Shown here: one piece after another, positions 1 to 64,000 of the stretch | Numbering within the stretch: the stretch's first letter is position 1 | Layout of the letters: each line of letters opens with the position of its first letter | Origin: Lophium mytilinum | Taxonomy: Eukaryota > Ascomycota > Dothideomycetes > Mytilinidiales > Mytilinidiaceae | Assembly (NCBI GenBank): GCA_010093605.1 | Contig: MU004191.1 | Coordinates: 1,791,832 to 1,855,831, forward strand | DNA: 64,000 nt | Reading direction: 5' to 3' | Notes under the pieces: model-generated | Seen by the model: only the letters and a program-made list of their open reading frames with translations | Databases searched by the model: none | Told to the model about the DNA's origin: nothing | Translations under genes and position numbers: made by a program

Positions 1-3000
1 AGTTCCTAGGCCTATTACTAGCTATAAGTATTAGATATATTATTTTAGTCCTAGTTCTATACCTCGTGCTTAAATTTATTATTTAGCTTATCTACTTTCT
101 ATTTTGCCTTATTAGTAGCATCTACTAAGCCCTCGGCTAAGAGACGCCTTATTAGACTTTAACTTCGCATTAATAGGTATTATTACCTAGATAATATTTA
201 GTTTCCCGCTATATCTAGCTTATAAGAGAATATATAAGTCTAGAGTTATATAGCTAGTAGTATAAGAATAAAGTAAAAGATTAGGTAGAGAATAGGTAGT
301 TTCTAAGTAGGCTTAAGCCTAACACCTAATCTAGAGTATATAGTATTTCTAGAGAGTAGAGATAGAAGCTAGTAAGTATATAGGGCATGTAGTTATATAA
401 AATAATATATATTTTTACTCTAGAATTTCTCTACTAAGTATTCCTTTACCTTCTACTCTAATATAACGCCCTCTACTAAGATTTCTAGTATACTATATTA
501 TACTAATACTAAGATAGTTATTCTATAACTCTTTAAGATATATATAATACTAACCCTATAAAATTTTATTACCTATTAGAGGTAGCATTACTAATAGCTT
601 TATAGCAGTAGTTATAAAAGACCTATTAATTCTTATTAGAACTTTTATAAATATAGTTATCGCCTAGCTTTTAGGCCTAAGAGTGTAATCCCTTAATACT
701 GTATGCATAGCTAGATATACATCTTAATTATATTATATAAATAACTATCTAAGTCTCTACTACTTTACTTATAACTTTCTTTATTTTAATATTATTATAT
801 ATTCTAGGAAAAGTATATTATTACTATTACTATTAGACGCGTATTTAGGGATATAGCGTATTAAGAAGGTTGCAAGAATATAGTAGAATTAGGCGCAGGA
901 TAGAATATAGCAACGCGTGCAGGTATAAGTAGTGCGGGTAAGATAGAGCTCTTACGTAAGGTTTACTATAATACTAGAGAATATTAGTAAGCCTTACTTA
1001 TTATTATTAGAAGAGTATTAAACGGGTTAATATTTAATTAGATAACCCTTAGTAAGAAACGCTAAGAAAGTAATACTAAGAATTCTTAGCTATTTTATAC
1101 ACGATAAATAGATAAACTTTAATCCGCCTTCCCTTCTTATAGAAGATCGCCCTCTTATTCTTTAGCCCCTCCCTCTATTACCCCGTTATTTAATCTACTA
1201 TTAATAGCTAACTATTCCTTTTAGAGTAAAAGGTTTAAGCAATTTTATAATCTAGCACCCTAGTAATAATAAACTTAGAGCTAGAAGCTACTAAAAGCCT
1301 TAGTAGCCTTAAAAGAATTATTAATAGAACTTATTATCTATGCGTTCTACTATAGCCCTAAAGCGTCTAATAAGTTAGATACTTACTACCCCTACTTACT
1401 TCTAGTATTATAGCTAACTTATAAATAGATCTCTTATTAAGATTTAAGATATCTACCCCTTACTATCTTATTCTCTTATGTATAATTACCTAATAACGTT
1501 ATAAGACGTCCCTAGCTAACTTAACTATAACTTCCTTAGAAATTAAGGGCTAGTAGAAAAATATAATATCTTCTTAATACTAATATATTTACCTTATATT
1601 ATTAAATTAGCCGAGTATATAACTATAGATACGGCCGTCTTATATAATAAAGGGTTTCCTCTAGATATAAGCTTTATAGAATATTTTTAGCATATAGAGT
1701 AGAAATATTACGCTATAACTAACAGCCTAAAGCTATTACTATTTAATATTAAGAGTTCTGCAGCTCTTCTAGCTAGAGAATAGAGATTTCTAAGTAGATA
1801 GTAGTAATATTATTATATTACCTTCTATATTATAATCTATACTATAGACCCTTTATTTATTAAGCTTATACTAAATCTTATTTAGAGAAAAGAGTAAGAT
1901 AATAGAGACTTAGGTATTAGCGTTACCTATTACTCTAAACTTCCGCAATTAACCTATTATATTAACCCGAGCCGCTCTCTATATAGATTGCCTACTTCTT
2001 TACTTACTAAGGTAATATATTAAGTATAGTATTATGCTTAGAGTTAAGGTTTATATATTAACCCCTAGACTTATATAAAATTTTATTACTAGAAGCCCTA
2101 AATAACGCGCTCTACTATACTTATAGTACTAGCTAAATATATCTAATACTTTTTAGCCTATAAGGCTACTATAGATCTATATTAGCGCTTATATTAATTA
2201 TAACTTAAACTAGACTTTATTAGGCTACAGCCTTAACTTACTAATTTTAAGCTAATTATTAAGTTAAATACGCACCTAATTATTAAGTTAAATATATACC
2301 TAAGTATTAAGAGATAGGTATTTATTTAGTATAAGCTTAATATCTATAAGAGATATATTTAGAATCCGCTAGACTAAGTTATAATTAGGTAAAATAGTGC
2401 AACTTCTATAATAGAGAAAGAAGATAGACTATATAAGATTAAGTACTACTTTATAGTATATAACTAGTTTATTTAACTATAGCTAATATCTATATAATAT
2501 ACTTATAGCTAATATTACTATATACTATAAAGCTTTAATTTCCTCTTTTATTAATTTATATTATCTACCGCGGGTGGTGCTAACGCAATCTAGTTTTTCT
2601 TTATTTCTAAGTAAGATATTCCGGACGTCTTCTATATAACTCTAGATATTAAGGCCAGCTTTAAGTATAAAGAGTTAAAGAAATATTAGATTTATATAGA
2701 TAGGCAGGGGCAATAGATTAATTACGTAATTAAGATAATCTAAGATAACTCTTACCCTTATTGCGCGGGCACTTAACTAATTTACTGCATTATTAATAGC
2801 ACGCTATCTACTCTATAGAATACTACTATAGAAACTAAGTCTTACTACTTACCTAGTTTAAAGGCTAGAGATAACTTAATATCTATATAAAGGAAGTAAA
2901 TTATATATCTTAGTTACTAAGGCTTCTATAGAAACTTAATATAGTATTATATAAGCAGGTAAGAAAAAGAGTAAGGGTAATATTAAAAGTAACTAATATT

Positions 3001-6000
3001 ATTAGACGCTCCGGCCTAATAGTTATACTAGCTAATAACTATCTAGTAGGTAACTTTAGGTTCTATAGATATATATAGACGCGGAAGAAATAAGTAGACT
3101 TTTAGAGAACTAGAATACTACTAAAAACCCTTACTAATCTATCTATAACTATATCTATAGTTTATATATACTACTATATATAATATAGTATAGGTATATT
3201 TCTAGGCCTAATACTTACTTACGCGGAATTTTATTAGCTAAACTCTTCTTCCCTCTTATAGCTTATTATTTAGGATGCTATAGGCCTTAATAATAAAGAA
3301 GACCCGCTTTTAGTAGTTATTCCCTCTAAAGATATTTAGCCTACTACTAACTAAAAAGCATTATATAGAGAGGTAGATAGTAGGCCTAGAAAAGACTAGC
3401 CTATAAGAATACTAAAGCTTAACTTTTTACTTAAATTAGGCCTTTTAGTATTCTAGTATACTATAGGTAACAGTAGTCCTCTTACCTATAGTATAAAAAA
3501 GTAGATAATAGAAGTTTAGAGCTTACTAGATAGCTTTATAAGTATATTCCGCATTAAGTACCTACTTAGCTATATTTATAATGCTTTACTCTATTAGTTA
3601 GCTTTATCTATAGTATATTAAAAACTACTAGATAAGTATAAAATAAGTGTAGAAAACCTTTTAGAGGATAATAAAAATATTAAAGAGGAAGAGAGCATTA
3701 TTCTAGGTAATACTAGCGGTATAGAATTAACTAAAGACTAGAGTCCCTTTATAGAACTTTATAGAAGTAGCCTAATTATCTTTAGAGCTCTCTTAATATT
3801 CTAGGGGTTCTATAGTATTTTAGTACTATATATACTTTAATACTATAGTCTTTCTTTTCTATTAGTAAATTATTAACTATAGTATTACTTATATATATAA
3901 TTACTTTTCTAGTCTACTTTCTTATTATAGTTGCCGCTATAAATACCGGGTCTAATCTCTTCCTAATAATTTATTATAACCTCTAGCGTATACTACAGCC
4001 TTTCTTCTCTTAGCTTCTATAAGCTACTATTAGAGGGCTTATTATATATAGCCTCCCCGTTATCTAAAAGGCTATTAAGCTATAGTTCTAGCTACTTAAA
4101 CTTATATATAATCTTATAGACTATATAAGTAATAGAAATATCTTCTTAAAGGGTAATAAAGGCCCTACTAATATAAAAATTCTATATTCTTAAGATAGTA
4201 CCTCTATTAACCTATACCTTAAGAATATTATATATTTATCTAGCGTTAGAGGCTTTACGCTTAATTATTTAACACTAGAAGAGGTAACTAGTCGGGAAAG
4301 GTAGTACTGCGCGGGCACAACTATCTATAGTATCTAATGCTAACATTAGAGATATAAAAATAGAAGTAAGGAATTCTATATATATTGCCCGTTATATTAG
4401 GTCTAAAGCTTTTTTATCTAGAATATTATTATTTACTATAGAGTATTTAAGATATCTATATATTAATTAGGGCTATAGAGTATCTTAAAATAGTAAGGGC
4501 GCACTATTTCTTAGACTGTACGCATAATTACTATTAAATATTATATAGATTACTTCTAATTAAGGTCTTAAAATATAATATGCGCTATAAGTAAGCGCTT
4601 AATTTAAATATCTCTAGAACGGTATTTAAATAACTTTATAGTAAAGATAACCTTAGGGATGCTAGAAATTTATATATAGTAGCGTAAAAAAAATATACGC
4701 GTATAAGATTTATATACTACTTTAGTAATTATAGTCTTTCTACTATTATAAAGGCATTAAAAGAGTTATAGGGCTATAGCTTATAGCTATAAGCTTATGC
4801 AGGCGGCTCCCTAGATATATAGCCTTATTCTTAACCTATTATTTATATATATAGTATAAGTAGTTCTTTTATTCTTTACTATTCTATTCTATCTTATAGA
4901 AACTCCCTCTAGTTACTTATATTAGCCTTATAATTCCCTTCTATAAAATTCTAACTAGCCCCTATATAAAGGATAGAAGCGTTATATATAGAGAACTTTT
5001 TACTACTATTAGCTCTATACTCTTAGCTACGCCGGAATTATAAGCTATAAAAGAAGGAGAAGAATAAACTACTCTTATTCCTTATTACTAACTAGATAGT
5101 AAACTATTACTTTATATAAACTTCTAGTACCGTTCTATATTATATCTTTTAGCGGCTGCAAAGTTTACTTTATTATGCCTTTACTTCTATTTAATATAAA
5201 ATTAGTAGACTAGTAGAAAAAGGGTATATATTATATTTAGTAGTAGCTTTTATATCTTCTAATATATATTAAACCGCTCTAAGTATTCTTTCTATACTTT
5301 TTAGATAAAGAACTAGAATTTTTAAATATACTATAAAGTAGTAAGCTATATAGAATAATATAGATATATAATTTAAGCGGCCTAGTAAGAGTATTACTAT
5401 TCTATATCCCCTTAAAGCTACTATTTCTTTTAGACTACTACTCTTATTACTCTAATTATTTAACTTTCTAAAGCTATATAAGTATTACTAATAGTAGACC
5501 GCCTAGTTTATAATCTTAGAAAAGAAGGTAGAGATATATATCTAAACTAAGCTTACTTCTAGTATTAAACTTACTATTAAGTAGGCATGCCTAAAGGCCT
5601 AGAAGAAAATATAAAGTTAGGTTTTAAAGACGCACTAACTTAAATAGATAAACCTTCTTAATTAATACTATATAATATATTTAATTAATCTATAAGTAGA
5701 TAGTATAACTAAAGGGCGTCTAAAGAGATATAGGGATTCTAAAAGTAGTAGAGAAGAAAAGCAGCGCATTTAGAAGGGCGCGAGGCTTAATAGTAATATA
5801 ACCTTTAACTAGGACATTAAAGTTTCTACGCGTTGTATTATAATTCTAACCCGTAGAATTATAACTGCGTCTAGTTAGGTTGCGGGTTTAGGCTAACTAG
5901 TACCTATTAGAGCTACGGCATCTACTAAATATCTAAGCTATAAGCTACCGGCCCTAACTATAGTATAGATAATTAGCTAATAAAATATATAAATACGTGT

Positions 6001-9000
6001 TATAGGTATAAGAGAAGCTTTTACTAACCTTAGAATAGTTTATACTTTAGAAGGATTTAAAGATATAATTATAGAATAAGTTAAATTATTATAGAAGGTT
6101 ATAGACTTACTACCTAGAAGTAAGGGACCTAATATATTGCCCCACTATTACCTTAATAGGCCGGGAAGGGGAGGGAGAAAAAGTAGAAAGAAGAGGAGGT
6201 AGCTTACGGGTTATATATGCGGCAGGTGCCTAATAGTTTATAATAGCTACAGCTTATAGTATTTTAAGAGGAGAATAAGTAGTAGAGTTTAGAAAATAAT
6301 TATATAGTTTTTAGGCTCTCTCTTATAATAAATAGTAGATATAATAGTAGATTATATACTATACTAAGGCTAGAGAATAATATATTAGACTAGAAAATAA
6401 TTATACCTTATATTTTCTTACTGCTTTTTATAGCTCTAGCTAGCTATACTAGCTAGCGGTGGATATTACTTATACTAGAAGTAGCTAAGATCTTAGTTAG
6501 CTCTTCCCTAGTACTAAATTCTTATCTTCTTTCTTACTACTACTTCTTTCTCTATTTTCTAAAAGATATATTTTTAAGAATATATACTAGGGTTATTTTA
6601 GATTAATTCTAATATAAGGGGCGCCGCTAGAAAGATTATCTAATTATGTAAGCATTATGGCGTTATAGAAAAGAATAATTTAGCTCTTAGAAGGTAAGTT
6701 TAAAATTAAATAGGCTAAATAACTAGGTATATATTAGATTATAATAGTATTAATAGTCTTAGTACTAGAGGTAATAGAGGCTAGCTACTAGACTAAATAC
6801 TAGTCTAGCATAACTAGACTTATACGCGCGCGAACTCCTCTATTAATTCTTAGCTAGTTAATATTTTATAACGTTAGTAATAATAATTTTATAGAGCCTA
6901 CCTATCTTTTCTATTTTACTTACCTTAATTACTAATAGCGCTTATATAATACTTATATAATAGTGTTACTAATATGCCGCTATAATCTAGCTAGTAAGCT
7001 ATAGTATTATTCTTCTTATTATCTTATAGCTATTATCCTTAATATCTATTCTATTAGTAGGCTTATTAACCTCTTTAAGAGCTTTCTTCTACTAATACCC
7101 TCTCTATATATAAACGCCGCCTAGCCCGCCCTCTAACTAATAGGTACTAATGTAAATATAACTATGCCTTATTTTAACTAGACGCAATAGAAAAGCTTTA
7201 CTTAGAATCTATAGAGAATTTAATAACGCTAGTAATAGACCCTGCATAATTTCTCTAGCACTACTAGAGCTACTTAATATATATAGTAGCGTTAAGCGTA
7301 AAAAAATAGTAATAGAGATATTTATAGTATATTTATTATCTTTAGTCCGCCTTTCTTATATACTAATACCTCTAATAGAAAATAAAATACGTAATATAGA
7401 GGTTATATAAAGGCTTAGTAAACCTAAGTAATATACGCCCTTACCTAGTAGCTATAGAGCCGCAACGCAATTAAATATTACTAGCAATTTACGCTATATA
7501 GTAAGCCGCCTTATCTAAATTTTATATAAAACTATACTCTTATATTATCTAATATAAAGCTTATATAAAACTATAGTTATATATTTAAAGTAAAATACTA
7601 CGCGAATATATATAGTACTATAGAAAAATTCTATTAGAGGGTTAAATATATAGCTTCTTAGAAATACCTCTATAGTATTAGAAAATATATATTAGATAGA
7701 GTTTTAATTACTAACCTAGCTACGCCTATCTATCTATACCTATAGAGCTGTAGAATGTCTTTCTATAGTAGTAAGTTTTTAAAGTTTAAAACTAACTGCC
7801 TTTTAAACTTTAAGGTAAACCCTTAGGCCTATTCTAAGAAATTAATTATTCTATAGATACTATAGTATAGTTATACTTTTATTAGGCGTATTCTAGAGCT
7901 ATAGAGGGTATAACTTTAAGATTCTATATATAAACTATAAACTTATAATTTTCTAATACTCTTATTCTGCACCTCTTAGCTTTAAATCCTCTTTCTTTAG
8001 TAAATAATAATAAAACTAATTATATAGTTTAAGAAACTTATTAGTTAATAATTATAAATTAAACTCCCTATAAATTAGGTTTAAAAGCTAATTACTGCGT
8101 GGCGCATAAAGTTTTTAATACTAGACGGAAACTAGAAAGCTTAATCTAAGAGCCCCTTATCTTTTAAACTATCTTTCTAAAGTAAGGGTGGAAGCCGTAA
8201 TATAGTATTATCTCCCGCGTTTAACCGCCGGCTTTACTATTATAAGAGGGAGAGGATTCTAAAGAATAGTAACTATAAGTAAACCTTTACTACTATCTAA
8301 CTATATATATTTAGTACCACGCTTAAATCTTCTTAAAATACCCTTTAGATATATTAAATATAAAAGACATTCCTACTATTACCTATTATCTCCTTATATT
8401 CTTCTATTCTAGTTAAACTTCGGCCGAGCGGCGAGCTACTAGCAAACCTATTTAGCTTACTTAGAATTAAGGTAACCTTTATTATAGAGAAGGACGCTAG
8501 TATAAAAGATATCTTACTCTATAAATATATCTATCTCGTCTTTATTAAAGGCTAATTTAAAGTTATAATCTAGAATAGAGAGCGCTGCATATTAAATATT
8601 TAATATCTTATTTAAAACCTGCTATATATACTAACTAGAATTCTATATTTTAGAGGTTTTTTAAAGGTCTAGAATAACTAGCATTGCAAGATTATAGTTA
8701 TTCTAGTCTTAAAGAAGGCTAATAAAATCTTCTAAGGCTTAAAAGGAGGGTTTATTATTATTATAATAGAGATATACCTAGAAGCGCTTATATAGAGTCT
8801 ATAGTTGCGCACCTTAGTTAGGGTAGTCTTACTTTTTAATCTTAGTTATCTTATAGAAGAGGTATATATTAGTAGTGTTAGCGGCTATTATAAGTTAGTA
8901 TAGTAGATATTAGATATGCTAGAAATAGTAGTTTAATATAGAAGTAGAGAATAGATATAAGTATTAGTAGAATATAAGATAAGATTAGTTAAAAAGAATT

Positions 9001-10430
9001 AAAAGTAGAGATTTAACTATACTATATAGCTTTCCGTCGCGGAACACTAAAGACCTAATTTCTACGCATAATAAATTTAAAGTTATAGCTATTTTTATAT
9101 ATTATAGCCCTTACCTATATAGCCGCGCAGTTATAGCCTTAAGTAAAAATAATAAAAGGTCTAATGTAGAGGGCGAGTTTCTAAGAAACCTACTAGCTAC
9201 TTATAATTTTTAAAAGTAGTTATATAAAGACTTTAACTTGCAGTAAATAAAGAACCGGGATACTAGCTCTAATTATAAACTTCTTAGTAATAAAGTCGCC
9301 GCCCTAGCACTAAATAATATTACTATATTATAAGAATAGGGCTTCTTCTTCTATATCTATACTAAGACTTACTAGAGAAAGATCTAAGAATCTTAAAAGG
9401 TACTATATAAGGTAATACTTATAAGTATAGCTAGCGGGTTCTCTATTAGTAAGGCCTTAATACTATTATTAAGGAAATTTCCTAATTCTAAGTAAGATAT
9501 AGAGATTCCTCTAAATTTTACTAAAATAAAATCTAACTCCTAGTAGTAAAAATAGATAAAGATTACCTAACCTTCTCTATATAAAGTATATATAGAGTAC
9601 TAATAAGTAAGTAGTATATACTATAAAGTCTCCCCGCTTATAATATATAAGATGTAATAGCCTAATAATACTATCTTCCGGAAATATTTCTTTTTACAGC
9701 ATCTAGTATATATATAGTAAGGTGCAACTAGTTTTTATAATAAAAACTAAGCCGCTTATTATTCTAGCTACGCTAAAAGTATTATACTATATAGAAGCTA
9801 TAGTACTATAGAAAATAATTAGTAGTAATAAAAAGAAGTAAAAGAGAGAACTTAGTTAACTTAAGACTACTAAGAGCCTTTTTATATAGAATATAAATTA
9901 CCCTTAACGCCTAGTAAGATACTTATAAAATAATATAGGCGCTCTCTTTAATATTATTATATAAACCTATTCTTAGAGACCCGCTAGTTACTCTATAAAT
10001 AAGCTTTAATTTTACTTACCTTAGTATATATCCCCTAAATTAGGTATTTAATTAGAAGTTCTACTAAATACGAGTAGTACCTTTAAGATTACTAATACTA
10101 AGATAAAGCATAGTGCACGATTATAAGGCTATAGTAGATATAAGAGTTAAGAAACTTATATTCTAGCTATTTATAGTAATAATAGAAATAAGACTAGTAA
10201 TAATATTAATATTAGGTAAGCAAGTTTTATATTATAATATAAATAGAGCACTAAACTAATATAGCTTCTTAGTTACTAGTAATAATAAAAGTGTAATAGG
10301 CGAAGTTAATAAGAATACTAGTTAAGCGGAGGTAATTATTAGGTAGACTCTTACGTGCTAGTATCTAAAAGAAGCTAATATTTATAAGCCGACTAGGTTT
10401 ACTACTAAGTTAGAAACTGCGTGCCATCCT

Positions 10431-10666
10431 TAGGTAGTAATTTAGCCTAGCGTAATAGCTAGATCTATCTAATAAATCTAGTTAAGTTCTAAAAGATATC
10501 TTTAGGTAGTATTTTAGCTTTAGAGGGGAATTTTAGAAGTAATTTTATATTATATTTTAATAAAATACTACCTAGGTAGTAATTTAGCTCTCTATAATAG
10601 CTAATTCTACTTTATAATTAGTACTATCTTAAATTAATAAAATACTACCTAGGTAGCAATTTAGCT
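10431..10666. repeat. Cluster of four palindromic terminal-repeat-like motifs
   Basis: The motif taggtagtaatttagc or a close variant occurs at 10431-10446 and 10503-10518. It also occurs as head-to-head palindromes centred on cctagg at 10562-10589 and 10639-10666, where the left arm reads aaaatactacc and the right arm ggtag(t/c)aattt. Two near-identical 28-bp palindromes about 77 bp apart, plus two half-copies, look like abutting terminal inverted repeats of small elements. The family is unknown. Confidence 0.6.
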
Positions 10667-11280
10667 TATATAGTACCCGAATATTATTTTAGTATTAATT
10701 TTTTCTGTTAGTATAAAACTATTTCTTATAAATTAGTAGAAAGAAAGAGACGCTAATTATTTTATATTATATAGTAGAGGAAAGCCTTCCGCTCTTTACT
10801 TAGATAAGAAACTAAGAATTATGCTATATAGTTAGACATCTTAGAGTAAGTAGTAGTACTAATTATATTCGCGTTTAAATTTATAGCCGTTAAGATTCTA
10901 AATAATAGAGAGCTATGCGACTATTTATAGAAGAAATTCCTCTCTAACTTTTATAGAGAGTAGTAATTATAGCTTCTAATAAAAATATTCTAGTTATATT
11001 TAATCTAATAGGGACTAGTATAGGAAAGATAGTACCTATATACATTCTATAAACTGCGCTAGTAATTAAATCAGCTATAAAGGAGAGATAATTATAAGAT
11101 AACGCGTATCTAAAGCTTAGTTATAGTTATATATTAGGTAGGTAATTATAGCCGTTATATACTATTAATTACTGCTATATTTATTAATCCCTTTATTATA
11201 AATCTATAGTTATAACTTTAACGGGGACTAAGTTCTAGAGTATATAACCACGTTGGGAGAAGAATAAATCTCTAGTATCT

Positions 11281-11327
11281 ACCCTTTAACTCTAGTTAAA
11301 TCTATTCTTTAACTCTAGTTAAAGGGT
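11281..11327. repeat. Inverted repeat, 20-bp arms, 7-bp loop
   Basis: The arms are 11281-11300 (accctttaactctagttaaa) and 11308-11327. The second arm is the reverse complement of the first except at two central positions, and the spacer is tctattc. It could be a hairpin or two fused element ends inside the RIP block. Confidence 0.6.
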
Positions 11328-14300
11328 AAAATATATTATTTAGCCTATTTATAAAGAAGTATAATAAGATATTAAGTTAAGATAGGCCTTTACGTTGCTA
11401 GGAAATAATTAAGTTATTTTAATAACTTTATTATTCCTAATAAGGGAAAATTGCCTTAGTTAGATAAATAGCCTTAAAAGTAATAGTTTTATTATGCAAA
11501 ATACTAAGAAATTATATAATAAAGAACTTATCTTTATTATAATAAGATATAGCTAAAGTATAGTATAGAGGCTATACTATAAGTAATATAAAAGATTATA
11601 GTAGTTATATTACTACCTACTTATACTTAATATAAGTATAGATAATAAAATTAAAAGCTTAAAAGCTTGTAATAGTAATTAATTTAAAAGATATTTCTAT
11701 ATTTAAAGAACTACTTAATATTCTAGATTATATTAGAAGATATAAGGTTAGTTAGACTACTAAATCTATAAACTGCCTTAACACCTCCATTAAAAATTTA
11801 GATAATTAAGACAGATTTCTAATAATATAATAATAGTAGTGCAAATAGAGACATTACGCGCTATAAGTAATATCTTTCTTCCTTATAGCTAGAAACGTAA
11901 GCCTTAAGGCAATAGAGGTATAATATTAAGAAAAAGAAAGTAAGAACGCCCCGGCTAGGACGCTTCTAGTTTAGAGGATAAAGAGTTTCATTCTAAGAGT
12001 AGTTATAATAAGAAGGACGTCTAGCTTCTATTTACTAGTCTAAAAATACTACTAAACCCCGCACTACTTATATAATTTCTATAAACCTATAATAAGAGTC
12101 TAGCTAATAGAATTAAGTTCTATAAGTGGGCTTAGCTAGCTATATAACGCCTTATTAATAATACTTAGTATAGTACTATAGGTAATATTATTATTTTAGT
12201 ATACTTATTTATAAAGTATACTATTATAAACTATTTAAGTATATATATTTAATAGTATTTTATAATATTATTAATCTAGAATATTATCTATTATATATAC
12301 CTAAAAGTTAAAGGGCGTATAAGTAAGACTATAGAATCTTCTATTTAGTTATATATAGAAGTAAAATATAGTAATAAAGTTATTTAGAAGTTAGGGGAAT
12401 TATAGAAGTAAATTAGTACTAATATTTAGAAATAGTTTCTTATAGGAAAATAACTAAATAACCTTATATACGAGTTTAGTAATAGTTATATCTTCTTTCT
12501 AGAAGAGTAGCTATTAAAGTATTAGTAAGATAGTAGACTTAATAGATATAAGTATATATTAACTTTATATAGGCTTTAAAACCGGTTTATATTTAAGAGT
12601 AGTCTATAAGATAAAGCTATATAGTATTTATATTATCTAGATCTTAAAGAGACGGCCGAGAAGTATAGAGTAATAAAACTTAAAAGGTAGATTTATCTTA
12701 TTTTTATATATCCTTTATAAGAGGCTTAGGCAGGGTTAAATTTATCTAGAAGTTAAGGAAAGACCCCTTTAGAAGATAAGGTAGATTTAGATTCTAGAAA
12801 TATAATAGAGTAATACTATAGAAAGAAGAAGAGTAAAGTCCTTCTATTAATTAAATAAGAATTAAATCTAAAAGCGGCAATTAGATAATATCTTTACTAC
12901 TCTTACTAGTATAATAGACGAAACTATTTCTATAGTATTAATTTTAACTAGTCCCTAATCTAGCTAGAAGAGAATAAGAATATTTCTTCTAAGTCTATTT
13001 GCTCTATTAGTAAAGCTTTATAATTTAAAATAGCGGTAACTTGCAGCGCTTTCTATATAGTATACCCGTAACTAAGAGTATATTTAATAGACTAGGGAAA
13101 CTATATTCTCTAGTAAAATAGGTAACTTTTAGGTCTAATAGCCCGCATACTAAGTAGGCTAAGCTAATTTTTAGGTGCGTAAATAGTATAAAGAATATAA
13201 TTATAGAAGATATATACTTATTAGTAATCTTCTATACTTATAACCTTCTATAGTAGTTATAGTTACTATAAGTTAAGAGAAGAGATAGCATTATTAATTA
13301 CTATATAAGGTAAACCCCTATCTTACTAATACTATAATATAGTAATTATAAGAGCTTAGATAATATAGAGTCTAAAGAGTAGTAGAAATAATAGTAATAA
13401 GAATAGACTGCAGGTAAGGGCGAGGGAAATAGTAGTAAGAATAAAAGCAGCAGCGTTATTAGTTTTAACGGCGGTAATAATATTAGTTAGTAGTAAGAAC
13501 AGCTAGTATAGAGAAAATAGTATATAATATAGTAATAGAAAAGAGATTATAGGGCTACTAGGTTATAGTAGTAGTTGCGCCCGAGTAGATATTTCCTCTA
13601 AAAGGGCTAAGGTTAAAGAAAATAGGGGCTATATAGTTAATAACTAGAGAAGCTAATTTATTATTCTTATCTTTAGTATTAAGTAATACTAGTTGCTAGT
13701 ATAATATATTTATATTACTAGGCGTCTAAATAAATTTAGGTTTAGATAATAATAGAGTAAAGAACGCAGGATACTAGAGCTAGATAATAGCTATTATTAA
13801 TATACTTATATTATACGCATATTAGAAGGTGCACCCCGGGGTAACTAGGTATATAAAAATAATATAAAGCTATTTAGAGCTAGAAGATAGCTAGTTATAC
13901 TAACCTTAACTAATATAATTCTATATTAGTTCTAGTACTAATATTATACACGCTTTTCTTCTACTAGGTTATATTCTTTATTAGCGTAAACCTATTTATA
14001 TCTCTTTAATAGTTCCGGACGTTCTATATATATAGTTTTAGATACTTTTAATATTAAGCCCTTTTTACTAGATATTCTTCTATAATAATATTATCTCTAT
14101 ATTACTTTTAGCTAGATAGTAATAGGGAGCTAAGCTTAGTTATAAGATTATTACGCAAGAGCTTTATAGCTAGTTTTAACTCTATATTTATACCCTTCTA
14201 TAAAATCTCTTAAAGAAGAATACCTAGCAACCCGTTAGTTAGAATATTTTTAAACCTATAATATATACCTACTTAAAAAGTTATATAGCGCATCTTTAAG

Positions 14301-16424
14301 TCTTCTCTTATTATTATAAAGATTATTTAATAGACGGGGTAGAATATAGTCTATTAGCGCTTATCTATAGAGGATTAAATCTAAGCCTAGAAGACTAGTG
14401 TTTCTAAATAGTCTAGATATTTTAGTCTATTTTTCTAGTAGAAAGTACTACTTAGTTTCTAGTCTTATATTAGTATACTATTACTGTTTTAAATTAAAGA
14501 TATACCTAGGGTATCCTTCTACTTTTAAAGCGCCTATACCTTATAGACTTTAAGTAAGGCCTTAAGTAACCTCTTTAATAGGGGGTATAAATAGGCTATA
14601 AAGCTACTCTAGTATAAATTAATATTATTACTAGATATATAGGCTCTATTAACTAATTCTCTATTAGTATTATTTTAGTTAGTAGCATCTACTTTATCTT
14701 TATCTACTTTATTATAATGTTGCTTCTTCTCCTAATTAAGTTTGCGAATTTCTATTTTAATTATTTTAGTAACCTTAGAATTATTTCTAAGGGGAATATT
14801 ATCTAAATATATATTAGTGCCCCTCTTTATCTATATTTTATTTACTTTCTAAATAATAGAAACCCTATATTACTAAATAAATATATATAGGTCCTCTATA
14901 GTTTAGATTTTAGTACTATACTTAGAAAGTTTTAATTTTTAAATATTACTTCCGCGAGCCTAAAAACTATTATATACTATATCTCGCCGGAAGATATATA
15001 TTTAATAGTCCTAATTAAGAATAAAAAAGTACTAAGGCTTAGATATAAAACTTCTATAGTATATTTTAAATTGCCCGTTATATTTATATTAGATATAAAA
15101 TAGAAAATTAGTTTTTAAGTTATAGAGAAGGAAATTAGTTACTAAGGGCGTAGTTAGGTTTATCTCTAAATAGTAATAAGGAGATAAACGGACTATATTA
15201 TAAAGTTAGAGAATATATTTAAGTAATTCTTTATTTCTATCTTTATATTTTAGAATATTTTAGCCTTAACATTACTTATATAGAAGGGGTATCTAGTTAA
15301 AGAGTAATACTATACTAGCTAGAATTCTAGGGATTTCTTTCTAATACTAGCTTAAGTTTATTTTTACTACCTTTTAGATACTCTTAAGAGTTTTATAGAG
15401 TTAATAAAAGAAAACTATAGTTAGACTAATATTATAATAATCTTAGATAGAAAATGCTTAGCTCTATATATAGTATCTAACCTCTCTTATCTAGCTTCTT
15501 ATAGTTAAATAAGATACTAAGTAGCGCTATAGAGTTCGGCTGTTTAGTATAATTTTAACTATATTAGAGTAACGTAGGGCGATAAAAATAAGGAAATCTA
15601 TAGTAAGGGCCGAGGTTCTCTTATTCTTTAGAAACTATTTCTATCTCTTAATATTCTAGAATAGGTTATTATAGCTATTATAGCTATTCTAGTAGTACCT
15701 AAAGTAATCTAGCTAGATTAAGTTATTCTAGCTAAGTATTAGAAACTAACTTATTCTAGAAATTCTTAGAAATAAAAGAGCTCTATCTATACTTATAGCT
15801 TTCTACCCTAGATTAAAAGTATTAGTAGAGAATAGTAAACTATAATTAATTCTTTAAGAACTAGTTACCTCTTACTACTAGAAGTAGGTCTTTATCTTAT
15901 CTAATGCCCTTTTCTAACTATTACTAAATAGTATCTTTAGCTATTTAACCTAGTAATATATATAGGTATAGATCTAGCGTAATATAAAGAGCTATTCTAA
16001 TATTTTAGAAAGTATTAGAATTAGTAGCGTAGCTAAAGTAAGGAGGCCTTTTAGAATTATAAATCTATAGGGCTTTATATATTAGTAAATAAAAGGGTTA
16101 GAATAATAATAAGTTCTTATAACTTTATTAAGCTATAAGACTTAATAACTACTTAATAAAACTTCTAGAAGCTCTTAGCTAACTATTTACTTAAGAGGGA
16201 TAAAAAGTCGGCCCCCTTATAGTAAGATAGCTTGGCTAAATAGTCTCTACTAAGATAATCCTTCTAGTAAAGGATTTACTTACTAGGGTTCTAGAAATAT
16301 ATAGAAAAGTACGCCTATATACGCTTTCCTTTTAGGTATTTTATAATGTATAGGGCACTATTACGTAATATTATTCTTAGTGAATGCTAATTATATGGAC
16401 TTTTTACCTTGTTCGCCACTTTAG

Positions 16425-16965
16425 GATCATTGGTAAGCTGAAACCCCCTACCTATTCCATTTTGTTTCAAACTAACATGTTCCACAGCCCCATCTGCAAG
16501 AAAGAACTCACTAAGCGATGCTACGACAGACTCCATTGGGCTTGGTGTGAAGTTCCCCTCGAGAATGGCGAGCTGTGCGGAGAGCGTTTCCAGGTTCACT
16601 CGCCCGGAGGCTGCATGAAGGTGGGCCATGAGTACCACAATTCGGACGAGAACAATCGCCTCAGAAACCTGCGGCGTGAGTTGGATGGCGGCGGCTTGCG
16701 CAAGAAGACCCCAGACGCGGAGGAAACCACCGATAAGGAAGAACCCGCCCCCGTTCCCGTCGCTAGAGAGCGAAAGAGACCGGAGAGACTCAGGACCTGG
16801 TTCACCAGCTGGGACAAAACGGAACACCGTGAGGAGAGGGCTCCGCCAGCCCCGAAGAGTACTGCGGACAGGAAGCCGAAGAAGGCCGAGACGAAAAACA
16901 CCTACGGCTCCTGGGTCAAAGGCAAGAAAAATAAGAAGAAGGGCAAGAAGGACGAGGCAAACTAA
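16425..16965 (+). CDS. Small Cys-rich, Lys-rich protein; 5' end unresolved
   Basis: I do not recognise the family. Exon 16488-16965 encodes a region with several Cys and His residues (C-x8-C-x9-C, then C and HEYH), followed by a charged Pro-rich middle and a very basic tail (KGKKNKKKGKK). An intron at 16433-16487 (gtaagc donor, actaac branch, cag acceptor) is likely: splicing it makes a TGC codon across the junction and creates a C-P-I-C pair, as in zinc-binding modules. The exon before it can be followed only to about 16425; upstream is stop-rich RIP sequence. So the gene may be truncated by the repeat block or start with a tiny exon. Without the intron, the first useful ATG is at 16477 and gives 162 residues. 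The basic tail suggests nucleic-acid or ribosome contact, which is inference. Confidence 0.5.
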
Positions 16966-17652
16966 GCCAGAGGCTTACCATCTTGGCCTCGGGATGGCCT
17001 GAGGGCCTAGGGGCTCGATCGACTGTGCGATCAATACGTGTAGGGGTTCTCGAATGTCACGACTATCTGTCCGAGCAATGGTTCAAGTTCGATAGCGACG
17101 AACGTAGGATGGGTACACATTTGAATTTATGGGCAGGTGCGTCCTTTGCTAGAGTTAGGGAATCGGTCGAGGGGACGCTGGGATTACGAAGTTCTGTGCT
17201 TGGGGTAGGAGGTAGAACGAGACAGATATCAATCAACCCCTTCATATGAAAACATAAATTTGCAAACTTGATTTAGAGCTTGAAGTGATACTTACTTGGA
17301 AAGCATCCTGAGGTCAACAGCATGAGCAATCCATATTTTGACTACGAGGTAAGTTAGCATGGTCACGTGTCGATACAGATGTAATAGAGTCTGGACTTTT
17401 TTAACTTGCATATCTCATTAGGTTTCTTACTCTCAAACTTACACTTCTGTTCTTGTTTTTTCGGACACTTCGACGGTGTTTGACCAGGCAGATGAGGTAC
17501 CCAGCCTCATGCATAATTAAGGTCTAACGATTTGAAATGTATTCCATGGATTTGAGGCCCAAGAAAGAGCCTGGTACATACATACAAGAAGGTAATCATG
17601 GAACTCTATGAAAGCCAAAGGAAAACAGTGCTTACAATATCAGAATGCAAGA
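16966..17652. other. Intergenic, convergent 3' ends
   Basis: This lies between the 3' ends of the Cys-rich gene (plus) and the first APH-like gene (minus). A short open frame at 16983-17249 has no recognisable features. The sequence has normal CA/TG content, unlike the block to its left. Nothing else is seen. Confidence 0.6.
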
Positions 17653-19086
17653 TCAGCATGCCAAAACATTTTGCAAACGCTCCCGAAGCGCCTCCTCGCC
17701 TTCTTTCCAACCACCCTCCCCAAGCTGTGTAGTGAAGGTCCACGAATGGGTTCGAGGAAACGCCGATTCAAGCACCTTATCCGCTGCATCAGCCGCGCTC
17801 CCATTGCCGTAAAGCGCATCATGAAGTGCAGTGAACATCGCGCTCTTCTCCGTAAACTTCGCATCGGAGTCTTCGCCAGCAACCTCTAGCATGGCTTTCG
17901 CGTAGAAATTCCGATATCGATCGAGCTCCTGTGGTGAAAGAGTAGTATACTCCTCCCCAGGCCAAACATATTGTGGTCGCCAGTCATGGCGAAGCCACAT
18001 GGGAACAGCTGAGCCAACACACCGGGGAACGGTTTTGATGCCGTCAAAGTCGATGAGACCGGTTACATTGCCGTCATCATCAACGTACACGTTCTGGAGA
18101 TCGAGATCGGCGTGTGCGAGGACAAAGGTTTCGCCACCAGTAGATTTGCCCGCGGAATCGACCTTGGTGAATGGCGGCATGGCGAAAGCTGTTCGGAGAA
18201 TCTTATGGATCCCGCGCACTCGGTCATCAATGCGCGACATCGCCTCCTTCTCTTGCAAAGCCGCTTCATAGTATTCTTTAGCGGTGCTAAAAGCAGGGAT
18301 GGTCTTAAGCTCTCGGGCGATCCCCAAATCTTCGGGATGATCTTTGATATCCTTTGGCACCCGGAAGGTGTGTGTTGGTCCTACTACTGGATCCTGATCT
18401 CCATCGAAGTGGAGCGTGCCGATCTTGTTAAATTCCAGCTTCCCAAACTCATTCATTGCTTTCGCAAGCGACGTGAGAATGTTTTGCCGAATTTCTTCAA
18501 TGTTGTGTTGATGCTTGTACCAAACCTTATGTACAGGCTTACCCTCGACAAAGCCCATCATGATATAAGGCGCGCCGATAGAATTGCTGAAGGTGCAGTC
18601 AAAGCCGAGTATCGCTGGAACGGGCGCCTTGGTGTGCTTGGCAAGGTAAGCCATCGTGAGCGCCTCAGTCTTTATGTTGACAGCGTCCTCTGGAGTCCAA
18701 CGGTCAGCATGTCCAGTGGCTGGAACTTTGATGACGATTTTCTCCCTAGTGGGGGTTTCCACAATCCAAACGCAATGGAATGTGCCTTCATCTTGATCTA
18801 GAACTAAGAAATTCTCCGCATTAAGCTGTTTCCCTGGATCAAGAATCGAGAGAGTCAAGTCAATCAGAGCCTGATTCGAGATGTTCTTAATTGGCCCCCA
18901 ATATCGAAGATCATGCTCTTCGTCCTCGTCATCCTCTTCGCCCTCGTCATCCTCTTCATCCTCGTCATCTTCATCTACATGCTCGACTTCCGGGTCTTCG
19001 ACGGGCGTATTGGCGTGGAGTCGGGGCGGTTGAGCATTTTCAGGTTCCGCTTGCGCGTTGCCGAAGAGGCGAAGAATGCGCTGCAT
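17653..19086 (-). CDS. APH-fold kinase-like protein, paralog 1
   Basis: This 477-residue frame has an aminoglycoside/choline-kinase-like fold. It has an N-terminal run of Asp and Glu (about residues 30-60), an N-lobe with EKIVIKVPATGHADRW, and a C-lobe with catalytic loop HADLDLQN (His-x-Asp-x4-Asn) followed by VTGLIDFD, the metal-binding Asp. All key kinase residues are present. Fungal members of this large family rarely have a known substrate, and resistance to a drug should not be assumed. The ATG at 19086 is the first in frame, but the frame stays open without a stop to about 19305 and encodes a Lys/Arg-rich stretch (KVQKRKFRDFAREVGR). An upstream exon with the true start is therefore likely; I could not place it. 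The next gene to the right is a paralog on the same strand. Confidence 0.8.
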   Translation of the reverse strand: MQRILRLFGNAQAEPENAQPPRLHANTPVEDPEVEHVDEDDEDEEDDEGEEDDEDEEHDLRYWGPIKNISNQALIDLTLSILDPGKQLNAENFLVLDQDEGTFHCVWIVETPTREKIVIKVPATGHADRWTPEDAVNIKTEALTMAYLAKHTKAPVPAILGFDCTFSNSIGAPYIMMGFVEGKPVHKVWYKHQHNIEEIRQNILTSLAKAMNEFGKLEFNKIGTLHFDGDQDPVVGPTHTFRVPKDIKDHPEDLGIARELKTIPAFSTAKEYYEAALQEKEAMSRIDDRVRGIHKILRTAFAMPPFTKVDSAGKSTGGETFVLAHADLDLQNVYVDDDGNVTGLIDFDGIKTVPRCVGSAVPMWLRHDWRPQYVWPGEEYTTLSPQELDRYRNFYAKAMLEVAGEDSDAKFTEKSAMFTALHDALYGNGSAADAADKVLESAFPRTHSWTFTTQLGEGGWKEGEEALRERLQNVLAC

Positions 19087-19305
19087 TGGTTTCAGCTTCT
19101 TTGCGGGAGGATGCTCTTGAATGGTGGGTTCAATCTTGACTTTTTTCTGGCGCAGGCCAACTGCGCGAGCGCAAGTCCGACCGACCTCACGAGCGAAGTC
19201 GCGGAATTTGCGTTTCTGGACCTTGGCTAGAGTAGTGGCTGTGCCTGAAGTAGAAGGTGCGGTGGAGATAATGGCGGGGGTGGTGTGGTTGAAGATTTGG
19301 AGCTA

Positions 19306-20406
19306 GCGATCGATTCGTTCTACACTGAGGGATTGTACACTGACTTATGTAAGCGTGTGCAAATTGTTTGAATGTAGGTTTGCTGACAGACGTGTGGTAA
19401 GCAAAAAGAGGGAGTGCAAGCAAATGTGATGGAAAGATACTTATACCTGGGAAGTGAAAGGGCCCAGGCTGTATGTATATACATTCACGAACAATGAGAC
19501 TTGATCTTAGATCAACGCCTGAACCGAAAACAATGCTTTCGAGTTATGTTCAAGATGTATGTCGGTATAGAGGTAAATGGGAATGCAGATTCAAGAGACA
19601 TAGACTTACACGTTGCACAATGCGCAATATCCCACGACGCTATCGCCATCATTCACTGCCAACAACGTCTCCCTCGGAATACAGTTTCACCATAGTAGCA
19701 TCACGACACTCGACATGTATACTGACACGTCCTCGTAAACATGAGCCCCTACCACAGACCACTCCAGTGTTTATACTCTTTTTGACACCCTAATGTCTCA
19801 TTCTAGTGACTGTGTAGAGAAAATGGTGAAATGGAGAAAAGAGCCATCTCATCTGTCAACTCTGCAATCTGAAGGTTTTGCACTAGCTCCCGGGCATTGA
19901 ACTGATAAGATTTTCGCATATTCCTACTCCTGATTATAGATCGGCTCGATCTTTTTCGGAAGAAGGCAAGATAGGGATGACTATAACGAGGCAAAGTGCA
20001 GCGAAAGCTTAATATGGGAAGGTATCATTTAGCTACCTAGAGTGTTTGCTCCCATGCCATCATGATTGTATGCCTGAAATTTCGGGGTTGTCCGGCGAGA
20101 TGCGGGCTCTGGGCTGTAGGCGCTTTGGGCATTGTAAACCACCAATCACAGGCCAGATTCTTGTCTGCCATCGGATACCATTGAATTGTATATGAAAAGC
20201 CTCATCGAGAGCTGCTTCCCACACCGGCACGTAGCTTTTCATCATACAAGCAGGGGGGAAGAAGGAGAGAAAACAAAGGGTATCATGATTCCACTCAATA
20301 TGCCAACTCTTGTGAATTTTGAAACAGTCAAAATCAGAGGGCGATGGGAATTGAGAGAGGAAAGAGGAGTATGCATACCTGAGGACGAAAACATTCGAAT
20401 CCAAGT
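19306..20406. other. Intergenic between the two APH-like genes
   Basis: This should contain the promoter, and possibly a first exon, of paralog 1 on the minus strand, and the 3' UTR of paralog 2. Short open frames on both strands, including 19473-19793 plus and 20060-20446 minus, have no recognisable domains and no good splice context. Nothing else is seen. Confidence 0.5.
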
Positions 20407-22136
20407 CTAGCAAGCGAAAAGCTCCTTGAACTTTGCACGCAGCCACTCTTCCTCGGCCTCGACGTACCCTTCCGCCCCAAGACGCAAGATATGCTCGTCC
20501 TTGCGAGTGCGGGGAACGAGCAGCTCCAAGATCTTGAAGAGGACCTCTTCCATCAGCTTGGCGTCACCGACAGCAAACTCAAGAGCGCTGAAGAAATGGC
20601 TCTTGCGGGTATATCGCCATGCGTCGCTGCTAGTTCCGCAAGCCTCCTTCATGTACCTAGCATAGTCCTCGCGGTAGCTGGCGAGGTGGGATGGCGACAT
20701 GACGTTCTTGGCTGGCCACTCGTACATCACCCGCCAGTCAGCGCTGAGGAAGTTCGGGTAGCAAGGCCAACCAAGATAGATGGGGAGGGTTTCAGCTCGG
20801 TCCCAGTCGATGAAGGCAGTGACTGTCCCATCATCGGCGACAAGGGTGTTCTGCCAGTCAAAATCTAGGCGCCGATTAGCATCCTTGCAATCATAGCAGA
20901 ACTGCGATCGGACTTGTGCGCGCATGGTAATTAGCAGGAAAGGTAATCTATATTTACCTGGCGGAGCGAGGACGAAGGGCTCAGGGGAAGAAGGATCGGC
21001 CTTCGCGAACGGAAAGTAGTCAAACATCATAGCAAAGAGCATGTAGATGCCCTTGTGTTCGTGATGCTTTTGGGCAGAGGCGCCTTTCTTGTCCTTCGCG
21101 CAGGTTTCCTTCCACCACTGATCGAGCCGGTATCTCAGCCACTCCTGTGATGTTGCGTAGGGAGGAGTGATTGCGTCATGCTTGTGAGTCCCGGTTTTGT
21201 CCGGGAGCCAACCAAAGTTGCGGTTGTAGGATTCGCCAACATATGGAGTTGAGATACGCTTCTCCAAAGATATCGGGAAACCACCCGGGAAGTGCAGGGT
21301 GCCCATCTTGTCAAACTTGAGATGGCGCAGTGCACTCACACCCTCGGCCAGCGTCTTCAAGATGTGCTGGCGCTTTGCTTCAAGCTCAGCTGGTGTCAGC
21401 CCGTCGTCTTCGAACCACACATGGCTAGCGTCTCGTCCGTCGACTGCCGTCATGATCATGTAGGGCGCTTTCATGGCGTTCTTGAGGGTGTTGTTGACAT
21501 GAAGCATGTCTGGTATCCGCATTTGGCTGTTCTCCCGGATGTACCTAACCGTGCATGCTTGGGATAAGAAGTTTTTCGCGTGCATTTCGCTCCAATTGTC
21601 GCCCTAGAGATTGGTTCGTATCAACGAGATCTAGATGCATGATCGGGTCGCTAGAGCGAAGGAAAGAAGAAGAATTGAATGTGAGTTGGCGCGCTATCAA
21701 CGACGACAATACGAGACGTTTGATGGCAATGAGATGCAACATGACTTACCCATCCACAAGCTGGAATGCGCACACAGACATCCCACCCATCGTTGTAGCG
21801 GATGATGAAGGCGCGGTTGTTGAAGCCCTCGGCGTGAAGTTTGACAATCGCGGTGATGTCGCTGGGCTCGGCGATTGGGAACTTCTCATCAGTGTCCTCT
21901 AGCTCAGGGTAGAGGCGTCGCCGGTAGGCAAGCGCAACCTCGAGAGCGGCTTCATCGGGGATGCTGAGGATAGGGCCCCACTTGAGCGCGTCGAACTCGC
22001 GGTCTTTGTAGGAATGGCCGCGGTCGAGGGCGAGAGAAGACTCAGATCTGTCGTCTCCAAAGTACAGGGAACGGTGGAACACTCTCTTGGTCAGGCTCAC
22101 GAGGTTGTCGAACGAAGATGGTCGCGTGGGACCCAT
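20407..22136 (-). CDS. APH-fold kinase-like protein, paralog 2
   Basis: The model has three exons: 22136-21750, 21603-20958 and 20864-20407, joining to 496 residues. Intron 1 (21749-21604) has a gtaagt donor; intron 2 (20957-20865) has a gtaaat donor, gctaat branch and ctag acceptor. Splicing intron 1 restores the N-lobe text CVRIPACGW-GDNWSEM, and splicing intron 2 restores the catalytic loop LAPPDFDWQN. The loop keeps the catalytic Asp and the Asn but has Pro where paralog 1 has His; the downstream metal Asp is kept (VTAFIDWD). The C-terminal end LFAC resembles VLAC of paralog 1. The start at 22136 (MGPTRPSS) is chosen because the open frame upstream is low-complexity and UTR-like. The substrate is unknown. 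Confidence 0.85.
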
Positions 22137-23065
22137 CTCTGGGCCGGTGAGAGGAGGCTGCTGGCGAGCAAAGGGGAGCCGCGTGGCAGATGGAAGAGAG
22201 GAGGAGCCGATGAAGGGCGGAAGGAAGGTTGTGAAAGAAGAGAGGAAGCTGAGAGTGTGTGTTGTGGAGGGGAGGGTGACGAGGCGAGATGGAGTGCGTT
22301 GCTTGAAAGAGGCAGGCGCGCTAGTGATGAGAGATGGCCTCCTCGGATCACTGCGTGCGTTGCTCCGTATCACCCATGTTATCTTAAATCGGGCAGAAGC
22401 GGTGAAGATGTCGGTATCCTGACTACGGGATGGCGTTAAAGGGCAATATAGAATCCACAATGGCCCTGAGTGAGATGTCGGGGGCCTGGGGCTTCGGCAC
22501 CCAGCGACGTCGAGCTTTGACAATGAGGCTCCATACTATTCCGTTTGATTTGACCAGCCAGCACGGTAGTGACCCAGAAGCGTGTCGTCGTGAGTTGTGC
22601 AGAATCCTAGCCTATCGACCATGGTACGCGGTCCCTTGTACTGCGGTACGCCTCGTGTCTTGGCCTTACCAGAACGAAGTTCAACCTTGGAACAAGTTAT
22701 AGATGCCTCTATAAAGCAATCATAACCCCACCGTGTAGCCTAGTACGTCAGGAACGACCCAAGACCATGAAGCCTTATTTTTAAGCCCACCTGTTGGGGG
22801 TTTGCTCAGGGGAGACTTATGAGATTGATACAAACCGCCGTGGGACTACTCTAGTTTGCTTCCTTACCAATGAGAACACATATCTAGTCTCGCCTAAATT
22901 TGAGATCCTTACCTCAGCTTGCTTGCTTGATAATTAGATCTATACTACCAGCGAAGTATACGCAAAACGAAACGCCCAAAGGAATCTCCAGCTGCCCAAC
23001 AAGTCCTGGATTTCTATTGTTCCTCTTTGCCAACAACCCGCCCTCTGTTCCCCGATCTTCCTCGG
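22137..23065. other. Intergenic: promoter of APH paralog 2
   Basis: It includes the long, open, pyrimidine-rich leader of paralog 2 (about 22137-22523) and the 3' flank of the DNA glycosylase gene. Nothing else is recognised. Confidence 0.5.
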
Positions 23066-24004
23066 CTATCGCTCTTCCCCCTGCCTAACACTCTCCACAT
23101 TAAACCCCCTCTCCTCCCTTCTCTTGTTGACCCAGTCCCCGAACGGCCTCCAAATCGCCTCTTTCTCCGCCGGCTTCAAGCTCGCCGCCAGCCCACTCGT
23201 TGTCGTCGTCACAAACACCCTCGCGCCTCCCCACGCTCCCCCCTCCTCCCCCTCCCCACAAACCCCCATATTCTCCGCCTCCCCCTGCCACCCATACGCA
23301 AACTCCCCCTTCTTGAACCCCCTCCTATACCGCCACCGCCACACCCCTTCCCAAATCCCCTTCCCCACTATACACACCGCCTCGGGCCTATACCGCCGAA
23401 ACTTCTCCTCCAGGATCTTCGTCCCCGCTGCGATCTCTTCTTTACTCAGCTCCGCCGCGTCCTTGCTCGGCCGTGACACGATGTTCGTGTTGCCCATGCA
23501 GTATGCGGCGGGCAGCGAGCGGTCTTCTGAGGGTGAGAGGCGCCGCGCGGTGAGCCCGGAGCTGTGTAGTAGCTTCCAGAAGTGGTTCGAGGGGTGCGCG
23601 TAGGCGTGTCCGGCGGTTGCGGTTTGTACGCCGGGGTTGGTGCCGACGAAGACGCAGACGAGATTGGGTTCGAGGATGTCGGTTAGGGGGTTCAGGTGGG
23701 CGTAGGTGGAGGGAGCGGCGTATTTGCTGCTTTGGCGACGCTTTTTGGAGGGTTTGGGGGAGATGGTTGAGACGGCATCGTTGGAGGATTGGAGGGTGCG
23801 TTTGGGGAGACGGGCGGGGGAGGGGGTCGGTTTCTTTGGTGACGCTTGTGGAGTGGAGCTTGAAGCGTAGGAGAATTGTTGGAGGCGGCCGTTGAAGGTG
23901 GGTGGTGGTGCTTGGGGATCGGAGTTTGATGGTGGGTCGAGGGGTGTCGTTGGATCGGGCGCTGCTTCTTTCGCGGTGACCTTGACGGATCGTGTTCGTG
24001 CCAT
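23066..24004 (-). CDS. Mug/TDG-type G/T(U) mismatch DNA glycosylase
   Basis: This intronless gene encodes 312 residues. The first hundred are basic, Pro/Ser-rich and probably disordered with nuclear-import character (PSKKRR). The glycosylase domain starts near residue 105 and has family motif I as GTNPG (121-125, with the conserved Asn that activates water), then AYAHPSNHFWKLL, NTNIVSRPS and, near the C terminus, FVTTTTSGLA in place of the usual insertion-loop motif. It should remove uracil or thymine from G:U and G:T mismatches in nuclear base-excision repair, like fission yeast Thp1 and human TDG. It is divergent from the RNase H2C gene with 232 bp between start codons. The coding strand shifts from C-rich to G-rich midway. 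Confidence 0.9.
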   Translation of the reverse strand: MARTRSVKVTAKEAAPDPTTPLDPPSNSDPQAPPPTFNGRLQQFSYASSSTPQASPKKPTPSPARLPKRTLQSSNDAVSTISPKPSKKRRQSSKYAAPSTYAHLNPLTDILEPNLVCVFVGTNPGVQTATAGHAYAHPSNHFWKLLHSSGLTARRLSPSEDRSLPAAYCMGNTNIVSRPSKDAAELSKEEIAAGTKILEEKFRRYRPEAVCIVGKGIWEGVWRWRYRRGFKKGEFAYGWQGEAENMGVCGEGEEGGAWGGARVFVTTTTSGLAASLKPAEKEAIWRPFGDWVNKRREERGFNVESVRQGEER

Positions 24005-24236
24005 TGCGATGTGGTCTTGACTGGAGAATTGAGTTGAGATCCTTGATAATTATTGAGACAAGATTTCCCTTTACTTTAAATACTTTGGGAGAGGTTTTCA
24101 GCTTGCAGCCTGGAGTGGCTTGAAGAGGCGCATAACGTGACTTCGTATTCTCGCGGTCTTTCGTGTTTCGATCTTAGCGTCCATATCAACCACGCGAATC
24201 TACGCGTCTACAACCTCACTATACTCTCCAGACACA
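24005..24236. promoter_or_regulatory. Shared divergent promoter, TDG / RNase H2C
   Basis: There are only 232 bp between the ATG of the minus-strand glycosylase and the ATG of the plus-strand RNase H2 subunit, so the two 5' regions must share this interval. No clear TATA box is seen. Confidence 0.6.
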
Positions 24237-24742
24237 ATGCTGGCCATCCAGATACCCTCCACGAAGTCGCCAGAGTGCACGCCGAATCTCCTCCCTGCGC
24301 GCCTCAACCACGATGGCCCCGTAAACGCCACCGAGCGGCATTGGAATCCAGAAACCACAGAAAGTACGTTAATCGACCCCAAGATCGTGGTAGCATGCTA
24401 ATAGACGTAGACGGAGACACCACCGCCTTTTTCCGAGGGCGTAAATTGAAAGGGCGGACCGTGAAGATTCCAGAGGGATACAAAGGCGTCGTGCTGGACA
24501 TCACGGATAAAGCTGCGCCGCAACCAAAAAAAGTGCAAAATGAAGGTCGTGCGGATGACGAGGGAGACAATGAGGAGGAGGAGGACCCGGTGGATGTCAA
24601 GGCGGTAGAAGAGCTGGCCACTTTTGAAGAAATTGTCGTTTGGGGACATGAGGCTGCACCCGCGAATACGGAGGATCCTTACGCGAAAGGAGTCCATGAG
24701 TGGATAGGCTTTGCAGAGGCGGTGAGTCTAGACTCTGAATAG
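24237..24742 (+). CDS. Ribonuclease H2 subunit C
   Basis: Exons 24237-24363 and 24405-24742 join to 154 residues. The 41-bp intron has a gtacgt donor and gctaatag branch/acceptor. The spliced N terminus (LLPARLNHDGPV, then ERHWNP) matches the start of the RNase H2C family, and the second exon has FFRGRKLKG, PEGYKG and the C-terminal EIVVWGHE and HEWIGFAEAV blocks. An acidic insert (about DDEGDNEEEED) separates the halves. The subunit is non-catalytic; with subunits A and B it forms the nuclear enzyme that removes single ribonucleotides and RNA:DNA hybrids. An unspliced reading starting at 24137 gives an N terminus unlike the family and was not used. Confidence 0.88.
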
Positions 24743-25194
24743 GGGTTGATGTATGGTGGCTGATGAGGGCAGATGCATTGTGAGGATGAAACGCCCTCAA
24801 TACCAGGGACATCATAACGAGGTTGTTTGGGAGTTCATGGAGTCAGTCTATTATACTACAACAGAGCAGGTAGCAGTATGGAAGCAAGCCTGCACAATTA
24901 CTTGCTGGAGCCTGGGAGAACACTACAAACCTCGTCATGCACCCACGCCTAAGTACCAAGCACCCGTAAGGACAGTGTCTAATGGCCAGCATTACCCTGT
25001 AGAGGCAAAACAGTATAGAAAGAAACACTAACATAAGAAACCACCCTCACAGAAGAAAACAAATCCTACAAAGTCGTCTACGCCACCACATAACCCCGCA
25101 AAGTCCATCAAATCCTTTGGGAACTTCCGTCAACCTCACATCCCAGGTTCCTGGTTATCTTGCGCACTTTCGAGCGAAAATCCTCTTCGAACTC
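24743..25194. other. Intergenic, convergent 3' ends
   Basis: These are the 3' flanks of the RNase H2C gene and of the small minus-strand gene. An open frame at 24753-25031 begins 10 bp after the RNase H2C stop and has no recognisable domain; it is probably 3' UTR. Confidence 0.5.
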
Positions 25195-25599
25195 CTAGTC
25201 GTCTACATCTGTGTACCAAGTCGCGCCGGGAAGTTTGTTCATCCATAGATTATAGCGGTGGTGCACTATTCCTTCGCTTTAGCCTATACCCTCTTTGTTC
25301 TTCCCGAGAAAGGGACACATACATTCCTTACTGCACTTATCACTCTCTTTCCACGAGTCTTTCCACTTTGCGTGAAGGGTCTCGAGTTCAGCATCCGTGT
25401 TAACTTCATGAACCCTCCAACGCCTAGTATCGCGGTCTCTCAGTGCTCGAGAGGCAATCTTGTAGCAGCCACCCGCGATGGCAGGATTGGTGGTGAAGCC
25501 TTCCCCAGCCTCTAACAGCTGTTCGTCGTGAGGACCGTATACTGCCCACATTTCAGGGTATGTGATGATCCAGCCTCTGGGTTTCCTGGCTTCCGCCAT
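25195..25599 (-). CDS. Small orphan protein, 112 aa
   Basis: I do not recognise this protein. Exons 25599-25332 and 25265-25195 join across a 66-bp intron (gtaagg donor, gctaaa branch, aatag acceptor) to 112 residues. The protein is rich in Trp, Tyr, His and charged residues, with no signal peptide or membrane span. The spliced C terminus (HHRYNLWMNKLPG, then ATWYTDVDD) has ordinary protein-like composition, which supports the second exon; unspliced, the frame would end after 106 residues in an intron-derived tail. It stands alone between the RNase H2C and amidohydrolase genes. Confidence 0.55.
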
Positions 25600-26306
25600 A
25601 GTGTAATCACGAAAAGCTTGTTCGATCTCTGGTTTCGAAATGTTTGTTTGGTATCTTCAGCGTGGCCGGGAAGAGTTGGAGAGGTGATATCGATATGAGG
25701 AAAGAAGAACGGCGGAATCGCTAGCTACGCTCTTGATATACTACGACATGACTCCTCACAGTCCAGCTCAGACCGCGTACTGAAACTCTCAAAACCGATC
25801 TGACTCTCTACTGGGGTGTGTGCTGTAAGACTCATTTGCCAGCGTAGGGCGACTTCTGGTCCAGCGCCGCAGAAAAAGGCTCAGAACGCAGACATGACAC
25901 TACAGTGCTCGAGATTCAGTGATTCAAGAATGTTTTGAATAAAGGAATGGGTAATGTACTCAAGAACTATGAGAATAGGAGTTACATATGAGCAAAAGTG
26001 GTGGTCCTGTTATGACTACCTACTCCTTCTCACGATTTCTTCACATTTCTCACGCCCCGGCTGATTTACATGGTTTGCTCGACGTTGGGCGATTTGCGCA
26101 ACTTGACAGCCTTAGAATTAGGGTGTCATAAATTCATGGTTACATCCTCAATTCAACGTTGCCAACTCTCCTACGCTCGGTCTTATGTTATTAGGCGCTT
26201 ATCTCAAGATCACCTCCTTTCATCATCCACAAAAAGTAAAGTTAGCCTCGAGTGCTCAGGTTCATAGTTCAGTTCCCATTCAAGCTCCTAAACTCGTCCT
26301 CACCCT
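25600..26306. other. Intergenic
   Basis: This is the promoter of the small orphan gene and the 3' flank of the amidohydrolase gene, both on the minus strand. No RNA gene or repeat was seen. Confidence 0.5.
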
Positions 26307-27883
26307 TCAAATGTCCTCAACAAGTTTACTCTGATCCACATAAAAAGACTTCACCAACCTCTCCTTACTATCCACAAAATCAATCTTCTCAATCTCCCTC
26401 TGGATCTCCTCCCGCGACCTCACAATCTCCTTCGCCACATCCTTCCACGCCAACGTCTCCCTCCCCCCGAGAACCTCCCTCGCCACCTCATCAACAACCA
26501 CATCCACCAACCTGCCCCCCCTCTTCCTAACCACCCCATCTACAATCACCACCTCCACATCCGCCGGACTCGAATGCATCACCACCGCAACCACCGCATC
26601 CTGCTGCGCCGCCCCCACCATCGCCGGACTCACCGCATCAAACACGACCACATCCGCCAGCTTCCCCACCGCCAAACTCCCAATCCTATCCTGCGCCCTC
26701 ACCGCCCTTGCCCCGAGTATCGTCCCCAGATTAAACGCCCGCTCCACCCCCATCGCCGCATGCAGCTTCGTCGGCGTAACGCCCGCCGCCTCAAACCGCA
26801 GATTCCGCATCCCCCGCGCCGCCTGAAGCCCCGTCCGCATCACCTCCGGCATCGACGCCGCCACCGCGCTGTGACAATCCACCCCTAGACTACAGCTCGC
26901 ATGGATACCGGGGATATCCTCGCGCCACGCGACCGGCGCGCCGTGCGCCATCTGCAGCTCGATCGCCGGCGTGCAGCTCACATGCGCGCCCGCATTCGTG
27001 ATGAGCGCCACGTCTGACGCCGAGCAGCCGGTGGCGTGGGAGAAGAGGATGCTCTGGTCCAGCACGCCGAACGTACTCAGCGTCTCGGGTAGCGAGGCGA
27101 GCGACATCTGCGCCGAGCGGACGTAGTGCGAGGTTATGGTGCGCACGCCGCAGTCCTTCGCGTGGGCGAAGAGTTCCGTGACGAGCGCCGGGCCGAGGAA
27201 GTAGAAGTCGAAGCCTAGTCCGAGCTGCACGCGGGAGGAGCCCCAGCCGGCGGCGAGGGAGGCGGAGAGGGAGGTGAGGTTGGGGAAGACCCAGGGTTCG
27301 AGCGGGGTGGGGGATTTGGTGAGGGGGTGCCAGGAGGTGATGCGCGCGGTTGGGGTGTAGGCGAAGGTGGAGCGGAGGCCGGAGGAGATGGTCGCGGCGA
27401 GGGCGGTGCGCGAGGCGGTGGGGGAGACGTCGATGTGGGCGTGGTCGAGGATGTAGGTTGTGCCGGCTGCGAGGGCTTCGAGGCAACCGGCGAGTTGGCC
27501 GTAGAAGATGGAGGATTCGGTGTACTGGGAGGATTGGGCGTTGCCTGCGAAGGGTTAGGGTTGGTGAGTGAGGAAATGTGGGAAGGGACGGGTGTAGGGT
27601 AAAGTGTACCAGTGGCCATATATTCCAGGAGCTGTTCGTCGGCGTGGCGGCCTTTTAGTTGGGTTTGCCAGAGATGGTGGTGCGTATCGACGAAGCCGGG
27701 ACTGATTATTTTGTCGGTGCAGTGGATTGTTTCCACATCCTGAAGGGCGGATATGTCAATGTTAGGGGCGATTTTAGCAATTGTGTTCCCAGTGATTAGG
27801 ATATCTGTTTTCTCGCTGCGAACATGGTCGTCGACACCGTGAAGGAGTGCGGTCCCATTTTTCAAGAGAATGGAAGAAGACAT
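26307..27883 (-). CDS. Amidohydrolase-superfamily metal hydrolase (ATZ/TRZ-like)
   Basis: Exons 27883-27610 and 27544-26307 join across a 65-bp intron (gtacac donor, cgcag acceptor) to 503 residues. The start at 27883 (MSSSILLKNG) opens directly into the beta-sandwich usual for the family; an in-frame ATG lies 60 bp upstream. The TIM barrel begins at FVDTHHHLWQ (residues 64-73; His-x-His metal ligands), with later candidate ligands DHAHID, FSHATG and GVDCHSAV (the catalytic Asp). The C-terminal sandwich returns at GSLAVGKLADVVVFD. This is the guanine deaminase / chlorohydrolase-like branch. The substrate is probably a cyclic amidine or similar deamination substrate, not determinable here. It is likely cytosolic. 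GC skew reverses along the second exon. Confidence 0.88.
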
Positions 27884-27990
27884 TGCCAATTGAGCAGTCA
27901 GGTGAGGATGGATTGGAGTGTGGAGTGCGAGTGTAGTAGACAACAGAAAGCTAATGAAATTGAACTAGAAGAAGAACAGTATAGGAGTCG

Positions 27991-28002
27991 CTTATATATA
28001 CT
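27991..28002 (-). promoter_or_regulatory. TATA box of the amidohydrolase gene
   Basis: On the minus strand the text is gagtatatataagcg, a strong TATA element about 110 bp upstream of the chosen ATG at 27883. A CCAAT pentamer lies further upstream at 28107-28111. Confidence 0.5.
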
Positions 28003-28802
28003 CAGAACTAAAGGCAAACGCTGAAACCTGAAAAGGAGTGACGGAAAGTAGCTGCAGCTCCGCTTAGGGCTTGTAAGTCTGATAGCCTACTTTGATAATA
28101 CTCCGACCAATCGCGTCGTAGCGCCGAGATCGTACAGCGAGATAGTATATCCACTAGAGCCGAAAGTAGAATTGATCTCGCACTTTACCTCTAAATCCGG
28201 AATAAGGAGCGAGTACATATGCTTATACAAATATGGCCAGAAGCAAGAGGTCTACGGTTTACTAACACTCGGCCTCGCCATTTGTTTAGACGCGACGTCC
28301 CAAACCCCGAGGCCGAGGTGCCAGGTAGGTAATGGATCGGGGGTGGAAATAGCAAGGATGATATCTTGGACTGTTGTACCGATCGCAATGTGGATGTGGA
28401 TCTTGAAAACCTGTAGAAAGTACCCTCCCAAATCGCTGCCGAGTGAAGTTGCGATGCAAAAACGCTTACAACATATTCTAGCCAAGAAGCCTATTACTAT
28501 TCTGGGCTTGTTTAACGATGCTGATTGGTTGAGCTATCTAGCCAAGAACCACTACCTTAAAGATTTCATAGCTTCGATAAAGCTGGGCCGTGATAGGAAT
28601 GTCATAGGGTGGGAAAGGAAAGAAACTGGGCATCAAGTGTGCTTCCAAGAAAAGCGTTCCGGAGCGAAGCGTTCGAAATCGTATAGTCATGATGCTACGT
28701 AGAAGGCGATTGCTGGGCTCATAAAATCGTTCAGAGTGTTCCCAAACGCCTTGCTGAAACGCTGCAAATACTTTCCCAGAGGAAAAACAGGTAGATTAAC
28801 CC
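28003..28802. other. Intergenic with an unsupported open frame
   Basis: A plus-strand frame at 28172-28702 (176 codons) has no recognisable domain and is overlapped by minus-strand frames of similar quality. It could be the remains of a gene or chance. The rest is the upstream region of the amidohydrolase gene and the 3' flank of the rhodopsin-domain gene. Confidence 0.4.
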
Positions 28803-30078
28803 TCAAACATTTGAACCACTCCTGTCTAGAAAACTCTCATCATTAAACGCCTTTCCCGGCCACGACTCTTGCCGCCGTCCCATCTGCTGTGTATTCAGCG
28901 GTCTCGGAATCTCCACAACCCTGGTAACATCTGAAGTCGCAATCCCCGACTCCAGCCTGTCATGGCCTTCAAGATCCAATTCCTCTCCCACTATCGTGTG
29001 ACGTCCACTAGACGCCTCGACGTCTCGAAAGTAGTGTTCTTCAATCTCCTCCGACGCCGTCCGGACATGCAACTTCCCGCTAACGATACTGTCGCCCCTA
29101 GAACTCGCCCCATCAGCACCCCGAAGCGTGCTCCGAGAGCCGGATCTCGAGCGCCAGCTATCTTTCTCGCCCCTTGACGCCGGTCGGTGGGTCCGCACGA
29201 ACGTCCGCAGGCTAGGCAGGCAGACCGCGAGTAGAGACGACACGATCTCGACGAGCGCCCACACATCAATCGTGTGTGTAATCTCGGCCCGCGGGACGTG
29301 CTCAACCAGCTTGAGCGTAACGAAACGGACAAGCGCGGCAACAATACTCACGCTGCCCATGAGGAAGACGAAGAGCAGGCCCGTGCGCTCCGCCTTGCCT
29401 AGCCGTAGGCCAACAAGGGTAGAGATCGGGATGCTCAAGATGACTAGATCTGTTGCGACGTTCGTGAAAGTGGATACGGTCACCGAGTTGATAGAGTGCA
29501 CGGCTGAGCACAAATGGCCCTCGACGTTCCAGTTCGCGCGGATTGGCGCGCACCAGAACGCGATGAGGCACAAGTGCAGGATGAAAGTTGCGAGCGTGAA
29601 GCCGCTAGCGACCCACAGCACGATGCGCGTGGTGCGGCCCTGGAGGCTGAGGATGGAGTAGTAGAAGGCGAGGAATGCGGCTTTGGAGGCCCAGAGCGAG
29701 ATGTAGATGAAGAAGAGGGAGATCCAAGAGACGTAGAGGAGGTGGGCGGCTTGGTCTTTGGGGACGCCGTAGTAGATGGATGAGGGTGGGGCGTGGGTGT
29801 AGCGCTCGCGGAGGTTATTTTTCCATGTGTTGATGCTGATGAGGACTATGCCTGAGAGCCAGGCTAGGAGGACGAAGCCGTCGGAAAGGTTGGTAGAGAG
29901 GGAGTGGTGCCCACGGTGGCGCGCGCGAAGTGAGAGGCGGAGCAGGATGGGGATCAGAGCGACAGTCATGAGAGTCCAGTCCAAGGCAATGAAGCCGGCT
30001 TTGGGAGTGTTAAAGATGGTACGATGTGCTAGAGAGGAATTCCTTACGGAGGGGCATGTGAATATCGGTATACACCAT
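28803..30078 (-). CDS. Rhodopsin-domain (Pth11/SAT4-like) membrane protein 1
   Basis: Exons 30078-30048 and 29998-28803 join across a 49-bp intron (gtaagg donor, tttaac branch, aaag acceptor) to 408 residues. The short first exon gives MVYTDIHMPL and joins directly to PGFIALDWTLM, a typical short outside N terminus before helix 1. About seven hydrophobic spans follow (for example MTVALIPILLRLSL, WISLFFIYISLWASKAAFLA, GLLFVFLMGSVSIVAALVRF), then a Ser/Arg-rich cytoplasmic tail of about 130 residues. This is the fungus-specific rhodopsin-domain family, which includes Pth11-like receptors. Ligand and signalling partner are unknown. A second member, with a similar short first exon, lies at 62.3-63.6 kb. 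Confidence 0.82.
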
Positions 30079-31237
30079 GTTGAAGAGTTGGCGAGGAGAG
30101 GATTCAAGATATAGATGGTGATATAAGACCGAAACACTGAAACACTTGCGCAGGGTATCGAGCTCAGCACGATTTCGAACCTGTGAGCACAAGAAAATTC
30201 AATTGGGTATAGAGAACAATAGGTAGAAGAGAAGTCGCAACCAGAACGCCGATCAGAAGAAGAAAATCAGTCGTCCCGCAATTGTCACTGAGTGTTCATG
30301 ATGGTCGAGCAGAAAATATTGGGGGTTTCAGGCCTTCCTATGTAAGCTCCCGTCGCATCGTCAACGATGCAGGGCCGTTGTTGTCAGCAGTCATCGCAAT
30401 TTGCGGGGAGGCCGTTTTCGTCGCAGGGCTGAACTAGAGACGACAGCCAGCATCGGCTTGTCCATGTGCTCCCGGCTTCGGCGTGCCAATGGCAGGCCGG
30501 TGCGACCGCGGAAGAGCTGAAAATAGGACAAAGTAGAGGGAGGACACGGAGGGGTCGCCGAGCGCGAATCAACAATAGTGGTGGCGGCTCCTCTGATTCG
30601 GCCTTGGTGTTGAGCTTGCAGAAGATGAACACAGGGGAGAAGCCGGAGGCTGTGCTGACATGACTCAGCCTGGGGTATCACGACCACGAATAGTCCCGGA
30701 TAGCCTGGCGATGCGTCGATTCGGTAACGTTGTGCTCAAGCAGCGGGAGTACTCCTTACCGCGCAGATGCAATAGCCAACAGCCCGACAGTGTGGATGCG
30801 GAGGATCGCCATCGTAGTCGTCTCCGAGTCCCCCACTTCGCACCATAGAATATTTTGGCCATGGTGTAGCGAGAATCTGCAGGTTACCGTCGTGACTAAA
30901 AATAGCTACTTTGAGGGGCAGCCAGAGAGACTCGGCTCCTCCCGTTCATCTCAGTTTATTACCCTGAATGGTGAGAGGTGCAAACTGTAATAGCATCGCA
31001 ACAGTCTGTGGCGTTTCATCTTGATCTTGGAAGCCCAAGAATAGACCGGCAACGCATAATAATCGTTAGCTTTAACGTGATTTATTGTAGTTATCTGCGC
31101 GACGCAAATATAGCTGGTCGAATTCGAAGCATCTAGATTAATTCGTATTCGAAACGATCATGGATCGATACGTGTCTCTAGTCTAATAGCATGTTGTACA
31201 GATTGGGTATACACAGCGTTTTTACAGTATACAGAGT
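30079..31237. other. Intergenic, locally AT-rich
   Basis: This is the promoter of the rhodopsin-domain gene and the 3' flank of the She9 gene. Overlapping short frames around 30384-30687 on both strands are unconvincing. The part at about 31030-31230 is AT-rich with repeated attcgaa text but keeps CA and TG, so it is not a RIP island. Confidence 0.5.
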
Positions 31238-32847
31238 CTACCTTGGTCTGACCAAGGCCAGCAAGAGGCTCATAAGAAGTGCACCGACAGCGGCACCTTC
31301 CAACGTAGCAGCCGTCATATCGACCTTTCTCAACAATATCGGCCTCTCGCTGAGTAGATCAAGGAAATACTCTCGATAATGCTGAATAAGATCAGTGAAT
31401 CGCTGCTGCCACGCATGTGGTTGAGTTAGTGCCATCGCCGGCGTCTCCCCAGAGTCTGGTTGCGGGGTGGAAACCGGATCTTGTGCAGGAGTCTGGACCA
31501 CCTCGACAGCTTGTATTTCTGGGGTCTCGCGGGAAGTCGGGTCGTCTGCAGCAGCCACAAAAGCTTGAGGAGGGGTGATCGCTTCGACTGTTGGAGTGGT
31601 AGATGCAGGCGTATCTTGGGTGGATGTGTCAGCATCCCCTAGGCTTTCTAAGGTGACCCCAGCCGGCTCCACTACCGAGTCGATTGCGTCTTCAAATGAC
31701 TGAACAGGTACAGCCGGTGTCAAACTTGTAGGAGCTGCCAGAGCTGCAGGAGCTACTATCGGTGCCAGAACTGGCTTCTGTTCGTCGAGAGTCCTCCGAA
31801 TCTCGCGCACCAGTCTCCTTCTCCTCCACGGATCAATCACGACCAAGGAGGCGAGGAGGAGGAAGATATTCACTCCCATAAGCCCAAAGGTTACCCAAGT
31901 GCTGTTCCGTCGGATCGTGTCGCTCCAGATCTGCTCTTCATGGTACTGCGCTCGTTCTCGCTTCTCTAGGTGCGATCGTGCCTCTTCCAGTGACACCTCT
32001 GCTGCCAATACGCTGTCTTTTGCTGCTGACACAGCTTGGTCGTTGGCATGCTCGGACCGAATAAGAGACATGTAGCGTTCCAGCTCCGAATCTAGCCACG
32101 AGTTCTTGCGCTCTAGGAGCCGGACGATCTCCTTCTGAGATGCTGACTGTTGAGCAAGTGCAGCGTCCATGGCTTGTTTCGCGTCTTCGACCAACAGTCG
32201 ACGAGATCTAACGAGCTCCTCTGCAATTGAAGTTAGACAATTTGTTTAATGCCGAAGCTGATGAGAGCTGCACGCATATACGAGAAACGCCTACCTTGTT
32301 CTCTTATCTCGCGCCGCAGTGCTTCTATTCCTGAGTAATCCGTACCCGTATAGTTGTTCACTTTTTGCGTTACGACGGCCAGCTTCGGCAAGAGATCATC
32401 CATAAGCTCGGAGAACCGCTTTGATAGATTCCAACGCTGCCTGTCTCTGTGGGACGGCAGGTCTTTGTCTGACACTCGTGCGATTGTGTCTTCGCTTTTG
32501 GGAGGTATTGGAGGCGGAGGCGGAGGCGGTGACAGCGGGGGTGTAGTCGACTCTGGTCTGGGTGAAAGCTCTTGGGAAGGTGTATTTAAAGGCTTGGGAG
32601 GTTCCTGAAGATGTCTCGGCGAGGTCGAGAGTAGCCGGCGTGTCGTGAGACTTGGTGATCCATTGAAGGCTAATTGACTCTTGCTTTTCTGTTGCCGAGC
32701 GGATACCCGGAACTGGCAGCGGAGGCATACTGAAGCTGGCGAGCTTGCGGCATTGACGAGGAGTGCAATTCGGCTGGGTGCTGGCCGGGCTAGGGCTCCA
32801 GCAAGGTCAAACAGCGAGCGCGAAGCATGCTGAAGCATTGGCCTCAT
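31238..32847 (-). CDS. she9: She9/Mdm33 mitochondrial inner-membrane protein
   Basis: Exons 32847-32295 and 32220-31238 join across a 74-bp intron (gtaggc donor, gtctaac branch, ttgcag acceptor) to 511 residues. The N terminus is rich in Arg, Ser and Ala, as in a mitochondrial presequence (RRLLSTSPRH near residue 70), followed by a Pro-rich linker. The conserved part spans RWNLSKRFSELMDDL, a long coiled coil (EELVRSRRLLVEDAKQAM through LEKRERAQYHEEQIWSD), and the first membrane span at TWVTFGLMGVNIFLLLASLV. A low-complexity Pro/Thr/Ala region leads to a second span at the C terminus (GAAVGALLMSLLLALV). In yeast She9/Mdm33 shapes inner-membrane structure. It is head to head with the HAD phosphatase gene, 244 bp apart. 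Confidence 0.9.
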
Positions 32848-33091
32848 TGCTTGCGTCGAGCCTCAGTCGCCCATGGAGTGAAAGGCCGTGGTGGTGGGAA
32901 AGTGGACGAGGCAAGCGCGATGCGCGAAGTTGCCCGAAGGACTGCCGGGATGCCACAAGTGGGACCTCCACGTGCTTTGCGGAACGTCAATCTTTTGCCC
33001 AATTTCTCCCAACACTCTGCACTCACCTCTCGTCCCTGAAATCTCTGCTATAAACCCTTCTTGATTCACCAGAAGTACGGAAACAGGCAAA

Positions 33092-34295
33092 ATGGGCTCT
33101 GTATCTGAACTCCCGGCCATGAAAACCAACCCCAAGTTCATCTTCTTCACTGATTTCGATGGAACAATCACACTCCAAGACAGTGAGTCACCATCTGCCT
33201 CCTGTCTGTCATGAAAGCCTGGATAAGAGACGGGCGAGAGAAGAAGGCTTGGGCTTCCAGACTGCCTCCGTAATTCGGTCATTTCAGCCCAATGCGCCCC
33301 AAATACCACTGGCCACTCTAAGAACCTCGTCTATGTCACTTAAGCCATCTAAATGCTCGAACTGCTTGCTGAGACTCCGCAGGCAATGATTACATGGTAT
33401 GTGAGGAGTCGCTTTCAATCCGAGCTCTCATTGACAGGGGCCTTCGTAGACCGACAACATCGGATATGGGCAACAGAAGCGCCGCCAAGGTAACATTGAT
33501 ACTCTGCACGGAAAGATCACCTTCAGGTATGACGCTACGTCAGCATTTTTCAGTTCCATCATTAAGTGGAGTTGTGCAGGAATTCGTTCAAGGAGATGAT
33601 GGACAGCGTCTCCAAGCCCTACCCAGAGTGCATCCAATACCTGGTTGACAATATCAAGCTCGACCCCGGCTTTGCCGAGTTCTTCAACTGGAGCTTGGAG
33701 AACAATATTCCAGTGGTTGTGCTTTCGTCTGGCATGGAGCCCATCATCAAGGCTCTCCTCGCTGCACTGGTTGGCCCGAACTCGACGAAGATGCAAGTTA
33801 TTGGCAACGATGTTGGGCCAAGGCCTGGCAAGACTATTGACCAGGAGGGCGGCTGGCAGATTGTCTTCCATGACGAGAGTGACTTCGGCCATGATAAGTC
33901 ATTGACACTGCGACCGTATGCACAGCTCCCAGCGGCAGTCCGGCCGACCATGTTCTATGCAGGTGACGGCGTCTCCGACATATCCGCTGCGAAAGAGACG
34001 GATCTTCTGTTTGCGAAGAAGGGCCATGGTAGGACTCTCCTACGTCTTTTTATTCAATCTCGCTGACCACTTCAAGACTTGGTCTCCTACTGCGTGAAGG
34101 ACGATATCCCGTTCACCCTGTTCGAAGACTGGACGACTATCCTAGCTAAGACGAAGGAGATTGTGTAAGTTCTAGCATCCTTACATCTGGACTAAATCTA
34201 ACGAGTTCATCAGCGAAGGCAAGACAACTGTCAAGGCTGCCGCCCTCGCGGGATCCGAGGCATACAAAGCCTCCTTGCACTCTCACAGCTTGTGA
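33092..34295 (+). CDS. HAD-superfamily phosphatase (PSPase/MtnX-like)
   Basis: Six exons, 33092-33182, 33383-33396, 33450-33526, 33580-34028, 34077-34164 and 34214-34295, join to 266 residues. Exon 2 is only 14 nt; including it gives the family text LQDSNDYMTDNIGYGQQKRR. Motif I is FFTDFDGT (nucleophile and acid Asp), motif II VVLSSG, and motif IV FYAGDGVSD. The layout matches the phosphoserine phosphatase-like branch that includes yeast YNL010W and bacterial MtnX. The substrate is a small phosphate ester, not fixed by sequence. The first intron is about 200 bp, the others 48-53 bp. It is likely cytosolic and shares a 244-bp promoter interval with she9. Confidence 0.88.
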
Positions 34296-35072
34296 GACCG
34301 ATTCAGAAATAACTCTGTTCGGACCTGAGTCGAGCTTGGAAACGATTTTTGCATACGCCGACCTGCGGCCTTTTTGACCATTTGCATTTGCTGCCAATAG
34401 AACTATAGATGACGACCCCAGATATACAGGATATAAATAGATTGCTGCTACAAGGGTGCCTCGAGCACCCAAGCCCTTGCTATTCAATAGTTTGCTCACG
34501 ATCTGACTGGAGTTTCAAATCTACAAAATTAGAAGCCTAAGTGCCTATTTGACTCTTCTCCGGGCTACACGACATCAGTGCTACTCGTCCCCGACTGCTA
34601 TGTGTATGCTGGGGTAGTCACATGACCATGTCGGTCTCCGGTTCCGCTTGACGTACGATGTGCTGGCATCTCCATCCCACCTCCAAGGAGCGCGCGTCCG
34701 GGGTTGCTAGGGTTGCTCCACCATGAAGCTCACCACCCACCAGCACCCGCCGATTCGACAATTGCAAGCCGGCTGTGGCTGATCCCGTCCGCCCTCACCG
34801 CTTTCCCTCGCAGCAATATCTGGAGAAACGAGTGCCTCGCGGCCGCGTTTGAGTCGCCATCCCACCGCTCCTTTTCTGACGATTCGAGTACCCCGCTAGT
34901 TGGGCCTTCAACCTCACCTCCAGCTCGACTTTTTCGACATTCTAAAAAAATACCCACAACATAGCAGTAGTAGTTAGTAGCAGCTCCCAGGTACACACCA
35001 TCCCACCCCGCCGATCCCCAACCAAGCCCTTCGTCCTAACACTCCACCCCCAGCTACACCCTCTCCACAACC
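34296..35072. other. Intergenic
   Basis: This is the 3' flank of the HAD phosphatase gene and the promoter and leader of the NECAP-like gene. Just before that ATG the leader is C-rich (34990-35070). Nothing else is recognised. Confidence 0.5.
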
Positions 35073-35972
35073 ATGAACATCGACCCCACCACCAACGCGC
35101 CCCTCCCCGCCGACGCCATCCAACGCATCCTCTTCATCGCGCCCAAAGTCCACGTCTACAACATCCCCCCGCTCACCTCGACCTCGGGCTACAAAGCCGC
35201 CGCCTGGACGGAGAACAACAACGCGCGCCAGATCTTCACCGCCCGCCTGCGCATCCTCGAGACCGCCGTGCCCCTCCCCGCCTCCGCTACCCCCTCCTCC
35301 CCGACCGCAGAGCCCCAGGAGAAAGTCACAACCACCCTCCTCCTCGAAGACCCCGCCACCGGCGCGCTCTTCGCCGCCTGCCCCTATACCTCCCCCGCGA
35401 CCGTCAGCCAGGCGGTCGACAGCTCGCGCTTCTTCGCGCTTGTGGTGGTGGGTGACGGGGGCAGGAAGGCGACGCTGGGGATTGGGTTTGAGGAGCGCAG
35501 CGAGGCGTTTGATTTTAGCATTAGCTTGCAGGACGCGCGGAGGGTGCTGGGGATGGAGAATCCGGGGGCGGCGGCGACGCCTGGGGGAAAGGGGGGGAAG
35601 AAGGGGAAGAGGGAGGAGGAGGAAGGAGGGGAGAAGCGGGATTTTAGCCTGAAGGAGGGCGAGACGATTACGGTGAATATTGGGGGTAGGGGAAGGAGGG
35701 CGGTAGGGGGTGGGTCAGGGGCAGGGGGCCAGGGTGGGGAGGAGAGGGAGAAGGAGGCGCTCTTTTCGATTAAGCCGCCGCCGGGGAGTGGGAGTGCGGG
35801 GGGTTTAGGGGGAGGTGGAGGGGGTGCTGGTGCTGGTGCTGGGATGCCTTTTCTGCCGCCGCCGCCGAGCGCACGGGAGGTCAAGGAGGAGAGGAGGCGG
35901 AGTAGGCAAGCGGCGGAGATGACGCCGAAGGACCTGGGGTTCGATGACGGGGAGTTTGGGGAGTTTCAGTAG
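35073..35972 (+). CDS. NECAP-like adaptin-ear-binding endocytic protein
   Basis: This single exon encodes 299 residues. The N-terminal PHear domain (about residues 12-165) begins IQRILFIAPKVHVYNIPP, followed by GYKAAAWTE, an inserted Pro/Ala loop, SRFFALVVVGDGGRKATLGIGFEERSEAFDFSISLQD. The tail is low-complexity, Gly- and charge-rich, and ends in DLGFDDGEFGEFQ, an acidic Phe motif of the sort that binds clathrin-adaptor ears. The family works in clathrin-coated vesicle formation at the plasma membrane. The coding strand is C-rich up to about 35440 and G-rich after it. Confidence 0.88.
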   Translation: MNIDPTTNAPLPADAIQRILFIAPKVHVYNIPPLTSTSGYKAAAWTENNNARQIFTARLRILETAVPLPASATPSSPTAEPQEKVTTTLLLEDPATGALFAACPYTSPATVSQAVDSSRFFALVVVGDGGRKATLGIGFEERSEAFDFSISLQDARRVLGMENPGAAATPGGKGGKKGKREEEEGGEKRDFSLKEGETITVNIGGRGRRAVGGGSGAGGQGGEEREKEALFSIKPPPGSGSAGGLGGGGGGAGAGAGMPFLPPPPSAREVKEERRRSRQAAEMTPKDLGFDDGEFGEFQ

Positions 35973-36260
35973 AGGTGAATTGGATATGAGGATGGGGTGG
36001 CATGAGCGTGTGGTGGTAGATAATTACATTATTAATGGGTCTAATTTGTATATATACATGGCCATCGTCGATCGTTTCTTTTCTTCTTACTTCGCGCCTG
36101 GAGGTGTATGTCCATTCCGGGCGGATATGGGGCTTCAAGCTTCTCAAAAAGACAACTAGCGTTGATGTGAGCCCTTGTGTTCTTCGCCGCTGTGTCGTCG
36201 CGGCGGGACGGGTGGTTCTGGTGTTCATTCTTCTGCCAGTTGCGACAGTCCTCCGCGGTC

Positions 36261-37145
36261 TCAATCCGACCATCCACTTGCCTCCTGGTAGAGCTTGTTG
36301 ATATCATCGATCAAGTCCGCCGGCTTCGAGCCCCCATCGCAGTCCGACCACGCACCATCATCCCGTATACACCTAACCTCATTATTCAACCGCACCGTGC
36401 AGCTCTTCGTGACATTCAACTCCGCGCTGCGCTCCACGCTCTCCCTCAGCAAGCCCATCGCAAACCCGCCATCATCCTCACTCACACAATGATTGATCTT
36501 ATCGAAATCCATGCCATGCTCCAGCGCGCAGTCCTCCAGAAGGCTCTTTTTCGGAATGTCCTCATAGCTCTTGCTCAGACACATGGTAAACCCCAGGTAT
36601 ATCTTCGGATCCGGATACACGCTCGCCGCGCATAGCTCGATGATGTTCCCGAGACACTCCGTCTGGCCGTGCTTGCACTGCACGCCGTCGTCGTCGTGCG
36701 TAACCCTAACACGCAGCCGTTAGCCCGTGCTACGACGCCCGTCGCACAGCTCACTGAACTTACTTGCCGATGAACGACAGCTTGAAATCGACCTTGTCGG
36801 ACACGTTTTGCATGCTCGGCAGTATGAGCTTCTGGAGGCAGTCGCGCGCATCAGGGCATTTCGACCTAGAGGCACTTGGTCAGATGGGGCAGGTCGTCGA
36901 CGGGTGGGCGGGCCGTGCCCGTCTTACATTATATGGACTTCCAGCGGCACTTTTGTAGCCTCCTGGTGGTTGTGACTCGGGTCCTGGCATTGGAAGCTCT
37001 GGGCGAGGAAGAAGAGGCCGATGATGGCGACGAAGGCGGCGGCGTGGAAGCGTGAGAGACGGGAGCGCACGCCTCGCGGGGGCATTGTGGTGTCGTCCGG
37101 GGTCTGGGGCGTGGTGGTTGGGAGGAGGGGTGTCTTTGCGTCCAT
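36261..37145 (-). CDS. GILT-like thiol reductase, membrane-anchored
   Basis: Exons 37145-36928, 36865-36764 and 36705-36261 join to 254 residues; introns of 62 and 58 bp have gtaaga and gtaagt donors. A hydrophobic segment (residues 34-51, HAAAFVAIIGLFFLAQSF) is a signal anchor, so the enzyme domain should face the lumen or outside. The domain starts VPLEVHIMSKCPDARDC and contains the GILT signature CKHGQTECLGNIIELC and further Cys residues. Known GILT enzymes reduce protein disulfides in acidic compartments through a CxxC pair. Here the N-terminal pair is C76 and C82, spaced CX5C, so redox behaviour may differ. It is divergent from the hexokinase gene, 543 bp between starts. Confidence 0.87.
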
Positions 37146-37688
37146 CGTGCAGGTTTTATACGGAGGATGATAGGTATTTTGGGATGCGCGCTTTGAGGGA
37201 GCGTGAGAGCTGATAAAGTCTTACAGATCCAAGGGAGGAAAAAAGTACGGAGTGGCACAGTTGGTAAGGTCGTAGCTAGCAGCTAGGGATTGGGGCTCAG
37301 CCCAGCCTTCTCAGCTTCTGGTCGAAATCGGCAAGCCCAGACGGAAACCCAAGTGCACGGTTCGGGTCCACCGCGCAGTCACCATACCACTACATCGCAA
37401 CGCTTTTCGGGTGCAACACCAGTGTCCTCAGATACAGCACCCGCCCGCTTCCTGATTGTACGCTGTGTCTGCGTGGCCGCGTATGAGGGTGGTTTTCTCT
37501 TTATAAATTCATTTTCTGCGCTGTTGCTCGTTGTTTTGGCTTCCATCACTTCGCTTTACATACCCCTCCACGCGTCAGCTTCATGCGATTATTTCTTACG
37601 GGACTTCGCTATTGTGCACTTGTTTACAGCCTCACATAGTCGCGTTACCTAGTGCTTGTTTATTGTCTCTCTGATCATTTCAACCGCG
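37146..37688. promoter_or_regulatory. Divergent promoter region, GILT-like / hexokinase
   Basis: This 543-bp interval separates two outward-facing genes. A tRNA A-box-like text occurs at 37252-37265 and a B-box-like text near 37360, but they do not fold into a tRNA. No clear TATA box is seen. Confidence 0.5.
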
Positions 37689-39392
37689 ATGCGGAGTTCT
37701 GTACAGGCATCCAAAGACGACGCCAGCTTGGATGACTTTCTATCTCCTTTGACCCGCCCGGTGACCGAGGACGGTCTCCTAGATCTGGCCCGGAGGTTCA
37801 CAAACACATATAAACAACTCGCAAGAACATCAACGGAGCATTTTCTGACTACGCCGGTTACTACCCTACCAACTGGGAACGAGAGGGGCAAATTTCTGAC
37901 GATTGACTTGGGCGGGACGAACCTCCGCGTCGGATTCATCGAGCTTCTTGGAGAGAATGAGGCAGACGCTGTGAAGCATCAATCCCAGCACGTACTTCCC
38001 TCGAAAATTAGGAGGTCACATGAGAAATCATGGAACATCGAAGAGCACATGAAGATGGACCAGGCCGAGGACCTGTTTGCGTGGATTGGTGACTGCATTG
38101 CCGAAGTTATTACGGATGCTCTAGATGAGGCTTCAGAAAAGGGGTCTGATGAAGCTCCCTTTGGTGATGAGATACCGTTGGGTATCACCTTCAGCTTTCC
38201 CATGACGTGAGTATTGTCAACGTTCCTGACTTGCTCTTTCAATGTAGGTTGCATCATGACTACCAAGCTGACGAGTCTATTCAGGCAAACATCAATGTCA
38301 GAAGCGACGCTAATGCCCATGGGCAAAGGCTTCGCCATCACATCTGACTTGAATCTCGGAAAAATACTCTTGGCTGGCTACGGACGACATTTAGATGGTC
38401 GGAGTACTAACAGCGACGACTCTACATCTGGCGACACGCCTTCAAACAGAAAGAAGAAACTACCATCACTACCGAAGATCCGCATTGCTGCCATCACCAA
38501 CGACACCGTAGCCACCTTTGCCTCCTTAGCCTATGCAGTGCGGTCCACGTCAAACAGCCGCGTCGCCATGGGCCTCATCGTGGGAACCGGCACCAACGCC
38601 ACCGTTCCAATGGAACTGGGCTATCTCCATCCCGAGAAAGTTGCAGAGCTTGCGACTCCTGGCAGGGCTGATATGAGGAAGACGGTCGTCATCAACACCG
38701 AGTGGACCATTCGCGGGACTGACAAGCCCCTCGTAGACCTCGACATCAAGACCAAATGGGATCTAGAGCTCGACATGAACAGTGAAGCCCCAGGATTCCA
38801 GCCATTCGAGTACATGACCGCCGGGCGGTATCTAGGCGAGATCGTGCGCCTCGTGTTGTTCGATTTGCTGTCTAGAGACGATAGCGTGGAAGACGTACCG
38901 CAAGGATTAAGTAGGAAGAATGCAATATCAACGCGGTTCCTGTCAACGCAAGTGGCGGATCGGAGCAGCCTCAAGAGTCTTAGCGCAGAGCTTGAGAAGA
39001 TAATACCTTCAAAATCTGCTTTTTGGACCCCACAGCGGTGCGAGATGGTTCGGAAGATTGCGCTGGCTGTCCAGCAACGGTCGTCTGCCCTCGTTGCGGC
39101 GGCCATTGTAGGACTGCTTGGGTGCGTGCAGGATATTCGGCTAGACGATACTGGAGGAATAGACGGCGTGGGCTCAAGTCCTTCGGAAGAGATCATCATT
39201 GCATACACGGGAGGCCTGGCATCGGGGTATCGGGACTGGCTCCCTGATTGTCAGAACTGGGTTGATGTTCTCATTCGCAAGGGCTCGGTAGCGAATGCGT
39301 CGAAGCGGGTGGTGTTGAAGGAGGCGGTAGATGGAGGGGTCATCGGCGCTGCTGTGCTAGCTGGGATGACGGAGGGCGCTGCAGGTAGGTAG
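37689..39392 (+). CDS. Atypical hexokinase (XprF/HxkC-like)
   Basis: Exons 37689-38206 and 38285-39392 join across a 78-bp intron (gtgagt donor, gctgac branch, attcag acceptor) to 541 residues. Both hexokinase lobes are present: phosphate loop DLGGTN (73-78), sugar-binding SFP (169-171), catalytic Asp in TNDTV (D246), GTGTNA, and EYMTAGRYLGEIVR. The strongly conserved WTKGF of active fungal hexokinases reads MPMGKGF, and a charged insert (about residues 208-236) precedes the catalytic strand. This pattern resembles the regulatory hexokinases of filamentous fungi such as Aspergillus XprF/HxkC, which influence protease expression and cell death. Activity on glucose is doubtful. The ATG at 37689 is the first in frame. 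Confidence 0.85.
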
Positions 39393-40307
39393 GGCGTTTA
39401 GCTTGGAGGCCGATAGATGAGTGCATCGCAAACAAAAAGAAGGTAGACTAGAGGCGCTTTACTTTGACTCAGTCTCATATTTCACGTCAAAATCTGCCCA
39501 GCCTCGCGTTTGTTCTCGTAACTCATATTGAAACACTAGGTTTGGGAAGATTGATAGAGATGTTTCACCTGTGCTATCATGGTCTATCTTTGGACATTAA
39601 CGCAGCAGGTAAAACGTGGGTTGTAGTGGGAGCCTAGGTGAGTGACATTGTTGGACGAGGAGGTAGCCCTGCCATGCTTAATCTACCTTAAGATACTGCC
39701 TCCGCCAGGTTGATAAATTGGTGTAACCTTTTGCAGACTGCATACATGAGTGCTCGATGTATAGTATTCTGCACCACATTCGGCCCACGATGTTTGAAGC
39801 TGTGGTGTTGTTGGGAAGCAGCTACCCGCCCGATGCGGGAGTGGCTCGGTCTTAGCGTCACATGCTGCACAAACACCAAACGACCTCTTCACACTCCTCT
39901 ACCTAATCTCTGATTTCGACATCTCGATTCCTCAGACAGACTGTGCATTCACTCTCACATATCATAACGGCTTGGCTTTCGAGGCACTTGCAAGCCCAAA
40001 AATGCGGATGTAATTCCGTATCTGATATCAGTTCACGAAGCACGCTTCTCCACCTGGGCACAAGCCACCACGATCCTTCTCTGAGACACTCTCACACTTA
40101 CCAAACGCACAGACGGGCCGCCCATAGTGCCACATCACCTCCACCACGGCTTTCCCGCGTTCTTAACTGCCCACTGCGGTTCGCAGGTTCCACTCGTTCA
40201 CAATCAAGGTAAGATATAGATCTCCTGTTGTTACATTCTGCGCGACCTGCAAGGGCTTTTAGATCTCTGTTGACAGCTTCATAGTATTCGTCTAGGACGA
40301 CATAAAG
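39393..40307. other. Intergenic
   Basis: This is the 3' flank of the hexokinase gene and the promoter and leader of the Cys-rich surface-protein gene. Short overlapping frames at 39683-39913 look like chance. Nothing else is seen. Confidence 0.5.
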
Positions 40308-41570
40308 ATGCGCCTCGGATCTAAGACCGCAGTTCTCCTCTGCGTGGCTTTTAACTCTTTCGCCCAAAGTTCCCAAGGTCCCTCGCCCTCGCAACTATGC
40401 TACTACGACGTAGGCAAGCTCGCCTCGGAAGAGATCATACCGTGTTTTGAGGGTAGCCCAATCTCGTCGTGCTGCATGAAGGCAAGCAACTGTCTGGCCG
40501 ACAATGCTTGCTGGGATCCCGCGAGTGGGGCCACCTACCAGTACGGCTGTACGGATTCAGCCTACGAGGATGAGAGATGCCCTTGGAAGTGCGGCTTTGA
40601 CACCGGTACGCCACACGGCGCAAGATAAGAGTAATGTTCCGGCTGACAATCACCAGACGCATCGCCCTGGGTAGGACTCGTCTATTGCGACGGCGAGGGT
40701 GACACTACCAGTACTCACAATCCTAACAACACCTGGTTATGCCATCACCCAGACAACTGTGGGGGCCCGAAACTGTGTCCCAAGGAGACTGTTTGGCCTG
40801 CCTTGCCAACTAAGTGGCCAATAGTCTCCTGCGGTCAGCTGAACGACCCCAGCGCCACCGCGTTCTTGGACGGCAACCCGTTGGAATCGATCATAGTTCT
40901 TCCCAAAGACTCCAAAGGCGTCGCTAGCTACTTCTCAGCTCATCCTTTTCCGACTCCCCCTCCCAGTTCGCCGATTCTCTCAACCAGCTCGTTCGCATCG
41001 ACGACGCCGAAAGTCTCAAGTCCGTCAACCCTTGCGACTCTTACGACTAATCCAACGAGCTCCCCATCGTCCACGTGGCCCGTTTCGGGGCCCACCACTG
41101 GGCCTGACAGCTCCGACTCCGGACATTCATCCACCCTCAACATCGGCCTCGGTGCCGGCATCGGCATCCCCGTCTTCTTCATCGTCACAGGCCTGCTCAG
41201 CTTCTACGGCTGGCGCAAGCACAAGCGAAGCAAGCATTCCAAGATAACATCGCAGCAAGATCCGCCCACTCCAATGATCGATACGTATGCAGTCGGCGCA
41301 GCAGGCTCTGGTTTCACACACAAGGCTGAACTCGACAGCACGCCTATCAACAGCCCCACTATGACTACCATGGGCTCCGGGGCGGACAACGGACCTGGGA
41401 AGTCGGTGTTTGAGATGGAGAGTCCCCAGGCCTCGCCCGTGGCACCGGTGCATCGCAATTTCTCGCAGCCGCCGGGTGAGGAGGTCTATGAGATGGAGGG
41501 GGACATTCCGGTTAGGCCGGCGCCGCAGGAGATGCCTTCGCCTCTGCAGCCGAAGCGGAGAATCGATTAG
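40308..41570 (+). CDS. Single-span Cys-rich surface protein
   Basis: Exons 40308-40605 and 40657-41570 join across a 51-bp intron (gtacgc donor, ggctgac branch, caccag acceptor) to 403 residues. A signal peptide (residues 1 to about 19) is followed by an outside domain of about 150 residues with many Cys (SSCCMKASNC, CPWKCGF, WLCHHPDNCGG), then a Ser/Thr/Pro-rich stalk and one membrane span (about 262-285, GIPVFFIVTGLLSFYGW) with a KHKRSKHSK stop-transfer. The cytoplasmic tail of about 115 residues is rich in Ser, Pro and Glu. The topology resembles fungal WSC/Mid2-type wall sensors, but the Cys pattern is not the WSC domain as I know it. The function is unknown. Confidence 0.8.
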
Positions 41571-42939
41571 ATCGGTCTGGTCGGTGGAAAGAGAGGAGGT
41601 GAAGGGGTAAAGTGGTAAATGGATGAGCTGTACAGTGGGGAGATTTGCCTATAACGGGGCGTCCGGCGTCCTTGTTGATATCTGGGCATTTGTATTAGGG
41701 AAGGGCGTCTACTGGCTGGGCAAGGAGGGGATTCTTTTTTCGCCCGGTTTCTCGACGGCTGGTTGGGCACTCGGTATGTATGATACATTTGCGGTTAACT
41801 GAATCATACATTAGATATAGGAATTCTGTTGCGAAAGCAAAAGGGAAATTCCCGATTGATAGGAAATCCGTGAATAAAAGGTTCCAGTATACCGATCTGT
41901 GGGTGTTTCCGTGTGCTTCTAATACTGAAGATACACGCCCATTTACCCGGCATCGCTTGGAGGACCCCGGTATGTGGCAAGAGTTGAAAACATATAGATA
42001 GTCTTGCGAGGCTTGATGGCTCTCCGAGGCGACCTCAGGTGCAATTAGAACAAACCGCCACCTCGCCTTCAATTCAGCGTGATTGTTACTCAGAACACTC
42101 ATCCCCCACACCCATCGCCATAGTTAATCAACCCACCTCCAGTATAACAGCGCTGAACTCCTTTGCATGGTGCGCTTCTTCTTACTTCGCTTCCGTTCCA
42201 GTGATCTAGTCTTTTCAGACTCTCGTATCTCTCTCCCTATCTCATCCCAAAGATCCATCACTCAATCTTATCTCAGGCACTCGATTTGAGGTTCGGCCTC
42301 TGACTACCAAATATCGTTGAACACTCACCGCTGTTTTCCGTCACGGACCTCACGTGCACCGGACCGACGGCTTCCGAGCGCAATAACTTTTGGCTATAAA
42401 ACCTCGCTCGGTTCTGAGACTGGAGTTTTCTCTGCAGGGACGAGGTTGGGGTGTGGGATCAAAATTGTACTACAAACTTCCCACGGAGGTGTCGCAGCAA
42501 ACGATGTAGGACAAGCTTCGATGGTCTGGGGAAATTGGGGTCTTGCAAAATCCGGCTGCATGAACGCTCGATGGGTGGAGAGGTGTGTCGTGCAACATCG
42601 ACACGACCTGAGTTCAATGTAGGGAGTGATTATGCTGGGCAGATCAACCAAGCACCTCATGAGTTGGGCTCGATCGACAACGCTCAAGACAGAGGCAGAA
42701 AGTGGACGGGGGGGGTATGGGAGCGGATAATGATGGAGTTCATGATCCTGAACTGGAGATGGAGATGGGTGGGGTTGAGAGTTGTTGATGTATCATTTCT
42801 CTTTGAGGGGATAGAGAGATGCTAGACAGTAAGTTGGTGAGTTTTGACGTTCCTTGATGGGGATGATGTTCAGCATTGCGGGAGAAGAGAGCACGCCTCC
42901 CGCCATGCTTTTACTTCTGCTTTGTCCTCACGACCCCGA
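41571..42939. other. Gene-poor stretch, left part
   Basis: No gene can be supported. A short inverted pair (41777-41784 and 41803-41810, tgtatgat / atcataca) could form a hairpin downstream of the surface-protein gene. Open frames at 42317-42825 lack domains and splice context. Confidence 0.5.
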
Positions 42940-43082
42940 GTCCCCATGATAGAACAGACCTGGTGTTTTGTTCCAAACTCCTGCATTGTCCGCGAATATC
43001 CCATAATTCCGGGTCCCCATGATGGAGCAGACCTGGTGTTTTGTTCCAAACTCCTGCATTGTCCGCGAATACTCCATAATTT
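42940..43082. repeat. 73-bp tandem duplication
   Basis: Copies at 42940-43012 and 43013-43082 are almost identical: gtccccatgat(a/g)gaacagacc or gagcagacc, then the same text through cataatt. The head-to-tail arrangement and high similarity point to a recent duplication. The period is not a multiple of three. Confidence 0.9.
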
Positions 43083-43457
43083 GTACCCTGGACCACCACC
43101 AGGACTCCATCAAGGTGTTCTTAGGCCAATATTCCAACCAACTACACCACACATGGGCGCTGCACTATCATGCCTTGCGTCCGCCAATCCCATCAGACCA
43201 GCATGAAAGGACACGTCGACGATTTTGATCCCCAGCAGTCTTCCAACTTCCCCTTGCTCAAGAAACCCTCCCCGAACCTACTCTTTTATACCCTATGGAG
43301 AAAGAAAAGCAATGACTCAGTGACCGTTCACGGGCTTTCCACGTGCCAGATCTCGAATAGACACCTGTACTACAACGCCACGAAGTCTGGTTACAAGTTC
43401 CTACGAATCCAACCGCGCGACGTAAACGTTCTAGATGTTGAGACTATGTAAAGGGGT
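43083..43457. other. Non-coding flank of the AT-rich island
   Basis: Overlapping open frames around 43019-43451 have no recognisable domain. Nothing else is seen. Confidence 0.4.
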
Positions 43458-43684
43458 GTGCAGATGTGCCTTTCTATTGTTACTTTTGTTCTCTAAGCAG
43501 AAGAATAATATCAGGCCGCGGATTAAAGAATATTTAGAAGCATAGTATAGAAATTCTCCTCTACTCTAAGAGCAGTATAAGAAGGAAAGGGCACGTGTAG
43601 TGCATATAATTCTAGAAGTAGAGAAAGAAGATTACTCCACGTGCCATAGAGTATAACACGTGTAGGCACATCTTTTCATAGGAT
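43458..43684. repeat. AT-rich island with imperfect inverted ends
   Basis: This is a short TA-rich stretch within otherwise normal DNA. The text agatgtgcc near the left end recurs inverted as ggcacatct near the right end, and ggcacgtgtag recurs inverted inside as ccacgtgcc. It is a candidate small non-autonomous DNA element, mildly RIP-like, family unknown. Confidence 0.45.
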
Positions 43685-46261
43685 TTAACTGCGCCTTCTT
43701 CTTGCTTTCTGAAATTTCAAAGGATAACTAGTAGAGTTTGCTGTGCAGCCTATTCACACGCTGCAAGCCGCCAGTCCATGGGGGAGGCGGGGTGGAGATT
43801 AAGAACGGTGACGGTGTGTTCAATGGACTTGGGGATGATCAGGGTTTGTGCCATTCAATGGCGTGGTGTTGAAACAGAGAGAGCGTCGCAACCATGGTGG
43901 CGGCTGGAAGCCTCTAGAACGTGTTGGTGATGACAACCATTCAGGATGCAGGATGGCCACAAGCTAGTGGAGACGACGATGAATGCAACTTAGCAGAGAT
44001 GATGCTGCGCCTCAAGCATGGTGAAGTAGAGGTAGGGGTCCTTAGATTAGGAAGACTTGAACGTCGTGATGTTGAAGTCAACACGGTTTGAAGTACACGA
44101 AGGTATTCTGAATGACAACCGAGTTTCATTATACTCATCTCTATGGTTCAATGGGGTAAGTGGTCTGATCTAGTTCGGCAACAGATTCCTCTCTACATCA
44201 ATTTCCCGCGTCACTCTTTTTGAAGCCAGCTTTTCGCGATGAAGCGCTCTAATCGCCCTGCCTCATGGGCCTGTCGAGCTCCAAAACGTCTCTACATGCA
44301 GAGTCCTAGGCCCTCGGACACTCTTCGTGCCCCAGCTTCCCCGTCAAAGCCCAGCGCTCTACTGGCCCGACCAGCGCCGCTTCTCCTCTACAGTAAGTTC
44401 CCATTCGCCGCCCAGAAAGCCCTCAACTGAGCCAACACGAATCTAGTTGCTCATTAGCCTATGAGACAAGCCTTCGGTCGCCTCCCATGCCGTTTTCCAG
44501 GCTCACCTCCTTTCTCGACCGCCCCAATGAGACTCTCTCAACAATCGCACCATCTCCGTCTCCCTGCTCCCTCTCACCGCAGCGCCTAGTCCTGAGTCTC
44601 GCCGCAAGCCCGCGCGACCCGCCGCATCGATTCTACGAAGAAATACCCAAAGGTGAACCCTTCGCCCTTCGAAGCTCTACATAAGAAGACGGTGCTCTTG
44701 CGATGCTCTGAGCTCAGCGCAACATTTGGACGCTCACTCCCGGCCACTACAGCCGGGCACCCCGCCTCCAATGGATGATCAAGGACATGGGAAGACACAG
44801 ACGGCGAGGAAGGCAAGAAGGGAAGCGTAGATGGGGCCCAGGACGAAGAGCTCGCGGACCCCGGAAGTCTAGGCAGATCAGTAGCTTGCTGGAGGTGTCG
44901 CAAAGACGTCTGGTATCAAGCGTCACCGCCAGACTAGGATGCAATGGCGGATCTAGATCAAAGACGGTTCACATGAACCTTCACTGCGACAAAGTGCTCG
45001 AATGAGGGACGCTGGCGCGTGTGTCCGTGGCGGCTGAGCCCGCGCGAGGTCTCTGAGGCCCGGAAGGAGGACTGCATGGCAGAAACTGGGTGGGAACGCA
45101 CATTGGAGAGGATGACTTGCTTTGTATCTACAGGTGTACGTAGAGTACCATAGTCGCTGAATCGAATGTAGCCGTTGCTCGCCTTTATAGAGCCTGCTCA
45201 GCGACGTTCACGCAATCATCACAGCGCATGGTAGAGTGAAACGAGAGGCTTGTAAATGGATTTCATTGCTTTTCATACCAAGGTTAGCTCGCCGACACTG
45301 GTAAGCCGTTGCCTTACCTTTCTACGTGCTTTGGTGTCTCCAAGGTCCTTCCCTCCTAAACCAGCGCTCCTTCGCGGTAGTGACGCTTTTTCTTCGAGCC
45401 GTCTCTCCGTCGCGACTATACCACTTCTCCAAGACGTCAAGAATCCTAGTTATTCCAGGAGGTAGGCGGGGATGCGCGGTCGGCGGCGACCCGTACTCCC
45501 AATCACCGCTCGCGAGTTGGACGATGGCGTGGGCAAGAGGAAGATGAAGCCTGGTCTCCCTACCTTGCCGAGCCGTCATGCTGGTGCCCGTGAGCTGTTC
45601 GAGCGCAGACGGTGACTTTGTCCGTCAAGGGCTCAAGGCCCATGGGATGCAGCTGACTGCGAAGTCGTCTTCTCGGCCGCCGCTCGTCGGGCGTGGATCA
45701 AGTCGTGGCTAAGATGATAATGAACGAGGGATGTCTTGCGGCGTTGCCATGCCCCCTTACTGATGTTGTGTTGGGTGATGAGGAAAGGTCGAGGATCTTC
45801 GACGAGGTAGGCGGAACGATGCGGTTGAAGGGGCGGAGGCGTCTCCGCCGGACGAGGTTGCGCGATATAGGCCGACTGGAAGGGAGCGGTGGGAGAGGGG
45901 AAGGGAGAGGGGACTGAGATGGAAGAGGTATGAAGCGGAGGAGGGAGGATAGTGCAGGGTGGCAAGTGATAGAGAGAGGAGTTGAAGGATTCAAGGAAGA
46001 GAGGCAATCCGTTGAACAGAGACATGATCCCACGAAGGGGATTGGAGATCTTCTTCCAGACCTCGCGCAAGGCGAGAGAATCGATGAAAAAAAGTTTGTT
46101 TGAGTGACCGAGCCCCGACCACGCTCAAGCCCGTGATGCCCACCACTGGTATGGCACCTCCGTGGAAGAGACGATGCAAGCACCGCATTCCAAACAGCGA
46201 ATTGAGAAGCAAAGCTCCCCAGCTGAGATCCCCCAGAAGCCCACTGAAGTCCGAAGACTTC
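43685..46261. other. Gene-poor stretch, middle part
   Basis: Many overlapping frames of 60-200 codons occur on both strands, all low-complexity and without recognisable domains. A possible tiny spliced gene at 44239-44404 (intron 44392-44445) was considered and not accepted. No RNA gene was seen. Confidence 0.4.
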
Positions 46262-46510
46262 AAACCCCCCAGTTGAACCAAGAGAAGCCGACACAGAGCA
46301 GACGAAAGCCGAAGCCAGTCGCGCGCATCAAGACAACTCAGAAACCCCCAGTACGAACAAGAGAAGTCGACACAAAGCAGACGAAAGCCAAAGCCAGTCG
46401 CGCGCATCAAAGACAACTCAGAAACCCCCAGTACGAACAAGAGAAGTCGACACAAAGCAGACGAAAGCCAAAGCCAGTCGCGCGCATCAAAGACAACTCA
46501 GAAACCCCCG
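46262..46510. repeat. 79/80-bp minisatellite, three copies
   Basis: Three head-to-tail units start at about 46262, 46342 and 46422, with a partial fourth ending at 46510. Unit 1 is one base shorter and more diverged; units 2 and 3 are almost identical over 80 bp. The period is not divisible by three, so open frames running through it change frame from copy to copy and are unlikely to be protein. Confidence 0.9.
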
Positions 46511-47321
46511 GATCCATGTGGGCGCTTGTGGTAATCGTATACACGCTCGTGACAGCCACAGCCCTGCGGCCCTACGTTCTAAGCGGCTACCGTAATCAGA
46601 CTGAAGTGAACGAGCGTGGACTCCCTCCGGCGCGGCGATTGCAAGCAGCGCTAACTGCGAGAATCCCCTGTCTTCGTCTCCGCAGCCCAGAGGACGATCT
46701 GAACTGCGTGGCCAACCGCACGCCATCCCGCCCCCAGGCACATTGAACTGGTGCTGCAGCCGAAGCCACCACCTCGCCAGAGAACGAATCTCAGCCGCGT
46801 AAGATGTGGGATTGCGATGACGGCGGCCGGTGTCGTGAGAAATCTCGGGCAAAAGCTGGCCGTTATAAAAACTCATACAGCGCTACGCTTGTGGTGTTAA
46901 CTTCTTCGAAGCTCCTGAGAGGAAGGCGTTAGCAGGGTGCATGAGATGCAGTGAATAGTGATGAACAGCAAGCTGGTGATCGAAGGGTGAAGGAGTGAGG
47001 ACAGGGGAAGAAGTGAAGGCAGGTGAACGAGTGAAGACTTGTGAGGCTGAAGGACTGGGATGGATCGAGACAGGTGACGGTGAAGGACTGGAATGGGTGG
47101 AGAGAGGCGATGAAGGAACAAGATAGATTGCAAGAGGTGATGGGGGAGGAGTGAGGTGGACGATGACGTAAGAAGAGGACGAGTAACAGAGGAACTGAAG
47201 AAGAGATCGCGACAGGCCAGGCAGAGCAAGGAAACCCAAGATGGAAAGGAAAGGAAAGAAAAGGTGAGAAGTGAGAACGTACCTGACTCGGCTCCCACAA
47301 TATATACGAAGGGCACTCCGA
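46511..47321. other. Gene-poor stretch, right part
   Basis: This is purine-rich on the plus strand (46920-47260, many gtgaagga-like words), giving Ser/Leu/Pro-rich minus-strand frames that look like composition artefacts. No gene is supported. Confidence 0.4.
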
Positions 47322-48125
47322 TCATCCGCCGCCGACAAGTGACCAAGTCAACCAGAGGTCGATACTAGTTGTCGAAACCAAAGCGGTCAAAACCAAAGCG
47401 GTCGATGCCAAAGTCGTCGAAACCAGTTCCATCAAAACCAAAGTTTGAGCGAAGTAAGGAAGAAGGAAGGTCGGGGGGCGGCGGGCCTTAAGTAGTCGGA
47501 GGGAGAAGGAGGCCGGTAACGCTAACCGCTTTGGGAAATCACGTGCGGGCACCCCCTCACACCCTGCGTGCCCTCTGCGTGCCCCTTTCAGTTGCTTCTT
47601 GTAACTACTGACGTCAGTTTCCATGGAGCAACCTTCGCCCAGTTTCCACCAGTTTCCACGACGGTCCCAGGCAGCAGCGAGGTAGTGCAGTGCCGTCGCC
47701 AGGCCGGCAGCTTCACTATGAGTGAACGATATGGCGACTCCAGTAGGGTCGCAGTTCTTAAGATAAGAGAGAGCGAGATGGCATGATCGTATAGAATGAA
47801 CACAATGAAGTTGGAAGAGATTGCAGTCCCTTCCGGGCATCTCACCGTCCACCCCATGTCGCAAGGCCCGCTCATGGCCTCCTCTGCCTATAGCCGTGCG
47901 ACATTCGCCGTGACAGCAGCCGGTCAAGCTCCCTGAAGATAAGAGACGGGAGGAGCGACTGCCCATAGATATGCAGAGAATGAAGACAGCAATGAAGATC
48001 ACAGTAATGATTCGACCATACCATGCTACTGTCCTAGATGCCCTCGAAAGGCAGCCAGCAACCTCCAAAACGCTACGAGCAACGCGGCACTCTCCCTCAA
48101 CAGCGTCGTAGATGATATTCCTCAC
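47322..48125 (-). CDS. Doubtful gene: polar N-terminal part plus membrane span
   Basis: The frame is 267 codons from the ATG at 48125 and is open further upstream to about 48215, where a gatgtag text could be an acceptor. The upstream and first segments have real-protein composition (AKDLETGYSRG, ATEDAERRETHGLEDVR, IIYDAVEGECRVARSVLEVA), followed by a hydrophobic span (IITVIFIAVFILCIS). Downstream of about 47950 the composition is erratic, and the 3' end runs through a 15-bp tandem repeat, so the true gene may end or splice earlier. It could be the last exon of a membrane-protein gene, or a decayed one. The family is not recognised. Confidence 0.25.
   Translation of the reverse strand: MRNIIYDAVEGECRVARSVLEVAGCLSRASRTVAWYGRIITVIFIAVFILCISMGSRSSRLLSSGSLTGCCHGECRTAIGRGGHERALRHGVDGEMPGRDCNLFQLHCVHSIRSCHLALSYLKNCDPTGVAISFTHSEAAGLATALHYLAAAWDRRGNWWKLGEGCSMETDVSSYKKQLKGARRGHAGCEGVPARDFPKRLALPASFSLRLLKARRPPTFLLPYFAQTLVLMELVSTTLASTALVLTALVSTTSIDLWLTWSLVGGG
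47371..47445. repeat. 15-bp tandem repeat, five units
   Basis: The consensus is gtcgaaaccaaagcg. Units start at 47371, 47386, 47401, 47416 and 47431, and diverge to the right. Confidence 0.85.
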
Positions 48126-49831
48126 ATCTTCAAGCCCATGCGTTTCTCGGCGCTCTGCGTCTTCAGTGGCTCCTCTGCTATACCCGGTCTCTAAGTCCTT
48201 CGCTGGGCCATGCTGCTACATCCACAGCGGCGCTTTCAGCAACACCATGAGCGAGACGCTGCCCTCCGGAGCATACTACGAGCCTCCCACCTGCGAGCCA
48301 CACTCTCCTCCCGTTATACCCTCGCCTTCGACTTTATCATCTCCCCCTATCCTCTCGTCGCCCACTCGACAACCCTTCACCCGTCAGGACCCCAAGCTCC
48401 TCGACCATCCAGGTGCGATGCCGTCTTCGCAGGCATCGGCGCCCGTCCCATCCTTTCGTAGCAGCCTCTTCTCATCGGTGCCTCCAAGCGACGGAGTCCA
48501 ACATACCCAGCTACCGCCACCGATCCAACTGCCGATGACGCCTCGGCAGACACCATCGACGATACATTCGTAAGGGTCCACTGGAAGAATACCCGGAGAG
48601 CGAAGTGATGGCCGGCAAGCCCGAGCGCGACTTGGAGACCAGGCCACGTCGAAGCCAGAGGCGATATCACGGGCGACGGCGTCGTCGGCACGCGGGATCT
48701 CTGGTACGTGGGCGGGCTGGGGCTTGACATCTGAGTGGGACGGCAGTAGATGAGGCGCATGGATAGCTTGACGGGAACACATCTCCTCTTGCAAAGGAAC
48801 ATTGAAAGGACGGCACGGCGCAAATATGGTTTTTGGTGTAAGGCTTGAGGGACGCACAATGGGAGAAGAGTTTTCTTTCTGCACGCGGATAGTGATTAAA
48901 TAGAGCATGACAAAAATGCGAAGACTCTATCGCTAATATCATTGGTTTTATCTACTATATCCGTTCCATGCTTGAATTTTGATGTCGATGAAGTGGAATC
49001 CTTTCTTCTATGTGTATACTTACATGAGATTCGTAGGTTCATCCTCGCCTTTTCAGCAACCAGGTTTGATTCGACATGCCATTCTTTGGGATTGTGGACT
49101 GAAGCTGCCGTCCAACGTTGACGAGATGATTGTGGAAGATCTCTGCTTCCATGAGCACAGGTGTGGAGGAAGCGCTATCTCTCTCGATGGCTTCTGCATG
49201 AGCTTGGCGAGATGGGGATCCTAGCAGGGAATTGATAGCCTCGCTGCTGGTCTTGGCCGACGTGGGGGTCTTTGCGTAGGCGCGCTTCTCTTAACAGAGA
49301 AGAGGATTCTCGCAATGCTTCGAGAGCGCTGTCCTCGGGTAGTGGACCTGGCTTAGTTGCCGGCGCGAAGGAGTTGAAGGGACGCCTTTGGGGATGGCGT
49401 AGCTCTGTCGTGATGGATGATCTGACATCACGTGGAAGCTATGGTATGGATTGAAGCCGTACCAGTGACATGGGTGGACGTGTTTGTTGCCGAAGCCGAA
49501 GCCCGCGGAGTAGTATTCGTATGGTGAACCTGTAGCAAACTTGAATGGCCTAAAGTTTGCAGCGCAGACGTTTTCTCTTCCATGGCGCAGATTTTCTACC
49601 GTCATACTGTCATTGGTCTCGCCCATCCAGTCTTTTGTGGATCTCAATGCGCCTCATCGGACGCTATCTCCGCTAGATTTGAGCTTCGATGGCTCAATAT
49701 CTGGCGCCCTGGCGGTTGCGACTGCCGGGAGTTTCTAGCAGGTTTTCCTACGGGGGACCTGTGTTGAGAAGATGCTCTAGGCCGGGTGTTTGATGTGAGA
49801 GCCCTCAATGGTGGCTCTCTGTCTATTTGTC
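48126..49831. other. Gene-poor stretch up to the polytopic membrane-protein gene
   Basis: A Pro/Ser-rich plus-strand frame at 48112-48573 and overlapping minus-strand frames at 48377-48942 have no recognisable features. The right end is the 3' flank of the minus-strand membrane-protein gene. Confidence 0.4.
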
Positions 49832-51714
49832 CTAGCCAATGATGGAGGGGACAGAAGCAGAAGATCGATGATTGCCAGGAGAAGGACTGTAATGGATAGC
49901 CGGCGGCACCTCGAGAGTATCACGTCGCTTTGGCGGTCGCTTGATACCACTGGATTCAGCAGTTGAAACGGTGGCCAGATGCTGCATCTCGAGCGACGTC
50001 TTGTTAGTCGGGCTGCTGTCGAGTGCAACGCCTTCGATGCCAAGGCCAGTACCGGACCCCATCGTCATGAAGCTGCCCCTCGAATTCTGTTTACGCAGCG
50101 AAGGAGTGAGGTTCCCTTCTGCGTCTCGGCGCGGATTGTACGACTCCCTAATATGGGCCAGCGCAGGATTTCGGTGCTCTTCGCCGGGAATCTCGGGAAA
50201 GTCGACAGCTCGACCGCGTTTGAACTCAGCCACGTCGTCATGCGCTGCGGTGCCAAAGTAATTGCCAACGGAAGTCAGCATGTTGGCGACTTTTTTCCTG
50301 TTGCCGGCATCGACTCGCTCAGGTTCCTTGACGACGTCGCTAGCGGTGCTATCAGCGCTTCTACTGCTTGGTAGGTGGTCTTCGCTTGGCGGAAGCTGCA
50401 AAGTCGGCTGCCGTAGAAGCCCCTGGCCGTGATGGCCATGTGAACAGTTGCAGTGATGCGTTCCGGGATCTTGAGTCTCTTGCTTCTTCGTTATTTCCCC
50501 GTTGACGGTCAGCAGAACTAGCGACCCGAGTGCTGCCATCACAGTACCAGCTATGGGGGCCCACTGGCCTGGAAGTATGTCAGTAGTTTAAGATGACGGC
50601 AAAGGAGGAACACGTACCGATGGAAGCAAAGGGCTCTGTCTGGTATCGAACCTGACGGCTGAAGAAGTTTCTCTCGCCAATGATGAGGATAGCAAGGACG
50701 GCAGCGCTGAAGATGGGAATTTCGACTCCATTGAGGACTTTCCTAATTACGCTGTTCACGCCCATCATGCGCCTCTCGGTAGCGCCGTTGGTTCCCTCAA
50801 TGACTTGGTCAATTCTGTCATCTCGGTCCTCATCAGCACGGAGCTTCTTCCAATTGATTTCGACGATTCTGTTCCACATGGATACAAGGGAAAGAATGGC
50901 TGGGACACAGCACGCTGCTGCGAGGAGGGTGGCGGTATTGAAGGTGAGCATGTCTGGCGAGGGAATCACGTAGATGTTGTTGGCCGAGCCGCCTCGCAAG
51001 GGAGAGAAGGGGCCATCCTCAGTAGTACAAACGAGGCCACAAGAGTCCCCGTAGGTAAAATCACTCGCAGTCTGGAGAACGTGTTTGCCAGAGTCGTTGC
51101 TGAAGCATTTGTGGGACGTGCTCCGGTAGAATTCAACCGTCAAGCTTAGCAGGCCTTAGAGATCAATCAGAGAAATGCTCGTCGATGGACTAAAGACAGA
51201 TAGAATACTCACCGGCAAGGACAAGACCGGTCCACAAAAAAATGGTGTTGCGACCGGGATCATAGAAGTAGGTTCGAGAGAGTTTGACGGTTACCGGAGC
51301 AGCCAAGATGCCTATCGAGCATGTCTGGAAAGCACCGTATACATCCATATCGACGGCGCCTGGTGTTTGAGTCGTTAGCGGTGAGGTCGCGTAGCAGTGT
51401 GACAGTGACTTACCATCGACGTGCATAGCCGCGAGAACGATGCCGTGGATGGCAGCAACGGCAGGGAACAACAACGCAGCGGCTAAGCAGGCGTTCTTCA
51501 ACCATTCCGTCTTTCTTGCCAGCACGCAGGCGGCTACGAGGCAGTAATAGAGAATCCGTGAACCGGGCCCATATTGGCCTGACACCGGCCAGGCGCACAC
51601 GACGCGCAGCGCATCACTAATAGCACTCGTAGCGTTTGGAGAAGAGGTAAAATTGGTGGCAGCGGTTCGAGCAACGAAGGTGGTGAGCAACGAGGCTGAA
51701 GATATCACTGGCAT
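49832..51714 (-). CDS. Polytopic fungal membrane protein, function unknown
   Basis: Exons 51714-51414, 51359-51213, 51154-50618 and 50568-49832 join to 573 residues; introns of 54, 58 and 49 bp have gtaagt, gtgagt and gtacgt donors. About six hydrophobic spans are visible: ILYYCLVAACVLA, AALLFPAVAAIHGIVLAA, a segment around FLWTGLVLAGLLSLTV, LAAACCVPAILSLVSMW, IPIFSAAVLAILIIGE and TVMAALGSLVLLTV. A long loop with Cys residues lies between spans 3 and 4, and a charged cytoplasmic loop holds KLRADEDRDDRID. The tail of about 200 residues is hydrophilic and starts with a His/Cys cluster (HHCNCSHGHHGQG). The block ERNFFSRQVRYQTEPFAS followed by IGQWAPI looks conserved. I know of no function. Confidence 0.75.
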
Positions 51715-53041
51715 ACCTCCGTGTTCCACGGATACAATGGCAGTGTGATGGAATAGAAGAGGACTCGCTGATATTAATGGGTAGACAGAGGGGCGTCTGG
51801 GGCTCCGTATCGCATTGTCTGGGCGACAGGAGATGGAAGCTGCTCGCGTGCTCAACTACCCAGACAAGGTGGCAGGCATCCGCCTCTGAAGGGTGAGGCT
51901 GTTGGCCACCTGGGCGCGTGGTGATGATAGTGGCACAGGGCGCAAGATGCAGTTGGTCCAGCGGCCGCTTGACTGGTGAGGGAAGCTGGTAAAGCACGAC
52001 GGTCGCGCGTGCTTCTCTTCAGCGGCCGGTGAGGCTGATTTGGCCCAGTCGGCAGGCCGGGATGCTCCACGCCCGCGGGGAATACAGAGGACACGGGCTG
52101 CAAACTGTGTGGCTGTGTTTTGGTGTGGAGAGACGGCCTAGCTGCATGAAGCATGTCGTAATGACCGCACAGGCACTGAGACTCTGGGCGCAGAAAGAAG
52201 ACGTGCAGCAATACAGTACAAGACATGAATAAGCTGAATGATGCGGATGACTCGATGAAGAGATGGAAGGTAGGGAACAGAAGGCAGAAAGAAGCAGCAT
52301 GGAAGGGTTTCAGCCCTAAAAGATGGGGGTGGGACCGGAGTACCAAGTACCTAGCTAGCCATGTTTCCCCAGTATTATATCCTGATGCAGAGTTACAAAT
52401 CAACCACCCAGCTCTAGATGGCTTAGTCTCCTAAAGCTTGCGTATTGTACCAGATTTACACCCCGACTACCCAGCTCAGACGGCTTAGTCTCCTGATAGC
52501 TGCGTATTGTGTGGCCAAGATCGGCAGTCTTCAGGCTAGGCATCGCGCTAGCTCACCGGAATCTGAGGTGAGGCTGCAGATCTCTTTTCCCTCATCGTCA
52601 GCCCGCAGCCTGCCCTGCCCTGCTGCATCCATCAGTAGTCGAATACTCGTCTTGGCCCTGCTGCATTCATCAATCCAATCCTCGTCCTGCCTGCCGTTCT
52701 TCCATCTCTCTTTGGCCCCGCACCATCCTCTCACATATATCGCTCACTGCAGGGACCATCATCGGGTCAGATCTCTTCGATTTACGGGGCACGAGAAAGC
52801 CCGCAGGCTCACAGTGTTCGCGCCGTCCACAACCAGCTCGACACAGCCTCCACACGCATCTGGGCATGCAGGGCTGACCTCCCCTCGCCCCACTCTCAAC
52901 TCTCTTGGCAGCGCATGTCGCCGTTGCCGTGTGAGCGGGCAGCTGCCATCGTGGAGAAAATCTAACCTCCACGTCGCCATCGACAGTCGAACACCAATGC
53001 CGTGCCTCTAGCAACTCTCCACTTCGCCAACAAGTTTGAAA
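51715..53041. promoter_or_regulatory. Divergent interval, membrane protein / ion transporter
   Basis: This 1.3-kb region lies between two outward-facing genes. Long frames on the minus strand (51852-52403) look like an open leader. It contains a direct repeat described separately. Confidence 0.45.
52406..52510. repeat. Direct repeat, about 41 bp, 62-bp spacing
   Basis: Copy 1 (52406-52448) and copy 2 (52469-52510) share acccagctc, then ggcttagtctcct and gcgtattgt with a few differences. They lie about 550 bp upstream of the transporter ATG. Confidence 0.75.
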
Positions 53042-55313
53042 ATGGGAGAGACTCTTGAGCAGAGCTTGGACACCAGCAAGATCAAAGAATGGCGCTCCAT
53101 CGTCACCCTCATTGTCTTCGTTATCACCAGTGAGTTTATCCACTACGCATCGTGTCCAATGCGCCGAATAATCCCTCAACACGCGCACAGATCTGGTTGT
53201 CATTTTTCCGTTTCATGTTCCATTCTTTATCCCTCGAGTAGTTGTGAACGCAGTTTTAGATGCACTGAGTCGACTCCGCATAATATCTCCCCGCCACCAT
53301 CACTCCAATGATGACCGGAACGGCAAAACACCATTCTTTGTGCGCCTCAACTTTCCCTTGAATTTCGTTACGGCCCCCTTGATCGCCGATCTCTTTCTGC
53401 TTGCCCTTTTGGCAATTGGTAAGAAGGAAGTCCGCGATGGGACCATAGGAGCTGACAACATCTCACCTTACGATATCATGCTCTTTTTCATATCCCTGGC
53501 TTACATCGCCATATCCATTGACGCTTCCGGTTTGATCAGGTACCTAGCATTCAAGGTGCTTCAATGGGGTGGCGACGCCGGCCACAGACTCTACTTCTAC
53601 CTCTACGCCTTCTTTTTCGGACTCTCTAGCTTCATCGGAAATGACCCCATCATTCTGTCTGGCACCGCCTTCCTGGCCTACATGACGCGCGTGTCTAGCA
53701 ACATCATCCATCCAAGCGCCTGGATCCACACCCAGTTCGCCGTTGCCAATATTGGTTCCGCTATCCTTGTCTCCTCTAACCCAACCAACCTTGTGCTCGC
53801 TGGTGCTTTCAATATCAAGTTCATCAACTACACAGCCAACATCATCGTGCCCGTAGTATGCACCGCAGTTGTGCTCTTTCCCTTCTTGCTCTACATTGTC
53901 TTCAACGACGAAGACCTAGTGCCGTCCTCTATTAAGATGCACGAGCTACCCGACGAACTCAAAGCCAAGAAGCCCGTAAATCCCAACATACCTCACGCCC
54001 GGGGGAACGCCGAGGAAGAAGAGAACTTTGCCAACGACGAAGAGGGGAAATTGCTCTCGCTGGAAGAAATCATGAATCCATTTTTGGACAAAGGAGGCGC
54101 CGCGTTTGGAGGCCTAATCATGGCCGCCACACTCATCACCCTGCTAGCGATCAACGCGTCTGGCGAAAAGACTGGGCATAAAGCTGCATTTTGGGTAACC
54201 CTGCCCGCTGCTTTTGTCATGCTAGTCTGGGACATCGCCTTCGGATGGTATCATCGACGCGAGACGCGTGACATTGCTCACAGAGGTCGACAGGAGGTTG
54301 AGCTCGCACGCGCTGAACGTGCCATTAGGGAAGAGGAGGAGGTTGCGCGATCAGCCATTGAGAAAGATAAAGCTGACACTCTGGAGCAAGAAAAAGCTGT
54401 TTTGACTCAGACGTACTCACCCGAACCTCTGGAGAAGCAGAGCGGTAACGGTGATGAGAGCGATATCTCCATCTGTCCACCACAAGCGCCGTCAGGAACG
54501 ACACCTAGCATGGATATAGACGAAAAGAAGCGGGAGGCGGACCTCCAGGCACGCATCTCGCGTGAACTCGCGCTTCGACAGACTCGTGGCCGGTCGACCC
54601 TCGTCTCGCTCGTCGGGGACGCCTACCGGTGGTCACAGGAGACGTTCCCTACCGCAACTACCGTGCTCACACATTTGCCTCTTGCGCTCATCCCCTTTGC
54701 TTTCTCCATGTTCGTCCTCGTACAAGGTAAGCCTACGGTATCAAGGTTGATATGCCTAAAGCGCTAACGAGCGTTCAGCTCTGGTCACCAAAGGGTGGGT
54801 TCAAGTCTTCGCATACGGCTGGGACCATTGGGTCAATAAAACCGGAACCGTCGGCGCAGTTGGCGGTATGGGTTTTCTCTCCGTGATCCTGTGCAACGTA
54901 AGTTCGCTCCCTTTTCCCCTTCCCTCGAACTTCAAGCCCATCGAACTTACTCTTTCTTTCAAATCTAGTTCGCAGGTACAAACATCGGGACCACCATCCT
55001 CCTCTCCCGCGTCATCCAGGCCTGGCAAAACATCCACACATTCAACGGCATCCCCATTACCGACCGCACCTTCTGGGCGACCGTGTACAGCATGGCACTC
55101 GGCGTCAATTTCGGGGCTTTCAGCGCCGCGTTTAGTGCATCGCTCGCCGGGCTGCTCTGGCGCGATATCCTAGCGCGGAAGCATATACGTGTGCATAGTT
55201 TGCACTTTGCGCGCGTCAACTTGCCTATCATTGCCATCGCCATGACGGTAGGCTGTGCAGTTCTTGTGGGGCAGGTATATATAATCAGGGATAACGACCC
55301 TTATAATTTGTAA
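53042..55313 (+). CDS. ArsB/NhaD-like ion transporter
   Basis: Exons 53042-53129, 53191-54726, 54779-54897 and 54969-55313 join to 695 residues; introns of 61, 52 and 71 bp have gtgagt, gtaagc and gtaagt donors. The protein has about ten to twelve spans in two halves typical of the ion transporter superfamily (arsenical pump, NhaD antiporter, citrate transporter). The first half contains FGLSSFIGNDPIILSGTAFL and SSNPTNLVLAGAF; the second contains LCNFAGTNIGTTILLSR, the paired helix-break motif. A charged cytoplasmic loop of about 250 residues (ELARAERAIREEEEVARSA) joins them. It is probably a plasma- or vacuolar-membrane anion or Na+/H+ transporter; substrate not determinable. Confidence 0.85.
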
Positions 55314-55674
55314 TGATTCTTGCATCGGCGGAGGAATAGTGAGCATTTTTATACGATTTCATGAACCATTTACCGCCCACATTTGGATTGGGATAGAATT
55401 TTTTTCAAATGTATAAGATTAGTCGAGCAAGCGAGCATCGTCACATGTTTCATATCAAATACCACGTAGGCCAAAAGTCTTGTTTTCATTACCCAGCTTC
55501 AGTCAGGTTTCTGGCTCTTGAAATACTCGTCTTCTCATCTTCAAGCTACCTTTTGGTACGTCCAGACACACATGCTGTCATCCGATATACCAGACACCCT
55601 GTATGTGCAACCGCCGGCCGCTTTGGTAAATCCCAACGCTCCAGACTCTTGAGGACGTACAGCTGACAGAGCCA
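55314..55674. other. Intergenic, convergent 3' ends
   Basis: These are the 3' flanks of the transporter gene and the first GPI-anchored gene. Nothing is recognised. Confidence 0.5.
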
Positions 55675-56721
55675 TTACAGCGCAAAAGCCGCTAGAGCAA
55701 TTCCGAAGACTCCCGCAACCGAGATCCAAAACGCCTTGTCGCCGCTTCCTTTGCTGGCCGACGACTTTGTCGGTATCGCGGAGTAGCTAGACGAGCGCTT
55801 GCCAGTCGCGTTCGCCAGCTTCTCCAAACCCGCCGTGATGGTAAGAACATGATAATTAATCGACTCCTTGGGAATAAGGATAGTGATCCCAGGGTGCGTG
55901 CCCACGTTCTGTTCGCAGCGCCCTGCCGTCGTACCGTTGTAGTCGCATCGCCCGGTCAAGTATTCCGGTGAGCCATCTGCCTGGGTGCTGATACTCGTCG
56001 TGTATCTGTACCAGCCCGGCCCAAACGTGATGGTGTTGGGCGGGTCAGTGGTGCAGCTGGAGCTCACAGTAGTGCCATTGCGCCATGCACACGGGGAGAC
56101 GAGGGCTGCGGTGAAGGTGTCGTTGTAGGCGCCGACGACGCTGCCAAAATTGGGTGCGTTCGCCCCGTCGTCCTGGGCTAGCACTGAGGTCACGCTCGTC
56201 GCCGGGGCCGTGACTGTCACGGTCACCACTGCCGGTGGTGGAGTCGCCATCGCTCCAGCTTCCTGCGTCGATGATGGCCCCGTTAGCTTCTTCAGCCCTT
56301 TCGTGATCGTCACAGGGTGGTATGCTAGCGATGAGATGGAGTACGTTCGCTTGGCGACGAGGCTGCTGCCGGTGTCCGCCTCGCTCTGCTTGCACATCGC
56401 GCTCGTCGTGCCTTTGAGGTCGCAGTGCTCGACGAACGTGTAGGTCGCTACGTCGGTGCCGTCGAGGCGCATTTCGTACCAGGTCGGGCCGTAGGTCACG
56501 GGGAAGTTTTTGCAGCCGGACCTAAGGCCTCCGCAGTCGTTGTCGAGGATGTAGGTGGTGATCGAATTGCTAACGGCGACAACGCTGGCATTGTAGGTAC
56601 CCTCGCTGTTGTCGGGCAGGAAGAGGGAGGTTACGCTCGTTTGGTGAGCGATGGCTGTCGTGAGGAGGAGGGCCGTTGACATGGTGCAGGCCATAATGAG
56701 GACGAGCGCGGAATGCATCAT
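55675..56721 (-). CDS. Two-module GPI-anchored surface protein, paralog 1
   Basis: This intronless gene encodes 348 residues from the first ATG at 56721. It has a signal peptide (1-26), module A (28-148), a Pro/Thr/Val linker, module B (175-307), a Ser/Lys-rich spacer, and a C-terminal hydrophobic tail (WISVAGVFGIALAAFAL) of the GPI-anchor type after a small-residue cleavage region (SASKGSGDK). Each module begins TSVTS, has a central TYGPTWY or TFGPGWY, then C-D-x-x-G-T-T, and ends VTITKGLKKL or LTITAGLEKL. The domain family is not known to me. Several N-glycosylation sites (NAS, NDT, NGT) fit a wall or membrane surface location. It is head to head with paralog 2, 1119 bp between starts. Confidence 0.85.
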   Translation of the reverse strand: MMHSALVLIMACTMSTALLLTTAIAHQTSVTSLFLPDNSEGTYNASVVAVSNSITTYILDNDCGGLRSGCKNFPVTYGPTWYEMRLDGTDVATYTFVEHCDLKGTTSAMCKQSEADTGSSLVAKRTYSISSLAYHPVTITKGLKKLTGPSSTQEAGAMATPPPAVVTVTVTAPATSVTSVLAQDDGANAPNFGSVVGAYNDTFTAALVSPCAWRNGTTVSSSCTTDPPNTITFGPGWYRYTTSISTQADGSPEYLTGRCDYNGTTAGRCEQNVGTHPGITILIPKESINYHVLTITAGLEKLANATGKRSSSYSAIPTKSSASKGSGDKAFWISVAGVFGIALAAFAL

Positions 56722-57840
56722 GGGCTCGGGATGAGCGCGGGATGCAATCAAGAGTGGAGTTTTGGAAACGAGTAATTGGATTTGGCGGAGTGGAAGAGAG
56801 AGGCTGGCATCTAGGGGAGTTGAAGTACGGCACGGCGGTTCTCGTGAGTAGTGAATGAGCTCACGAATATCGCAGCGTAGTTCGTCCGATCAATTTGGAA
56901 GTGGTTGGACCGATTACCAAGCCGTCGTATCTGGGCACCCATTGCTCTCAATGAGTAGGAAGAAGGGGGAAGTATTGATCGTGGCAGTGTACTCCGCGAA
57001 TTTTTCTTTTTGGCACAACTTTCACCAAAGGAGGCTACCCGGATGTCATACTCAGCTAACAAAATGGATACGATAGTAGGATCTAAATTTCACATCTCGA
57101 GGACCTTTGCCAGCGCTTGGTTGAGAGTTTTGTACTATCTATGGAGCATTGCAATATCTAGGTATCAAGAAGGGAGCGACCACGGCAAGTTGATACCCGC
57201 AGAATTGAGGCCAGAAAATCTCTCACTTGATCTCCTTTGCGAGCTAATCTCTCCTTTACATGCACCGCAATGCAGCGGGCATTAGCTGCTTACAGTCTCT
57301 AGTAATAAGCTGAGCTTTATGCATGTACAGATCAACCAGCGACGTATGACACTTTGGCGAAAGCTCCGAGTAGGGCTGTTGCTTCCACGGACTCGAACGC
57401 TAGAACACTCGGACTTGGACATGTTCTGTGCCTTCCTAAATATGTCTTGACGTAGTCGCAAAACGTGTAAACGGGATGGGCTGCTGCATAGCTAAGAGAC
57501 AGCAAGCCAAATCCCGGCGCGATGCACTCGACGTGAGCATGGGAACATGACCAGTAGCCTAGTTGTGCCTTAGTACAGTATGACTCGAGGCAGAGAAACG
57601 ATTCAGATACTATCGTCTAGCAATAGTGCTTTGCAGCAACATTGATGGGTACCGAAGCGAGGCTATTCACATTACCCACGTGATCGATCGCTGGGCGCTA
57701 CCACTTACTTCAACTCTCCACCGGCCTCCCGTTTCTCTCTGACACACAACACCATCCACTCACTCAAAATCCACACGAGCCCCCACGTTCGTTACCATCC
57801 TACGCTCACTCGAAGCTTTTCGCGCACTGTGTCACCAATC
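56722..57840. promoter_or_regulatory. Divergent interval between the GPI-anchored paralogs
   Basis: This 1.1-kb stretch between the two start codons must hold both promoters. No TATA box stands out. A tRNA T-arm-like text near 57390 lacks the rest of a tRNA. Confidence 0.5.
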
Positions 57841-58953
57841 ATGCGTTCCTTCGCTATCCTCGCCATTCTCGCCATGGCTCTCTTGGGCGTCCTGCCAACT
57901 ACGACTATCGCGCAATCCACACGCGTAACCACCATCTTTGTGGCTTACTACAATTACTCAGCCACCTACAACGCCCGCGTTATCGACGCCCAGCCTACCG
58001 CAATCACATACGTCCTCGACGATATCAACTGCAATCCCAACGAACTTCCCCCCAAAGATTGCGTCCGCAACGTTACCGCAACATACGGCCTATCCTGGTA
58101 TCAAGAGGAGCATGTAGATGTGGGAGGCCTGGCAAGCACGGACTTTATTCACTGCGATCTGGAGGGCACGACGGCGGTGGTGGTCACGATCAGCTCGATT
58201 GCGCCGAAGTACACGACGGTAGAGCAGTGGACGGAATCCGCGATGGATGACTTCTACCAGGCTGTGACCATTACGGACGGATTGGAGAAGCTGGCGAGTA
58301 TTACGGGGGGGCTCGTAGCAACTTCGTCCCCAACGCCTACGCCAACTGGGTCGACGAGCATCACGTCGCTTCTTTATCCAAACAACAACTGGGATTTCCG
58401 TGCCGCTTCGGTCGTGGGCTCCAGCAACTCGAGCGTCACCTACGCCTTCGCTTCCTTTTGCAACTATACCACGGAGTCCGCGACGGATGGGGACGGGCCG
58501 AGCGGCTACTCATCCTGCCTCATGCAGCCCGGCGGCTTTACCGCGACGTTTGGTGCGAGCTTCTACGAAGAGCGTACATCGGCGACCGATGATCACTTCT
58601 TCCTCAGTCGGCGGTGTGAGTATGAAGGCTCCCCGACCAATTTGCTAAAGACCTGTACCCAGGGTTTGAAGGACGGGGATGGATCCGACTTGGCGCAGAA
58701 GGATTGGGAGTCGCAGCGGTACGGCACCACGGACGGCGGCTTCGACGGTGTCACGATGCGAGCGGTCACGATCACTGCGGGCCTGGAGAAATTGGCGGCG
58801 GAGACGGGATCTAGATCTGGAATTACGGGAACGCCGACTAGTACAGTCACTGGTACAGCGGCTTCCTCCACCAGCAAGGCCGTTGGTGGTAAGGCGGTCG
58901 AGATTTCAATCGCTGGGGCCGTCGGCATCGCGCTGGCTGCTTTCGTGCTGTGA
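57841..58953 (+). CDS. Two-module GPI-anchored surface protein, paralog 2
   Basis: This intronless gene encodes 370 residues from the ATG at 57841. It has a signal peptide (1 to about 25), module A (27-156), a short Thr/Pro linker, module B (172-323), a Thr/Ser-rich spacer and a GPI-type tail (EISIAGAVGIALAAFVL). The modules follow the same plan as paralog 1: TRVTT or TSITS at the start, TYGLSWY or TFGASFY in the middle, C-D/E-L/Y-E-G, and VTITDGLEKL or VTITAGLEKL at the end. Both tails share the IALAAF text, so one gene probably arose from the other by inverted duplication after the internal doubling. Function unknown; likely cell surface. Confidence 0.85.
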   Translation: MRSFAILAILAMALLGVLPTTTIAQSTRVTTIFVAYYNYSATYNARVIDAQPTAITYVLDDINCNPNELPPKDCVRNVTATYGLSWYQEEHVDVGGLASTDFIHCDLEGTTAVVVTISSIAPKYTTVEQWTESAMDDFYQAVTITDGLEKLASITGGLVATSSPTPTPTGSTSITSLLYPNNNWDFRAASVVGSSNSSVTYAFASFCNYTTESATDGDGPSGYSSCLMQPGGFTATFGASFYEERTSATDDHFFLSRRCEYEGSPTNLLKTCTQGLKDGDGSDLAQKDWESQRYGTTDGGFDGVTMRAVTITAGLEKLAAETGSRSGITGTPTSTVTGTAASSTSKAVGGKAVEISIAGAVGIALAAFVL

Positions 58954-59508
58954 GGTTCTATCAGTTGCCCAGCTGCCTCTCTCTGGAGGGTTGGGACTTG
59001 CAGGCTTGTCGTTTGAACTGTGCACACTAGGGCCAGAGCATTCACTCATCTGGAAAGGCTGAAAGACGGCGAGCAAGTACGACGAGGAACCTTTCAGCGG
59101 TTCAGGCTGTGTAGGCTAGCAACTAGCTCGGAAATGAAAAAATATCTCCATTATTTTGTTTACTGTGACGTCTAGCGACAGTTGTGGTTTCGACTCCACC
59201 TGAGACTGATGGGCTGAGAACAGGTAAGGTGAAAGCGCTGACAGCGTTCCTCTTCCGAATAGTAGCGAGTTTGTCCGTCTTGTATCAGTTTGATTGGACC
59301 GTTCAAAGTCGACCGATTTGTGAAGATGTTGACGGGGGATTGGGTTTTGGGAGTGGATGTCGTACCGTGTTCCATGATGCAGCGTAACATATCTCGGCCT
59401 CCCTTAATTAGGCATCCACATTCCCCTTAAGGCCATTTCCTTTAATACCTCGAGACGCTGCTTGTTTGTTTAAGTCAATCATACCCGCGAAATCGATCAC
59501 TCTTCGCA
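58954..59508. other. Intergenic, tandem genes
   Basis: This is the 3' flank of GPI paralog 2 and the promoter of the ankyrin-repeat gene. Nothing else is seen. Confidence 0.5.
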
Positions 59509-61191
59509 ATGGCCTTCTCAAATATCCCAGTCGAAGTCATCAGGCAAATCATCGAGCAAGCAGTCATGCTTCGGAGCGTAAAGCGAGCATTGAGGTTGCG
59601 GCTTGTAAATCGTAAGTACCAATAACAGTGCACTTAGAAAAAGGCCCACTTCCTCTGACACTCGCCCTTAGGAGTTTTCGCTTTCGAAGTCGAGTCTGCG
59701 GTATTCACGACCGGGATTCTTCAAAACCGTGACATAACGGAAATGCCCACGCGTCTCTTCCACACTTACCTCTTCCATCGCACGATGCTAGAACGTCAGG
59801 ACCCTCCATGGATTGCAACCAAGATCAGGGAAACCTGCGAGCTGTTGTGCAAGAGAAGCGGCGTGCCGTCGAAGGATGCAAAGACTCGCCGGACTTACAT
59901 CTCCGGCTTATGCGACGCGATTCAGGACGAGAACTTCCCCATGCCCCGCACATGTATTGTCGCCACGGAAAGCGTTGCCGTTGCGCTAAACTCGAAGGAA
60001 GCCTTGAAGCGCATCGCGGAGGGCATCTCGAGGACGGCTATCCTGGCTGCTGCTGCTCAATTGGGCCTGTTGGACGTAGTTATCCAAATCGTCGAGGAGA
60101 TGAAGAAGACACACGGGCGGTACCATATTGAAGAAGGATCTATCTTCGGCCAGCCGTTCAAAAACGCTGCGGCACAAGGTCACTGCAATGTGGTGGAGTT
60201 TCTTCTCCAAAACGCCGCATGGAACCCAAAGCCTGGTCGGAGACCGCAAATAGTCATTGTTACCAAAATGGCCAGGACTTATAACATAGACATGCTTGAT
60301 CTGCAGTTGCAGTATTCTCCACCCTGGGTTCCTAGTGACTCGTGTGGAAACCTCGCGCCGTGGAAGGATGCTGCCACAGGAATGCCAGGTGGAGAAGTCT
60401 TTACTCAGGTCTTAGCTCTTCTTAAAGAAGTGAGTTTTGACGAAGACGAGGTCGACGAGTATGTCAGCGACGACAACTTGTGCGTTTGGTTGAAAGGCGA
60501 GATGGTGGAATTGAAAGATGTCCAAGAAGCGGAGAGTGTAACACAGGTTCTTCTCGGCCCTCCATGCTCGGCTGACTATGCAGTGTCCTGCCCAAGCGCG
60601 GAGATGGTGTGCTGGGCGAAGAATTTGAGAACTCTCCTGGAGGAGGCATGTCGCACTGGAACACCGGATATGTTCGCCCTTCTCTTACTGCACGGCGCAG
60701 AGCCGCAGTGGGAGGACTTGACATGGGCTATCAGACGAAGACAACTTACAATGGCACGTCAAATTCTCGACCATGGCGTCTCTATAGAAGAGATGCGTTC
60801 TCCGTCCCCGATCGTGCAAGCGATCGCTTCCGAACACATAGCGCTCTTCAGCCTTCTCAGCGAGCGCGGCGTCGTCCCCAAACGTGAGCATGAGAGAGCT
60901 GATCTGGCCCTCCTGGCGTCAAGAAAAAAAGAGGACTGCATTCTGGAGTCAATGATGGAAGCGTTGCAGAGCACTGGACTATCGCTGTCCAAGCAGGCAT
61001 CGGCCAGGCTTCGGCGAGTTGGCCGGAGGAAGCTTTTGCCGGACCTATATCGACTCTTGAATCATCTAGTGCGACCATGTTCCTCGGATGGGTCCGAATT
61101 GCAAGGCGCATACCAAGGGACCCCAAGCACACCAAGCGATTGGAGTGAGGAATCGTCGGAGCGCGATTTCTCGGATTCCGATGCGTGGTAA
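59509..61191 (+). CDS. Ankyrin-repeat protein with F-box-like N terminus
   Basis: Exons 59509-59611 and 59672-61191 join across a 60-bp intron (gtaagt donor, ctgaca branch, cttag acceptor) to 540 residues. The N terminus, FSNIPVEVIRQIIEQAV then RALRLRLVNRVFAFEVE, resembles an F-box helix pair. Ankyrin-like helices follow: TAILAAAAQLGLLDVVIQIV, KNAAAQGHCNVVEFLLQNAA, LEEACRTGTPDMFALLLLHG, AIRRRQLTMARQILDHGV and QAIASEHIALFSLLSERGV. An acidic segment (DEDEVDEYVSDD) lies between the two groups. Proteins of this layout are common and diverse in filamentous fungi, and a role as substrate adaptor for ubiquitin ligase is only an inference. Confidence 0.8.
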
Positions 61192-62278
61192 AGTAACATG
61201 GCTGACATGGCGCAAGACGTTGTGTAAGTGCTAAGGCGGTAGCCAGCCCCCTGACCGATATCCCCTTGGAGTCTCCTCTGTTCATGGATAAACAAAGCTT
61301 CCTACTCCTCGAGTAATTCAGTAATGATTTCATTTATCGAGCGTTTCTCCTGCATATCGATAGTTTGGGAGTAAGGCCGATGACGTTCTTCATAAGCACT
61401 CATCGGTGTGCGTTTGAGGAGCGTGGTGTGGTGGCTGTAGGTCCGGGAAAGCGGAAGTGCCCGTCACGTGGTCTTCTGGATATCAAGATCCTTGTTGGTT
61501 GCAGCATCTTGGAACGGTCTATGTGCCTAGATCTGTGGCTTGCCTTGGCTAATGCAGGTAAGCATGCGTCGAGATGGATAATCGGCGACTCGCCTATTGC
61601 TCTTAGTTAATCGTGAATCATGGTGTTGGCATGGCTCTTAGTGATGCTCGCGTGGCGCGGGGAGACGGGACAGATCGCGCTTCCTATTTATACAGCGCTA
61701 GCATACCTATCGGACCTTCGCCCGTCGTCGGCTGTGGCGTCTTCAGTCGGTCACCGTCGACGGCTATCTAGTGGCCGCATGTTCCCGCATGTTCCCGCAG
61801 GGCCTCTATGCAGCTGGATGCAAATAAACCATTCTACTGCAGCCCAGGGCGTAGGTCAAAGCTGGGCTTGTGTGCAGAGCGCAGACTGCGGCTGCAATAT
61901 ATTTGAATTCCACAGCGTCCAATAGAAAAGGTGGATATCTTTGTACGCAGGTCCGCTTGTAGGTAGCCACTCAGGTCAGCTTATAGGGCATGCACAGGGC
62001 GTAGCAGCCAGCCGGAGCAGTATATACACACGGTGCTCCGTATGGTGAAACTCATTGCTCAGCAGTGACAGGCCTCCTGACGAACCTATTGGCCTTCTAG
62101 CAGTTCTCGTCCCGTCATACATGCCGAATGCTGGGGGCCAATCCGCTATCAAACCATTCGTTCATTATTTACTTTTTCCGTTCGCCCTGCCCTACCATAC
62201 AGATACCGTCGGGGGAGGATCATTTAAAGCTTGTTAATCCCAGGGGGTCCATCAGAAGATTCCCTACACCGCAACATC
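61192..62278. other. Intergenic, promoter of the second rhodopsin-domain gene
   Basis: Open frames at 61365-61925 lack domains. A TATA-like text (tatataca, 62021-62028) lies about 250 bp before the ATG at 62279 and could serve that gene. Nothing else is recognised. Confidence 0.4.
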
Positions 62279-63606
62279 ATGGCGATCCGGGACTACAGGG
62301 CTCTGATCCCTTGCACCGTTTTCTTTGCTATCTCCACCGCGCTGATCTTTATGCGCATGTACGTCCGCGGCGCGCGTCTTCGCAATATCGGTACCGACGA
62401 TGTACTCTGCTGCATTGCAGGTCTATTCAACATCGGCGTGACGACATGTTTCCTGCTCAGTATGAAGCGAGACCCGTGCTGCATTATGATAACTCTGACC
62501 GGTGAATAGGAATCGAATACGATTACCGAACAGTGGATTGGATCCAAACCCCCCATGAAATGCGCGTATCAATGCTGTCTTATTACCTCAGCATGCCCCT
62601 CTACCAGCTCGCTCTCGGCTGCATCAAGGCTTCCATCATTTTTCAGTACCGCCGCATCTTTCGCGATGCCCTTGGTCCCGCCTGTACCGTTCTTCTTGCC
62701 ATCATCATCTGCAATAGCACTGCTTTCTTCCTCATCATGATATTGCGGTGCTCACCCATCGACGGGCCGTGGACGAACCACTCTACGGCCTGCATGGATG
62801 TGAAGCTGATCAACTATGTCTTCATCGCCATCAACTTCTCGACGGACATCGTTTTGCTGCTGCTTCCGATGCGGATCCTCCGGGATCTGAATCTAGCCCA
62901 GGCGGAGAAAAGAGGGTTGGTATTTGTTTTTGGGCTTGGGGGATTGTGAGTACTGCCCGTGATTCTACGACTTACTTTTTTTCTGGTAGAGATATGCTGA
63001 TGCATCACTTGTAGCGCCGCGTTAACATCCATTCTTCGCCTCCAGTACGTCCTCGCCTTACGGAGCGACGGCAACAAGGTCTACAATGGGCTCCTGATGT
63101 GGTGCTGCATAGAGATCAGCGTCTCCATCATCTGCGCGTCACTGCCCTCGCTCAACGGCATCATGGCGCGCCGCTTCCCACATGTCTGGCGAAAAGACTC
63201 GGACGATTCGAGTAGCCGTCGGTCTAGTCGATGGACCCCAAGAGAGCTTCGCAAGAAGTTGTATGCTACGAACTCTAAGGGCCAAGAGTCGACCGAGCGA
63301 ATTAGTGGTGCGATCACAGTTGCTGAAAGAAACCCTTCTCGCAGTTCCAAGCAAAAGATCCAAGTTACGACAACCTTACAACAAAGCGTTGAAGACAAGC
63401 CAGCTGGTACCAATGCTGAGCCAAGAGCAGTGACCTTCTGCGAGCCCAGTGTCAAAGGCCGGGAGGAGAGATACGATTGGTGCAATCAAAAGTCTTGGGT
63501 CGCTGATATGGTGGCGGAAATCACCGAGCCTCGTAATGAGCACGGCAGAGCGAACGATGGGCCAAGCGAAACTGGGCTCGAGATGATACCCCTGGAGACG
63601 CTTTAG
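62279..63606 (+). CDS. Rhodopsin-domain (Pth11/SAT4-like) membrane protein 2
   Basis: Exons 62279-62459, 62510-62945 and 63015-63606 join to 402 residues; introns of 50 and 69 bp have gtatga and gtgagt donors and ctgac or ctgat branches. Spans include ALIPCTVFFAISTALIF, LCCIAGLFNIGVTTCFLL, LALGCIKASIIFQYRRIF, VLLAIIICNSTAFFLIMIL, VFIAINFSTDIVLLLLPM, GLVFVFGLGGFAALTSIL and a last span around MWCCIEISVSIICASLPSL. The cytoplasmic tail (about 150 residues) is polar. Family features include WxxxxHEMR in the loop before span 3 and the YRRIF and LPMRILRDLNL texts. It is the same family as the gene at 28.8-30.1 kb; ligand unknown. Confidence 0.85.
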
Positions 63607-64000
63607 AAGCGCACTCCAGACTTGGGCGGCGAAAGCGGAGGACTGAGCTGAAATCGAGTTAATGCCCTTGAGAATGGTTCGGCGATAGTCCTAGTACATA
63701 CATTGAATTTGGCGTTGGTGAATCGAGCAGGATCTGGATCGGGATAATGCCCCGAGGGGCGGTTTAGGGATAGTTCTTACAGCGTCGGAACTGGCGCACA
63801 GCGGCACGAAGTATTTGAGTTCTATGCAGCTAATGTTATGCACTAAATTTGTACCCACATCACTTACCCCCTGGTTGTGACGCCTGGGTTCTCCTGCAGA
63901 CTTCGTGGCGGCTGATAGTGTCTTCCGACATCTCCGTGGACACTGCAGCATACTGGATATTCACAGGACAGCCTGTGTTGAAGTCTGTAACGTGGAGCCA
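63607..64000. other. 3' flank to window end
   Basis: No gene is supported. A minus-strand frame at 63691-63951 has no recognisable features and could only be judged with more sequence. Confidence 0.4.

Follow-up and report, generated by a model that had tools for sequence, protein, structure and literature searches.

The window, a 64,000-nucleotide stretch of the Lophium mytilinum genome (43.2 Mb in 24 contigs) located at C11:1791832-1855831, contains a divergent pair of open frames, one on the minus strand at 55675-56751 and the other on the plus strand at 57829-58953. Read from their ATG codons, we annotated these as genes A and B, respectively (Table 1). Each frame runs without a break from a signal-peptide-like N-terminus through a C-terminal hydrophobic tail. 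The open stretch of A has a length of 358, as compared with a mean of 136 and a maximum of 337 in 1000 mononucleotide shuffles of the A stretch. By itself, this length is a modest argument for a gene; the homology described below is a stronger one. Of the neighbouring genes, that at 53244-54767 matches the CitMHS (PF03600) and ArsB (PF02040) transporter profiles above their cut-offs and that at 59743-61191 contains ankyrin repeats.

Table 1. Features of the A and B genes, in window coordinates, and the loci of the family.
Feature	Coordinates	Strand	Description	Basis
Gene A	55675..56721	-	348-aa product of one exon, with signal peptide, pair of modules, linkers and GPI-type tail	
Signal peptide of A (probable)	56647..56721	-	~25 residues, ends A-I-A	Sequence reading and hydropathy
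Module A1	56284..56643	-	120 aa, four Cys	Genome search, module comparison, structure model
Linker A1-A2	56203..56283	-	Pro/Thr/Val/Ala-rich	Sequence reading
Module A2	55816..56202	-	129 aa, four Cys	Module comparison, genome search, structure model
GPI-type C-terminal tail of A	55675..55746	-	Includes stop codon	Hydropathy and sequence; boundary by eye
A-B intergenic stretch	56722..57840	.	1,119 bp between start codons	Inferred from both starts
Gene B	57841..58953	+	Single exon, 370 aa; architecture as in A	
Signal peptide of B (probable)	57841..57912	+	~24 residues, ends T-I-A	Sequence reading and hydropathy
Module B1	57916..58293	+	126 aa, Val replacing fourth Cys	Genome search, module comparison, Cys count
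Linker B1-B2	58294..58350	+	Ser/Thr/Pro-rich	Sequence reading
Module B2	58351..58794	+	148 aa, four Cys, longer loops	Module comparison, genome search
GPI-type C-terminal tail of B	58885..58953	+	Includes stop codon	Hydropathy and sequence; boundary by eye
Family loci	Window 55675-58953; L019 1596-2531; L005 2640-3374; L020 1692-2219			

The termini of the two proteins were assessed by hydropathy and by eye. The N-termini had hydropathy of the signal-peptide type (KD15 of 2.36 in A and 2.91 in B). The C-termini reached KD15 values of 2.28 and 2.39, respectively, as compared with 1.37 and 1.43 in the interior, and the tails were preceded by small residues. Ser and Thr made up 24-25% of A and B, and nine N-glycosylation sequons were present, five in A and four in B. 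A first-pass annotation of this DNA had described head-to-head genes whose products each comprise a signal-peptide-like start, two modules and a GPI-type tail; the frames and the hydropathy data uphold this architecture. Judged by their N-termini and C-terminal tails, A and B are probably GPI-anchored surface proteins of the fungal type.

The modules of A and B, which range from 120 to 148 residues, were compared with each other. All six pairs scored above every one of 1000 shuffles, so their similarity goes beyond composition and the proposed homology of the four modules is borne out. Identity among them was 30-36%. A Gly-x-x-aromatic centre and a T-I-T-x-G-L-x-K-L end were common to the four modules and to a paralogue, C, described below. 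At the DNA level, codon positions 1, 2 and 3 were identical in 0.472, 0.512 and 0.412, respectively, of 2,470 aligned codons, pooled over the 21 pairs formed by the seven modules of the family. The third position was the least alike in 18 of these pairs, the exceptions being the other three.

The seven modules share up to four cysteines. Cys 1 and Cys 2 are both present in six modules and both absent from one, that of paralogue D, while Cys 3 occurs in all seven and Cys 4 in six, B1 having Val in its place. This pattern would fit disulphide pairing of 1 with 2 and 3 with 4, although the presence of Cys 3 without Cys 4 in B1 counts against the second pair. Mature A has eight cysteines and B has seven; given this odd number, B may carry one free cysteine.

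We searched for described relatives of the module. No Pfam-A family matched A or B at E values up to 10 and none matched the five modules of the alignment designated A1, consistent with the first-pass annotation, which had recognised no named domain. Among the paralogues, C and D each had one sub-cut-off Pfam match and E, represented by its first exon, had none. NCBIfam yielded no match to A; its single match to B scored 8.4 bits, where the cut-off is 70. A search of the PDB with the sequence of A returned no match at E values up to 10, and a five-row module profile returned three chance-level matches, the best with an E value of 0.27. Single peptide patterns matched seven stretches in a viral collection (viral_contigs) and 16 in a prokaryotic one (genome_contigs), none of which was confirmed; with a single pattern in each case, such an absence says little. 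Literature searches, with most subscription journals outside their scope, found no paper on the module; short sequence strings retrieved no paper or, in one case, did not occur in the 10 papers listed of 13,879. CFEM and Kre9/KNH proteins are secreted fungal surface proteins that are often GPI-anchored. They are thus similar to A and B in kind, and both have matches in the same genome, but neither A nor B matched the CFEM (PF05730) or Kre9/KNH (PF10342) Pfam profiles.

Single-module relatives are presumably widespread in filamentous ascomycetes and common in Pezizomycotina, where they are labelled generically, for example as 'GPI anchored protein'. Among these we count PANTHER family PTHR40640, which we take to be named after AFUA_8G04860 of A. 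fumigatus and to consist of single-module 'GPI anchored glycoprotein' proteins. These proteins combine a signal peptide with a single module, similar in its cysteine spacing and end motif, followed by a Ser/Thr stalk and a GPI tail. This form is matched by one-module paralogue C (L005 2640-3374). The window pair departs from it in three respects: each protein carries two modules, the genes stand head to head, and B1 has an odd cysteine. PTHR40640 is thus a lead to a possible relative of the pair. AFUA_8G04860 itself is given as 'GPI anchored glycoprotein' in tables of PMC3601126 and PMC5274715, the latter with conservation in Leotiomyceta.

When the 43 Mb genome was searched seven times, each time with a single protein, three further genes were identified, C, D and E, each encoding one module. 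The family therefore comprises at least five genes in L. mytilinum. Paralogues C and D have hydrophobic C-terminal tails (KD15 of 2.17 and 2.31, respectively); in E, a likely intron precedes the hydrophobic tail, which is encoded in a different frame. The N-terminus of C is mildly hydrophobic (KD15 of 1.37). The one-module paralogue at L019 1596-2531 (minus), which has a sub-cut-off Pfam match, contains six cysteines within 26 residues between module and tail. The suggestion that the pair represents an undescribed surface-protein family thus requires qualification: the module has no Pfam name, but it also occurs singly in three other genes. It would be better to speak of a little-studied family whose module Pfam does not name, with the pair as an apparent elaborated branch. 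What is new here is the two-module, head-to-head version; the kind of protein is known.

The family is found near contig ends. On contig C11 (1,906,619 bases), the window pair is 56-59 kb away from the right end and D is 61 kb away from the left end; the distance to the left end is 78 kb for E on contig C1 and 81 kb for C on contig C19. All four loci are thus less than 82 kb from an end, a zone that, summed over both ends of the 24 contigs, holds at most ~9% of the genome. Within the same distance we found one of 16 CFEM matches (contig C5, 48 kb) and none of three Kre9/KNH matches. The hypergeometric probability of four of four as compared with one of 19 is ~6e-4, calculated by hand for a pattern noticed post hoc and a threshold set by the data. 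In the outermost 400 bases of six contig ends, CCCTAA repeats were present at the left end of C11 alone; they were absent from four ends, including the right end of C11, nearest the pair, and one further end reads N. A DNA search with a TTAGGG repeat, run with a tool that passes over simple repeats, returned no match. Contig ends without telomere repeats (L029, L030 and L031) appeared AT-rich, with TA-rich text, by eye. Such text is seen after repeat-induced point mutation. Fungal surface-protein genes often diversify near contig ends. If the clustering holds in other species, the family would join other fast-changing fungal surface proteins.

Overall, we consider it fairly probable that A and B are two GPI-anchored, wall-linked surface glycoproteins, that their role is contact or binding rather than catalysis, and that they arose by doubling followed by inverted duplication. 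The signal peptide would direct the chains into the secretory pathway; the chains would probably be N- and O-glycosylated; and a GPI anchor added at the tails would hold them at the plasma membrane or link them to wall glucan. The two modules would project in tandem on a Ser/Thr/Pro stalk, where they could contact the wall matrix, a glycan or a small ligand. The intergenic stretch is a possible two-way promoter, and this common region may switch both genes together, resulting in co-expression. A rather unlikely alternative is that A and B are structural wall mannoproteins without a ligand, their modules carrying glycans and filling or spacing the wall. The nine sequons, the Ser/Thr-rich sequence and the strong drift between modules speak for such a role. 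However, the conserved cysteines, Gly-x-x-aromatic centre and T-I-T-x-G-L-x-K-L end suggest that a fold has been kept, and a filler would have no need of a pair with two different heads; neither argument is decisive.

The history included in the contact-or-binding reading had been proposed in the first-pass annotation as internal doubling followed by inverted duplication. In seven-module trees, A1 grouped with B1 and A2 with B2 (FastTree supports of 0.915 and 0.748; UFBoot 65 and 39), the grouping that doubling before inverted gene duplication requires. Forcing A1 with A2 and B1 with B2 cost 6.4 log units in the seven-module set (AU p 0.038, KH p 0.052, SH p 0.059) and 3.2 log units when the set was limited to the four window modules (AU p 0.114); in this smaller set, grouping A1 with B2 and A2 with B1 was equally costly. 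The grouping thus agrees with the proposed history, but its order, with doubling before gene duplication, is weakly favoured. An ancestral one-module gene would probably have gained a second module and the resulting two-module gene would then have been duplicated in inverted orientation, the family lying near contig ends and the window modules drifting to their present identity of 30-36%. That the modules of each gene doubled independently, after gene duplication, seems improbable to us: the AU test on seven modules argues against it, although neither the four-module AU test nor the seven-module KH and SH tests rejects it. In the best tree, A2 and B2 join D with a support of 24; the second module may therefore have a different origin. 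Eight inverted DNA repeat pairs were listed. One (79%; 55812-55854/58255-58297) joins the end of A2 with that of B1, and another (83%; 56404-56427/58150-58173) lies at the equivalent site in A1 and B1. Both are too short to date the gene duplication.

The first-pass annotation had also suggested predicting the fold of the module. According to AlphaFold2 models built on four alignment rows, both A1 (pLDDT 76.1, pTM 0.71) and A2 (pLDDT 72.3, pTM 0.67) are all-beta, consisting of strands throughout except for a short helical turn at the end. For A2, the mean pLDDT was below 56 in all but one of the five models, and the loop at residues 37-55 of the A2 model, which holds Cys 1 and Cys 2, had a pLDDT below 50. 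In the A1 model, Cys 1 and Cys 2 (residues 37 and 44) are in one loop between strands, and Cys 3 and Cys 4 (residues 74 and 84) are on adjacent strands, 68-76 and 82-90; the latter two residues would face each other if these strands form a hairpin. Each module would be an all-beta domain with eight to nine strands, tied by disulphides. Without a Pfam model, genes that carry the module can be annotated by their ends only; with the module defined by its boundaries, cysteine pattern and moderate-confidence fold, such genes could be grouped and tested.

It is very doubtful that the modules are avidin- or calycin-type beta-barrels that bind a small ligand on the cell surface. In favour of this reading, both models are almost entirely strands, their predicted strand arrangement weakly resembles that of the avidin family and, counted by name, avidin-fold entries made up 27 (A1) and 33 (A2, compared by VIA-align) of the 50 matches listed for each. 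The resemblance is below the noise level. Returning to the contact-or-binding reading, a bolder version of it appears improbable on present evidence. In this version, a fungal extracellular domain without a name, folded as a beta-barrel, would have diversified close to chromosome ends and would act as a surface binding head. The pair would be its tandem-head version, with one promoter, two different heads at once and a free cysteine in B1 that links B to a partner. In a viral fold library, A1 had 457 matches at E values up to 10, with none at 0.001 or better; these included a 121-residue protein from a Synechococcus phage (E 0.057, TM 0.44).
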